The translations under genes were made by a program, and so were the position numbers. Of a DNA stretch of 38,842 nt, positions 1 through 38,842 are shown one piece after another. The notes below the pieces were generated by a model. The model did no database searches. It had not been told where the DNA came from and saw only the letters and a program-made list of their open reading frames with translations. Origin of the DNA: Phycisphaerae bacterium (GTDB lineage Bacteria > Planctomycetota > Phycisphaerae > Sedimentisphaerales > Anaerohalosphaeraceae); contig JAAYCR010000037.1 in assembly GCA_012729675.1 (NCBI GenBank), positions 1 through 38,842 on the forward strand. Reading direction: 5' to 3'. The number at the start of each line of letters is the position of its first letter. The first letter of the stretch is position 1.

Positions 1-72
1 CCATTGTATTGCAACGTATCCCTTTTAAAAATCTGGCTTCGGTTGGGGGGTGTTTGAAAAGCATAAATCAGC

Positions 73-87
73 ATCGCCGAAGGCGAT
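73..87 (-). other. Small hairpin just downstream of the propeller gene
   Basis: A perfect 6-bp stem (ATCGCC/GGCGAT) with a 3-nt loop lies 23 nt past the stop codon of the minus-strand propeller gene. A clean T-run does not follow directly, so it is only a weak terminator candidate. Confidence 0.3.
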
Positions 88-109
88 TCCCATTATTTTT
101 ACCCACAAA

Positions 110-1963
110 TTATTCCGAAGAGCCAAAATTTATTTGACGATTGACGATATCAAAGCTGATCAGACGACCGTTGTATATTGCCAGTACATTGTTGTTTCCG
201 CCAATGACGGGAGCCAGATTCATGCTCCAGCCGCGCCAGTCAAAATTGGGGTCCGTAATACTGAAAACAGCATTGCCTGTCTGTTTGTCCAGGGCGGTCA
301 GTATTCCGCCAACATAGGCATATGCATACTCCGCATCTACCGCCGGCGTCCATTCGTCATACTGAGCCAATCTCGCAAACCAGTACTGCTGTCCTGTAAA
401 GGCATCAAAGCAATAGGCCCCTCCGTAGTAGCCGCCGTTGACAAATACTCTGCCGTCATAAACGGTTGGCGCGTAATAATCTTCCCACTGTGCAGCATGT
501 TTGGATTTAAATATCACTTCGCCGGTGTCCGCATCATAGGCTTCTAAATAAGTATCACTGCTGTGATTGCCCCATTGCATATAGACTATTCCATTGGCAT
601 AACCGGGAAACGAACCATGCCTGTGATGCGAAGACTTGCTCCAAAGCAGGCTTCCGGTTAATCCGTCAACGACATCAAGCCTGCTCCCTCGGCCTGATGT
701 GAAAATTTTGCCGTCTGCCGCAGTAATCCTGTTCAGGTTGGGATTGGGCAATTGGACCTGCCAAAGCATATCAAACTGTTCCGGCCAAAGGGTGGCCGGC
801 AAATAACCGGCGTGCTTGGATCCGGCCTGATACATCCCCCAGTCACTGGCATCGGCGGTAACGGGTTTCGGTATTACAGTTATGGTTTTATGAGTCTGCT
901 TGGCCGTTTCCCCGTCGGCATACTGAACCGTTATGACGATTTGCGTTTCTTCTGAAACTTCGCTTGTAGCCAGTTGCCCGCTGTTATTGATCGTTGCCGC
1001 TGCGGAATCTTCGATTGACCATTCGACATTATGTGTAATATTGGAAGTAGCGCCGTTTACATATGTTGCTATCGCAGTATACGTAATGTAGCTTTCGGCA
1101 GGAACAATCGTTGGGCCGAAAATAGTGATATAATCCAATTCCACGCTTTCGGTGACATTGAGAACGTCAATTTCGGCGGTAACTGAATAGCTGAACTGTT
1201 CTTCAAAAACAGTCTCTGTAAAACTCTTTCCGCTCTTTAAAACAAAGGAGGCCTCAAAAGGGATGATTGAGCCAACGGGGGAAGATAACATATGAAATCT
1301 TGAATCCGCATAGTTGGCCGGCTCATCAAAGATTATTTCAGCCAGACCGCTGAGCCTGGCGATCGTTGATCCCTCGGTCGCCTTGAGAATCAGCGGGCCG
1401 AATACGTCAAGCTGAAAGTGGGCGGAGTGGTTGCCGGAATTGTAATCCGTTGGTTTCAGCATAAGTCCGTCGGTATCAAATTGATAGAGCAGTTCAACGC
1501 CGTGTCGTGAGCATGAACGGTACGTCATTATGCCGTAAGAAAAACTGCCTGCGCCGCTGGACCATGAACTGCCATTGTTCAGATCATAACTGTCGATTTT
1601 ACCGACAATATTAAGAGACCCGGTGGGTGTATAAGACGCAGCGTAAGACGTTTTAATCCTGTCTATTGTGTAAGGGCTGTAAAGACTGTGATCCATTAAC
1701 ATCAAAGGTGTTGATGCCGTCTGTAATGGAAGCGATGAAAATTCGGTACCGGTATGGTTTGTCAAGGCATCCGTGTCATCGAATAGACTTCGGCCGTCAA
1801 GATCTGTGCATAGCGGAATAAAGTCTCCATCCGAGGTAACGGTTCCAATTGCATTCCCTTCAAGATCAAAAACGTTTTGTTCAAGAACAGTTGCTCCGAA
1901 AACAAGATTAGACGTGCAAATTCCAAAAAAAACAGCGGACAAAATAGTAACAAAATGCCTCAT
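110..1963 (-). CDS. Exported Ig-like/PQQ beta-propeller protein, propeller possibly truncated
   Basis: This 617-residue protein starts with a Sec-type signal peptide (MRHF, a hydrophobic stretch, cleavage near residue 23 after FGA). Residues about 25-280 match no family I recognise. Residues about 285-365 resemble a bacterial Ig-like (BIG2) domain. Residues about 370-617 contain PQQ-like propeller blades, seen as repeated motifs such as DGLTGSLLW, DADTGEVIF, DAFTGQQYW and DKQTGNAVF. The start is supported by an AGGAGGT Shine-Dalgarno about 5 nt upstream. Only about four or five blades are present, while PQQ propellers usually have seven or eight, and the chain stops in mid-blade (INFGSSE). 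It may therefore be truncated or may assemble differently. A role in the cell envelope or outside the cell is inferred; there is no catalytic motif to name. Confidence 0.75.
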   Translation of the reverse strand: MRHFVTILSAVFFGICTSNLVFGATVLEQNVFDLEGNAIGTVTSDGDFIPLCTDLDGRSLFDDTDALTNHTGTEFSSLPLQTASTPLMLMDHSLYSPYTIDRIKTSYAASYTPTGSLNIVGKIDSYDLNNGSSWSSGAGSFSYGIMTYRSCSRHGVELLYQFDTDGLMLKPTDYNSGNHSAHFQLDVFGPLILKATEGSTIARLSGLAEIIFDEPANYADSRFHMLSSPVGSIIPFEASFVLKSGKSFTETVFEEQFSYSVTAEIDVLNVTESVELDYITIFGPTIVPAESYITYTAIATYVNGATSNITHNVEWSIEDSAAATINNSGQLATSEVSEETQIVITVQYADGETAKQTHKTITVIPKPVTADASDWGMYQAGSKHAGYLPATLWPEQFDMLWQVQLPNPNLNRITAADGKIFTSGRGSRLDVVDGLTGSLLWSKSSHHRHGSFPGYANGIVYMQWGNHSSDTYLEAYDADTGEVIFKSKHAAQWEDYYAPTVYDGRVFVNGGYYGGAYCFDAFTGQQYWFARLAQYDEWTPAVDAEYAYAYVGGILTALDKQTGNAVFSITDPNFDWRGWSMNLAPVIGGNNNVLAIYNGRLISFDIVNRQINFGSSE

Positions 1964-2507
1964 TTTAATACCTCCTGTGTTTTTAAAGTTGCTGCATTTG
2001 GGGTTAACGCCAACTGAATCATGGCTTACAAAAAGAGACCTCCGATTCCAATACCTTCTCGATACTCACCTCAATATTCGGGTCTTTCAAATTCACCCAC
2101 TGTATGACCGCTTTCCATGCGAAATCTGTATGGGGCAGGCCCATCGAAAACGCTATTGCCCTATCCCTAGACAGAAATCTGCTAATCATCGCAAAAGGAA
2201 TTCAATAAGAATTATGGATGTGCACCGATATCCAAGCCTCCAAAGGATTCCACTCTGCTAATAGGTCTACTCATGACAGTTGCCCATAAAACGTTCATGT
2301 AGTTTTCATATCGCCCTAATCGCTTTTCCGAAACATTATTTATACAATACACCCCCACCAAAAAGAATCAAGAACTTTTTTAAGGTTTTTGTCGAATGTT
2401 CGAGAACGACACCCTAAATACATGAAGACGCCGCCGACCCGTATCGTGTGGATGGAATAATTCAAAATCCGCCGATTTCAGGAAAACGAAAAAGGCTCAA
2501 ATACCTT

Positions 2508-2537
2508 TTCTGTTTGAATCAAACAGAACTCTTTTTT
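2508..2537 (+). terminator. Hairpin plus T-run, terminator-like
   Basis: TTCTGTTT and AAACAGAA form a perfect 8-bp stem around a 5-nt loop, followed by CTC and six T residues. A second, outer pairing (ACCTTTTC at 2503-2510 with GAAAAGGT at 2539-2546) competes for part of the inner stem. No gene ends just upstream on the plus strand, so its client transcript is unknown. Confidence 0.35.
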
Positions 2538-2703
2538 GGAAAAGGTGTTACCCCTCCCTTTCGACCCTTCACGTTCTTCGTGGTTAAAAAATCCGTGCCC
2601 ATCTGTGTCAATCAGTGTCTAAAAAACAAAAAATCCCGTTAATCCCGTCAAAAAAAATAATTAGTGCCCATTCGTGCTGATTCGTGGCCAAAAAACAAAA
2701 TGT

Positions 2704-2732
2704 TTGCTATTCACAAAACATCATGCTATAAT
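2704..2732 (+). promoter_or_regulatory. Promoter-like site at the head of repeat element copy 1
   Basis: TTGCTA, a 17-nt spacer and a consensus TATAAT. The inverted copy at 37333-37361 keeps the same spacing and -10 box with TTGCCT as its -35 box, which argues for retention. Activity is inferred. Confidence 0.5.
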
Positions 2733-2772
2733 ACCCCCCGATTCGGGCACACCGCCCGCAGGAGAAAAAAAC

Positions 2773-2880
2773 ATGATCAGAATAATTCAGATCAATTCAA
2801 AATCAAGAATTAAAAATTCAAAATTAAACCTACCCTCAGTATCCTCTGTATCCTCGGTGGTAAAAATAAGTAAAACTTGA
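2773..2880 (+). CDS. Doubtful 35-aa ORF translated from repeats
   Basis: This ORF starts at an ATG 8 nt after AGGAG and downstream of the promoter-like site of repeat element copy 1. Its codons are largely the element's own 7-nt and 9-nt repeats (for example the SSV repeats near the C-terminus), so it may be a by-product of array growth. The second copy has an equivalent but unrelated 42-codon ORF (37164-37292, minus). No function can be proposed. Confidence 0.15.
   Translation: MIRIIQINSKSRIKNSKLNLPSVSSVSSVVKISKT
2791..2828. repeat. Heptamer array
   Basis: Successive 7-nt units ATCAATT, CAAAATC, AAGAATT, AAAAATT and CAAAATT form the first part of the core of repeat element copy 1. Three 9-nt units (CCCTCAGTA, TCCTCTGTA, TCCTCGGTG) follow at 2833-2859. 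Confidence 0.65.
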
Positions 2881-2883
2881 CCT

Positions 2884-3001
2884 TCTGACTCCTGGCTCCT
2901 GACTCCTGAAAAATGAACAAACAAACCCAATATCCTCTTTTGCAAAAACATAAGATCATATTCCACAACTGTTTACTGATAACTGACAACTGATGACTGA
3001 A
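2884..3001. repeat. Two heptamer arrays in the tail of element copy 1
   Basis: Units TCTGACT, CCTGGCT, CCTGACT and CCTGAAA occupy 2884-2911. Units ACTGATA, ACTGACA and ACTGATG occupy 2975-2995. Reverse complements of both arrays lie at 37151-37185 and 37058-37085. Confidence 0.8.
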
Positions 3002-3070
3002 AAAAACAAAGCCAATTCAAACCCAATATCGTGCCGGAAAATATTTTTATACGAACAAAATTTTCAAAAA

Positions 3071-3101
3071 TTGACTTGCAATTTCCCGATAAATGTGTAA
3101 A
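3071..3101 (+). promoter_or_regulatory. Probable rpsU promoter
   Basis: TTGACT at 3071 is a strong -35 box. The best -10 is TGTAAA at 3096-3101 with a long 19-nt spacer. It lies about 75 nt before the rpsU start codon, and no other plus-strand promoter is obvious. Confidence 0.4.
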
Positions 3102-3175
3102 CTGTGAAGTTCCTCTTTTGTGAGATTCAGGACTGTTTATTACGAAATAACCGTATTGGGAAGGTTTGATTATTT

Positions 3176-3376
3176 ATGATTAAAGTGAAGTCACGTGCGG
3201 GTGAGAGCATCCAGCAGATGGTCAAGCGGTTCAAAAAGATGTGCGAAAAAGAAGGTCTGATTCGCGACATCAAGCGGAATGGCTACTACGAGAAGCCCTC
3301 CGAGAAGAACCGCCGCAAACGCCGCAAATCCGAGCGGATGGCTCGCTTGGTCAGCGGCGGCACGCCCCGCATCTAA
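3176..3376 (+). CDS. rpsU: 30S ribosomal protein bS21
   Basis: This 66-residue basic protein has the bS21 pattern: an N-terminal beta segment (MIKVKSRAGES), a central FKKMCEKEGL stretch, then a highly basic region ending in KNRRKRRKSERMAR. bS21 sits near the anti-Shine-Dalgarno end of 16S rRNA in the small subunit and helps initiation in the well-studied families. The length fits the family (about 58-70 residues). The ATG follows a GGGAAGG stretch at a rather long spacing. It is monocistronic, with its own candidate promoter upstream and a terminator directly downstream, and it converges with alaS. Confidence 0.93.
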   Translation: MIKVKSRAGESIQQMVKRFKKMCEKEGLIRDIKRNGYYEKPSEKNRRKRRKSERMARLVSGGTPRI

Positions 3377-3406
3377 AGACTTTTTTCGACGAAACGAAGT
3401 ACCAAT

Positions 3407-3445
3407 CCGGACAAACGCACTCCATCGCGATTGTCCGGCTTTTTT
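3407..3445 (+). terminator. Rho-independent terminator of rpsU
   Basis: CCGGACA (3407-3413) pairs with TGTCCGG (3432-3438) and is followed by C and six T residues. It begins about 30 nt after the rpsU stop codon. Confidence 0.75.
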
Positions 3446-3489
3446 GCGCGCAGAGGCTGACCCCAGTCGAAGCCCATTTCTCTATCTCC

Positions 3490-6210
3490 TTATTGCGCAA
3501 AGGCTTGTCGAACCATTTCCTTAGCTTTTTCCATCGCTTCGGGCAGTTTGCCGGGGTCTTTTCCGCCGGCTTGAGCCATCTGCGGCCGTCCCCCCCCGCC
3601 GCCGCCGACAACCGGGGCGATCTCTTTGACGATATCACCGGCCTTGATCTTCTTGATCAGATCATCCGTCACCCCCGCCAGCAGCGTGACCTTGCCCTCG
3701 CCGTCAGCCATCCCCAGCACAATCACGGCGGACTTGGCCTTTTTCTTGAGGCTGTCCATCGCCGTGCGTGCCTGCTCAATGGGAGTATCGGACAGAAGGC
3801 CGACCACCACCGTCGCCCCCCCGACCTGCTCCGCCTGCTCATAGAGCGCAGCCGCCTCGGTCATCGTGTCGCTGGTGCCGCGCTGGCCGGCGGTTTTGAG
3901 CTGTTTGGTCAGGTTCTTGTTGTCCTCCATCAGCTTGCCGACCCGCGCGACGACCTGGTCGGCGGGAGCCTTGAGGGTCTCGACCAACGCATCGACGATC
4001 TGCGCCCGCCCGGTCAGGTACCGCATCAGGCCGGGGCCGGTCAGTGCAGTGATCCGCCGCACGCCGGCAGCCACGCTTTCTTCCTTGATGATGCCAAAAC
4101 CGCCGATCTGGCCGGTGGCCGAAACGTGTGTGCCGCCGCAGAATTCCTTGCTGAAAGCGTCGTGCAACGCATCCTCGGACGCTGCGCCGACGGCAATGAC
4201 CCGGACCTGGTCGCCGTATTTTTCACCGAACAAGGCCGTTGCGCCAAGCCCCTTGGCCTCGTCAATCGGCAAAACGGACGTGGTTACGGGAATATCGGCG
4301 TCGATCTTTTCCTGCACGAGCGTCTCGACCTGCTGCACCTGGTCTTTGGTCAACGCCTTGGGCCAGGTAAAATCAAACCGCAGATAATCCGGGCAAACCA
4401 GTGATCCTTGCTGTTTGACGGCATCGCCTAACACCTGCCGCAGCGCCCATTGTAAAATATGCGTGGCGGTATGATTTTTCATCGTGGCCTGCCGATTCTT
4501 ATCGACGACGGCGGTTACCTTTGCGCCCGCTTGAATTACGCCGCTGAGCAGTTTGCCGCGATGCAGGATACAGTCGGCCAGTTTCTCGGTCGTCTCAACG
4601 GCAAACGCCACGCCGTCGGATTTGATCATCCCGCAATCGCCGACCTGCCCGCCGGACTCGGCATAGAAGCATGTCTTGTCAAGAATCACCGCGACGGTCT
4701 TATCGGTGTCGGTCAGCGTGCCGTCTTTGGTCAGGCCGGCGGCATCGACCCAGCCGACAACCGTCGCCTCACAGCGGTCAGCGGCATATTTGGGCATATC
4801 ATCGGTTGCCGGCAGTTCCACGCCGGATAGCGACACGGCCAGCGAGCCGGTCTTCTGGGCGGCGCGGGCGCGGCTGCGCTGCTGGTCCATCAGGTCTTCA
4901 AACGCCGCGGTATCCACCGCCAGCCCTTGCTCACGCGCCAAAAGCTGCGTCAAGTCCAGCGGAAAGCCGTAGGTGTCATAAAGCTGAAACGCATCCTGCC
5001 CATCGAGCGTATCCAGATTTTTGTCTTTGGCGCTGCGGGCGGCGGCGGCGAAAATTTCCAGCCCGCGATCCAGCGTCCGCCCGAACGAGGCCTCCTCTGC
5101 CTGAATCACCGACGCGACAAACTGGCGCCGCTCGGCGATTTCAGGAAACGCAGCGCCCATATTCTCAACGACGACATCCACCAGCCGATGCATAAACGGC
5201 TCATGCAGATCGAGTGCCCGGCCGAACCGCGCCGCCCGCCGCAGCAGCCGCCGCATCACATAGCCGCGTCCGTCGTTGCTCGGCGTAACGCCGTCGGCAA
5301 TCGAAAACGTCAGCGTGCGGATGTGATCGGCAATGACGCGAAAGGCGTTGTCGGTCTTGTTGCCAAGTGTTGAGGTATATTTCTTTTTGCTGACATCCTG
5401 CATCGCCGTGATGACGGGCAAAAACAGGTCGGTGTCGTAGTTGCTTTGCTTGTTCTGCAGGACGGCGGTGATGCGTTCCAGGCCTGCGCCGGTATCGACA
5501 TAGTTTGCGCCGAGCCGCTCCAGCGCGCCGTCCGGCTTGCGGTTGAACTGGATAAACACCAGATTCCACAGCTCGATATAGCGCGAACAGCCGGCGTTGA
5601 CCGCGCAGACGTGGCCGGGTTCGTGCTGTTTGTCGCAGCGGCCGGGGCCAAGATCAATGTGGATCTCGCTGCACGGGCCGCACGGACCGGAGGCGCCCAT
5701 CTCCCAGAAGTTATCTTTGCGTCCGCAAAACAGGACACGGTCTTTGGGCAGTGGAGTCAGTTTGCCCCACAACTTGGCTGCCTCATTGTCCGGTTCGGAG
5801 CTGTCGTCGGGATCACCGGCAAAGACCGTCGCCCACAGGCGGTTCGGGTCGATGCCATAAACACCCGTCAAGAGCTTCCACGCCCATTCAATCGATTCGG
5901 CCTTGAAGTAGTCATTAAACGACCAGTTGCCGAGCATCTCGAAGAACGTGTGGTGATAGGTGTCCAGCCCGACCTCTTCGAGATCGTTGTGCTTACCGGA
6001 GACACGAATGCACTTCTGGCTGTTGACCGCCCTGCCGAAGGTCGGCTGCTTGTGGCCGAGAAAGAGGTCCTTGAACTGGTTCATCCCGGCGTTGGTGAAC
6101 AGCAGCGTCTCGTCGCCGATCGGCACGACCGGCCAACTCGGCACAAACCGATGCTCGTGTTCTTTGAAGAACTCTATAAACCCGCTGCGAATGTCATTTG
6201 AGGTCAGCAC
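3490..6210 (-). CDS. alaS: Alanine-tRNA ligase
   Basis: Class II synthetase that charges tRNA-Ala and clears mischarged Ser and Gly. The N-terminal catalytic core shows class II motifs (FTNAGMNQFKD, TFFEMLGNWSFNDYF, DGRGYVMRRLLRRAAR). The editing domain carries the HxxxH zinc/active-site motif (HTATH) and the downstream CGGTHV motif. The C-terminal C-Ala domain ends in a glycine-rich GGGGGGRPQMAQAGG. I chose GTG at 6210 because GGAAG lies 8 nt upstream and the protein then opens with the family-typical VLTSNDIRSGFIEFF, giving 906 aa. An ATG at 6279 would overlap the end of recA by 23 nt and add 23 atypical residues. The gene lies 46 nt downstream of recA, so the two are probably cotranscribed. 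Confidence 0.95.
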   Translation of the reverse strand: MLTSNDIRSGFIEFFKEHEHRFVPSWPVVPIGDETLLFTNAGMNQFKDLFLGHKQPTFGRAVNSQKCIRVSGKHNDLEEVGLDTYHHTFFEMLGNWSFNDYFKAESIEWAWKLLTGVYGIDPNRLWATVFAGDPDDSSEPDNEAAKLWGKLTPLPKDRVLFCGRKDNFWEMGASGPCGPCSEIHIDLGPGRCDKQHEPGHVCAVNAGCSRYIELWNLVFIQFNRKPDGALERLGANYVDTGAGLERITAVLQNKQSNYDTDLFLPVITAMQDVSKKKYTSTLGNKTDNAFRVIADHIRTLTFSIADGVTPSNDGRGYVMRRLLRRAARFGRALDLHEPFMHRLVDVVVENMGAAFPEIAERRQFVASVIQAEEASFGRTLDRGLEIFAAAARSAKDKNLDTLDGQDAFQLYDTYGFPLDLTQLLAREQGLAVDTAAFEDLMDQQRSRARAAQKTGSLAVSLSGVELPATDDMPKYAADRCEATVVGWVDAAGLTKDGTLTDTDKTVAVILDKTCFYAESGGQVGDCGMIKSDGVAFAVETTEKLADCILHRGKLLSGVIQAGAKVTAVVDKNRQATMKNHTATHILQWALRQVLGDAVKQQGSLVCPDYLRFDFTWPKALTKDQVQQVETLVQEKIDADIPVTTSVLPIDEAKGLGATALFGEKYGDQVRVIAVGAASEDALHDAFSKEFCGGTHVSATGQIGGFGIIKEESVAAGVRRITALTGPGLMRYLTGRAQIVDALVETLKAPADQVVARVGKLMEDNKNLTKQLKTAGQRGTSDTMTEAAALYEQAEQVGGATVVVGLLSDTPIEQARTAMDSLKKKAKSAVIVLGMADGEGKVTLLAGVTDDLIKKIKAGDIVKEIAPVVGGGGGGRPQMAQAGGKDPGKLPEAMEKAKEMVRQAFAQ

Positions 6211-6256
6211 GCTATACGCTTCCAAATTAGATTTGGCGGGCACGGCCCACCTTACA

Positions 6257-7333
6257 TTACTCTTCGGTTTCTTCTTCAATCAATCCCTTGGCGACGAGGA
6301 TTTTGTGTTTGAATTCGTCGGCCAGTTCGGGGTTGTCCAGCAGGAACTGTTTGGCGTTTTCACGGCCCTGTCCCAACTTGACCTTGCCGTAGTTGAACCA
6401 CGCGCCGCTTTTGTCGGCGACGCCGCACTCGACGGCCAGATCGAGCAGGTCGCCGACCGTGCTGATGCCGCTGTCGAACATAATATCAAACTCGGCGGTC
6501 TTGAACGGTGCGGCCATCTTGTTTTTGACCACGCGGGCACGAACGCGGTTGCCGACGGCCTGCTCGCCGCTGGTAATCGTCTGAATCCGCCGCACATCCA
6601 CCCGCACCGAGGAGTAAAACTTCAGTGCGTTACCGCCGGTGGTCGTTTCGGGGTTGCCGAACATCACACCGATCTTCATTCGAATCTGGTTGATAAAGAT
6701 CAGGCAGGTCTTGCTCTTGCTGATGGCGCCGGTGAGTTTTCGCAGTGCCTGGCTCATCAGCCGTGCCTGGAGGCCGACATGGCTTTGGCCCATCTCGCCC
6801 TGAAGCTCCGCGGCCGGCACAAGCGCGGCCACCGAATCGATCACGATAATATCGACGGCGTTGGACTTGACCAGCATCTCGGCGATATCCAGCGCCTGCT
6901 CGCCGGTGTCCGGCTGACTGATCAACAGGCCGCTGATATCGACGCCAAGCTTCTTGGCCCACGTCGTATCCAGCGCGTGTTCGGCATCGATAAAGGCCGC
7001 CACGCCGCCAAGCCGCTGGGCGCTGGCGATGGCGTGCAGGGCCAGCGTGGTCTTGCCGGACGACTCCGGCCCGTAAAACTCCACCACGCGCCCGCGCGGA
7101 ATGCCCGACCCGCCCAGTGCGATATCCAGTGACAGCGCGCCGGTGCTGATGCCCTCGATCTTGGGGCGACTCTTTTCATCCATTTTCATAATCGAGCCGG
7201 TGCCGTACTGCTTTTCGATCTGGGCGATTGCTCGATCCAACGCCTCGTTCTTGGCCGTGGCAGTCGTTCCCTTTTCGGACATTTCCAGCGTCTTGGACGC
7301 GGCCGGTTTTTTCTTTGCTGCTGCTTTTGCCAT
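6257..7333 (-). CDS. recA: Recombinase A
   Basis: DNA-dependent ATPase that forms filaments on ssDNA, drives homologous recombination and triggers LexA cleavage. The 358-residue product shows Walker [10 protein letters not shown] (about residues 88-96), Walker [15 protein letters not shown], and the L2 DNA-binding loop within [19 protein letters not shown]. The N-terminus is Ala/Lys-rich. ATG 7333 is preferred because AAGGA lies 7 nt upstream; a TTG at 7351 would add six residues that overlap this Shine-Dalgarno. No LexA-type inverted repeat is visible upstream. Instead there is a heptamer array containing direct GAAC repeats. No intein is present. The gene is followed by alaS after 46 nt. 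Confidence 0.97.
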
Positions 7334-7351
7334 AAGTCGATCCTTCGTCAA

Positions 7352-7447
7352 TAGTTCTTAGTTCTAAGTTCTGAGTTTCCCGCCTGCACGGGAGTAACAT
7401 TTTTCGTTCTAACCTCTTTCCCCTTCGTCCATCGTCAATCGTCAATG
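7352..7447. repeat. Two heptamer arrays between thpR and recA
   Basis: TAGTTCT, TAGTTCT, AAGTTCT and GAGTTTC run in strict 7-nt register at 7352-7379. CCTCTTT, CCCCTTC, GTCCATC, GTCAATC and GTCAATG run at 7413-7447. The second array overlaps the last codons and the TGA stop of thpR (7435-7437). Its reverse complement is the same motif family as the long array at 37372-37476. Confidence 0.85.
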
Positions 7448-8001
7448 AATTTCGTCCGACTGACGACACCGTATTCCGGCCCGGCGCTGCTCAGGCGGCT
7501 TTCATACACTGCCACTGAATCGGCCCAGACGCTGCCGAAAATCTCCTGCTCAAAGGGCGCAATCGCCGCGGCCAACACGCGCCCCGCTGCGGCCGACTTG
7601 ACCCGGCACAGCGTCAAGTGTGCGCTAAAGGCACGATTTTCCGCCGGCCAGCCGGCCTGCGTAAACCGCTCATCCAGCTCCCGCTGCAACAGTTCAAGCG
7701 GCTTTCCGCCGTCCACGCCCGCCCAGACAACCCGGGCCGGTCGCCCGAACACCCCGACGCCCCGGCAGGTCATCTCAAACGCCTCGACCCGAGCAGCCGT
7801 CTCCTGAACGATCGCGCACACCCGCGTAATATCCTTATCCTCGACTGCGCCGAGAAACTTCAGCGTCAGGTGCATCTGTTCGGGACGCACCCACGTAACC
7901 GCACGGCTGTCAAGACCGGCCGTCTGACGCAACGTTTTCTGCAGCACTGCCGCCCGCTCCAGCACCGCCGCATCCATATCTAACGCAACAAATAATCGCA
8001 C
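7435..8001 (-). CDS. thpR: RNA 2',3'-cyclic phosphodiesterase (2H family)
   Basis: The 188-residue product belongs to the 2H phosphoesterase/LigT-ThpR family, which opens 2',3'-cyclic phosphates to 2'-phosphates. Both signature HxTx motifs are present: HLTL in MHLTLKFLG (about residue 48) and HLTL in AHLTLCRVK (near residue 125). The N-terminus RLFVALD is typical. The start is GTG at 8001 with little Shine-Dalgarno, directly against a degenerate heptamer stretch (8003-8020). The last residues IDD and the stop codon are encoded by the heptamer array at 7413-7447, so the C-terminus may have been reshaped by repeats. It sits between the PfkB kinase and recA, all on the minus strand. Confidence 0.9.
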   Translation of the reverse strand: MRLFVALDMDAAVLERAAVLQKTLRQTAGLDSRAVTWVRPEQMHLTLKFLGAVEDKDITRVCAIVQETAARVEAFEMTCRGVGVFGRPARVVWAGVDGGKPLELLQRELDERFTQAGWPAENRAFSAHLTLCRVKSAAAGRVLAAAIAPFEQEIFGSVWADSVAVYESRLSSAGPEYGVVSRTKFIDD

Positions 8002-8027
8002 TTCAGTTCTTAATTCTTTGTTCGTAG

Positions 8028-8045
8028 GATGGGCTTTAGCCCATC
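8028..8045. repeat. REP-like perfect hairpin
   Basis: GATGGGC and GCCCATC form a perfect 7-bp stem with a TTTA loop in the thpR/PfkB gap. It is followed by a period-9 pair (TATCCGCGA, AATCCGTGG at 8053-8070). It resembles short palindromic intergenic repeats found in many genomes; only one copy lies in this window. Confidence 0.6.
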
Positions 8046-8080
8046 ATTATAATATCCGCGAAATCCGTGGTTTCACTTCT

Positions 8081-8986
8081 TTAAAATTGTGTCACTTTTC
8101 GCAGCATATCAAACCGCTCATCGATCATCTCACGCGTTGCCGACTGGATGCCGTAAATCGAAAAATCCCCGATGGCAAACGAGGCCGTGACCGTCCCATA
8201 GACCATCGCGTTGCGCAGGCTGATCAGATCGACCGTTCCCGCCTGCGCCAGATACCCCATCAGGCCGCCGGCAAACGAATCGCCCGCGCCCGTCGGATCG
8301 ATCACCACCGGCGTCGGATACGCCGGCAGTAGAAAGATATCGCCCTGCGCGTCATACATCATCGCGCCATGTTCGCCCTTTTTAATAATCACGACACGCG
8401 GGCCAAGATCGAGAATTTTTTTAGCCGCCGTGATCAGATTCCGCTGGCCGGTCAGCAACTTGGCCTCGCCTTCGTTTAAAACCAGCAGATCGATTCGATC
8501 CAGCAGATCGAGCAAGTCGTCCTTTTCGGTCACGATCCAGTGATTCATCGTATCGGCGGCCACAAACGTCGGCGAGCCGAATTGTTCAAGCAGTTGTATC
8601 TGCAGCAACGGCGCCGTATTGGCCAAAAACACAAACTCGCAGTCCCGGTAGCTGTCCGGCACACTCGGCGGCGCCTCGGCCAGCACGTTCAGCTCCACCG
8701 CATCCGTACGGGCCTCGTTCATATCGCCTTCATACGAACCGGCCCAGCGAAACGTCTTGCTGCCTTTGCGCAGCTCAAGGCCTTCCAAATCCACATCACG
8801 ACCACGAAACGTCTCCGCAAGGTCAAACGGGCAATCGCCGCCGACAACGCCGAGAAACTTGACCTTCGCAAAATGGCTCGCACTCATCGAAAAATGCACC
8901 GCCGAGCCGCCCAGACATTCTTTATTATATCCATACGGCGTACGAACTGTATCAATCCCGATCGAACCGGTAACCAGTAATGACAT
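8081..8986 (-). CDS. PfkB-family sugar/nucleoside kinase
   Basis: This 301-residue ribokinase-fold kinase phosphorylates a sugar or nucleoside hydroxyl with ATP. The N-terminal glycine signature is visible (LGGSAVHFSMSASHF, then GVVGGD), and the C-terminal PfkB signature with its catalytic Asp is DPTGAGDSFAGGLMGYL (about residues 225-241). An NEGEA motif typical of the subfamily lies near residue 153. The substrate cannot be read from sequence; adenosine-kinase-like and fructokinase-like members share these motifs. The gene lies between gltX and thpR on the same strand, with a gap of about 24 nt to gltX, so cotranscription is likely. Confidence 0.88.
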   Translation of the reverse strand: MSLLVTGSIGIDTVRTPYGYNKECLGGSAVHFSMSASHFAKVKFLGVVGGDCPFDLAETFRGRDVDLEGLELRKGSKTFRWAGSYEGDMNEARTDAVELNVLAEAPPSVPDSYRDCEFVFLANTAPLLQIQLLEQFGSPTFVAADTMNHWIVTEKDDLLDLLDRIDLLVLNEGEAKLLTGQRNLITAAKKILDLGPRVVIIKKGEHGAMMYDAQGDIFLLPAYPTPVVIDPTGAGDSFAGGLMGYLAQAGTVDLISLRNAMVYGTVTASFAIGDFSIYGIQSATREMIDERFDMLRKVTQF

Positions 8987-9010
8987 CCATGTTCTCCCAA
9001 TTTATCCTTG

Positions 9011-10630
9011 TTATTGAAATTGTTTCAGTGTTCGTTCAATCCGCGCCAGCGTCCGTGGCAGGCCGAGCATCTCGACCGCCTCAAAAATCGGCGGGCTGAT
9101 CGTCGTGCCCGTGATCGCCACCCGCAGCGGCTGGGCGACCTTGCCCAAACCGACCTGCTTTTCCTCGGCCAGCGACCGCAGCATTGCTTCAATCGATTCC
9201 GGCGTCAGCGGCTCCAGCGCCGCCAGACGCTTGCCGACCTCGGCCAGTATGGCCAGCCCGTCGCTCTTGAGCAACACTTTTTGGACTGCCGCCAAATCAT
9301 ACGCAAATGCATCATCGGCTATATAAGCGAACCGCGTCTTTTGCTCGATCTGTTCCAGCGTTCGCGCGCCTTCGTTCATCGTGATAATTCGCGCCAGCAT
9401 TGCATCATCCGCCGCCGCGACCGGCGACCGGACTTCGTTCAGATACGCCCGAAAATGCTTAACCAGCGTTGCCTTCGGCACGCGCTTGAGGTATTCAGTA
9501 TTGAACGCGAGCAGCTTGGCACGGTCAAACAGGCTGTTGCTCTTGCCCACCCGCGACAGATCAAACGCCGCGATCAGCTCATCCCGATCCATAATCTCCC
9601 GCCCATCGCCAGGATTCCACCCGAGCAGCGCCAAAAAGTTCACCATCGTCTCCGGCAGATACCCGCTGCGGAAAAAGTCCAGCACATTGATCTCCGGCAG
9701 ATGCACCCCCAAAACCGCCGCCATCGCGTCTATCGCGGGCATATCCGGCGTGCTTTCGCCGTCCAAAAACGCTTCCAACTCCGCGGCGCTTAGCCCCCCC
9801 CCCGCTGCCAGTTCCGCCTTATCCACATCGCCGACCGCTTTGATCGCCTTCACGAGTGCCTTAGGCCGCTCGCGCTTACTGAGCTTGCCGCCCGTTTCAC
9901 TGACTGTAACCGACATGTGGGCGTACTGCGGAATGCGAAACGCCATCGCCTTTTGCAATAGCTGGTGGTTGGGTGTATTCATCAGGTGTTCCTGGCCGCG
10001 AATGACATGCGTGACGCCCATCAACTCATCATCGACCACCACCGCGAAATGATACGTCGGAAACCCATCGCTTTTCTGGATCACAAAATCGCCGATCTGC
10101 CCCGGCTCGAACGACACACTGCCGCGAATGATATCCTCAATCACAATCGGCTCATCGGCATCCACCGCAAACCGCACCGTCACCGGCCGCCCTTCGGCAC
10201 GGGCGTTTGCCACCTCGGCCGCATCCGGAAACCGCTCCGGCCGCGGATAGAGGTTATTCGACTTGTTCGCCTCGGCCTTGTCCCGCAGCGCAAGCAGCTC
10301 ATCGGTCGTATCAAAGCAGTAATACGCCTTGCCCGCGTCCAGCAATTGTTGTATGTATTTGTCGTAAATCTCCCGCCGCTCGGATTGGAGATACGGCCCG
10401 TGCGGCCCGCCCACATCCGGCCCTTCATCCCAGTCAATCCCCAGCCACCGCAGATCATCCAACACCTGCTGCATGGCTGTGGGGGTATTGCGCTTCAGGT
10501 CGGTATCCTCTATGCGCAGCAAAAATTTACCGCCCATCCGCCGCGCCAACAGCCAGTTAAACAGAGCCGTCCGAGCGCCGCCGACATGCAGATATCCGGT
10601 CGGTGAAGGTGCAAACCGAGTTACAATCAT
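9011..10630 (-). CDS. gltX: Glutamate-tRNA ligase
   Basis: Class I synthetase that charges tRNA-Glu. The HIGH-type motif is GYLHVGGAR (residues 12-20), with EDTD following at 41-44, and the KMSKS-type motif is KLSKR (249-253). At 539 residues it is longer than the usual 465-500. The surplus is an insertion of roughly 55 residues (about 256-313) between KLSKR and the NVLDFFRSGYLPE segment that normally follows almost at once. The insertion is Ala-rich (KAELAAGGGLSAAELEAF). The ATG follows AAGGAC, and a promoter candidate lies directly upstream. Whether it is discriminating or also charges tRNA-Gln cannot be judged here; no gatCAB genes lie in the window. Confidence 0.94.
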   Translation of the reverse strand: MIVTRFAPSPTGYLHVGGARTALFNWLLARRMGGKFLLRIEDTDLKRNTPTAMQQVLDDLRWLGIDWDEGPDVGGPHGPYLQSERREIYDKYIQQLLDAGKAYYCFDTTDELLALRDKAEANKSNNLYPRPERFPDAAEVANARAEGRPVTVRFAVDADEPIVIEDIIRGSVSFEPGQIGDFVIQKSDGFPTYHFAVVVDDELMGVTHVIRGQEHLMNTPNHQLLQKAMAFRIPQYAHMSVTVSETGGKLSKRERPKALVKAIKAVGDVDKAELAAGGGLSAAELEAFLDGESTPDMPAIDAMAAVLGVHLPEINVLDFFRSGYLPETMVNFLALLGWNPGDGREIMDRDELIAAFDLSRVGKSNSLFDRAKLLAFNTEYLKRVPKATLVKHFRAYLNEVRSPVAAADDAMLARIITMNEGARTLEQIEQKTRFAYIADDAFAYDLAAVQKVLLKSDGLAILAEVGKRLAALEPLTPESIEAMLRSLAEEKQVGLGKVAQPLRVAITGTTISPPIFEAVEMLGLPRTLARIERTLKQFQ

Positions 10631-10649
10631 TAAACGTCCTTATTATGGC

Positions 10650-10678
10650 ATCAGATTAGAAACAGAGAGTGTACTCAA
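10650..10678 (-). promoter_or_regulatory. Probable gltX promoter
   Basis: On the minus strand TTGAGT (10678-10673), a 17-nt spacer and TCTGAT (10655-10650) precede the gltX start by about 20 nt, implying a short leader that contains the AAGGAC ribosome-binding site. Confidence 0.5.
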
Positions 10679-11130
10679 GGGATTGGAAATAGTCAAGAAT
10701 GTGATGAAGTTTTCGGGACGGTCACATGCTTGCTGTCGCACTTCCATCTCTTCGAAGGGATCAAGTGCTTTCAAAATGACATTAAGTCATTGCTATATAA
10801 CAGGTTATAGTATATTTCAACGATCTCATCTGTCAACCGCATAAATCATATAAGTCAATTTCATATAGATAGTTATATCCTATTTCGACCCCGTCGGCCT
10901 TTTGACGGCGGCATCAATGCTAAAGTAATTTATTAAAACTCATTTGCGCTGTAGTATTAAATGCACTCGTTATGTGTAAGGGAGAAGGCCGGGTCGCCGG
11001 TGATTATCCTGTTGTTTTGATAAAATTCTGTATTATTTTGTGGAATCGGTTAAAATGGGTGACTGATTTGGTGTTATTTTGCGACTATTTGAATAAAGGT
11101 TAAAAACCCGCTGACCGGCGGAAAAAATAG
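10679..11130. other. AT-rich divergent intergenic region, no gene seen
   Basis: About 450 nt separate the divergent gltX and SpoIIE-phosphatase genes. A 6-bp hairpin (AATGAC 10776-10781 with GTCATT 10787-10792) and AT-rich stretches are visible. No ORF with coding character and no confident promoter for the plus-strand gene was found. Confidence 0.6.
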
Positions 11131-12432
11131 ATGATGGAAGAAGTGGACAAACAAAGTTACCTTGAAGAGGAAATCTATCAGATTTCCACGCTGGCGGCTG
11201 GGAATTTTGCGCTGCCGGTGGTACTAGACCGTCTGGCCGCAGCGGCAGTGCGCGTGACCAATACGACCGCCTGCTCGATGCGGCTGCTGGATGAAGAGGC
11301 CGGGGATCTGAAGATGCGCAGCACCTACGGCCTGAGCGAGGCCTATCGCAACAAGGGGCCGGTGACCAAGGACGAGCCGGTGATCCGCGAGGCGTTCGAG
11401 GGCAAGGCGGTGGTGCTGGACGATATGCGGATCGATTCGCGGGTGCAGTACCGTGAGGCGTCGATTAAAGAAGGGCTGATCAGTCAGTTGACAGTCGGGA
11501 TGTTCTTTCACGACAAGCCTATCGGCGTGTTGCGGCTGTACAGTCCGGAGCCGGCGCGGTTTGACGAGGACGCCATCCGCATCGCCCGACTGGTCGCCAG
11601 CCAGTGCGCCATCGCCATCACCAATGCCCGGCTGTATAATGAGGCGCTCGAGGGGGCGCGCATGGCCGAGCAGATGCGGCTGGCGGGCATTATCCAGCGG
11701 CGAATGATTCCGGAAAAGGCCCCGTGTATGTGCGGGCTGGACGTGGCGGCGGTGTATCGGCCTTGCTATGAGATCGGCGGCGACCTTTACGATTTTCTTC
11801 AGGCCGACGATCATACGCTGGTGACAGGGATTGCCGACGTCATCGGAAAGGGCGTACCGGCAGCGATAATGATGAGTATGTTCCGCGGCACGATGCGGGC
11901 GAATGCCGACGGCGGCTACGGGCGGCACTCGATGGAAGAGATTATCCATAAGCTCAACGCGGTGGCGTGCAACGAATGCAAGGACGGCGAGTTTATCACG
12001 CTGTTTATCGCGCGGATCGATACCAGGGCCAACACACTGACGTACTGCAACTGCGGGCACGAGCCGGGGGTGCTGCTGCGCAGCGGCGACGTACACGAGC
12101 TGAACGAAGGCGGACTGGTGCTGGGCATTACGCAGAATACGCATTACAGCATTCAGACGGTGCCGTTTGAGCAGGAGGATTGCCTGCTGATGTACACCGA
12201 CGGGCTGATCGACGCGATGAACTTTGACGGCCGGATATGGGGACGCGACCGGCTGATGGAACTGCTGCGCAACAATCCGACGACCAGCGCCGAATACCTG
12301 CTGCGCAACATTCTGGGCTATCGGCGGCGGTTTGTGGGGCTGGCCAGCCAGACCGACGACACAAGCATTGTGGCCGTGCGTCGCGATGTCAACGCCAACC
12401 CCCACGGCCTGGACTGCGGCTGCCATAAATGA
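11131..12432 (+). CDS. GAF-SpoIIE (RsbU-like) PP2C phosphatase
   Basis: This 433-residue soluble regulator has a GAF domain (about residues 20-170), a short helical linker, and a SpoIIE/RsbU-type PP2C phosphatase domain (about 200-425). The phosphatase motifs are visible: GGDLYDF (metal-binding Asp), GKGVPAA, a conserved CGHEPG segment, YTDGL and the final DDTSIVAVR. Such enzymes dephosphorylate STAS anti-sigma-factor antagonists and so release sigma factors or other outputs; the GAF domain would sense a small ligand or redox state. A STAS protein is encoded at 36559-36894 and is a possible, untested partner. The two adjacent ATG codons (11131, 11134) lack a strong Shine-Dalgarno. The C-terminus is Cys/His-containing (GLDCGCHK), which is odd but short. 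Confidence 0.9.
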   Translation: MMEEVDKQSYLEEEIYQISTLAAGNFALPVVLDRLAAAAVRVTNTTACSMRLLDEEAGDLKMRSTYGLSEAYRNKGPVTKDEPVIREAFEGKAVVLDDMRIDSRVQYREASIKEGLISQLTVGMFFHDKPIGVLRLYSPEPARFDEDAIRIARLVASQCAIAITNARLYNEALEGARMAEQMRLAGIIQRRMIPEKAPCMCGLDVAAVYRPCYEIGGDLYDFLQADDHTLVTGIADVIGKGVPAAIMMSMFRGTMRANADGGYGRHSMEEIIHKLNAVACNECKDGEFITLFIARIDTRANTLTYCNCGHEPGVLLRSGDVHELNEGGLVLGITQNTHYSIQTVPFEQEDCLLMYTDGLIDAMNFDGRIWGRDRLMELLRNNPTTSAEYLLRNILGYRRRFVGLASQTDDTSIVAVRRDVNANPHGLDCGCHK

Positions 12433-12730
12433 TCCCCTTGGGATTCAAATGGGCAACGGGGGCGACAAGCGCAACCAGAAATTATTTTGATGGGCAGTAT
12501 CACGAAAACGAATCAAGCCCCGGAAAAGGACTTGCGATCACAAAACCGGGGGCGTAAGGGGTGGCTTTTTTTGGTGGGGTTGGTTTTTGGTTTGTGGAGG
12601 CCGTTGCGGCCGTGCCGGAAAAATCCATCCGCAACGGTGCGACGGCAAGCGACAGTGTCCTTGTGTATTAAACCGCCCTCAAACTCACGCCGCTCATGGA
12701 GATACTGGGGCGTTTTCTGGCGAAAACCGC
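12433..12730. other. Intergenic region with one long hairpin
   Basis: No gene is supported between the phosphatase and recQ. CCGTTGCGG (12601-12609) and CCGCAACGG (12629-12637) form a perfect 9-bp stem around a 19-nt loop. It is not followed by a T-run, so it is not a classical terminator. Confidence 0.5.
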
Positions 12731-12758
12731 TTGAACTTAGAGGCGTTTTGCGTAGGAT
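12731..12758 (+). promoter_or_regulatory. Probable recQ promoter
   Basis: TTGAAC, a 16-nt spacer and TAGGAT lie so close to the recQ ATG (12768) that transcription would start about 3 nt before it, suggesting a nearly leaderless mRNA. Confidence 0.45.
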
Positions 12759-12767
12759 ACAGCGATT

Positions 12768-14558
12768 ATGTTGACGGCCGTTCAAAATGCGATGCGTCGG
12801 TACTGGGGCTACGAGCGTTTCCTCCCGTTGCAGCAGGAGGCGATGACGTGCATCGTCCAAAAGCGCGACTCAGTGGTCGTTCTGCCGACCGGCGGGGGCA
12901 AGTCCCTGTGCTTTCAGGCTCCGGCCGCGACGCTGCCGGGGCTGGCGGTGGTGGTTTCACCTTTGATTGCCCTGATGAAAGATCAGGTGGACGCCCTGAC
13001 GGCCTGCGGCGTACCGGCGGCTAGGCTGGACAGCTCCCTGTCGCCGTCGCAGCAGCGGCAGGTCTTTACCGCCATCGGCAGCAAGACGCTCAAATTGCTG
13101 TATCTGTCGCCCGAACGGCTGCTGAGCAACGGGTTTATCGATTCGCTCAAGGAGGTCGAGCTGTCGTTTATCGCCATCGACGAGGCACACTGCGTCAGTA
13201 TGTGGGGGCATGACTTTCGGCCGGAGTATCGGCAGTTGGGGCAGCTCAAGCAGGTGTTCCCAAACACAGTGATTGCCGCCTACACCGCCACCGCCACCGA
13301 ACAGGTACGCAATGATATTGCCGAACAATTACGCCTCAAATCGCCGGCGATGCTGGTCGGGTCGTTTGACCGCCCCAACCTCATCTATAAAGTCCAGCCG
13401 CGGAGCAACATCAACCGGCAGGTCTGCGAGGTGCTGGATCGCCACAAAAACGAATCCGGCGTGATCTACTGCATCCGCCGAAAAGACGTCGATCAACTCT
13501 GCGCCGAGCTGAATCAGCGCGGCCACAATGCCGCCCCCTATCACGCCGGGATGAACGACGAGCAGCGCAAATACAACCAGGAGCAATTCATCACCGAAAA
13601 AGTGGATATCATCGTCGCCACGGTCGCCTTCGGGATGGGCATCGACAAGTCCAACGTGCGGTACGTGATTCACACGGGGATGCCCAAATCGCTGGAGCAT
13701 TATCAGCAGGAAAGCGGCCGGGCCGGACGTGATGGGCTGGAGGCCGAGTGCATCCTTTTTTATTCCGGCGGCGATTACGGCCTCTGGCAGCGACTGATGA
13801 GCGATTCGCCCCCCGAGGCGCAAAAGATTGCCAATGCCAAGCTCGGCGGAATGTATCAATACTGCACCGGCGGGCTGTGCCGACACCAGGCAATCCTGCG
13901 CTATTTCGGGCAGGATTTGGACAAGGGCAATTGCAGCGCCTGCGATGTATGTCTGGGCGATTTGGAAATTGTTAAAGACCCATTGATCATTTCCCAGAAG
14001 ATTCTGTCCTGCATCGCTCGACTTGAGCAAAAGTTCGGCGCAGGATACACGGTTCGTGTATTGAGAGGGTCTGAGGATCAGCGTATCGTCCAAGGCGGTC
14101 ACAATCAGCTGAGCACTTATGGTTTACTGAAAGAGCACCCCCGCACGACGATTCATAGTTGGATCGAACAGCTTGCCGGGCAGGACTGTATCGCCAAGAT
14201 CGGGGAATACAAGGTTCTGACGCTCACCCCGAAGGGCTGGACAGTGCTCAAGGGCCAGCACACCCCGCGGTTGTTTGAACCGGCACACAAACCGGCCAAA
14301 GTATCCAAAGTTGCCGCCGATTCATGGGAGGGCGTCGATCGCGGGTTGTTTGAGGCCTTGCGTGCGCTGCGCAAACGGCTCGCCGCCAAAAGCCGCCTGC
14401 CAGCCTATCTGGTCTTTGATGATGCGTCGCTCCGCAATATGGCACGCAAACGTCCCTCCACACATGAGGCACTGTTGAATGTTCGCGGCGTCGGCGACAA
14501 GAAATGCAGACAATACGGCCAAGCCATCCTTGAGGTGATCGGCGACTATTGCCGCTAA
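12768..14558 (+). CDS. recQ: ATP-dependent DNA helicase RecQ
   Basis: Superfamily 2 3'-5' helicase of recombination and replication-fork repair, 596 residues, close to bacterial RecQ length. Visible helicase motifs are Walker A LPTGGGKSL (about 38-46), DEAH within IDEAHCVSMWGHDFRPEY, TATAT (motif III) and QESGRAGRDG (motif VI). A zinc-binding cluster follows (CTGGLCRH, then CSACDVC, about 365-395), then a winged-helix RQC region, and an HRDC domain at the C-terminus (about 520-596, LRALRKRLAAKSRLPAYLVF). The ATG at 12768 has only a distant AGGA, and a promoter hexamer pair ends 9 nt upstream. It stands alone, about 335 nt after the phosphatase gene and convergent with the prenyltransferase gene. 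Confidence 0.96.
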   Translation: MLTAVQNAMRRYWGYERFLPLQQEAMTCIVQKRDSVVVLPTGGGKSLCFQAPAATLPGLAVVVSPLIALMKDQVDALTACGVPAARLDSSLSPSQQRQVFTAIGSKTLKLLYLSPERLLSNGFIDSLKEVELSFIAIDEAHCVSMWGHDFRPEYRQLGQLKQVFPNTVIAAYTATATEQVRNDIAEQLRLKSPAMLVGSFDRPNLIYKVQPRSNINRQVCEVLDRHKNESGVIYCIRRKDVDQLCAELNQRGHNAAPYHAGMNDEQRKYNQEQFITEKVDIIVATVAFGMGIDKSNVRYVIHTGMPKSLEHYQQESGRAGRDGLEAECILFYSGGDYGLWQRLMSDSPPEAQKIANAKLGGMYQYCTGGLCRHQAILRYFGQDLDKGNCSACDVCLGDLEIVKDPLIISQKILSCIARLEQKFGAGYTVRVLRGSEDQRIVQGGHNQLSTYGLLKEHPRTTIHSWIEQLAGQDCIAKIGEYKVLTLTPKGWTVLKGQHTPRLFEPAHKPAKVSKVAADSWEGVDRGLFEALRALRKRLAAKSRLPAYLVFDDASLRNMARKRPSTHEALLNVRGVGDKKCRQYGQAILEVIGDYCR

Positions 14559-14851
14559 CCCGCCTCGGTGCCGGAACATTACAGCGATGGACCGCCGTGC
14601 CTGCCGTCAACAGGGTACAAGCGACCGGACATATTCGGATAGCGAATGTATCACGTTAAGACGGCGGCAACAAAGATATTATTGCACAAAACAGCCCGAA
14701 TTGGAACAATAATCGACATTGAAGAGCTCTTCCCCCGCAGGCGTCGCCGAATAAGAATTGTGACCGGTTCAACGCAGACAACCATCGCCCCTGACGCCTT
14801 AATCGCTGACTCGGTCCCTCTTTTGTGCAAAAATCACATTAGCTGGGGTAC

Positions 14852-15781
14852 TCAAAACAGATATTCCAACACCACCGAAATAATCAACAACACGCCGAAC
14901 AGAAGATGCACTTGAGCGGACCGGACGTCGATGTCGGCCAGTTCGTTTGACTGTTCGGGCGGGGTTTGCAGGACGCGGCGAACATTTCGCCGGGCCAGCG
15001 GCTCGGTCAAAAACACCAGCAGCGACCAGACCGGCAACATCCTCGTCGCCCACAAAATCAGCACCAGCCCATAGGCCGCAACCACCAGCGACGCATACTC
15101 GGCCCGCGCCCACCGACGCCCCAAGACGCCGGCCGTGGTTTTGACGCCCGCGGTCGCATCGTGCGCGATATCCCGCAGATTGTTGCCGCTCAAGATCGAC
15201 GCCACCAGGCACCCCACCGGCAGGGACGCGGCAATCGACTGCCATGACCACCGCTCCGTCAGCACAAAAAAACTGCCGACCACCATCAGTGGCCCCATCA
15301 TCAGAAAGACACTTGCATCCCCAAGCCCGTAATACTTGTACTGCACCGGCGCGGCGGTATAAAAAAATCCCGCCGCCAGCCCCGCCACTCCAATCGCCAG
15401 GATCGGCCAGCCGTGGATTGCCACAAAGACCAGCCCCACCGCCGCTGTCGCCGCAAACGCCCCCAGCCCCGCCAGCAAGACCTGCCCCGGCGGCAGCAAA
15501 CCATCCACCAGGACACGGCTGGAACCGAAAGTGTCAGCACGATCTACCCCCTTGCGAAAATCAAAGTAATCGTTGATCAGATTTGTTGCGGAGTGAATCA
15601 GCAGCGAGGCCAGAACCACCAGCGGAAACAACCCCCATCGCACATCTGTATCGCCCCCCAGCGCCAGCGCCGCCCCCAAAAACACCGGCACCATCGACGC
15701 CGTAAACGCAAACGGCCGCACCGCCTGCAGCCATATTCGCCAAGACGGCCGAGGCCGAACACTGTGTTGATCGTCGTTCAT
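14852..15781 (-). CDS. MenA-like UbiA-family prenyltransferase
   Basis: Polytopic membrane enzyme (309 residues, about eight or nine hydrophobic segments) of the UbiA superfamily. The first Asp-rich, Mg-diphosphate-binding motif is NLINDYFDFRKGVDRAD and the second is NNLRDIAHDATAGVKT. These and the overall pattern fit 1,4-dihydroxy-2-naphthoate polyprenyltransferase (menaquinone synthesis), but other UbiA members cannot be excluded because no men gene is nearby. ATG 15781 has GGGAG 5 nt upstream and overlaps (ATGA) the stop of a 32-codon upstream ORF that opens with the same residues, MNDDQ. In-frame starts further upstream (to 15850) would read through the palindrome and are unlikely. Confidence 0.85.
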   Translation of the reverse strand: MNDDQHSVRPRPSWRIWLQAVRPFAFTASMVPVFLGAALALGGDTDVRWGLFPLVVLASLLIHSATNLINDYFDFRKGVDRADTFGSSRVLVDGLLPPGQVLLAGLGAFAATAAVGLVFVAIHGWPILAIGVAGLAAGFFYTAAPVQYKYYGLGDASVFLMMGPLMVVGSFFVLTERWSWQSIAASLPVGCLVASILSGNNLRDIAHDATAGVKTTAGVLGRRWARAEYASLVVAAYGLVLILWATRMLPVWSLLVFLTEPLARRNVRRVLQTPPEQSNELADIDVRSAQVHLLFGVLLIISVVLEYLF

Positions 15782-15876
15782 AAACGCTCCCAAACCCTCA
15801 ATTGAGTTTCGACGATTTCCCATCGGTCTGCTGCGCAGAGCCGATGCCACCCAATCGCGTTTTGATCGTCGTTCAT
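15778..15876 (-). CDS. Possible 32-aa leader ORF upstream of the prenyltransferase
   Basis: ATG 15876 is preceded by GGAG and opens with MNDDQ, identical to the start of the prenyltransferase 95 nt downstream. The ORF ends in a TGA that overlaps the downstream ATG (ATGA), an arrangement that allows translational coupling. Between the duplicated starts lies an imperfect palindrome (CATCGG/CCGATG arms, 15821-15846). It looks like a duplication of leader plus start codon around a palindrome. Function as a leader peptide is speculative. Confidence 0.3.
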   Translation of the reverse strand: MNDDQNAIGWHRLCAADRWEIVETQLRVWERL

Positions 15877-15898
15877 CAAAACTCCAAGATCGTTAATG

Positions 15899-15975
15899 AG
15901 TTTTTAGTTTTGAGTTATGAGTTTTGAGTTATACTACGAACTACGAACTACGAACTACGAACTAAAAACTATTTC
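15899..15975. repeat. Long heptamer array between truD and the prenyltransferase leader
   Basis: In one uninterrupted 7-nt register: AGTTTTG, AGTTATG, AGTTTTG, AGTTATA (15906-15933), then four copies of CTACGAA (15934-15961), then CTAAAAA and CTATTT. Two motif families are joined without loss of register. The last unit supplies the TAG stop of truD (15969-15971). Confidence 0.9.
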
Positions 15976-17240
15976 GTCAACTCCCGCAGCAGCGTCGTCG
16001 CATAACAACCGCTGGGCAGCTCGAACCGCAATTGCAGATAGTCGCCGTGTTCGTCGCTGCCGGAAGTCACGTCGGCGCCCTTCGGCTGAAACCGCAACGG
16101 CCGTCGCCCGCCCCGCCCGCCGTAATGCTTGAGCCACTGCAAATCCTCAATGTTCAACTGCAGCGCCTCGATCAGCGGCTGCTCATACACCGCCGCCGCG
16201 TCGGTCAACTCCGCCATTCGCGAACCCGTCAGCGGCCCGGTCGGGCTGATCTCAAACCGGTCGCAGCGCGGCTGCTCAACCGCCGCATCCTCCACGCGAA
16301 AACACGCCCCGTTGTCATGCTTGTACGCCATGTCGCCGTTGAACAGTCTGTCAATATGCGGCATGCGCCTGACCAGCACGCGGTTGAACAACTCCGATTG
16401 CCAGGCCGCGACAAACAGCCCCATCAACTGCCGGTCAAACCGCAAAAACGCCTGCTCAAAATCTCCCTCTTCGCGCATCAAATCCTTCAGGGCATACCGG
16501 TGATCCCGAAAATTCGGCAGCCACGTCTCGTAAGCGGCCTTGTAATCGCCCTGCTCGTACAGCGTCCGCGCCTTGATGAACACCTCCTCAGTGTCCAGCT
16601 CCGGCCGCCCCAGCAGCATATCGAAAAACCCCTTATAATCTCGCTTGACCGCCTTCAACCCCAAAATGTGCGTGTCCTGCCGATACCCGAACCGCTGCGG
16701 CCCGAAATAGTTCGGCACGCCCACCCGCACCAGCGTTTCCATCACGTCCTGTGCCCGCGCAAGCGCCTCGTCCGTCGACACGTTCAGATTGCGAACGCGC
16801 AGTTTGAAGCGGTTGCCCGCCAGATGGCCGATCTTGAGCTTGTTCTCATGCCGACGCACATCCAGCACGCGGATCGCCCGTGATCGGTATGCTTCTACCT
16901 TTTCCGGATCGACATGCTCCATGGAAATCCACTGCCGCGTCACCGCCCGCGCATCCTTGCGCCCGGCGTACCCTACGTCGATGCGCCGCACGCCCACCCG
17001 CCGCGCAATCTCGGAAATCGCATCGGTCGTGGTCATATTGCGCTTTTCGATCAGCGCAAAGACATGCGTCCCTTCGCCGGACAAGGGGTATTGCGGAATT
17101 TCCTCCACAAAAAAATCTTCGGGAACCGTCTTGATCGCGCCGCCGACGCCGGGGATATCCTGCGTCAAATACGGCAAGCCCGCCTCAATCGCCCCGCTGT
17201 CGCTGTCGGATGGAGTCGAAATGTGTTTGCGTTTGCTCAT
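15969..17240 (-). CDS. truD: tRNA pseudouridine(13) synthase TruD
   Basis: TruD-family pseudouridine synthase that modifies U13 of tRNA. The start ATG 17240 gives 423 aa and an N-terminus rich in Ser/Asp before LPYLTQDIPGVGGAIKTVPEDFFVEEIP, the usual TruD opening. The catalytic Asp lies in the conserved GYAGRKDARA segment, followed by the PNYFGPQRFG motif of the insertion domain. The sequence resembles archaeal-type TruD (long, with the TTTDAISEIAR segment). The frame stays open up to ATG 17396, only 2 nt past the yraN stop, but those 52 extra codons are almost all 9-nt repeats, so I treat them as spacer. Neither start has a good Shine-Dalgarno. Confidence 0.9.
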   Translation of the reverse strand: MSKRKHISTPSDSDSGAIEAGLPYLTQDIPGVGGAIKTVPEDFFVEEIPQYPLSGEGTHVFALIEKRNMTTTDAISEIARRVGVRRIDVGYAGRKDARAVTRQWISMEHVDPEKVEAYRSRAIRVLDVRRHENKLKIGHLAGNRFKLRVRNLNVSTDEALARAQDVMETLVRVGVPNYFGPQRFGYRQDTHILGLKAVKRDYKGFFDMLLGRPELDTEEVFIKARTLYEQGDYKAAYETWLPNFRDHRYALKDLMREEGDFEQAFLRFDRQLMGLFVAAWQSELFNRVLVRRMPHIDRLFNGDMAYKHDNGACFRVEDAAVEQPRCDRFEISPTGPLTGSRMAELTDAAAVYEQPLIEALQLNIEDLQWLKHYGGRGGRRPLRFQPKGADVTSGSDEHGDYLQLRFELPSGCYATTLLRELTK

Positions 17241-17250
17241 TTTTGTTTTG

Positions 17251-17390
17251 CCACACAGAACACAGAGTTTACAGAGATTGATTTTACCATGAAGAGCATG
17301 AAGAACAGGAAGTTTTTTTATTATGTCTTCAAGAGCTTCATGTGCTTCATGGTAAATTCTTAAAATCTGTGTAATCTGTGTAATCCGCGG
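17251..17390. repeat. Nonamer repeat block between yraN and truD
   Basis: Strict 9-nt units: CCACACAGA, ACACAGAGT, TTACAGAGA (17251-17277); CATGAAGAG, CATGAAGAA (17289-17306); CTTCAAGAG, CTTCATGTG, CTTCATGGT (17327-17353); AATCTGTGT twice, then AATCCGCGG (17364-17390). The second and third groups are inverted relative to each other and could pair into a long hairpin. Because 9 is a multiple of 3 the block is open in the truD frame. Confidence 0.85.
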
Positions 17391-17398
17391 TTTCATTT

Positions 17399-17803
17399 TT
17401 ACGGCACAAAGGCCGCAGGGTAGTGCTTGACCTCGACCGGCCCTTTGTCGGGCAAAATCACCGTAAGAACATCGAACCGCAAAGGCCTGTCTGACAGCTT
17501 GTACTGTGTCAGAAAGCGCTTTGCGGTTCGCGCGATTTTACGTTGTTTTTTCAAATTGACCGCCGCGACTGCCGGGGCAAACGCCTCGCTGCGACGGGTC
17601 TTGACCTCGACAAATACGACCACTCCGTCCGCATCACAAACCACCAGATCCAGCTCGCCGCAGTCAGCCGCCCAGTTACGGGCCAGAATCCGACACCCGC
17701 TGCGCCGCAGCCGCCGCTCGGCCTGCTTTTGGCCCCAGCGGCCCAGCCGATAAATATCGGCCAGCAGCCAGCGACGCACCCACGGCAGCGGAAAGCACGG
17801 CAC
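17399..17803 (-). CDS. yraN: UPF0102 (YraN-like) nuclease-fold protein
   Basis: A 134-residue member of the UPF0102 family with an endonuclease-like core: an N-terminal basic helix (RWGQKQAERRLRRSGCRIL), then the hallmark GELDLVV and VFVEVKTR segments containing the Asp and Glu-x-Lys of the restriction-endonuclease-like fold. The biological role is not settled for the family. The start is GTG 17803 with GGAG 8 nt upstream, 17 nt after rplS. Placement directly after rplS is common for yraN in several phyla, so membership of the rpsP-trmD-rplS operon is likely. Confidence 0.88.
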   Translation of the reverse strand: MPCFPLPWVRRWLLADIYRLGRWGQKQAERRLRRSGCRILARNWAADCGELDLVVCDADGVVVFVEVKTRRSEAFAPAVAAVNLKKQRKIARTAKRFLTQYKLSDRPLRFDVLTVILPDKGPVEVKHYPAAFVP

Positions 17804-17820
17804 GCGATACGCTCCGGCCG

Positions 17821-18189
17821 TTACTTCGACACGGTGTGCTTGCTGTGCCGCTGCGACAGACGCACGCCCTTGCCCACGCGGTCGCGCAGATAATACAGCT
17901 TGGCGCGACGCGACTTGCCGCTGCGGATCGGACGTATGTCGATGACGTTCGGCGAATTCAGCGGGAAGACGCGCTCGACGCCCTCATCGCCGATCATCCG
18001 ACGGACGGTGAACATCTCGTTCATCCCGCGACCCTTGCGGCTGATGACCGTACCGGTAAATATCTGCGTCCGTACCTTTTCGCCTTCCACGATCCTGCAA
18101 TGCACATCGACCGTATCGCCGACTTCAAAATACGGCGTTTGGGGTCGAAGACTTTTCTGTTCGACGGATTCCAGTAATTTCGTTTTCAC
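17821..18189 (-). CDS. rplS: 50S ribosomal protein bL19
   Basis: The 122-residue product matches bL19: PYFEVGDTVDVHCRIVEG, then GTVISRKGRGMNEMFTVRRM, a GVERVFPLNSPNVIDI segment and the C-terminal RRAKLYYLRDRVGK. bL19 lies at the interface between the ribosomal subunits. The start is GTG 18189 with AGGAG 8 nt upstream. It follows trmD by about 18 nt in the conserved rpsP-trmD-rplS order. Confidence 0.96.
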   Translation of the reverse strand: MKTKLLESVEQKSLRPQTPYFEVGDTVDVHCRIVEGEKVRTQIFTGTVISRKGRGMNEMFTVRRMIGDEGVERVFPLNSPNVIDIRPIRSGKSRRAKLYYLRDRVGKGVRLSQRHSKHTVSK

Positions 18190-18207
18190 GTGTCTATCTC
18201 CTGATTC

Positions 18208-18933
18208 TTATCTTTTTTTAGGTTGTTGTTGGGCATCCTGACGGGCCTGATAGGCCGCATACAGGTCAGGACGCTGCTGCTGCGTTCGCAGCAGGCTTTG
18301 TTCGTGCCGCCATTGGGCAATCTTGCCGTGGTCGCCGCTGAGCAAAATCTCCGGCACACGCATCCCGCGAAATTCTTCCGGACGCGTGTAGTGCGGATAC
18401 TCCAGCAGCCCGTCGCTGAACGAATCGTTGGCCGCCGAGTCTTCGTCGCCCAGCGCGCCGTCCAGCAATCGCACCACCGCATCGATGACCACCATCGCCG
18501 CCAGTTCGCCGCCGCTGAGGACATAATCGCCGATAGACATCTGCTCGGCGTCCAGCCCCTGACGGATGCGTTCGTCAAAGCCTTCGTACCGACCCGCGAT
18601 TAATATCAATCGCGGCGACCGGCTCAACTCGACGACCTTTTCCTGTGTCAGCGGCGCGCCTTGCGGCGTCAGCATAATGATCCGCCCCGGCTCGGCGCCC
18701 TGCGCCTGCACATGCTCGACACAATCGAACATCGGCCCGCACATCATCACCATCCCCGGCCCGCCCCCGTAAGGCGTATCATCGACCTTGCGGTAGCGTT
18801 CGGCGGCATACTCTCTGATATTTGAAAGAACTATATCCACGATGCCCTGCTGCTGCGCCCGCCGAAGGATCGAATGGCTCAACGGCGATTCGAACATTTC
18901 GGGAAACAGCGTCAGTACATCGATTCGCATCAT
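18208..18933 (-). CDS. trmD: tRNA (guanine(37)-N1)-methyltransferase
   Basis: SPOUT-class enzyme that uses S-adenosylmethionine to form m1G37 and so prevents frameshifting. The 241-residue product opens with [13 protein letters not shown]. It shows the [13 protein letters not shown] substrate segment, the knot region [13 protein letters not shown], and the [14 protein letters not shown] motif. It begins about 6 nt after rpsP. In many bacteria rimM lies between rpsP and trmD; it is absent here. Two adjacent ATG codons (18933, 18930) are both possible starts. Confidence 0.96.
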
Positions 18934-18939
18934 AATCCG

Positions 18940-19329
18940 TTATGCCGACGCTTCGCCGGCCTTGGCGGCTTCAGCGGCCTTGGCCGCGGCTTCCTTTTCG
19001 GCCTTGGTAAAGGGCTTGCCGAGTTTGCGCGCCGTCTTGCGGGCGCGATCGCGACGGGCCTGCTTGGCGGCCAACTGCGGGCACTCGACGCCCTGCCTAA
19101 CAAGGATTTCGGCCACCGTCTCGCTCGGCACCGCACCCTGCCCCATCCAGAACTTGATCCGTTCCAGATTCAGCACCAACTGCTTTTCGGCGTTCTTCTC
19201 AATCGGGTCGTAGTGGCCGAGCTTTTCGAGGATGCGGCCGTCCCGGGACGTCTTGCTTTCCACCGCGTTGATGCGGAAGAAAGGCCGATGACGCCGTCCC
19301 ATCCGGGTCATTCTGATCTTTACTGCCAT
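18940..19329 (-). CDS. rpsP: 30S ribosomal protein bS16 with an Ala/Lys-rich tail
   Basis: Residues 1-80 are a standard bS16 core (MAVKIRMTRMGRRHRPFFRI, GHYDPIEK, ERIKFWMGQGAVPS). At 129 residues it is longer than the usual 80-90, because of a basic Ala/Lys/Glu-rich helical tail (KQARRDRARKTARKLG, then AEKEAAAKAAEAAKAGEA). ATG 19329 is chosen because AAAGGAC precedes it; the frame stays open to 19392 but lacks a good start signal there. It is the first gene of the rpsP-trmD-rplS-yraN-truD run. Confidence 0.95.
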   Translation of the reverse strand: MAVKIRMTRMGRRHRPFFRINAVESKTSRDGRILEKLGHYDPIEKNAEKQLVLNLERIKFWMGQGAVPSETVAEILVRQGVECPQLAAKQARRDRARKTARKLGKPFTKAEKEAAAKAAEAAKAGEASA

Positions 19330-19401
19330 GGTTTTGTCCTTTCTGACAATAGTATATAGAAAATTTTTGCGTCCACACCGGACACAAAACAAGTTACTGC
19401 G

Positions 19402-19620
19402 AACTTAAAATTTAAAACCAAAAATTTAAAACCTAAACTTAAAATCCAAAACTTTGACTTATTCATTCTGGTTTTAAGTTTTTGACTTTAACCTTTAACC
19501 TAAACTCACTCTCCCCCTGCCAAGGGGGAGTGCCGCAAAGCGGCGAGGGGGTATAAAAACAACCCCGCCAACGGCGGCTCCACACTTTTACCTTTTACCC
19601 TTTTACTTTTAACTTTTTTA
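19402..19620. repeat. Three heptamer arrays and a double hairpin upstream of rpsP
   Basis: Units AACTTAA, AATTTAA, AACCAAA, AATTTAA, AACCTAA, ACTTAAA, ATCCAAA occupy 19402-19450. GACTTTA, ACCTTTA, ACCTAAA occupy 19484-19504. CTTTTAC-type units occupy 19585-19620. Between them (19507-19544) lies a double hairpin: CACT(CT)CCCCCT with AGGGGGAGTG, then GCCGC with GCGGC. The third array encodes the last residues of the neighbouring 102-aa protein. Confidence 0.85.
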
Positions 19621-19903
19621 TCGCGTAGCCATTGACAAATATCGCCGCAATGGCCTTGTCCACCTTCGCCTCGTCGGCAAGCTGTGCCACCTGCTCGTCG
19701 CTCAATCGCTCGGCATTGGCCTTTTCATCGGCCGTCATCATTGCTGCCAGCCGGCGGCACTGCTCAAATTCATCCCGCGTCGGCGCCGCCAGCATCGCCA
19801 GCTCACTTTTGCCGTCGGCGGTCTGAAACTGTGACCGCATCCGACGCCCGTAGGCATCATCCACAAACCGCTCCAGCGACTTGAGATACTCATCGATCGT
19901 CAT
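19595..19903 (-). CDS. Uncharacterised 102-aa protein coupled to ffh
   Basis: I do not recognise this family. ATG 19903 lies 1 nt after the ffh stop codon (TAAGATG), so translation is probably coupled to ffh. The protein begins MTIDEYLKSLERFVDDAYG, is rich in Glu, Ala and Asp, and is predicted mostly helical with no signal peptide, membrane segment or Cys. Its final residues IKKLKVKG and its stop codon are encoded by a heptamer array, so the natural C-terminus may have been replaced. A longer frame to 19969 overlaps the basic tail of ffh in another reading frame and is less likely. Confidence 0.65.
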   Translation of the reverse strand: MTIDEYLKSLERFVDDAYGRRMRSQFQTADGKSELAMLAAPTRDEFEQCRRLAAMMTADEKANAERLSDEQVAQLADEAKVDKAIAAIFVNGYAIKKLKVKG

Positions 19904-19904
19904 C

Positions 19905-21323
19905 TTAACGGCGTTTTTTTCGCGGCGGCTTTTTGCGTTTGCTCCGCTGTTTGGTCTTGCCCGCCGCACTCATCGCGCTGAACATATCCGTTTTGCCGCT
20001 CATCATCCCTTTCAGTGCGTTCATCCCGCCGGCTCCGCCGCCGCTGATGGCCTTCATCATCTCCCGGCTGCGGCGAAACGTCTTGACCAGCCCGGCCACA
20101 TCCTGCGAGTCGCGGCCGCACCCGCGGGCGATCCGCCGCCTGCGCGAGGCGTCGATCAGATCCGGGTCGCTCCGCTCGGCGGCTGTCATCGAGTGGACAA
20201 TCCCCTCGATCTGGCTCATCTCCCGGTCGTCCACGTTCATCTCGCCAAGCCCGCCCATCCCCGGCAGCATCTTGAGCAGGCTCGAAAACCCGCCCATCTT
20301 CCGGACACTCTGCATCTGCTTTAAAAAATCATCGAACCCGAAGGTGCCCTTGGCCATCTTGACCTGCATCTTCTTGGCCTGCTCTTCGTCATACTGCTCT
20401 TGGGCCTTCTCGACCAGCGAGACAATATCGCCCATCCCCAGAATCCGCCCGGCCATTCGATCCGGGTGAAACTCCTCGATATTGTCAAGCTTCTCACCCA
20501 CGCCGATAAACTTAATCGGCTTGCCCGTGACCGCCTTGACGCTCAAGGCCGCCCCGCCGCGGGCGTCGCCGTCCAGCTTGGTCAAGATCACCCCGTCCAA
20601 CTCCAGACGGTCGTTGAATTCCTTGGCGCTGTTGACTGCATCCTGCCCAGTCATCGCATCGCACACCAAGAATATCTGATGCGGATTGGTCGCTTTTGAC
20701 ACGGCGGCAATCTCATTCATCATGTCTTCATCAACGTGCAGCCGCCCGGCCGTATCCAGCAGAACAACGTCGTAACCGCTTTGTTTTGCATGCTTTATAC
20801 CGTTTGTCGCAACACGGACAGCGTCCTTGACGCCATCTTCTTTATAGACCGCAATGCCAAGCTGCTCGCCCAGCGTGCACAACTGGTCAATAGCCGCAGG
20901 GCGCTGAAGGTCATTGGCCACCAGAAGCGGTTTTTTGTGATTCTTGTCACGCATGTACCGGGCCAGCTTGCCTGCGGTCGTGGTTTTACCCGACCCTTGC
21001 AAGCCTGCCAGCATCACAATCGTCGGCCCTGGGCTGACATAATACACCCGCGTATCGACCGGCCCCATCAGCCGGGTCAACTCATCCTGAACGATCTTGA
21101 CCATCACCTGTCCGGGGTGCAGGCTCTTGATGACCTCAGCCCCCATGGCCGCGGTCTGCACATCCTTGCAGAACTGCTTGACGACGTGATAGTTCACATC
21201 CGCCTCAAGCAGCGCCTTCCGCACATCCCGCATCGCATCCGAGATGTTCGCCTCGGTGATCTTGCCCCGGCCCGACAGCGACCGAAACACACCGTTCAGT
21301 TTTTGTGACAATGCATCAAACAC
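19905..21323 (-). CDS. ffh: Signal recognition particle GTPase Ffh
   Basis: The 472-residue product binds SRP RNA and signal sequences and docks with FtsY to deliver nascent chains to the translocon. Visible parts are an N-terminal helical bundle, the GTPase P-loop GLQGSGKTTTAGKLA, the DTAGRLHVDEDMM and TKLDGDARGGAALS motifs, GVGEKLDN, and a Met-rich M domain (residues about 300-440). The tail is strongly basic (TKQRSKRKKPPRKKRR). The RNA-binding motif of the M domain is near SRRRRIARGCGRDSQDV, where Gly-Cys-Gly replaces the more usual Gly-Ser/Thr-Gly. The start is GTG 21323 without a clear Shine-Dalgarno. It is followed by the coupled 102-aa gene. Confidence 0.96.
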   Translation of the reverse strand: MFDALSQKLNGVFRSLSGRGKITEANISDAMRDVRKALLEADVNYHVVKQFCKDVQTAAMGAEVIKSLHPGQVMVKIVQDELTRLMGPVDTRVYYVSPGPTIVMLAGLQGSGKTTTAGKLARYMRDKNHKKPLLVANDLQRPAAIDQLCTLGEQLGIAVYKEDGVKDAVRVATNGIKHAKQSGYDVVLLDTAGRLHVDEDMMNEIAAVSKATNPHQIFLVCDAMTGQDAVNSAKEFNDRLELDGVILTKLDGDARGGAALSVKAVTGKPIKFIGVGEKLDNIEEFHPDRMAGRILGMGDIVSLVEKAQEQYDEEQAKKMQVKMAKGTFGFDDFLKQMQSVRKMGGFSSLLKMLPGMGGLGEMNVDDREMSQIEGIVHSMTAAERSDPDLIDASRRRRIARGCGRDSQDVAGLVKTFRRSREMMKAISGGGAGGMNALKGMMSGKTDMFSAMSAAGKTKQRSKRKKPPRKKRR

Positions 21324-21484
21324 GCTTTTTAACCCTAAAATCCACGCTTATTGGCCCCCCGCCGATAGAAACAAGCGTTCTGTCAGCGCAGGGAACCCGC
21401 GTCGAAACGGAAGATTGTATGCAATCGCATCCCCCTTTGCAAGCCAAAAATAAAGAATTACGAACGATGATAAACCAGAGATGT

Positions 21485-22996
21485 TCAATAGTCCTGCTCG
21501 GAGCTTCCAAAGATGACCCTGAAGGTGTTAAAATTGGGGACAATCGGGGCCATCGTCGGGCGGGGGCGAAAGGCCTGCGACCAATAGACCACCACGGCCT
21601 TACCCATCATATAATCGCGTGGGACAATACCCTTGCGGTAGCGCACGCCAAAATTACCAAGTCCCTCCATATCCCAAAGGCGGCTGTCGAGGCTGTTGGG
21701 GCTGTTGTCGCCGCAGACAAAAAACTCGTCATCCTCCAGCCGAAAAGGGCTGTTTTGTGTGGCCCGAATGCCGGGGTCTGTATAATGGATGTCGCGAAAC
21801 AGGCCAACATCGATGACGTCCAGACCACCGCCGCCGAAAAGTTGTACCTGCGGCGGCGTAACCTGTTCGCTTACACCGGCCAGGTCTTTATCATTGGCTA
21901 GGTCATACATGAACCGCTTTTGCCCCCACCGCAACACCAGTCGTCGATCCACATTGGCAAACTCAAAAGACTGGAACACGTCCGGCACAATGCCGTCGGT
22001 CAGGGTGCGTCGCAATTCCGTCCATCGCCCGTCCTGATATTTCAGAAAGCTAACCGCGCCGTGAAATTCGACCCTGACGCCATAGAGTATGCCGTATTTT
22101 TCCAGAACGGCTCCGACAAAACTCGCGTGGTCACGCCCTTTGACCTGGAACTGCAGCATCAGGTCACTGCACATCGGCATCGTCGAGAACGAACCGCTGT
22201 CGTTATAGCCATAGATGGAGCGAAACACATCGTGATGGCTGGGTTCATACACAAGGGTGTGTATCCTATTATCCGATTCATTCAGCCCGAAATGGGCGGG
22301 GTAATCGGCATCAAACATCCAGTAGGAGTCTTCTTCGTTGACAAATGGCTGCCGCCATTGGCGCTGTCGGCGTTGTCTTTGCGCTACTTCGGTCGGCTGC
22401 ATACCGGGAGACGGCTGATAGGTCTGACGATAAATCGGCATCCACAGCTCCTGCTGGACATTGAGGGGCTTTCGGACAATGCGACTGTCGATATAGATAT
22501 CGCCGTCGATGATCTGCACGGCCTCGCCGGGCAGGCCAATGAGCCGTTTGATGTAGTTGTCTTTCGGATTGATAGGGTTTTTGAAGACGACCACGTCCCA
22601 GCGGCGCGGCTCGAAGAACTGATAGATGCACTTGAGAACAAAGACGCGGTCGCCGTTGACCATCTGCCCGATGGACCGGCTCGGCTGCAATTGGCCGCAG
22701 AGGGGACACTGGGGCAGATCAATCGACAACGAGTCGGACCCCGTGTCAAAGACCCAGCCGCAATGCAGGCAGCGCATCCGGTAATGATCGCCGCGAAGCG
22801 TCTCGGCCATGCTGCCGGTGGGAATCTGAAAGGCCTGAATGGCGAACGCCTGAAACACCAGCGCCAGAATGAACGCCACCAGCAGCCAGTCCAGCAGCGT
22901 AACAACCCCCTCGACGGTACTATGAAACCGCCGCCGGAAACTGCCCAACGTCATCGGGCTTGGACGCTCTGTCAGGTCTTCGTGATCTTGTGTCAT
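21485..22996 (-). CDS. lepB: Signal peptidase I paralogue with zinc ribbon (LepB-1)
   Basis: Membrane serine/lysine protease that removes Sec signal peptides. After one membrane segment (about residues 33-57) comes the catalytic Ser box IPTGSMAETLRG (Ser62), then an inserted CxxC...CxxC zinc ribbon (Cys76, 79, 97, 100), then the Lys box NYIKRLIGLPGE (Lys150), and much later the GDNS/DSR box (FFVCGDNSPNSLDSRLW). At 503 residues it is about twice the usual length. The extra mass is the zinc ribbon plus a roughly 200-residue beta-rich insert before GDNS. ATG 22996 is preferred over TTG 23008 because of Shine-Dalgarno spacing. It lies directly downstream of a second paralogue. Confidence 0.9.
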   Translation of the reverse strand: MTQDHEDLTERPSPMTLGSFRRRFHSTVEGVVTLLDWLLVAFILALVFQAFAIQAFQIPTGSMAETLRGDHYRMRCLHCGWVFDTGSDSLSIDLPQCPLCGQLQPSRSIGQMVNGDRVFVLKCIYQFFEPRRWDVVVFKNPINPKDNYIKRLIGLPGEAVQIIDGDIYIDSRIVRKPLNVQQELWMPIYRQTYQPSPGMQPTEVAQRQRRQRQWRQPFVNEEDSYWMFDADYPAHFGLNESDNRIHTLVYEPSHHDVFRSIYGYNDSGSFSTMPMCSDLMLQFQVKGRDHASFVGAVLEKYGILYGVRVEFHGAVSFLKYQDGRWTELRRTLTDGIVPDVFQSFEFANVDRRLVLRWGQKRFMYDLANDKDLAGVSEQVTPPQVQLFGGGGLDVIDVGLFRDIHYTDPGIRATQNSPFRLEDDEFFVCGDNSPNSLDSRLWDMEGLGNFGVRYRKGIVPRDYMMGKAVVVYWSQAFRPRPTMAPIVPNFNTFRVIFGSSEQDY

Positions 22997-23070
22997 CGTT
23001 GCGCTCAACTCTTAATAAAGAAAAAGAAAACGGCGCCTTTAAAACGGCGGCAATGCCGCAAAACACGCCG

Positions 23071-23105
23071 CTTACCTTTTGCCTTTTCCCTTTTACCTTT
23101 TTACT
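23071..23105. repeat. Heptamer array abutting the LepB-2 stop codon
   Basis: CTTACCT, TTTGCCT, TTTCCCT, TTTACCT and TTTTACT run in perfect 7-nt register and end on the base adjacent to the LepB-2 stop codon (23106-23108). They fill part of the gap between the two lepB genes. Confidence 0.85.
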
Positions 23106-24662
23106 TTATTTTCCGCCGTAGATAAACTTCATTCCGTCCGGGGCGGGGATCCAGCGGAGCGGTTCCTGTCCCAGTCGCCAGCCGCCCGGCCAGTGCACAA
23201 AAACGGCCTTGCCGACCAAGTATCCGCGCGGCACGATGCCGGGCGGGTATTCGAGGCCGTTGTTGCCGATGCCGGGGCCTCTCCACAGGCGGGAATCGCT
23301 GCTGGCGGGACTGTTGTCGCCGCAGGCAAAGAATTCATCCTTGCCCAAGGTCAGCGGCTCGGCCTCCGTCGCGCGATAGCCCTCAAGATAATGAATATCA
23401 CGGTACAGGCCGATATGGCGAAGCTGCACCACACCCCTGCCGGCCAGTTCGACGACCGGTTCGATATGCCGGTCCGTGCCGGCAGCATCCGGGGCCAGGC
23501 CGAGGTCATATGTGATTTGCGCATCGCCGTATTCGAGCCGCAGCAGATGATCTGCATTGGCAAAGCGAAACAGTTTGGCTCCGGCACCCACGTCCGCCAA
23601 CCCTTCGGCCAGGGTTTCGGCCGTCCCTTCGGGGCTGATGCGAAGTATCGCCGTTCGCCCGTCGGCATAGACCCAGCCCTCGTAAGCGATACCGTATTTG
23701 CCGAGGCGCACCCCAAATGCCGACTCGTCGCCGATTTGGGCGTAACACCGCACCATCAGATCGCTGCATACGGGTAGCTGTCCGTAATGAGCCGGGTCGT
23801 CATAGGCATACGTGGCTCGAAAACCATTGCCGACAGCGGTATTGTACCGTGCCCGGCTGACCGCCCCGCCCGCATCGTCCAGGGTAAAGACGAACGGCCC
23901 GTCGGCGGCCAGATCCCACGTGCCGCCGAGGCGATTTTCGAAGGGCTGCCGCCAAGAGTGCCCGTTGAAGCGTGTTTCGGCCGGCAGAACCGGCTGATAG
24001 TCGTTGTCATAGACGACCATCCATAATTCTTCCTGCACGGCATCGGGTTTTCGGGCGATTTGACCGTCAATATAAACATCCCCGTCGATGAGTTGTACCG
24101 TTTCGCCGGGCCTTGCAATCAACCGCTTGATATAATTGATTTGCGGCTCCTGCGGATTCTTGAAAACGATGACGTCCCACCGCTTTGGCTCGAAGAACTG
24201 GTAGATACATTTGAGGACGAATATCTGATCGCCCTTGAAAACCGTCTGCAGCTTTCCGGGCTGGACTTTGTCGCCGCGACTAATATACGGCTTGCCGCCG
24301 GATATCTGCACGGCAGGCTCCTGATAGCCGCAACTCGGACAGCGCGGCGGCGTCGGGGCAATCAGCACCTCGCGCGAAGGCGTTACATTCGGGGGGACGT
24401 TATAAAGCTCCTGATAGACATGCTGCAGGAAGTCGTAATCGTAGCGATAGCCGCACTGCTGACAGCGCATGCGGAAATGCGCCCCCCGCAGGGTCTCGGC
24501 CATACTGCCGGTCGGGATGCGATACACCTGCATCACAAAAAAGATAAACACCAGCGTCCCGGCAAAGGCCGTGATGAGCCATTCAAGGGTATGGTAAGCG
24601 CCGTCTATTTTTTTAGTGACGGCGGAATCGATTGGACTTTGATTGTCTTTTTTATAGTGCAA
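23106..24662 (-). CDS. lepB: Signal peptidase I paralogue with zinc ribbon (LepB-2)
   Basis: Second LepB of the tandem pair, 518 residues. The order is a membrane segment (about 25-47), the Ser box IPTGSMAETLRG (Ser53), CxxC (67, 70) and CPSC (108, 111) separated by about 37 residues, the Lys box INYIKRLIARPGE (Lys179), a long variable insert, and FFACGDNSPASSDSRLW near the C-terminus. Both catalytic residues are kept, so both paralogues should be active. Blocks shared with LepB-1, such as FVLKCIYQFFEP, show descent from one duplication. The start is TTG 24662, preceded by GGAA at about 8 nt. A strong promoter candidate lies upstream. Different substrate ranges for the two enzymes are inferred. 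Confidence 0.9.
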   Translation of the reverse strand: MHYKKDNQSPIDSAVTKKIDGAYHTLEWLITAFAGTLVFIFFVMQVYRIPTGSMAETLRGAHFRMRCQQCGYRYDYDFLQHVYQELYNVPPNVTPSREVLIAPTPPRCPSCGYQEPAVQISGGKPYISRGDKVQPGKLQTVFKGDQIFVLKCIYQFFEPKRWDVIVFKNPQEPQINYIKRLIARPGETVQLIDGDVYIDGQIARKPDAVQEELWMVVYDNDYQPVLPAETRFNGHSWRQPFENRLGGTWDLAADGPFVFTLDDAGGAVSRARYNTAVGNGFRATYAYDDPAHYGQLPVCSDLMVRCYAQIGDESAFGVRLGKYGIAYEGWVYADGRTAILRISPEGTAETLAEGLADVGAGAKLFRFANADHLLRLEYGDAQITYDLGLAPDAAGTDRHIEPVVELAGRGVVQLRHIGLYRDIHYLEGYRATEAEPLTLGKDEFFACGDNSPASSDSRLWRGPGIGNNGLEYPPGIVPRGYLVGKAVFVHWPGGWRLGQEPLRWIPAPDGMKFIYGGK

Positions 24663-24692
24663 AATCGCGTTCCGAAAATTCTAAAACACGTT

Positions 24693-24721
24693 ATTATGCC
24701 GTGTGTATTTGTCCGAGTCAA
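24693..24721 (-). promoter_or_regulatory. Probable promoter of the lepB pair
   Basis: Minus-strand TTGACT (24721-24716), 17-nt spacer, CATAAT (24698-24693), about 30 nt before the LepB-2 start. Confidence 0.65.
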
Positions 24722-24818
24722 GCACTTCTTTTATTTAATATATCTCTTGTCCACAATTGTGCTCGCCCCCCTGCCTACAAAATTTCAGCAAATCCCCCAA
24801 AAATATCCAAAAAAATGC

Positions 24819-24847
24819 TTGTCAGTTCGAAGTCTTTGCATTATAGT
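24819..24847 (+). promoter_or_regulatory. Probable promoter of the HU-family gene
   Basis: TTGTCA, 17-nt spacer, TATAGT, giving a leader of about 90 nt before the HU start. A second, weaker match (TTCAAT-N17-AATAAT) lies at 24881-24909. Confidence 0.6.
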
Positions 24848-24942
24848 AAGTTGTGATTGAGGCAGCAAAGCGTCTGAAAGTTCAATCGGTGTTGTTATTT
24901 TAAAATAATCGTATTTGTTGGGTACAAGTAAGAGGGTTACCG

Positions 24943-25251
24943 ATGGCAACAATCACAAAGAAAGAACTCATTGATCGAATTGCCGATGCGACTCAGGCCA
25001 AGCGGGTAGTCGTCAAGCGGATTGTTCAGTCTTTTCTGGATGAGATCGTTTCCGAACTGGCCTCGGACAATCGCCTTGAATTCCGGGATTTCGGGGTCTT
25101 TGAGACCCGGAATCGAAACGCCCGCGTTGCACAGAACCCCAAGACACTCGAACGGGTCAAGGTGCCGTCCAAAAGAAGCGTCAAGTTCAAAATGGGCCGG
25201 ATGATGAAAGAAAAGCTTTCGACCGACTCAGCCGTCGCCAAACAGGCATAG
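24943..25251 (+). CDS. HU/IHF-family nucleoid protein
   Basis: The 102-residue product is a DNABII-family DNA-bending dimer protein. It opens MATITKKELIDRIADATQAK, has the dimerisation helices, the RLEFRDFGVFETR segment, and a beta-arm region containing ARVAQNPKTLERVKVPSKRSVKFKMG with the conserved Asn-Pro. The Ala/Lys-containing tail is slightly longer than in typical 90-residue HU. The ATG has AGAGG about 8 nt upstream. It is divergent from the lepB pair and is followed by the cold-shock gene after about 113 nt. HU versus IHF-like function cannot be decided from sequence. Confidence 0.93.
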   Translation: MATITKKELIDRIADATQAKRVVVKRIVQSFLDEIVSELASDNRLEFRDFGVFETRNRNARVAQNPKTLERVKVPSKRSVKFKMGRMMKEKLSTDSAVAKQA

Positions 25252-25364
25252 GCGGATTTTGTGTAGGCCAACACTGCAACTGAAATCCTGGCAGCATCAA
25301 CGTTTGAGACTTCTCTTTCTGTCCGTCAAGCGGGAGTTGCACTAAAGGTGAAGGTTTTTGAGAT

Positions 25365-25577
25365 ATGACTAAAGGCAAAGTCAAGTGGTATGACAAGAAA
25401 AAAGGTTATGGATTTATAGCCGAGGAAAACGGCGGCGACATCTTTGTCCATTACACCAGCTTTTCCGAGCCCTCGCTGCGAACGCTCAACGAAGGCGACA
25501 ACGTCGTCTTTGAGATTGTTCAGGGCGAAAAAGGGCCGCGAGCACAAAACCTGAGTGTTCAGGCAAACGAGGCTTAA
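25365..25577 (+). CDS. Cold-shock domain protein
   Basis: A 70-residue single CSD protein that binds single-stranded nucleic acid. The RNP1-type motif is KGYGFI and the RNP2-type motif is DIFVHYTSF, with the usual GKVKWYDKKKGYG opening and a GEKGPRAQNL end. It would act as an RNA chaperone or antiterminator. The ATG follows GGTGAAGG. A 6-bp hairpin (TTCGCC/GGCGAA, 25580-25593) lies just after the stop codon but without a T-run. Confidence 0.95.
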   Translation: MTKGKVKWYDKKKGYGFIAEENGGDIFVHYTSFSEPSLRTLNEGDNVVFEIVQGEKGPRAQNLSVQANEA

Positions 25578-25710
25578 CTTTCGCCTCGGCGAAGAAGCAG
25601 CGTTTGAGGGCGGGTACTACTCAGCGCGCAGTGCCAATCATAATCTGACGTGCCGTGTGCACGATGACACGGTACAGGAGGGGCGTCGGCAACATTTTTT
25701 GGGAAGCCCA

Positions 25711-26346
25711 ATGCAGACTGCCCAGCTTCAACTTGGTTTGGAGTGTCGCGTGCTGGTGCTGAACAAGCACTATATGGCTCTCCGTGTCATCTGCGCCAAG
25801 CGGGCGTTTTCGCTGCTGTGCCGCGAGCAGGCGGAAGTCGTGGCCTGTGACGACGGGACGTTTGCCAACTACGACTTCCACATGTGGCGGCAGGTCAGCG
25901 AGGCCAAACACACCTTTGAGGCCCACAAATACGACTGGGTTTCGACGGTGCATTTCGCCATCGCCGTGCCGCGCGTCATCCGGCTGTTGTTTTACGACCG
26001 GCTGCCGCGTCAATCGGTCAAGTTCAATCGCCGCAATATTTTCGCCCGCGACGGCAACCGCTGCCAGTACTGCGGCAAAAAATTTCCCACCCCCGAATTG
26101 TCCCTGGATCACGTCGTGCCGCGAACACTCGGCGGCAAAAGCACCTGGACCAATATCGTCTGCGCCTGCACCGCCTGCAACGTGCGAAAAGGCGGCCGTA
26201 CCCCCGAACAGGCCCGCATGAAACTTATCCAAAAACCTGAAAAGCCCAAACGCAACCCTGTCATCGGCGTGCACCTGTCCGCCGACCGCTACCAAAGCTG
26301 GAAACAATTCCTCGACCACGCCTACTGGTCGGTCGAACTGACATAG
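25711..26346 (+). CDS. HNH endonuclease-domain protein
   Basis: The 211-residue product has a C-terminal HNH nuclease domain (about residues 110-165): a CQYCG zinc knuckle, SLDHVVPRTLGG with the catalytic His, NIVCACTACN with the second Cys pair, and a KGGRTPEQA end. The N-terminal half (VLVLNKHYMALRVICAKRAFSLLC and a WRQVSEAKHTFEAH stretch) is typical of this widespread chromosomal HNH family, whose substrate is unknown. ATG 25711 is chosen because GGGAAG precedes it; an upstream in-frame start at 25555 would overlap the cold-shock gene. It converges with nadD, 7 bp apart. A restriction role is not implied; there is no methylase nearby. Confidence 0.85.
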   Translation: MQTAQLQLGLECRVLVLNKHYMALRVICAKRAFSLLCREQAEVVACDDGTFANYDFHMWRQVSEAKHTFEAHKYDWVSTVHFAIAVPRVIRLLFYDRLPRQSVKFNRRNIFARDGNRCQYCGKKFPTPELSLDHVVPRTLGGKSTWTNIVCACTACNVRKGGRTPEQARMKLIQKPEKPKRNPVIGVHLSADRYQSWKQFLDHAYWSVELT

Positions 26347-26353
26347 GCGGCAA

Positions 26354-26983
26354 TTAGTGTGCTGTGCCGTAAAGGGCGTTTTGGCGGATATAGTCCTGAA
26401 CAGAGGCGGGGACAAGGGCTTCCACCGGCTTACCGGCGGCCAGACGCGACCGGACATCGGTGCTGCTGACGTCAATCAGCGGGGTCGGGAGCATGTCTTT
26501 TTCGAGTTGACGCACCCGTTCAGCGCCGAAAGCGAAGATAAGCTGCGTCAAATCCGGCCGCGGCAGGCCGCCCCGGTACATAATGCACAGACGGCACTGA
26601 CCGAGCAGCTCCTCAACGCGATACCACTGGGCTAAGTCGCCAATCACATCGGCCCCGACAAGCCAGAAAATCTCGGCCGCGCCACACGTCTGATCGCGAA
26701 ACTGAAAAACGGTGTCCAGTGTATAGCTCGGCGCGGCACGCTTCAACTCGCAGTCGCTAACGTCGAAGCCTTCGCGTCCCGCGATCGCTCGGCGAATCAT
26801 CGCCAGGCGCGCGGCGCCATCGGCGGTCGGAAGGTCGGTCTTGTGCGGGCTGCGCCGCGCCGGAATAAAGATCAGACGATCCGCGCCAAGATGATCGAAC
26901 GCATAAGACGCCACCGCCAGATGACCGTTGTGAATCGGATCAAACGAACCGCCGAACAGGATGATATTTTGTTTTGTTTGCAT
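26354..26983 (-). CDS. nadD: Nicotinate-mononucleotide adenylyltransferase
   Basis: NaMN adenylyltransferase of NAD synthesis, 209 residues, the usual length. The nucleotidyltransferase signature is GGSFDPIHNGHLAVA with the HxGH motif, and the C-terminal ISSTxxR-type motif reads DVSSTDVRSRLAAG. The RRSPHK segment that binds the substrate is also present. ATG 26983 with AGGG about 8 nt upstream is preferred over an in-frame start at 27019 that adds twelve atypical residues. It is monocistronic and convergent with the HNH gene. Confidence 0.95.
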   Translation of the reverse strand: MQTKQNIILFGGSFDPIHNGHLAVASYAFDHLGADRLIFIPARRSPHKTDLPTADGAARLAMIRRAIAGREGFDVSDCELKRAAPSYTLDTVFQFRDQTCGAAEIFWLVGADVIGDLAQWYRVEELLGQCRLCIMYRGGLPRPDLTQLIFAFGAERVRQLEKDMLPTPLIDVSSTDVRSRLAAGKPVEALVPASVQDYIRQNALYGTAH

Positions 26984-27343
26984 CGCTGCAACCCTTGAAA
27001 CCTGTTGAATTGTTACCAAAAATCAACTGCTGCCAATAAAAAAAATAAATAAAATCAAAAATTTTTTCAAGTTTTTTGTCGTTCATCCATCGCCCCGCTT
27101 CCGCCGGCATCTGAAGCATCAAGACGCTTTACATCACAGCTTAATCGGAACCGACGTCAATTGCAAAGAGTTAAATATTTTTAATTCAAATCGCCTTTCG
27201 ATGCGTTTTATGAAATCTGTCGTTAGCAATTCGTCACCCCTAAGCGAGTGCCGGCCAGCGCCGCGCGATGGCATAACCGACGACTTTATTGTCGCGGCAA
27301 ACTGTCGTAAGCGCCTTATAAGGAATAAATTTATGAAGAGTTA
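26984..27343. other. AT-rich intergenic region, no gene seen
   Basis: About 360 nt separate divergent nadD and the H1-like gene. I see only AT-rich sequence. There is no confident nadD promoter and no structured RNA that I recognise. Confidence 0.5.
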
Positions 27344-27372
27344 CTGAAAATTTGACGATAATCGTATATAAT
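27344..27372 (+). promoter_or_regulatory. Promoter of the lysine-rich gene
   Basis: CTGAAA, 17-nt spacer and consensus TATAAT (27367-27372), about 60 nt before the AGGAGGTGA ribosome-binding site. Together with the terminator it bounds a short transcript. Confidence 0.6.
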
Positions 27373-27443
27373 AAAATGAAAATAGGAATGAACCTATAAG
27401 AAATGTCACTTTAGACAATGGTTTGAAAGGAGGTGACAACGTT

Positions 27444-27569
27444 ATGGCAAAGAAAGCCGCAAAGAAAGCTACAAAGAAAGTTGCGAAGAAAAAAGTTGCA
27501 AAAAAGGCAGTAGCAAAGAAGGCAACAAAAAAGGTCGCGAAGAAAAAAGCTGCAAAGAAGAAAAAATAA
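27444..27569 (+). CDS. Histone H1-like lysine-rich 41-aa protein
   Basis: The 41-residue product consists only of Met, Lys, Ala, Val and Thr, built from repeating AKK/ATKK/VAKK units like the C-terminal tail of eukaryotic histone H1 and of bacterial H1-like proteins. About half of the residues are Lys. It should bind DNA or RNA non-specifically and may compact the nucleoid or act as a counter-ion. The evidence that it is a real gene is strong: a TATAAT promoter, a near-perfect AGGAGGTGA 7 nt before the ATG (27444), and an excellent terminator 21 nt after the stop. The T-rich complementary reading frame is an artefact of the repeats. Confidence 0.85.
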   Translation: MAKKAAKKATKKVAKKKVAKKAVAKKATKKVAKKKAAKKKK

Positions 27570-27590
27570 GACCTGACCGGTTGTCGAACA

Positions 27591-27630
27591 AAAGGAAGGT
27601 TTCCTGCCACGGCTAACCTTCCTTTTTTTT
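27591..27630 (+). terminator. Strong terminator of the H1-like gene
   Basis: AAAGGAAGGTT (27591-27601) pairs perfectly with AACCTTCCTTT (27615-27625) around a 13-nt loop, followed by more T residues to 27630. Confidence 0.92.
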
Positions 27631-27642
27631 GCGCCTGTTCCG

Positions 27643-27664
27643 AGCCGTTCGTCGGCTGTTTTTT
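27643..27664 (+). terminator. Second, back-up terminator
   Basis: AGCCG (27643-27647) pairs with CGGCT (27653-27657), then G and six T residues, directly after the first terminator. Confidence 0.6.
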
Positions 27665-28005
27665 ACGGATCAAACATCTGAACGCATTGTTGCGGAACGC
27701 CCGGAGGGAATCGGTATTGTCAAGCGAGGTCATCAACCTGCGACTTGCTGGATGCCGCACTCCAACAGGTCGGGGACGGCAAAGCCCCTGCTACCTTTTT
27801 TAACACAAGATTTTCTATCCAATGGGTCGTGTACCCTTTTTCTCCAAAGCGATTTGGCCGGTAAAAAAAAATTGCGTGCCCGGCGATGCCTGTTATAATG
27901 AAATAATGAAATATAGGCATAAAGGTGTGTTTTTTTGATGTTGCGGCCGGTCGTGTCGCATTAACCGACCCCTAAACCGATTTATAAACCCTACGGGACG
28001 AGATT
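27665..28005 (+). other. Intergenic region and leader of the HTH/membrane gene
   Basis: No gene is seen. Terminator-like hairpins with T-runs lie at 27767-27801 (AGGT, GGGG / CCCC, ACCT) and 27824-27841 (GGGT/ACCC). A promoter, TTGCGT-N16-TATAAT, lies at 27872-27899, giving a leader of about 100 nt before the start at 28006. Confidence 0.5.
27872..27899 (+). promoter_or_regulatory. Probable promoter of the HTH/membrane gene
   Basis: Consensus TATAAT at 27894-27899 with TTGCGT 16 nt upstream. It is the only good -10 box between the tandem terminators and the gene. Confidence 0.55.
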
Positions 28006-29025
28006 ATGGCATCCGCTTATTACAAAATGCCGGAAGTAATGGACAAACTCGGCAAAAGTGAAAAGGACGTCCAGAACTTAATAAAACAAGGCAAACTGCG
28101 ACAATATATGGACGCGGGCAAGCCTGTTTTCAAGGTCGATGAGGTCGATACACTGGCCGAGCAAATCGTCGGCCTGGACCTGACGCAAGGCGGCAGCGAT
28201 CTGGGACTTGCCCTTGAGGAAACCGGCGAGATCACACTGGAACCCGATGAAGACAAACCCAAGTCCAAAGAAAGTGAAGGCGGCTTCGGGTTGAGCCAAA
28301 TGGGCGATTTGACCAGCGCCGACACCAACGTCGGAACAGTGGGCATCAATATCCTCAGCGGAACCGACGACGCCTACAAACTCACCGAAGACACCAAAGC
28401 CGAGACCCAGATCGGGGACATCGATGAAATTGAAAGTCTCGACGTCGATTCGAACCTTGAAAGTTTTGGCAGCGGTTCGGGGCTGTTGGATTTGTCCCTG
28501 CAGGCCGATGACACCTCGCTGGGCGCAGTATTGGATGACATTCTGCCCAGCGGCGCCGAAGCGGGTGAGGTCGGCGGCGCCGACTTGCCTTCCGAAGACC
28601 TCAAAATGGTCGATGAAGACGAAGGATTAGGAGGTGCCGAACGATCAACTCGCTCTGCGGTGGCAGGCGGTGCCGCAATGTCCGTCGGAGCCGGTGTGCC
28701 GGCCGGGACAGGAGTGCAAATGGTCCAGATCGTGCCCGCCGAGGACCCCGCCTCGACGCTGTATGGCCTCATGATGTTTCTGCCCGTCGCGGCGCTGGCA
28801 ATAGTAGCCATTATCGTAACCGCGGCCATTCAGGATGTCAGCCCCTCGCTGATGAAAGTGCTCACCGACAAAAAACTCGCCGATATCAGTATGATCTGGG
28901 TGGTCAGCGGCGGATTGGCGCTGCTGGTTTTGATCCTTTGGGCGATGACGGCCATGGGAGGTGAAAAAAAGGCCAAGCCGGCCAAGGCGGTCCGCGAGAA
29001 AAAGCCCAAAAAAAAGAAAAAATAG
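28006..29025 (+). CDS. Membrane-anchored protein with N-terminal HTH and acidic linker
   Basis: The 339-residue protein has a MerR/excisionase-like helix-turn-helix fold at residues about 5-55 (MPEVMDKLGKSEKDVQNLIKQGKL, then a wing with VFKVDEVD). A long Asp/Glu/Ser/Gly-rich disordered linker (about 60-245) includes SGLLDLSLQADDTSLG. Two membrane helices follow (about 252-276 and 296-317), then a Lys-rich tail (320-339, ending in KKPKKKKK). Predicted topology places both termini in the cytoplasm, so the HTH would be tethered to the membrane. Proteins of this layout seem common in planctomycetes (from memory). A role in linking DNA, or a protein partner, to the membrane is inferred; HTH domains of this type can also bind proteins. 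It has its own promoter. Confidence 0.7.
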   Translation: MASAYYKMPEVMDKLGKSEKDVQNLIKQGKLRQYMDAGKPVFKVDEVDTLAEQIVGLDLTQGGSDLGLALEETGEITLEPDEDKPKSKESEGGFGLSQMGDLTSADTNVGTVGINILSGTDDAYKLTEDTKAETQIGDIDEIESLDVDSNLESFGSGSGLLDLSLQADDTSLGAVLDDILPSGAEAGEVGGADLPSEDLKMVDEDEGLGGAERSTRSAVAGGAAMSVGAGVPAGTGVQMVQIVPAEDPASTLYGLMMFLPVAALAIVAIIVTAAIQDVSPSLMKVLTDKKLADISMIWVVSGGLALLVLILWAMTAMGGEKKAKPAKAVREKKPKKKKK

Positions 29026-29135
29026 CTCGCCCTGCATTTTTGAAGAGGTTTTGCGGGTTTTTTGCCGATATAAAGGAGTAATGTTTCCCTAACCCAAACA
29101 ATTTTCGGACGGTTTTAGATTGAAAGGATTTGACG

Positions 29136-29924
29136 ATGACTAGGAGCAGGACTTTCGGATGGATGCTGATATGCGGGGCCTTGGCGCTGGCGGTCGGCGG
29201 ATGCGGATGCGGCCAGCAGCAGTATGAAGACCTTCAGGCCCAAAATCGGATTCAACAGCAGCAGCTTTACGATTTGGAGGCACAGTTGGCCGCGTGCAAT
29301 ATGTCCATTCAGGAAAGGCAGCAGCAGCTTGACGCCATGAGCGGACGCACCGGAGCCGATTTGCAGGCTCGCGACGCGCTGATGGCGGCACTTGAGGCAG
29401 ACCTCGAAGAAAAGAAGGCAATCATCGCCAAGCTGCAGGCCCAATTGCTGGAAGGCGGATCGCCCCTCCCGCTGGAACTGAACGTGATGCTTCAGGAATT
29501 CGCACGCACCAGCGATATGATTGACTTTGATGAGGCGACCGGTTCGCTGAAATTCAAGAGCGACCTGCTCTTCGACTTGGGCAGCGACGCCGTCAAGGCC
29601 CCCGCCGCCGAATCGCTCAAATCCCTGGCCGGGATTATGAACACCGCCGAAGCCAGACAGTTTGACCTGGTCGTCGTCGGCCATACCGACGACGCGCCCA
29701 TTCGCCGGGCGGAAACCCGTCAGGCACACCCGACCAACTGGCATTTGTCGGTGCATCGCGCCATCTCCGTGATGAACAATATAAGCCAAAACGGCGTCGA
29801 ACAGGAACGGATGGCGGTCAAAGGCTACAGCGAATTCCGCCCGGTAGAATCCAACCGGCCCAACAAGGGCGGCAACCCGGCCAACCGCCGCGTTGAAATC
29901 TTCATCGTACCCAGTGCGCGGTAA
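29136..29924 (+). CDS. OmpA/MotB-like peptidoglycan-binding lipoprotein
   Basis: The 262-residue product starts with a lipoprotein signal peptide whose lipobox VGGC would be lipidated at Cys23. A Gln-rich coiled coil follows (about 28-110), then an OmpA-type peptidoglycan-binding domain (about 140-262): SDLLFDLGSDAVK, VVGHTDDAPIRR, NWHLSVHRAISV, a GYSEFRPV segment and NRRVEIFI. The insertion pattern is closest to MotB-like domains, but no N-terminal proton-channel helix is present, so it is not a stator subunit. It should tether membrane to cell wall. ATG 29136 has AAAGGA 7 nt upstream, preferred over TTG 29130. It is followed by ndk after 16 nt. Confidence 0.88.
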   Translation: MTRSRTFGWMLICGALALAVGGCGCGQQQYEDLQAQNRIQQQQLYDLEAQLAACNMSIQERQQQLDAMSGRTGADLQARDALMAALEADLEEKKAIIAKLQAQLLEGGSPLPLELNVMLQEFARTSDMIDFDEATGSLKFKSDLLFDLGSDAVKAPAAESLKSLAGIMNTAEARQFDLVVVGHTDDAPIRRAETRQAHPTNWHLSVHRAISVMNNISQNGVEQERMAVKGYSEFRPVESNRPNKGGNPANRRVEIFIVPSAR

Positions 29925-29940
29925 AACCGCCGAGTTTTCT

Positions 29941-30402
29941 ATGGCCGAACAGACACTGGTCATTATCAAGCCGGATGCGGTGCAGCGCCAGCTCATCGGA
30001 CGAATCTTCAGCCGATTTGAAGACAAGGGGCTTAAGCTCGTCGCGGCCAAATTCATGCAGATATCTGAAGCGCTTGCCCGTAAGCACTATGCCGTGCATA
30101 CGGGCAAGCCTTTTTTTGAAGGGGTTGTTCGGTATCTGTCCTCGTCACCGGCGCTGGTTGTGGTGCTTGAAGCCGACGGGGTCATTGAAATGAGCCGCAA
30201 GCTGATGGGCAAAACCTTCGGCAATGAAGCCGAACCGGGAACGATCCGCGGCGACTTCGGCGCCAGCCGGGGCTTTAACCTTGTCCACGGCTCCGACAGC
30301 CCGGAATCGGCCGCTTATGAAATCGGCCTCTACTTTTGCCCCGACGAATTAGTGCAGTACGACTTGGGCAATAAAGACTGGCTGTACGGCCAAAATGATT
30401 AA
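29941..30402 (+). CDS. ndk: Nucleoside-diphosphate kinase
   Basis: The 153-residue enzyme transfers the gamma-phosphate between NTPs and NDPs through a phosphohistidine. It shows IIKPDAVQRQLIGRI at the N-terminus, YAVHTGKPFF, GTIRGDFGAS and the active-site His in FNLVHGSDSPESA. ATG 29941 gives the family length; the frame stays open upstream into the preceding gene (29893) but without a reason to start there. It lies 16 nt after the OmpA-like gene, so cotranscription is likely. Confidence 0.96.
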   Translation: MAEQTLVIIKPDAVQRQLIGRIFSRFEDKGLKLVAAKFMQISEALARKHYAVHTGKPFFEGVVRYLSSSPALVVVLEADGVIEMSRKLMGKTFGNEAEPGTIRGDFGASRGFNLVHGSDSPESAAYEIGLYFCPDELVQYDLGNKDWLYGQND

Positions 30403-30482
30403 CCCTCATTCCGCATTTCCATCAAAACAAGAGCCGTTTGGTTGAAAAATTCGTTTTTTTCGTTTTTTCTAAAGTTTTTCAC

Positions 30483-30599
30483 TATAATCGTTCGATAATA
30501 TCATCGCATCAAAGATAATATTTGAAATAATCATAATTCAAGCTTTTCATCACCCTCCTCCGAAGCCAGGTTCTGCTATGTGGAATCTGGCTTTTTTTC
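30483..30599 (+). ncRNA. Candidate small RNA with anti-Shine-Dalgarno motif
   Basis: A consensus TATAAT (30483-30488) would start transcription near 30494, although its -35 region is weak. A rho-independent terminator ends at 30598. The roughly 105-nt segment is AT-rich and carries CACCCTCCTCCGAAG just before the terminator stem; CCTCCTCC is complementary to Shine-Dalgarno sequences. No ORF is seen. It could instead be a processed 3' end of the ndk transcript. Confidence 0.35.
30563..30598 (+). terminator. Rho-independent terminator
   Basis: AAGCCAG (30563-30569) pairs with CTGGCTT (30587-30593), with GTT/AAT adding weak pairs, followed by a run of T residues to 30598. It ends either ndk transcripts or the candidate small RNA. 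Confidence 0.8.
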
Positions 30600-30657
30600 T
30601 TATCCAACCTCCCCTTTCGGCCGATATCAATGGCGTAAACTCCTCTATTTTTATAAA

Positions 30658-31392
30658 ATGGCCGATAATATGACCGATGAAATGTTGAAATCAAAACCCT
30701 CAGCTGAAATTTCACCCGAACGACTGGCTCAGGCCGGTGCGGCCGTGGCCGACCTGGCCCATCTGGCCAAAAACCTGCTGCAAGTCCTCTCCGGATGCGG
30801 CGAAATCATCGACTTGGCGATAAAAACAAACCAGTTTGACCGCGTCCGCCAAGCGTGGCAGTTGCACCAGCCCAGTTTCCAGAGGCTCAAGAAATTCCAG
30901 CTCGATCTGATCAAATACACCAAATCCTACCCCCTCAACATCGAGCCTTGCGACCTCTCGTTGGTCTTTACCTCGGCGAGCAAACAATTGGAACCCTTTT
31001 TCTCCAAACGCAGTGTCCGGTTTTCCTTAACCGGGGCCGACACCCCGGCCACCGTGAATGCCGATAGTGAAAAACTTCGCGACGCAGTGGTCAACCTGCT
31101 GATCACCGCCGTCGATAATCTTCAGGACGAACCGGGGCAAATTACGCTGGGAATATCTCTTTCAGACACCGGCGACGCGATTCGGATAACCGTCAGCGAC
31201 ACGGGCCCCCGTCTCGACAATGAGACCTGCAACGATCTGTTAAGCCCGCTTGAACGCTACCGAAATATGCTCGGCACGGGACTGGAGATACCGCTTGCCA
31301 AACAGATCATCGAAGCTCACCACGGCACACTGATGATCAACACAGACGACAACTCCTGCAACACACTCACGTTAACGTTGCCCGTGACATAA
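30658..31392 (+). CDS. Histidine-kinase-like protein without sensor domain
   Basis: The 244-residue protein has a DHp-like helical region whose likely phosphoacceptor is the His in DLAHLAKNLLQVLSG (about residue 37), then an HATPase_c domain: N-box-like EKLRDAVVNLLITAVDNL, G1 box VSDTGPRLD, and G2 box GTGLEIPLAKQIIEAHHG. It has no membrane segment, PAS, GAF or receiver domain, and no response regulator is adjacent, so input and output are unknown. In the N-box the usual Asn is replaced (LLITAVDN), so ATP binding is worth testing. ATG 30658 has no Shine-Dalgarno; ATG 30670 is an alternative. It begins about 60 nt after the terminator. Confidence 0.7.
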   Translation: MADNMTDEMLKSKPSAEISPERLAQAGAAVADLAHLAKNLLQVLSGCGEIIDLAIKTNQFDRVRQAWQLHQPSFQRLKKFQLDLIKYTKSYPLNIEPCDLSLVFTSASKQLEPFFSKRSVRFSLTGADTPATVNADSEKLRDAVVNLLITAVDNLQDEPGQITLGISLSDTGDAIRITVSDTGPRLDNETCNDLLSPLERYRNMLGTGLEIPLAKQIIEAHHGTLMINTDDNSCNTLTLTLPVT

Positions 31393-31473
31393 CTATTGTC
31401 CGCAAATCCGTCTGACATCACATCGTCCTATAACTTTTTCTGAAAATTTTCTTCTTTTTTACTAAAAATAGTG

Positions 31474-31516
31474 TTGACAATATTTCTTTAACATTTACAT
31501 TTTATAAAACGTAAAT
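31474..31516 (+). promoter_or_regulatory. merR promoter with 24-bp palindromic operator
   Basis: Consensus TTGACA (31474-31479) is followed by a palindrome at 31493-31516. Its halves ATTTACATTTTA and TAAAACGTAAAT match in 11 of 12 positions. The -10 region (TTTTAT/TATAAA) lies inside the palindrome, about 20 nt after the -35 box, the long spacer and dyad typical of MerR-regulated promoters. It probably binds the regulator encoded downstream. Confidence 0.65.
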
Positions 31517-31579
31517 AATGATATGAGAAAAAATGCGAAGATTGCCTGTAAATAAATGTGTTTCGAGGAACAGGGTAAG

Positions 31580-31855
31580 ATGCAGATGATGCGAGATGTG
31601 AAGTTTAAAGTGCCCGCCAAGCTCTTTCGGATCGGCGAAATCGTTCAGCACACCCCTTTCACACGCCAGACCATCCACAACTACACCACCATGGGATTGA
31701 TCCAGGAATCGGACTGGACTCAGGGCGGACATCGTCTGTACGACGAAACCGTGTTTGAGCGGCTGTGGCAAATTCAGGAATTGCGCAAGACAAAAACACT
31801 TTCTGAGATTCGGGAACTGCTCGGCTGCGATGTCGAGTCCATGAACTTGGCCTAA
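31580..31855 (+). CDS. Short MerR-family regulator
   Basis: The 91-residue protein is essentially a MerR DNA-binding domain: LFRIGEIVQHTPFTRQTIHNYTTMGLI (HTH), the wing GGHRLYDETVFERL, and a helix with LRKTKTLSEIRELLGC. There is no C-terminal effector-binding domain and there are no metal-binding Cys pairs, so it is a minimal MerR that must sense through a partner or simply autoregulate. ATG 31580 follows GAGGAA and AGGG; earlier in-frame starts (31556) are possible. A 24-bp palindromic operator lies about 65 nt upstream. It leads a set with the FlgB-like, flhG and fliA genes, so a role in flagellar control is inferred. Confidence 0.85.
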   Translation: MQMMRDVKFKVPAKLFRIGEIVQHTPFTRQTIHNYTTMGLIQESDWTQGGHRLYDETVFERLWQIQELRKTKTLSEIRELLGCDVESMNLA

Positions 31856-31865
31856 ACACTGCCCT

Positions 31866-31893
31866 ATAATGAAGAATGGATAATGGATGATGA
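31866..31893. repeat. Heptamer array over the start codon of the FlgB-like gene
   Basis: ATAATGA, AGAATGG, ATAATGG and ATGATGA run in perfect 7-nt register. The array supplies the start codon (31887 or 31890) of the next gene and its only GGA-type ribosome-binding sequence. Confidence 0.7.
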
Positions 31894-32327
31894 AGCCCGG
31901 TACCGCGACAATCGATAATATTACCGAAGTACTGCACCATATTATTGACTATACCGAGCGACGGCGAGACGTCTTGACCCGTAATATTTTCGATTTTCGT
32001 CAGGCCAACTATTGCCCGCAGGACCTGCCCGAATCGGAATTTGCCCTGCGTATGACCGAGGCAATCTCCGAACATGTGCATTCGGAGCGACTGTTGTTTT
32101 GCGACAGCGACCATGTCCGATTTCACTGCGGCGGCGATTTTGAAATCGAACCGGTGCCCGACAGCGCCGCCAGAGATCTGATGCACAACAGCATCAGCGA
32201 TTATTTAAAATTACAGATACAAAAGCTCTCTGAAAACTTAATGAATAACCGCATCGCCGCTGAATTGCTGCGTCATCAGCAACAGCGCCTATCGGTGTAT
32301 CCCTGCAGCAACGCAGAAAATAATTAG
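31887..32327 (+). CDS. Possible divergent FlgB-like flagellar rod protein
   Basis: I cannot assign this 146-residue protein firmly. The N-terminus (ITEVLHHIIDYTERRRDVLTRNIFDFR) resembles the start of FlgB/FlgC rod proteins, where a helix is followed by R-x-x-V-L-x-x-N-I. The C-terminal helix (LKLQIQKLSENLMNNRIAAELL) resembles the end of FlgB. The signature ANADTPGY is not kept (NYCPQDL is in its place), so either it diverged or the match is chance. The position, just before flhG and fliA, supports a flagellar link. It has no signal peptide, as expected for rod proteins. The start codon lies within a heptamer array. Confidence 0.4.
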   Translation: MMKPGTATIDNITEVLHHIIDYTERRRDVLTRNIFDFRQANYCPQDLPESEFALRMTEAISEHVHSERLLFCDSDHVRFHCGGDFEIEPVPDSAARDLMHNSISDYLKLQIQKLSENLMNNRIAAELLRHQQQRLSVYPCSNAENN

Positions 32328-32491
32328 AATCGCTCCGTTTGCCGCTTGCAGTCCTCGTATGCAAACGGTATAAGGATGTATTCTGATTTTGGTCTGCTCC
32401 CTGGGACGACCGGCATCAAATCTGCGTTCGGCCCGGACAGATAACGTAAACAACATTTTGTAAAATGGTAGTTTCAGCCGGGACGAAAAAA

Positions 32492-33322
32492 ATGCAGCAT
32501 TCGGCATTTGACAACCCTGACCGACGAGGGACAACGGTGCTGGCGATCACCAGCGGTAAAGGCGGTGTAGGTAAAACCAACATCGCGGCCAACCTTTCGA
32601 TTTGTCTGGCCGACGAACACCGACGCGTGTTGCTGATGGATGCCGATCTGGGACTGGGCAATCTGGATGTGATCTTGAATATCCAAAGCCGATACAATTT
32701 ATCGCATGTTGTGTCCGGTCGTCGTCATCTCGAAGAGATCGTACATCTCGGCCCGTCGGGCGTCGAAGTGATCTGCGGCGGTTCCGGCATCGAGTTACTG
32801 GCCAACCTCAACACGTTTCAGCGTCAGCGCCTGATTGACGAGTTGGACACTCTGCACGACCGGTCGGATTTCCTGGTAATCGACACAGGTGCCGGCATTC
32901 AGTCCAGCGTCGTGGGGTTCTGCTTGGCGTCGAATGAGACGCTGGTCGTTACGACGCCTGAGCCGACGGCCATGACAGACGCCTACGCGATGATCAAGGT
33001 ACTGGCGGCCAACGACTACGCCGGACGCATCAGCCTTCTGGTCAATATGGCACGATCGGTCGGCGAGGGACGAACAGTTTATCGTCAGATTTCAGATGTA
33101 GCAAGCCGATTTTTAGACACTCCTGTTTATGAGGCTGGTGTATTGTACAGAGATGAGGCGGTCGTCAACGCAGTAAGGCAACGGACGCCTGTGCTGAAGG
33201 CCTATCCAAAATCGCCGTTTTCGACCGCGATGAATGAAATCGGCCGGCGATTGACGCAGGCATCTTATCAGAATGCCCGTTCAGACGGTTTTTTTCGTAA
33301 AGTTGTGAACTGGTTTTTCTAA
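32492..33322 (+). CDS. flhG: FlhG/YlxH-type MinD-like ATPase
   Basis: A 276-residue deviant-Walker ATPase of the ParA/MinD family. Visible motifs are ITSGKGGVGKTNIAANLS (deviant Walker A), LLMDADLGLGNLDVIL (Walker A' and switch region), FLVIDTGAGIQSSVVGF, and TTPEPTAMTDAYAMIK, the last being typical of FlhG. FlhG limits flagellar number and position together with FlhF. There is no obvious C-terminal amphipathic MinD helix, but the end FFRKVVNWFF is aromatic and basic and could touch the membrane. ATG 32492 with GGGA 8 nt upstream is preferred; ATG 32465 is in frame. flhF is not in the window. fliA follows after about 140 nt. Confidence 0.87.
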   Translation: MQHSAFDNPDRRGTTVLAITSGKGGVGKTNIAANLSICLADEHRRVLLMDADLGLGNLDVILNIQSRYNLSHVVSGRRHLEEIVHLGPSGVEVICGGSGIELLANLNTFQRQRLIDELDTLHDRSDFLVIDTGAGIQSSVVGFCLASNETLVVTTPEPTAMTDAYAMIKVLAANDYAGRISLLVNMARSVGEGRTVYRQISDVASRFLDTPVYEAGVLYRDEAVVNAVRQRTPVLKAYPKSPFSTAMNEIGRRLTQASYQNARSDGFFRKVVNWFF

Positions 33323-33461
33323 AGTCGCCTGCCGAACAGGCCGAAGAGAACCTGCTGATAATCATTTTTGTTGGTGGGTTAACAATGGCACAGTCTGGAA
33401 TAACAAGACGTAATTTTTTATCGGGAAATAAAGCCGTACGGAAAACATGGAGGTTTGAAGT

Positions 33462-34241
33462 ATGAAAGCTCCCCATATACAAATCGAACAGGTCTGGAAG
33501 GAGTTTTTTCAGACGCGATCAGAGTCCTGCCGCAATGCGCTGATGGTAAATTATCTTCAGAGCGTCAAATATACGGCCGAGAGGATATGGGTCAAGCTTC
33601 CGGACAAAGTTGACCTTGATGACCTCATTCAGGCAGGCATTTTTGGGTTGATGGACGCAATTGACGCCTTCGACCCCGAACGCGGCGTCAAATTTGAAAC
33701 GTATTGTGCGCCGCGCATTCGGGGCAGCATTCTGGATGAGCTGCGAAGCATGGACTGGGTGCCGCGACTGGTGAGGGCACGGGCGCATCAGCTTGATCGT
33801 GCGAGGGCGACGCTGGAGGCACAACTGGGCCGAATGCCGACGGAACAGGAACTGGCAACTGAAATGGAACTGGACAAAGTGGAGTTCCATCGGCTTCAAC
33901 GGGATGCCAGTGCCATCGGCCTCATTTCATTGAACAACAATTTTAATGACAACGACGGCGAAAAGGAGATTCGAGAAATCGACATTCTCGAAGATCAGCG
34001 AAGTCAAAACCCCGTTACCGAAGCCCAAAAGCGGGACTTGAAGAATCTGCTGAGCAAAGGCCTCACCCGTGCGGAAAAATTGATTCTTTTTCTATATTAT
34101 TATGAAGAAATGACGATGAAGGAGATCGGCGCAACGCTGGATTTGTCCGAGTCGCGGGTCTCGCAGATGCACTCGTCCATCATCGACCGCTTGAAATCTC
34201 AGATGAATTCTCGAAAAAAGGAGTTTGTGCTGTCGATGTAG
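33462..34241 (+). CDS. fliA: Flagellar sigma factor (sigma-28, FliA/WhiG type)
   Basis: The 259-residue product contains sigma regions 2 (VKYTAERIWVKLPDKVDLDDLIQAGIFGLMDAID, FETYCAPRIRGSILDELRSMDWVPRLVR), 3 (LEAQLGRMPTEQELATEM) and 4 (RAEKLILFLYYYEEMTMKEIGATLDLSESRVSQMHSS). The region 2-3 junction RSMDWVPR is diagnostic for sigma-28 proteins, which transcribe late flagellar and motility genes. The ATG has GGAGG 8 nt upstream. No flgM anti-sigma gene is visible nearby. It ends the merR-FlgB-like-flhG-fliA set. Confidence 0.92.
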   Translation: MKAPHIQIEQVWKEFFQTRSESCRNALMVNYLQSVKYTAERIWVKLPDKVDLDDLIQAGIFGLMDAIDAFDPERGVKFETYCAPRIRGSILDELRSMDWVPRLVRARAHQLDRARATLEAQLGRMPTEQELATEMELDKVEFHRLQRDASAIGLISLNNNFNDNDGEKEIREIDILEDQRSQNPVTEAQKRDLKNLLSKGLTRAEKLILFLYYYEEMTMKEIGATLDLSESRVSQMHSSIIDRLKSQMNSRKKEFVLSM

Positions 34242-34351
34242 CACTTTTTTATCGGCATCGCACTTCGGACACATCGATTCGACAAGGAATTATCCCCACG
34301 TTTCCGAAAAAATCCTTGCCTCGGCGGGGATTCTTCATACCATAAGCATCT

Positions 34352-35212
34352 ATGCGATCACGAAATATCAACGCAGCGATACCGGCAGCAACGGCACTGG
34401 CGACGTTCTGCCCGGCGGCCTATGCCGCCACGCCTTCCGGAGGCCATGAAGGCGTCAGCTTGTACCAGCACTTCTTCGTCGCCGGCGGCCCTATCGTGTG
34501 GCTGATCCTGCTGCCGATGTCGGTGGCGGTGGTCTATCTGACGATTGACCTGTGCTTGAGCATCCGGAAAAAACGCCTGATGCCGTCAGAACTTCCGGCA
34601 ATGCTGGCCGCACACGCCGCCCAGTATGGCACGACCTCTCTGGCGGATCGCTTTGCACGACGGCCCGCACTGGTCAGCCGGGCGGTAATCCGGGCGTTTC
34701 AGCGAAGCCAACAGCTTCATTCCGGCCCGGCCTCGGTGCGGCAGTTTGCCGCCGAGTCGCTGCAGGAGATCGGTCAAAACCTTCTGCGAACGGCCGAGTG
34801 GTGCCAGATCATCGGCAGCGTCGCACCAATGGTGGGGCTATTTGGTACTGTTCTCGGGATGATCCAGGCGTTCAATCTGCTGGGGATTGCCGACGGCCAG
34901 CCCGCCTACGACCAGCTTGCCGGGGCGATCTCGGTGGCACTGGTGACGACGTTCTGGGGGCTGATGGTGGCGATCCCGGCACTGGTGTGCTACAGCGTCT
35001 TCCGCTCGCGCATCGAGGCGTATGTCGGCGAGGCAGCGGTCGAAACCGATGTGCTGCTCGGACAAATTTTTCGCATTCAAGCGGTTGCCAAGACCGCTTC
35101 GACCTCCGAAAAAATCGCCGCCGACAAACCGCTGACCGACGATACAGAATTGATTCGGGAAGTGCTGTATATGACTGAGGCCCAGCGCGTGCCCGAAGGA
35201 GGCCGTCGGTGA
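34352..35212 (+). CDS. exbB: MotA/TolQ/ExbB proton-channel protein
   Basis: The 286-residue protein has an N-terminal signal-like segment, a first membrane helix (about 48-68, IVWLILLPMSVAVVYLTIDL), a cytoplasmic helical region, and two more helices in the conserved TolQ/ExbB channel segment (IIGSVAPMVGLFGTVLGMIQAF and AISVALVTTFWGLMVAIPALV). It would form the proton-driven motor with the adjacent ExbD-like protein. It could energise outer-membrane transport (ExbBD), cell-envelope stability (TolQR) or other work; no tonB or tol genes are visible. Its stop codon overlaps the GTG start of the next gene (GTGA). Confidence 0.85.
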   Translation: MRSRNINAAIPAATALATFCPAAYAATPSGGHEGVSLYQHFFVAGGPIVWLILLPMSVAVVYLTIDLCLSIRKKRLMPSELPAMLAAHAAQYGTTSLADRFARRPALVSRAVIRAFQRSQQLHSGPASVRQFAAESLQEIGQNLLRTAEWCQIIGSVAPMVGLFGTVLGMIQAFNLLGIADGQPAYDQLAGAISVALVTTFWGLMVAIPALVCYSVFRSRIEAYVGEAAVETDVLLGQIFRIQAVAKTASTSEKIAADKPLTDDTELIREVLYMTEAQRVPEGGRR

Positions 35213-35664
35213 ACGGCAAGTTCCTGCGCAGCCGACATGTCGAAGGCGAGGCGTTTGATATGACGCCGGTGATTGACGTGGTGTTTTTGCTGATCATTTT
35301 TTTTATGCTGGTTTGTCAGTTCATCGTCGCCGAACGGTTTCGGGTTGAAGTCCCCGACGAAATCGCCTCGGCCGTCCCGCCCAAATCCGCGGAACGCCCG
35401 CTGACAGTGACCGTCCTGCCCGACGGCGACGGCACGCTGTATGCCATCGGCAACGAGCGGCTGGACATTGACAACGCCGAGGATATCGCCCCCCTGTTTG
35501 CGGCGGCGATTGATGATTATTTTCAGACGCACCCGGCCGTCACCAACCGGGTGGTGCGGTTGCGATGCGATAAAACGGTTGCGTTCGGGTGCGTAAGGCC
35601 AGTGCTGCAGGGAATCGCCCAAAGCAGCGCAACAACGGTGGACTGGGCCGCCCGACATGAATAA
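35209..35664 (+). CDS. exbD: ExbD/TolR-family protein
   Basis: The 151-residue partner of the ExbB-like protein has a short cytoplasmic N-terminus with the family motif EAFDMTPVIDVVFLLIIFFMLV, where the membrane helix carries the conserved Asp (in VIDVVF), and a periplasmic domain containing LPDGDGTLYAIG. The start is GTG 35209 with AGGAGG 7 nt upstream, overlapping the previous stop codon, so translation is coupled. Soon after the stop codon a heptamer array fills the gap to the convergent rnc gene. Confidence 0.87.
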   Translation: MNGKFLRSRHVEGEAFDMTPVIDVVFLLIIFFMLVCQFIVAERFRVEVPDEIASAVPPKSAERPLTVTVLPDGDGTLYAIGNERLDIDNAEDIAPLFAAAIDDYFQTHPAVTNRVVRLRCDKTVAFGCVRPVLQGIAQSSATTVDWAARHE

Positions 35665-35666
35665 AC

Positions 35667-35701
35667 CATCTCCCCTCTAACCTCTATCCTCTAACTTCTA
35701 C
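35667..35701. repeat. Heptamer array between exbD and rnc
   Basis: CCTCTAA, CCTCTAT, CCTCTAA and CTTCTAC run in 7-nt register at 35674-35701, preceded by a weaker unit from 35667. It fills the short gap between convergent genes. Confidence 0.8.
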
Positions 35702-35709
35702 CCGCTTCC

Positions 35710-36414
35710 TTACTCTCCGTCGCTCTCCGGCTCGATGACCTTCAGTTCAATCAATGCATTGTATGCGGCCAGTTGCTCGGCGTCCTTCTTGGTAACGCCC
35801 CACGCCCCCGGAAACCGCCGATGATCCATCACCACCGCGACCTCAAAGCACTTGTTGTGGTCCGGCCCCTTTTCGTCCAGCAGTTCGTAATACGGCGTCC
35901 GGTTAAACTCCCGCTGGCAATACTGTTGAAGAACGGACTTGAAATTATTCTGATGCTGCTCGGCGTCCACCTGGCTGATCAGCGGGTCAAACTGCCGCAG
36001 GATAAACTTTTCCGCCGCCTCAAAGCCGCCGTCAAAATAGATCGCCGCAATCACCGCCTCCAGACACGCCGCGGCAATCGAGCCGCTGATCGCCCGGCAT
36101 TTGTCCGTGCCTTTGCCAACCCGCAGAAAATCGGTCAACCCCAGCGCGTTGGTCAGATCGGCACAGGTCTTGCGCGACACGAGCATGCTTTTAATTTTGG
36201 TCAAATCGCCTTCCTGATACGTCGGAAAACGATCGTACAGGGCACGGCAGATCACAAGGCTCATGACGCAATCGCCCATAAACTCAAGACGCTCGTTGCT
36301 TTTGAGGCGGTCGCTGGCCAGTGAGGAATGTGTAAAGGTTTCGTCCAGTATGGAGGGGTCGTTGAATTGATACTCCAGCAGTTGCTCAATCTGCCGTACC
36401 TTTTCGGCGTCCAT
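35710..36414 (-). CDS. rnc: Ribonuclease III
   Basis: The 234-residue double-strand-specific RNase matures rRNA and structured RNAs. The RNase III signature is NERLEFMGDCVMSLVICRAL (Met in place of the usual Leu), with the second metal-binding cluster in AACLEAVIAAIYFDGGF. A double-stranded RNA-binding domain follows (about 160-230, FKSVLQQYCQREFNRTPYYELL, then the basic KKDAEQLAAYNAL end). The ATG has GGGAAG about 8 nt upstream. It is convergent with exbD. The candidate small RNA and several hairpins in the window could be substrates, but that is speculation. Confidence 0.95.
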   Translation of the reverse strand: MDAEKVRQIEQLLEYQFNDPSILDETFTHSSLASDRLKSNERLEFMGDCVMSLVICRALYDRFPTYQEGDLTKIKSMLVSRKTCADLTNALGLTDFLRVGKGTDKCRAISGSIAAACLEAVIAAIYFDGGFEAAEKFILRQFDPLISQVDAEQHQNNFKSVLQQYCQREFNRTPYYELLDEKGPDHNKCFEVAVVMDHRRFPGAWGVTKKDAEQLAAYNALIELKVIEPESDGE

Positions 36415-36558
36415 AGTCGTTGCTTCCCGGCTGGGCAGGCAGATTTCGAATATCGCCGTTTCCGGGCGACATTCGGAATACGCCTTGCGGTTTCATTTCC
36501 AAAAGAAGCATTATACCCGCTGCCGGGGACACTGTCAAGGCCGGCCTTGGCGGCGTGG

Positions 36559-36894
36559 CTAATTGGCAAATTGCAGCGACGCCAGCGCCAGCACCTGGTC
36601 GTCGAGAAAATCAAACACCACGTCCAGCCCGGTCAGCGTGAAAATTGAGCGGGTTTTTGGCTGGACGGAGGACAGGACCAGCCGTCGGTCGTTGTCAAAC
36701 AAGGTCTTACGGAGCTTGAGCAGTTTGGCGATGCTCGACGACGTGACGATCTGCACCTCGGCAAAATCGATGATCACATCTTTTTCCGGCTGCTCGGCCG
36801 CCATGGAAATGGCCGTCGCCAGCTCCTCGCCCATATACGGCTCGGGCGCCAAGCTCACCAAAATCACCGTATCAGACCAGTTTTGAATACCCAT
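36559..36894 (-). CDS. STAS-domain anti-sigma factor antagonist
   Basis: A 111-residue single STAS domain of the SpoIIAA/RsbV type. Such proteins bind an anti-sigma kinase when unphosphorylated and release its target. The phosphorylatable Ser lies in VTSSSIAKLLKLRK (about residue 53), where the family usually has D-S-S/T. The ATG has AGGAG 6 nt upstream. The nearest gene for a partner, the RsbU-like phosphatase at 11131-12432, is 24 kb away; no anti-sigma kinase is adjacent, although the kinase-like gene at 30658 carries an ATPase domain of the same superfamily. A link is conjecture. Confidence 0.82.
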   Translation of the reverse strand: MGIQNWSDTVILVSLAPEPYMGEELATAISMAAEQPEKDVIIDFAEVQIVTSSSIAKLLKLRKTLFDNDRRLVLSSVQPKTRSIFTLTGLDVVFDFLDDQVLALASLQFAN

Positions 36895-36997
36895 ATAAAT
36901 CTCCTGAATATAAATAATACCGTTACAGGCATTCTATCGACATGCCGACGGGGGCGATTAAGCAAAAAAAGCTCGCTTCCCAAAACCGGTGATGTTA

Positions 36998-37361
36998 ATT
37001 CCAGACCCGTCTCATCCTTTTATTCAGGCGATTGGCTTTGAATTGGGTTTGTTTTTTTCAGTCATCAGTTGTCAGTTATCAGTAAACAGTTGTGGAATAG
37101 TATCTTACGTTTTTTGCACAATAGAAAATTGGGTTTGTTTGTTCATTTTTCAGGAGTCAGGAGTCAGGAGACAGGAGTCAGAAGGTCGAATTTTGCTTGT
37201 TTTATGGTTTTTAGACACAGATTAACACCGATTAAGGGGATTGTTGTCTTTATCACGAAAAGCACGAAGATTTTTTGTGACGGGTTAGTCATTATTTTCC
37301 TCCATTCGGACGGTGTGCCCGATTAGGTGAGTATTATACCACAAAACAGGCCGAAAGGCAA
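36998..37361 (-). repeat. Dispersed intergenic element, copy 2 (inverted)
   Basis: The reverse complement repeats the architecture of 2704-3040: TTGCCT-N17-TATAAT (37361-37333), a hairpin with the same stem kept by a G-U pair (37307-37311 with 37317-37321), GGAGG, and an ATG at 37292. The core differs (10-nt units near 37215-37235 and 9-nt units at 37252-37269). The tail is nearly identical, including a stretch of about 50 nt around ACTGATA, ACTGACA, ACTGATG. It carries one more CCTGACT-type heptamer than copy 1. Confidence 0.8.
37058..37185. repeat. Two heptamer arrays in element copy 2
   Basis: TCAGTCA, TCAGTTG, TCAGTTA, TCAGTAA (37058-37085) and CAGGAGT, CAGGAGT, CAGGAGA, CAGGAGT, CAGAAGG (37151-37185), all in 7-nt register. 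Confidence 0.85.
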
Positions 37362-37371
37362 GGGGAAGGGA

Positions 37372-37476
37372 TTGACGATGGACGATGGACGAAGGGGGAA
37401 GGGATGGACGATGGACGAGGGGCGAAAGGGGAAGGGATTGACGATGGACGATGGACGATGGACGATGGACGAAGGG
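37372..37476. repeat. Heptamer minisatellite, TGGACGA family
   Basis: At least a dozen units, mainly TGGACGA and TTGACGA with AGGGGGA-type variants and a few register shifts. The same motif in the opposite orientation ends the thpR gene at 7420-7447. Confidence 0.85.
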
Positions 37477-37532
37477 GGGATTTTGTATTGCCGATTTCCT
37501 GTTTCCTATTTTCGATTTGGGGTCGAATTATT

Positions 37533-37561
37533 TTGGTTGTAGTTGAGAGGGGATGTATAAT
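37533..37561 (+). promoter_or_regulatory. Promoter of a gene probably interrupted by the IS
   Basis: TTGGTT, 17-nt spacer, TATAAT. Downstream lie AGGAG (37606-37610) and ATG (37617), 6 nt before the IS end. Confidence 0.5.
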
Positions 37562-37616
37562 ATGGGCGGCTGCGGCGGGCGGTGAGGCGACGGAGAGACT
37601 AAAACAGGAGTCAATA

Positions 37617-37646
37617 ATGAGTTGTAATCGCCACTACTTCATCTGA
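37617..37646 (+). pseudogene. Start-codon remnant of a gene cut by the IS element
   Basis: A full expression signal (promoter at 37533-37561, AGGAG, 6-nt spacing, ATG 37617) leads into only six bases of host sequence before the IS left end at 37623. The frame then reads MSCNRHYFI and stops inside the IS. The rest of the gene would lie beyond the right edge of the window, so its identity is unknown. Confidence 0.4.
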
Positions 37647-38716
37647 CAAACAATAGTATTCTGTTCAATTGTTGACTGTAAGCTGTCGTCCAGTTTTTTT
37701 GCTTTTGCCAATGGTAATGAATCTTCAAACGTTACCATGGGCGTTTTGCCGTAACAATATCTTCCGCTGTGCGTTCGCTCGTTGTTATACCAGTCCATCC
37801 AATTATCCAGATCGGCCTGCAATTCGTCAATACTCTTGTATAATTTTTTACGAAACGCGACGGCGTAAAACTCACTCTGCATCGTTTTATGAAACCGCTC
37901 ACAGATGCCGTTGGTCTGTGGATGACGAGCTTTCGTCCGGCTGTGATCGATGTCTTCCAGCGTCAAATACAACTGGTATTCATGATGTTCCCGTTTGCCG
38001 CAATATTCGGTGCCGCGGTCCGTCAGCATCCGCAGCAGCGGTATGTCATGCTGTTCAAAGAAAGGAACGACCCGATCATTCAGGATTTCCGCAGCGACCA
38101 ACGCATTCTTACGGTCGTACAGTTTGGCAAACGCCACCCGGGTATAGGTGTCGATGACCGTCTGCTGATAGATGCGGCCAACGCCTTTGATGTTGCCTAC
38201 GTAATACGTATCCTGAGCCACCAGATAGCCTGGATGTTCGGTTTCGATCTCACCGTGGGCTTCTTTTTCCTCTTTGGCTCGTTCCAGGGCAGCCACCTGA
38301 CTTTCGGTGAGCACCCCGCCGTCCTGGGCAACCCTGGCTTCCAGGGCCTTCAGGCGGAGCTTGAACGTTTGCAGGTCATGCCGCAGCCAGATACTGCGGA
38401 CGCCGCCGGGGGACACCAAAAGCCCCTTCTTTTTCAGCTCGTTGGACACCCGAAGCTGGCCATAGGCCGGCCGTTCAAATGCCATTTCCAGCACCGCCTT
38501 TTCAACGTCGGGATCGACCCGGTTTTTCAGGCACGGTTTCTTCCGGCTGATCTCCTGCAAGGCGGTTTCTCCGCCCGTCTCGTAAAGCTGCTGGAAGCGA
38601 TAGAATGAGTCGCGTGAGTAGCCCAGCACTTTACACGCCTGTGAGACGTTTCCGAGGTGTTTGGCCAGTTCCAGCAGGCCGACTTTGTTCTTAATGATTT
38701 TCTGATCGGTGGTCAT
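37634..38716 (-). CDS. IS481-family transposase
   Basis: The 360-residue single-ORF DDE transposase opens with an HTH region (ELAKHLGNVSQACKVLGYSRDSFYR, about residues 16-40) and an HTH-like second domain. The rve catalytic core has Asp169 (VAQDTYYVG), Asp233 (MLTDRGTEYCG) and Glu273 (GICERFHKTMQ), all present. The HPQTNG and RTHSGRYCYGKTPM segments are typical of IS481/IS3-type integrase cores. ATG 38716 follows AAAGGAG. The stop codon lies inside the left terminal repeat. The intact frame suggests a recent or still active element. Confidence 0.95.
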   Translation of the reverse strand: MTTDQKIIKNKVGLLELAKHLGNVSQACKVLGYSRDSFYRFQQLYETGGETALQEISRKKPCLKNRVDPDVEKAVLEMAFERPAYGQLRVSNELKKKGLLVSPGGVRSIWLRHDLQTFKLRLKALEARVAQDGGVLTESQVAALERAKEEKEAHGEIETEHPGYLVAQDTYYVGNIKGVGRIYQQTVIDTYTRVAFAKLYDRKNALVAAEILNDRVVPFFEQHDIPLLRMLTDRGTEYCGKREHHEYQLYLTLEDIDHSRTKARHPQTNGICERFHKTMQSEFYAVAFRKKLYKSIDELQADLDNWMDWYNNERTHSGRYCYGKTPMVTFEDSLPLAKAKKLDDSLQSTIEQNTIVCQMK

Positions 38717-38744
38717 TGTCTGACACTCCTTTCGTTGGATTTGC

Positions 38745-38791
38745 GACCGCGTAACTCCACTTCGGCTGCGCCTTCGCTCCGTTACGCGGTC
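38745..38791. repeat. 11-bp inverted repeat upstream of the transposase
   Basis: GACCGCGTAAC (38745-38755) and GTTACGCGGTC (38781-38791) are perfect inverted copies separated by 25 nt, between the right IS end and the transposase start. It could block read-through transcription from outside or hide the ribosome-binding site. Confidence 0.75.
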
Positions 38792-38842
38792 ATCTTACCA
38801 TACTTCTTTCAGTTAGTGTCAGATAAAGTCTTAACTATTACA

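Follow-up and report, generated by a model that had tools for sequence, protein, structure and literature searches.

A putative zinc ribbon next to the catalytic serine of tandem signal peptidases in Planctomycetota

Most bacteria cannot live without signal peptidase I, a drug target whose structure is commonly regarded as a single simple fold. What, then, could be the role of a four-cysteine module placed directly behind the catalytic serine of two neighbouring LepB paralogues, each of which also carries a long β-rich insert? This question is raised by a locus of a Phycisphaerae bacterium (GCA_012729675.1; assembly of 2.8 Mb, 99.9% complete), located on contig JAAYCR010000037.1 within the window analyzed here, i.e. 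the whole stretch of 38,842 nucleotides. Both open reading frames proposed in an earlier sequence-only reading of the window were found on the minus strand (Table 1), P0002 upstream and P0001 downstream, separated by a gap of 97 bp. Their products are 46% identical and were both matched by NCBIfam signal peptidase I. Since no third Peptidase_S26 protein was found in the whole assembly, the general cleavage of signal peptides in this bacterium appears to fall entirely to P0001 and P0002. Additional, separate short S26 proteins occur in some relatives (the L021 and L024 genomes, and G057); of these, L134 and L135 were read, and both are ribbonless LepBs of the canonical kind.

Table 1. Features of the tandem lepB locus (positions in the window)
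Feature	Position	Strand	Evidence
LepB paralogue P0001, type I signal peptidase, 507 aa	21485..23008	-	Peptidase_S26 8e-33, TIGR02227 over cut-off
LepB paralogue P0002, type I signal peptidase, 518 aa	23106..24662	-	Peptidase_S26 4e-29
Divergent HU-type gene, conserved neighbour upstream of lepB	24943..25251	+	Bac_DNA_binding 3e-26
N-terminal transmembrane helix of P0001, residues 31-58	22835..22918	-	AF2 model
N-terminal transmembrane helix of P0002, residues 13-43	24534..24626	-	AF2 model
Catalytic Ser66 of P0001	22811..22813	-	Column is Ser in 144/146 aligned homologues
Catalytic Lys154 of P0001	22547..22549	-	Column is Lys in 144/146 aligned homologues
Catalytic Ser53 of P0002	24504..24506	-	Invariant in 111-row alignment
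Catalytic Lys179 of P0002	24126..24128	-	Invariant in 111-row alignment
Putative zinc-type ribbon of P0001, residues 75-117 (C80, C83, C101, C104)	22658..22786	-	Cys quartet
Putative zinc-type ribbon of P0002, residues 62-121 (C67, C70, C108, C111)	24300..24479	-	AF2 pLDDT ~92-97
Predicted ConA/CBM66-like jelly roll of P0001, ~residues 184-411	21776..22459	-	AF2, Foldseek CBM66 and lectin matches
Predicted ConA/CBM66-like jelly roll of P0002, residues 209-427	23382..24038	-	VIA-align

The Ffh (SRP54) gene (19905-21323, same strand) lies directly downstream of the LepB pair and is followed by the genes for S16 and TrmD. A linkage of ffh to the pair was considered and dropped, as ffh was not next to lepB in the relatives whose loci were fetched.

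The conserved boxes and the predicted fold show P0001 and P0002 to be genuine type I signal peptidases (S26A), and cleavage activity is predicted for both. In each protein an IPTGSM Ser box follows one transmembrane helix, and an NYIKRL Lys box and the C-terminal box CGDNSP(N/A)SxDSRLW are present; the Ser/Lys catalytic pair, recognized already in the sequence-only reading, is retained almost throughout the aligned homologues (Table 1). The helix of P0001 is preceded by RRR, which by a positive-inside reading would orient it with the N terminus inside, and a single helix of this orientation would place all downstream parts of the protein in the periplasm. The AF2 model of P0002, built from a 111-sequence alignment, reached a pLDDT of 94 and a pTM of 0.90. 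Its best structural match was E. coli LepB (Z 11.5, rmsd 2.2 Å over 144 residues, 33% identity), spanning the model range 43-515.

Past the Lys box and ahead of the last boxes, at the site of domain II of E. coli LepB, both paralogues carry a long insert, whose β-rich character had been proposed and was borne out by the models, which predict a two-sheet jelly roll. In P0002 this part matched CBM66 (4azz; Z 10.5, 151 residues, rmsd 2.7; VIA-align) as well as ERGIC-53 and legume lectins (Z ~10). In P0001 the pLDDT was 92-96 in blocks from ~280 to 370 and mixed in the range 220-280. Botulinum-toxin entries in the fold lists were set aside, as they share only the lectin-like jelly roll. The claim that the two proteins are twice the usual size holds in comparison with the short LepBs of relatives, whose open frames are 236-263 aa long, but not with E. 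coli LepB, which they exceed only ~1.6-fold.

The four-cysteine module is located between the Ser box and the conserved GDrifV box in both paralogues. The quartet of P0001 reads C80xxC83-x17-C101xxC104 and that of P0002 C67xxC70-x37-C108xxC111, so that the pairs are separated by 17 and 37 residues, respectively, a difference correctly noted before; the longer loop of P0002 contains a helix. Structure prediction of both ribbons gave an uneven result. In P0002, DSSP of the high-confidence model placed C67/C70 in a hairpin between strands 62-66 and 73-77, and C108/C111 between bridges at 107 and 113-114, i.e. two knuckles, while the ribbon of P0001, modelled from only 34 sequences, had a low pLDDT of 46-65.

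To what kind of domain the module belongs is suggested by profile matches. The four Cys are the sole invariant positions among 30 diverse ribbons, and Pfam Zn_ribbon_4 matched 21 of these ribbons at E ≤ 0.1 (best 2.4e-6), although the zinc-ribbon Pfam matches were mostly under the curated cut-offs. The P0001 segment was under all of them, its match to Zn_ribbon_8 (1.7e-4) included. NCBIfam matches of ribbon members were of the MJ0042 and FmdB types, and a ribbon profile compared with the PDB retrieved the LysW ribbon at 2.5e-5. Together, the topology, the register of the first Cys relative to the catalytic Ser (see below), the family matches and the two-knuckle model of P0002 support a ribbon of the zinc-binding type on the trans side of the membrane, adjoining the catalytic Ser, in agreement with the earlier proposal of an outer-face position next to the active site.

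To survey the module across the phylum, sampling was started from 246 genomes and loci were read from 94; the sample comprised 146 LepB homologues, exclusively from Planctomycetota. As the loci were picked among the better matches, the following fractions are biased upward: the insert after the Ser box was absent in 38 of the 146, and its 108 bearers had all four Cys in 96 cases, none in eight and a part of them in four; at least one ribbon-bearing LepB was found in 23 of the 52 sampled family groups. Among the 34 close homologues the quartet is invariant. Judged from these alignments, the four-Cys module is a recurrent element of LepBs across much of Planctomycetota; a search for it in other LepB proteins of planctomycetes had been proposed in the sequence-only reading. 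The distance from the catalytic Ser to the first Cys was 14 residues in 97 of 97 proteins, while the number of residues between the Cys pairs ranged from 14 to 75; thus, the first knuckle seems to be held at a fixed distance from the nucleophile, and the loop between the pairs to be free to vary in length. In a tree calculated without the ribbon columns, in which the deep branches are weak, the states without insert, with a Cys-less insert and with a ribbon changed at least nine times. Plasmid-borne homologues aligned only from residue 117 on, past the ribbon, and are a weak negative for its presence. Giant LepB fusions of 1,000-1,900 aa, suggested by open-frame lengths, were rejected as upstream over-extension in GC-rich genomes, where neighbouring frames overlap.

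Several lineages carry more than one such unit. The LepBs of family groups f48 (L065, L101, L127, L129, L131) and f76 (L064, L094) have an extra CxxC...CxxC directly before the catalytic Lys, and in f48 the ribbon after the Ser is doubled, giving three units in all. Hydrazine synthase alpha was found in seven of the eight f48/f76 genomes tested, which identifies these as anammox bacteria. In the 2010 description of Kuenenia, the anammox LepB was listed only as a single-copy component of the canonical Sec system, and its ribbon was not mentioned (PMC2881027). In the close relatives L023 and L024 the ribbon itself is duplicated, with four CxxC pairs in a 113-residue segment after the Ser. In one further LepB (L066:1615-2856), which lacks the ribbon at the Ser box, a CxxC...CxxC unit lies within the domain II insert.

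How did the pair arise, and does it reflect a division of labour? In the tree, the P0001-type and P0002-type proteins fall into two distinct clades (support 98 and 96); each has eight rows, drawn from the same eight genomes. By this topology, a single duplication would have taken place no later than in the ancestor of the eight tandem genomes. A divergent HU-type gene was found near lepB in the loci of 27 relatives, including those with a single lepB copy, so the duplication probably happened in place. The residues between the Cys pairs number 17 in all eight P0001-type ribbons and 32-37 in all eight of the P0002 type, and the loop length is therefore best regarded as an inherited mark of each paralogue. 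Family groups f24 and f30 have tandem lepB pairs of their own, and so does f71, where the partner is divergent. In the f30 pairs (L052-L055, L060), one copy has an ISTGSM-type box and both have ribbons; we assign these pairs to an older or independent duplication.

The sequence-only reading had taken the unequal spacing as a sign of divided labour. This argument does not hold, since the spacing, constant within each paralogue clade, spans 14-75 residues in single-copy homologues and so says little about function. That the paralogues have divided the substrates between them, each accepting signal peptides according to its ribbon loop, is nevertheless a possible reading, if not one that we would bet on. 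Both copies and both loop classes are kept in all eight tandem genomes found, and the residue two before PTGS, which corresponds to E. coli Gln85 of the S2-S5 subsites (PMC2259416), is by eye mostly Gln in the P0001 clade and mostly Arg in the P0002 clade. However, the S1-pocket residues of P0001 and P0002 look alike, and the loop range among the single-copy relatives argues against the loops as determinants of specificity.

The nature of the four-Cys site can be approached through the proteins that have lost it. The segment is kept without Cys in groups f4, f7 and f71 and in single members of f5 and f6; for example, GRHKDVVDEYSGYEYTVGAS stands against GRHKDVVCPQCGVEYEVGAS in a relative, with the flanking residues retained. 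A conserved His before the first knuckle is retained in nine of the ten insert-bearing proteins without the first Cys (the tenth is gapped there), and is thus unlikely to be a metal ligand. In f71 (L056, L057) two LepB-like genes are adjacent, the main copy without the ribbon Cys and a shorter, divergent copy with them; we describe these neighbours, by their Cys content, as a C-/C+ pair. The joint loss of the four Cys, together with the homology to zinc ribbons, favours their clustering in space. A search for DsbA, DsbB and VKOR gave no match in this nearly complete genome (controls matched in other genomes), and a ZnuA-like zinc-uptake protein of the ZnuA family is encoded there. Loss of the Cys as a unit from a segment that is kept, and the missing DsbA, DsbB and VKOR matches, make a structural metal site more plausible than a redox sensor; metal binding is predicted. 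The Cys-less lineages show that, where they occur, such a metal would be dispensable.

These observations bear on other readings of the quartet. Cysteines in the periplasm are frequently disulfide-bonded, and the all-or-none pattern would also fit two linked structural disulfides in place of a metal site; we consider this unlikely, as the spacing, the CP.CG motifs and the hairpin knuckles agree with zinc ribbons, and the lack of any match to a known disulfide-forming pathway (DsbA, DsbB, VKOR) in this genome weakens disulfides and redox sensing alike. There is also a slim chance that the general signal peptidase of Planctomycetota is a metalloprotein whose zinc ribbon, positioned at Ser+14 and tripled in anammox bacteria with one unit beside the catalytic Lys, selects preproteins or makes cleavage depend on metal status; copies free of Cys would then be a metal-independent version, comparable to that of C+/C- ribosomal proteins. 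Sensing of redox state, which the sequence-only reading had raised, or of metal, would have oxidation or zinc loss alter LepB activity and so couple export to envelope conditions. The CxxC pairs near the nucleophile, the site on the trans side and the different loops of the two paralogues would suit a sensor, but besides the absence of DsbA, DsbB and VKOR matches, the joint loss of all four Cys from a retained segment would hardly be tolerable for one, and the doubling or tripling of ribbons in some lineages is more typical of structural modules; a sensor is, in our opinion, very unlikely. Finally, a non-functional, neutrally maintained decoration, suggested by the insert being missing from roughly half of the family groups sampled and lost or degenerate in others, is highly improbable given that 96 of 108 inserts retain the quartet and that Ser+14 is invariant across deeply diverged sequences, in which neutral loops would drift in length.

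The account that we favour, and judge to be probable as a whole, is of two genuine peptidases with a structural zinc ribbon as a rigid rim and a jelly-roll domain II, derived from an in-place duplication. A single structural Zn(II) would be bound by the four Cys in a zinc ribbon of the classical type, which would take the place of the tight turn that otherwise leads from the Ser box into the following strand. In E. coli LepB, the S1 pocket is lined by Ser90, Met91, Leu95, Tyr143, Ile144 and Lys145 (PMC2259416). The equivalent of Leu95 in P0001 is L71, and the ribbon starts only about four residues further on, at about residue 75; it therefore probably borders the cleft on its signal-peptide side, at the face towards the membrane. 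The jelly roll would replace domain II and face the side where the mature portion of the substrate lies. Neither a catalytic nor a redox element, the ribbon would most likely serve as a rigid accessory surface, by which the S1/S3 region is ordered and the preprotein or the Sec translocon might be docked. One duplication at the HU-lepB locus would then have produced the pair, in which the different ribbon loop lengths were subsequently fixed.

Planctomycetota have unusual cell plans, and a sizeable share of the phylum seems to have rebuilt the rim of the signal peptidase active site with a putative metal module and to have exchanged domain II for a lectin-like fold. In anammox bacteria, a LepB with three ribbons must do the work for anammoxosome and periplasm alike. 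The ribbon LepBs offer a concrete handle on how planctomycetes recognize and sort exported proteins. No description of a zinc ribbon in signal peptidase I was found in open-access papers.

Among the closest known systems is E. coli LepB (MEROPS S26A; PDB 1B12, 1T7D), which shares the Ser/Lys dyad, the order of the boxes, the catalytic fold and the insertion point of the second domain. It differs in that, in the alignment, its Ser box runs straight to the GD box without a ribbon, and its domain II is smaller and is not matched by the jelly roll. E. coli LepB also has two transmembrane helices, compared to one in P0001 and P0002. The jelly roll of P0002 resembles CBM66 and L-type lectins in fold (Z ~10), by which it is recognized here, but shares only 5-14% sequence identity with them. 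The CxxCG...CPxCG hairpin knuckles and the quartet are those of the Zn_ribbon_4, MJ0042 and FmdB ribbons and of LysW. These are free-standing, cytoplasmic or regulatory domains, whereas the LepB ribbon is predicted to be an insertion within a protease core on the trans side. Among the C+/C- zinc ribosomal proteins (e.g. S4), a four-Cys zinc site has disappeared as a unit from a domain that persists, and some genomes encode both forms (PMC3087516). The LepB ribbon shows the same unit loss with retention of the domain, the f71 neighbours included; the proteins are unrelated and the parallel is one of Cys pattern, and as such it points to a structural metal site in the LepB ribbon.

Follow-up and report, generated by a model that had tools for sequence, protein, structure and literature searches.

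A minimal lysine-rich, histone H1 tail-like gene of planctomycetes with sigma-28-like promoter boxes

Can a protein of 41 amino acid residues, more than half of them lysine, be the product of a genuine gene, and, if so, what does it do and what controls it? The question is raised by an open reading frame (ORF) at positions 27444-27569 (plus strand, stop codon included) of a 38,842-nucleotide stretch of DNA from a Phycisphaerae bacterium; we call this whole stretch the window. The translation, MAKKAAKKATKKVAKKKVAKKAVAKKATKKVAKKKAAKKKK, contains 22 K, 12 A, 4 V, 2 T and 1 M and resembles the tail of histone H1, and we refer to the ORF as the mini-histone gene. The first-pass annotation had described a stand-alone H1-like gene whose protein consists of only Met, Lys, Ala, Val and Thr, about half of it Lys. 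The composition is borne out by the translated ORF (22/41 residues are K), and the gene itself is well supported by coding selection, a conserved ribosome-binding site, a promoter and a terminator of its own, single-copy occurrence and presence throughout the family. The mini-histone ORF is a genuine gene.

The gene, its conservation and its neighbours

Profile searches of Pfam and NCBIfam with the window protein matched no family, an Rfam search returned 0 families and a tRNA search returned none. A peptide search of the organism's own genome identified a single copy of the gene. Relatives were sought in a sample of 39 genomes from the window's family. Since a direct search with the 41-residue query protein produced matches in only 5/39 of them, synteny with nadD was used as an anchor. 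This divergent neighbour (26354-26986, minus strand; TIGR00482, 170.7 bits, cut-off 112.45; divergent cluster C0) is accompanied by a divergent K-rich ORF in 29 of 30 family loci; at the thirtieth (L225, genome G027) the contig begins 360 nt before nadD. Six more genomes were added by synteny (G017, G012, G005, G010, G009 and G007) and two by direct match (G036 and G038), giving 37. A counterpart, mostly divergent beside nadD, is therefore present in 37/37 testable family genomes, which is far above chance; the two genomes outside this count are G027 and G006, the latter having no nadD match.

The ribosome-binding site, GAAAGGAGGTGA, lies at 27425-27436 on the plus strand, and AAAGGAGGTG is kept in 34/37 family members, with other sequences in G001, G007 and G009. 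It presumably matches the complement of the 16S 3' end almost perfectly, and translation would be initiated through this pairing. Placed 3-12 nt before an ATG, AAAGGAGGTG occurs at only four sites in the 2.8 Mb of the organism's own genome (0 in the backwards control), the other three of which open ORFs of 2, 46 and 79 amino acids. The near-perfect site reported in the first-pass annotation thus stands.

The codons point to selection on the protein. In a tally covering 25 of the 26 listed family loci (960 codons), K, A, V and T account for 944 codons; two codons are acidic, and F, W, Y, L, I, M and C are absent (0). AAR codons vastly outnumber AAY codons (587 vs 2) and the third bases of Ala codons are mixed (58 A, 62 C, 30 G and 65 T), a combination indicating that selection acts on the protein. 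The synonymous to nonsynonymous comparison had one comparable pair, with identical sequences. Repeat-length variants, which had been suggested as something to look for in relatives, do exist: the 34 complete family ORFs range from 23 to 133 amino acids. Selection keeps charge and composition, and length is nearly free.

Outside the family, a strict pattern joining the ribosome-binding site to MAKK matched in 49/161 genomes of the order, at one site each (backwards control 0/161). Across 84,980 named species it retrieved 91 stretches, which we counted by hand from their titles as 57 planctomycetes, nine Rokubacteria, seven Patescibacteria-type, five Omnitrophota, three archaea-labelled and ten others; four of the 91 (L118, L146, L159 and L174) are not K-rich ORFs. 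Rokubacterial ORFs are merely 11-12 amino acids long, with a second ORF of 13 amino acids in one locus. Because the neighbours are different in Rokubacteria and in the listed non-planctomycete lineages, these matches are no evidence of common descent with the window gene. In the Rokubacterial loci (L085, L089, L090, L094, L127, L137, L141, L151 and L173) the ribosome-binding site is shared by ORFs such as MAKKKATKKKKK, and several loci have a second tiny Lys-rich ORF upstream and a GGTGGGGGGTGGCGGCCTCCCACC-type hairpin downstream. A literature search on planctomycete H1-like or nucleoid proteins and on sigma-28/WhiG, covering titles and abstract openings of open-licence papers, found no description of the mini-histone gene.

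An HU gene is located at 24943-25251, 2.2 kb from the mini-histone gene, and the joint action with HU that had been proposed for the peptide is a matter of proximity alone. Other neighbours include a conserved HTH_17-like protein (28006-29025) with a membrane segment discerned by eye and no family above cut-off, found in 78/78 genomes searched, own included. On the minus strand, two long neighbouring ORFs (21485-23008 and 23106-24662) look by eye like signal peptidase I carrying a large insertion. An HNH protein (25702-26346) has an IscB/Cas9d-like HNH stretch, with scores of 52 and 48 bits, far under the cut-offs.

Transcription signals and a candidate sigma factor

The first-pass annotation credited the gene with its own promoter. 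A TATAAT is indeed present (27367-27372), as part of a sigma-70-like promoter, CTGAAA-17-TATAAT, at 27344-27372 on the plus strand; its -35 element (CTGAAA, 17-nt spacer) is weak, and the promoter scan, with three sites vs 1.6 expected, is by itself no proof. Two further elements had been overlooked: sigma-28-like boxes upstream of this TATAAT, and a FliA/WhiG gene 3' of the mini-histone gene. The boxes (27334-27361, plus strand) are TGAAG (27334-27338) and, after a 15-nt spacer, GACGATAA (27354-27361). They define what is new here, a putative two-box promoter, TNAAG-N16-G(A/T)CGATAA, before the mini-histone gene.

In the full tally, the motif TNAAG-N16-GNCGAT(A/G) lies upstream of the gene in 35/37 family members. 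Both boxes were found in 26/28 family upstream regions, vs 0.05 expected from shuffles (L217, with a variant ribosome-binding site, is outside these 28 and included among the 37), and in 21/24 other upstream regions, mostly from members of the order, vs 0.02 expected. The spacer is 16 in 46/47 regions and 15 in the window alone. As a control we used the upstream regions of another conserved gene, an HTH gene; of 30 loci fetched, 23 were listed and 18 used (the start was not found in five), and the two boxes occurred in 0/18.

Both boxes are those of sigma-28 (FliA/WhiG) promoters, a TNAAG -35 and a CGATA -10, and TNAAG and CGATAA boxes likewise precede the flagellin genes of the family. We surveyed 20 flagellin loci from 20 of the 32 flagellin-positive genomes and found TNAAG-N14-NYCGATA in 16/20 (0.22 expected), with a spacer of 14 in 16/16. 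The boxes of the mini-histone gene are the same as these, which stand 14 apart, and so are probably sigma-28 signals in the window's group. They differ from sigma-28 promoters in spacer length, which is 16 (15 for the window gene) where 14 is usual, and in having GWC in place of NYC. The longer spacer, and GWC vs the consensus GCC in the -10 box, leave room for a different sigma factor or paralogue, or for an operator.

A candidate regulator is encoded in the window itself: a FliA/WhiG-family sigma factor at 33462-34241 on the plus strand (TIGR02479, 259.9 bits, cut-off 189.6). The FliA/WhiG model has matches in 39/39 family genomes, 36 of them above cut-off, and a high-scoring copy (at least 251 bits) is present in 19/19 near-complete ones. 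Flagellin was found in 32/39 family genomes and not detected in 7/39, though draft assemblies could hide it. Four flagellin-negative genomes, G018 (99% complete), G020, G029 and G033, carry a full-length WhiG-like sigma factor, and all seven carry the mini-histone gene together with the two-box motif.

Searches for a wider regulon in the organism's own genome gave little. The two-box motif has 17 sites vs three in the backwards control, mostly within ORFs. Three are in AT-rich DNA close 5' of an ORF (the K-rich gene, an ORF that by eye is NiFe-hydrogenase-like, and one ORF without a name), and a further site lies 112 nt upstream of a flagellin match on contig C33. With most sites intragenic and too few near starts, no regulon is visible. 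A second candidate, TTGACGATAA-N5-TATAAT, was rejected with 22 sites vs 21 in the control.

The 3' end of the transcript is likely to be set by the gene's own intrinsic terminator (27590-27630, plus strand), which is strong (z = -3.1): its stem of 12 bp (27590-27601/27615-27626) runs into a T8 tract. It was unlisted in the pattern scan because its loop exceeds the permitted length. The strong tandem terminators claimed earlier are thus half confirmed, in that the second site (27643-27663, plus strand; 5-bp stem at 27643-27657) is weak and not above chance (two found vs 1.5 expected). The loop of the first holds GCCACGGC (27606-27613), which recurs 3' of the ORF in 18/34 family members with a complete ORF; its three occurrences in the window are no more than chance. 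In planctomycete loci L113, L115, L152 and L155 a 3' hairpin contains CCACGGC, and CCGTGGGCCGT lies beyond it; the two might pair as interacting loops or as a pseudoknot.

Likeness to known H1-like proteins

No histone fold is apparent in the window protein, which has no Pfam domain and consists of K, A, V and T residues after its Met. Its closest parallel is chlamydial Hc2, encoded by hctB, which shares the Lys/Ala/Val/Thr composition, the variation in repeat length and the likeness to an H1 tail; Hc2 length is reported to vary through Lys-rich repeats (PMC2848022). The mini-histone family likewise has Lys-rich repeats of Ala, Val and Thr whose copy number varies, with 23-133 amino acids against 165-237 in Hc2. 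The Pfam model PF07382 (HC2) did not match the window protein, and the best of five proteins tested, a 109-residue relative, scored 22.2 bits (cut-off 40). The parallel extends to the promoter, since hctB also has a sigma-28-type promoter with a TNAAG box and a CGATA -10. In C. pneumoniae, PMC3333780 describes it as the extended sigma-28 consensus TNAAG-N14-GCCGATA but with a 15-nt spacer, compared with 16 for mini-histone genes (15 in the window); ChIP in C. trachomatis placed sigma-28 at hctB and tsp only, according to PMC12282069.

Two other groups are similar in part. The Bordetella BpH1 and Burkholderia H1-like proteins (NF038053) also have Lys-rich repeats and variable length (PMC2848022); NF038053 did not match the window protein and gave 21.9 bits (cut-off 80) with the 109-residue relative. 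The KPAA C-terminal domain of Pseudomonas AlgP and PhaF is likewise a Lys-rich H1-like tail, predicted to be disordered in AlgP (PMC9239181). The AlgP tail is proline-rich and joined to an N-terminal domain, whereas the mini-histone protein corresponds to the tail alone.

Alternative readings and meaning

Could the ORF have no protein function at all? Low-complexity DNA and a structured 3' region might suggest a simple-sequence repeat or a piece of a non-coding RNA, but the codon-position pattern and the conservation of ribosome-binding site and start across genera make a spurious ORF scarcely credible. A Lys-rich leader peptide, belonging to an attenuator through which charged tRNA-Lys would be sensed and the following gene regulated, is more substantial and still very improbable. 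It draws on a group of relatives labelled f7, in which lysA (diaminopimelate decarboxylase, TIGR01048) follows 160-390 nt downstream, after a terminator, in 14/15 loci. In an alignment (A1) of 14 of the 15 f7 3' regions, bases directly after the stop codon pair with a distal strand; 97.6% of cells are paired, and this stem is kept through base changes. The terminator stem has both sides altered in 3/8 pairs. As the structure was chosen on the same sequences, the slid control flatters it. A lysine attenuator is thus a fair rival within f7, though not for the family of the window. There, the window included, lysA is not the gene that comes next; that gene varies between genera, while the upstream nadD is constant. 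ORFs reach 133 amino acids, and inspection by eye showed no antiterminator pairing that involves the ORF. With a changing downstream gene and no constant biosynthetic gene there, lysA attenuation was rejected as a general role.

The promoter and the target of the peptide each allow another interpretation as well. TNAAG-N16-GWCGATAA might belong to a sigma-70 promoter with a TATAAT -10, as its operator or upstream element, and not be a sigma-28 promoter. This is a serious contender, though we would bet against it: TATAAT stands about 5 nt 3' of the block in 26/37 family members, so that a sigma-70 promoter overlaps there, and the spacer exceeds that before flagellin by 2 nt. Against this, the block is kept without TATAAT at this position in most f7 members among those listed, both boxes agree with the sigma-28 consensus as well as with the flagellin promoters of the group itself, and the nearly invariant spacing is what recognition by a sigma factor demands. 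As to the target, the inference from lysine-richness to DNA binding is not specific, as such tails bind RNA and polyphosphate too. The composition would suit any polyanion, and the peptide might act mainly on RNA or ribosomes, or on polyphosphate granules, rather than in chromosome packing. Precedents are Hc2, which binds RNA and represses translation (PMC2848022), and AlgP, which sits at polyphosphate granules whose spacing needs its H1-like C-terminus (PMC9239181). This alternative seems rather unlikely to us, as AlgP has an N-terminal domain that the mini-histone protein lacks, and no ribosomal, RNA or polyphosphate gene is present among those neighbour clusters that were named.

The reading we prefer, with a probability of roughly 0.55, is a minimal H1 tail-like polycation that condenses nucleic acid and is strongly expressed, probably in a sigma-28-type programme. 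The protein would be a presumably disordered polycation, equivalent to a free histone H1 tail without any other domain, that neutralises nucleic acid and condenses it, with the chromosome as the likeliest target. Judging from composition, condensation of nucleic acid is likely, and the compaction of the nucleoid or action on RNA proposed in the first-pass annotation may be right; the high expression suggested there is probable. Transcription would probably be carried out by RNA polymerase with a FliA/WhiG-type sigma factor, an assignment supported by the box pattern and the local flagellin promoters and short of proof, and much of the family could also use the overlapping sigma-70-type TATAAT.

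Planctomycetes and chlamydiae are usually grouped in one superphylum, and to our knowledge chlamydiae are without flagella. The likeness to hctB may reflect shared ancestry or convergence. A bolder proposal, which we consider unlikely, is that sigma-28-family control of an H1 tail-like condenser is an old link common to Planctomycetota and Chlamydiota; in Sedimentisphaerales-type planctomycetes a dedicated WhiG-like sigma factor, kept without flagellin, would drive the mini-histone gene from its own 16-nt-spacer promoter, so that the genome becomes compacted in cells that disperse or rest.

An H1 tail cut down to as few as 23 residues and retained family-wide would offer a minimal selected polycation that is directly testable. 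Its promoter would connect it with a sigma factor of the type that serves chlamydial hctB, so that the question why flagella-less chlamydiae retain sigma-28 may be approached by comparison with free-living relatives.
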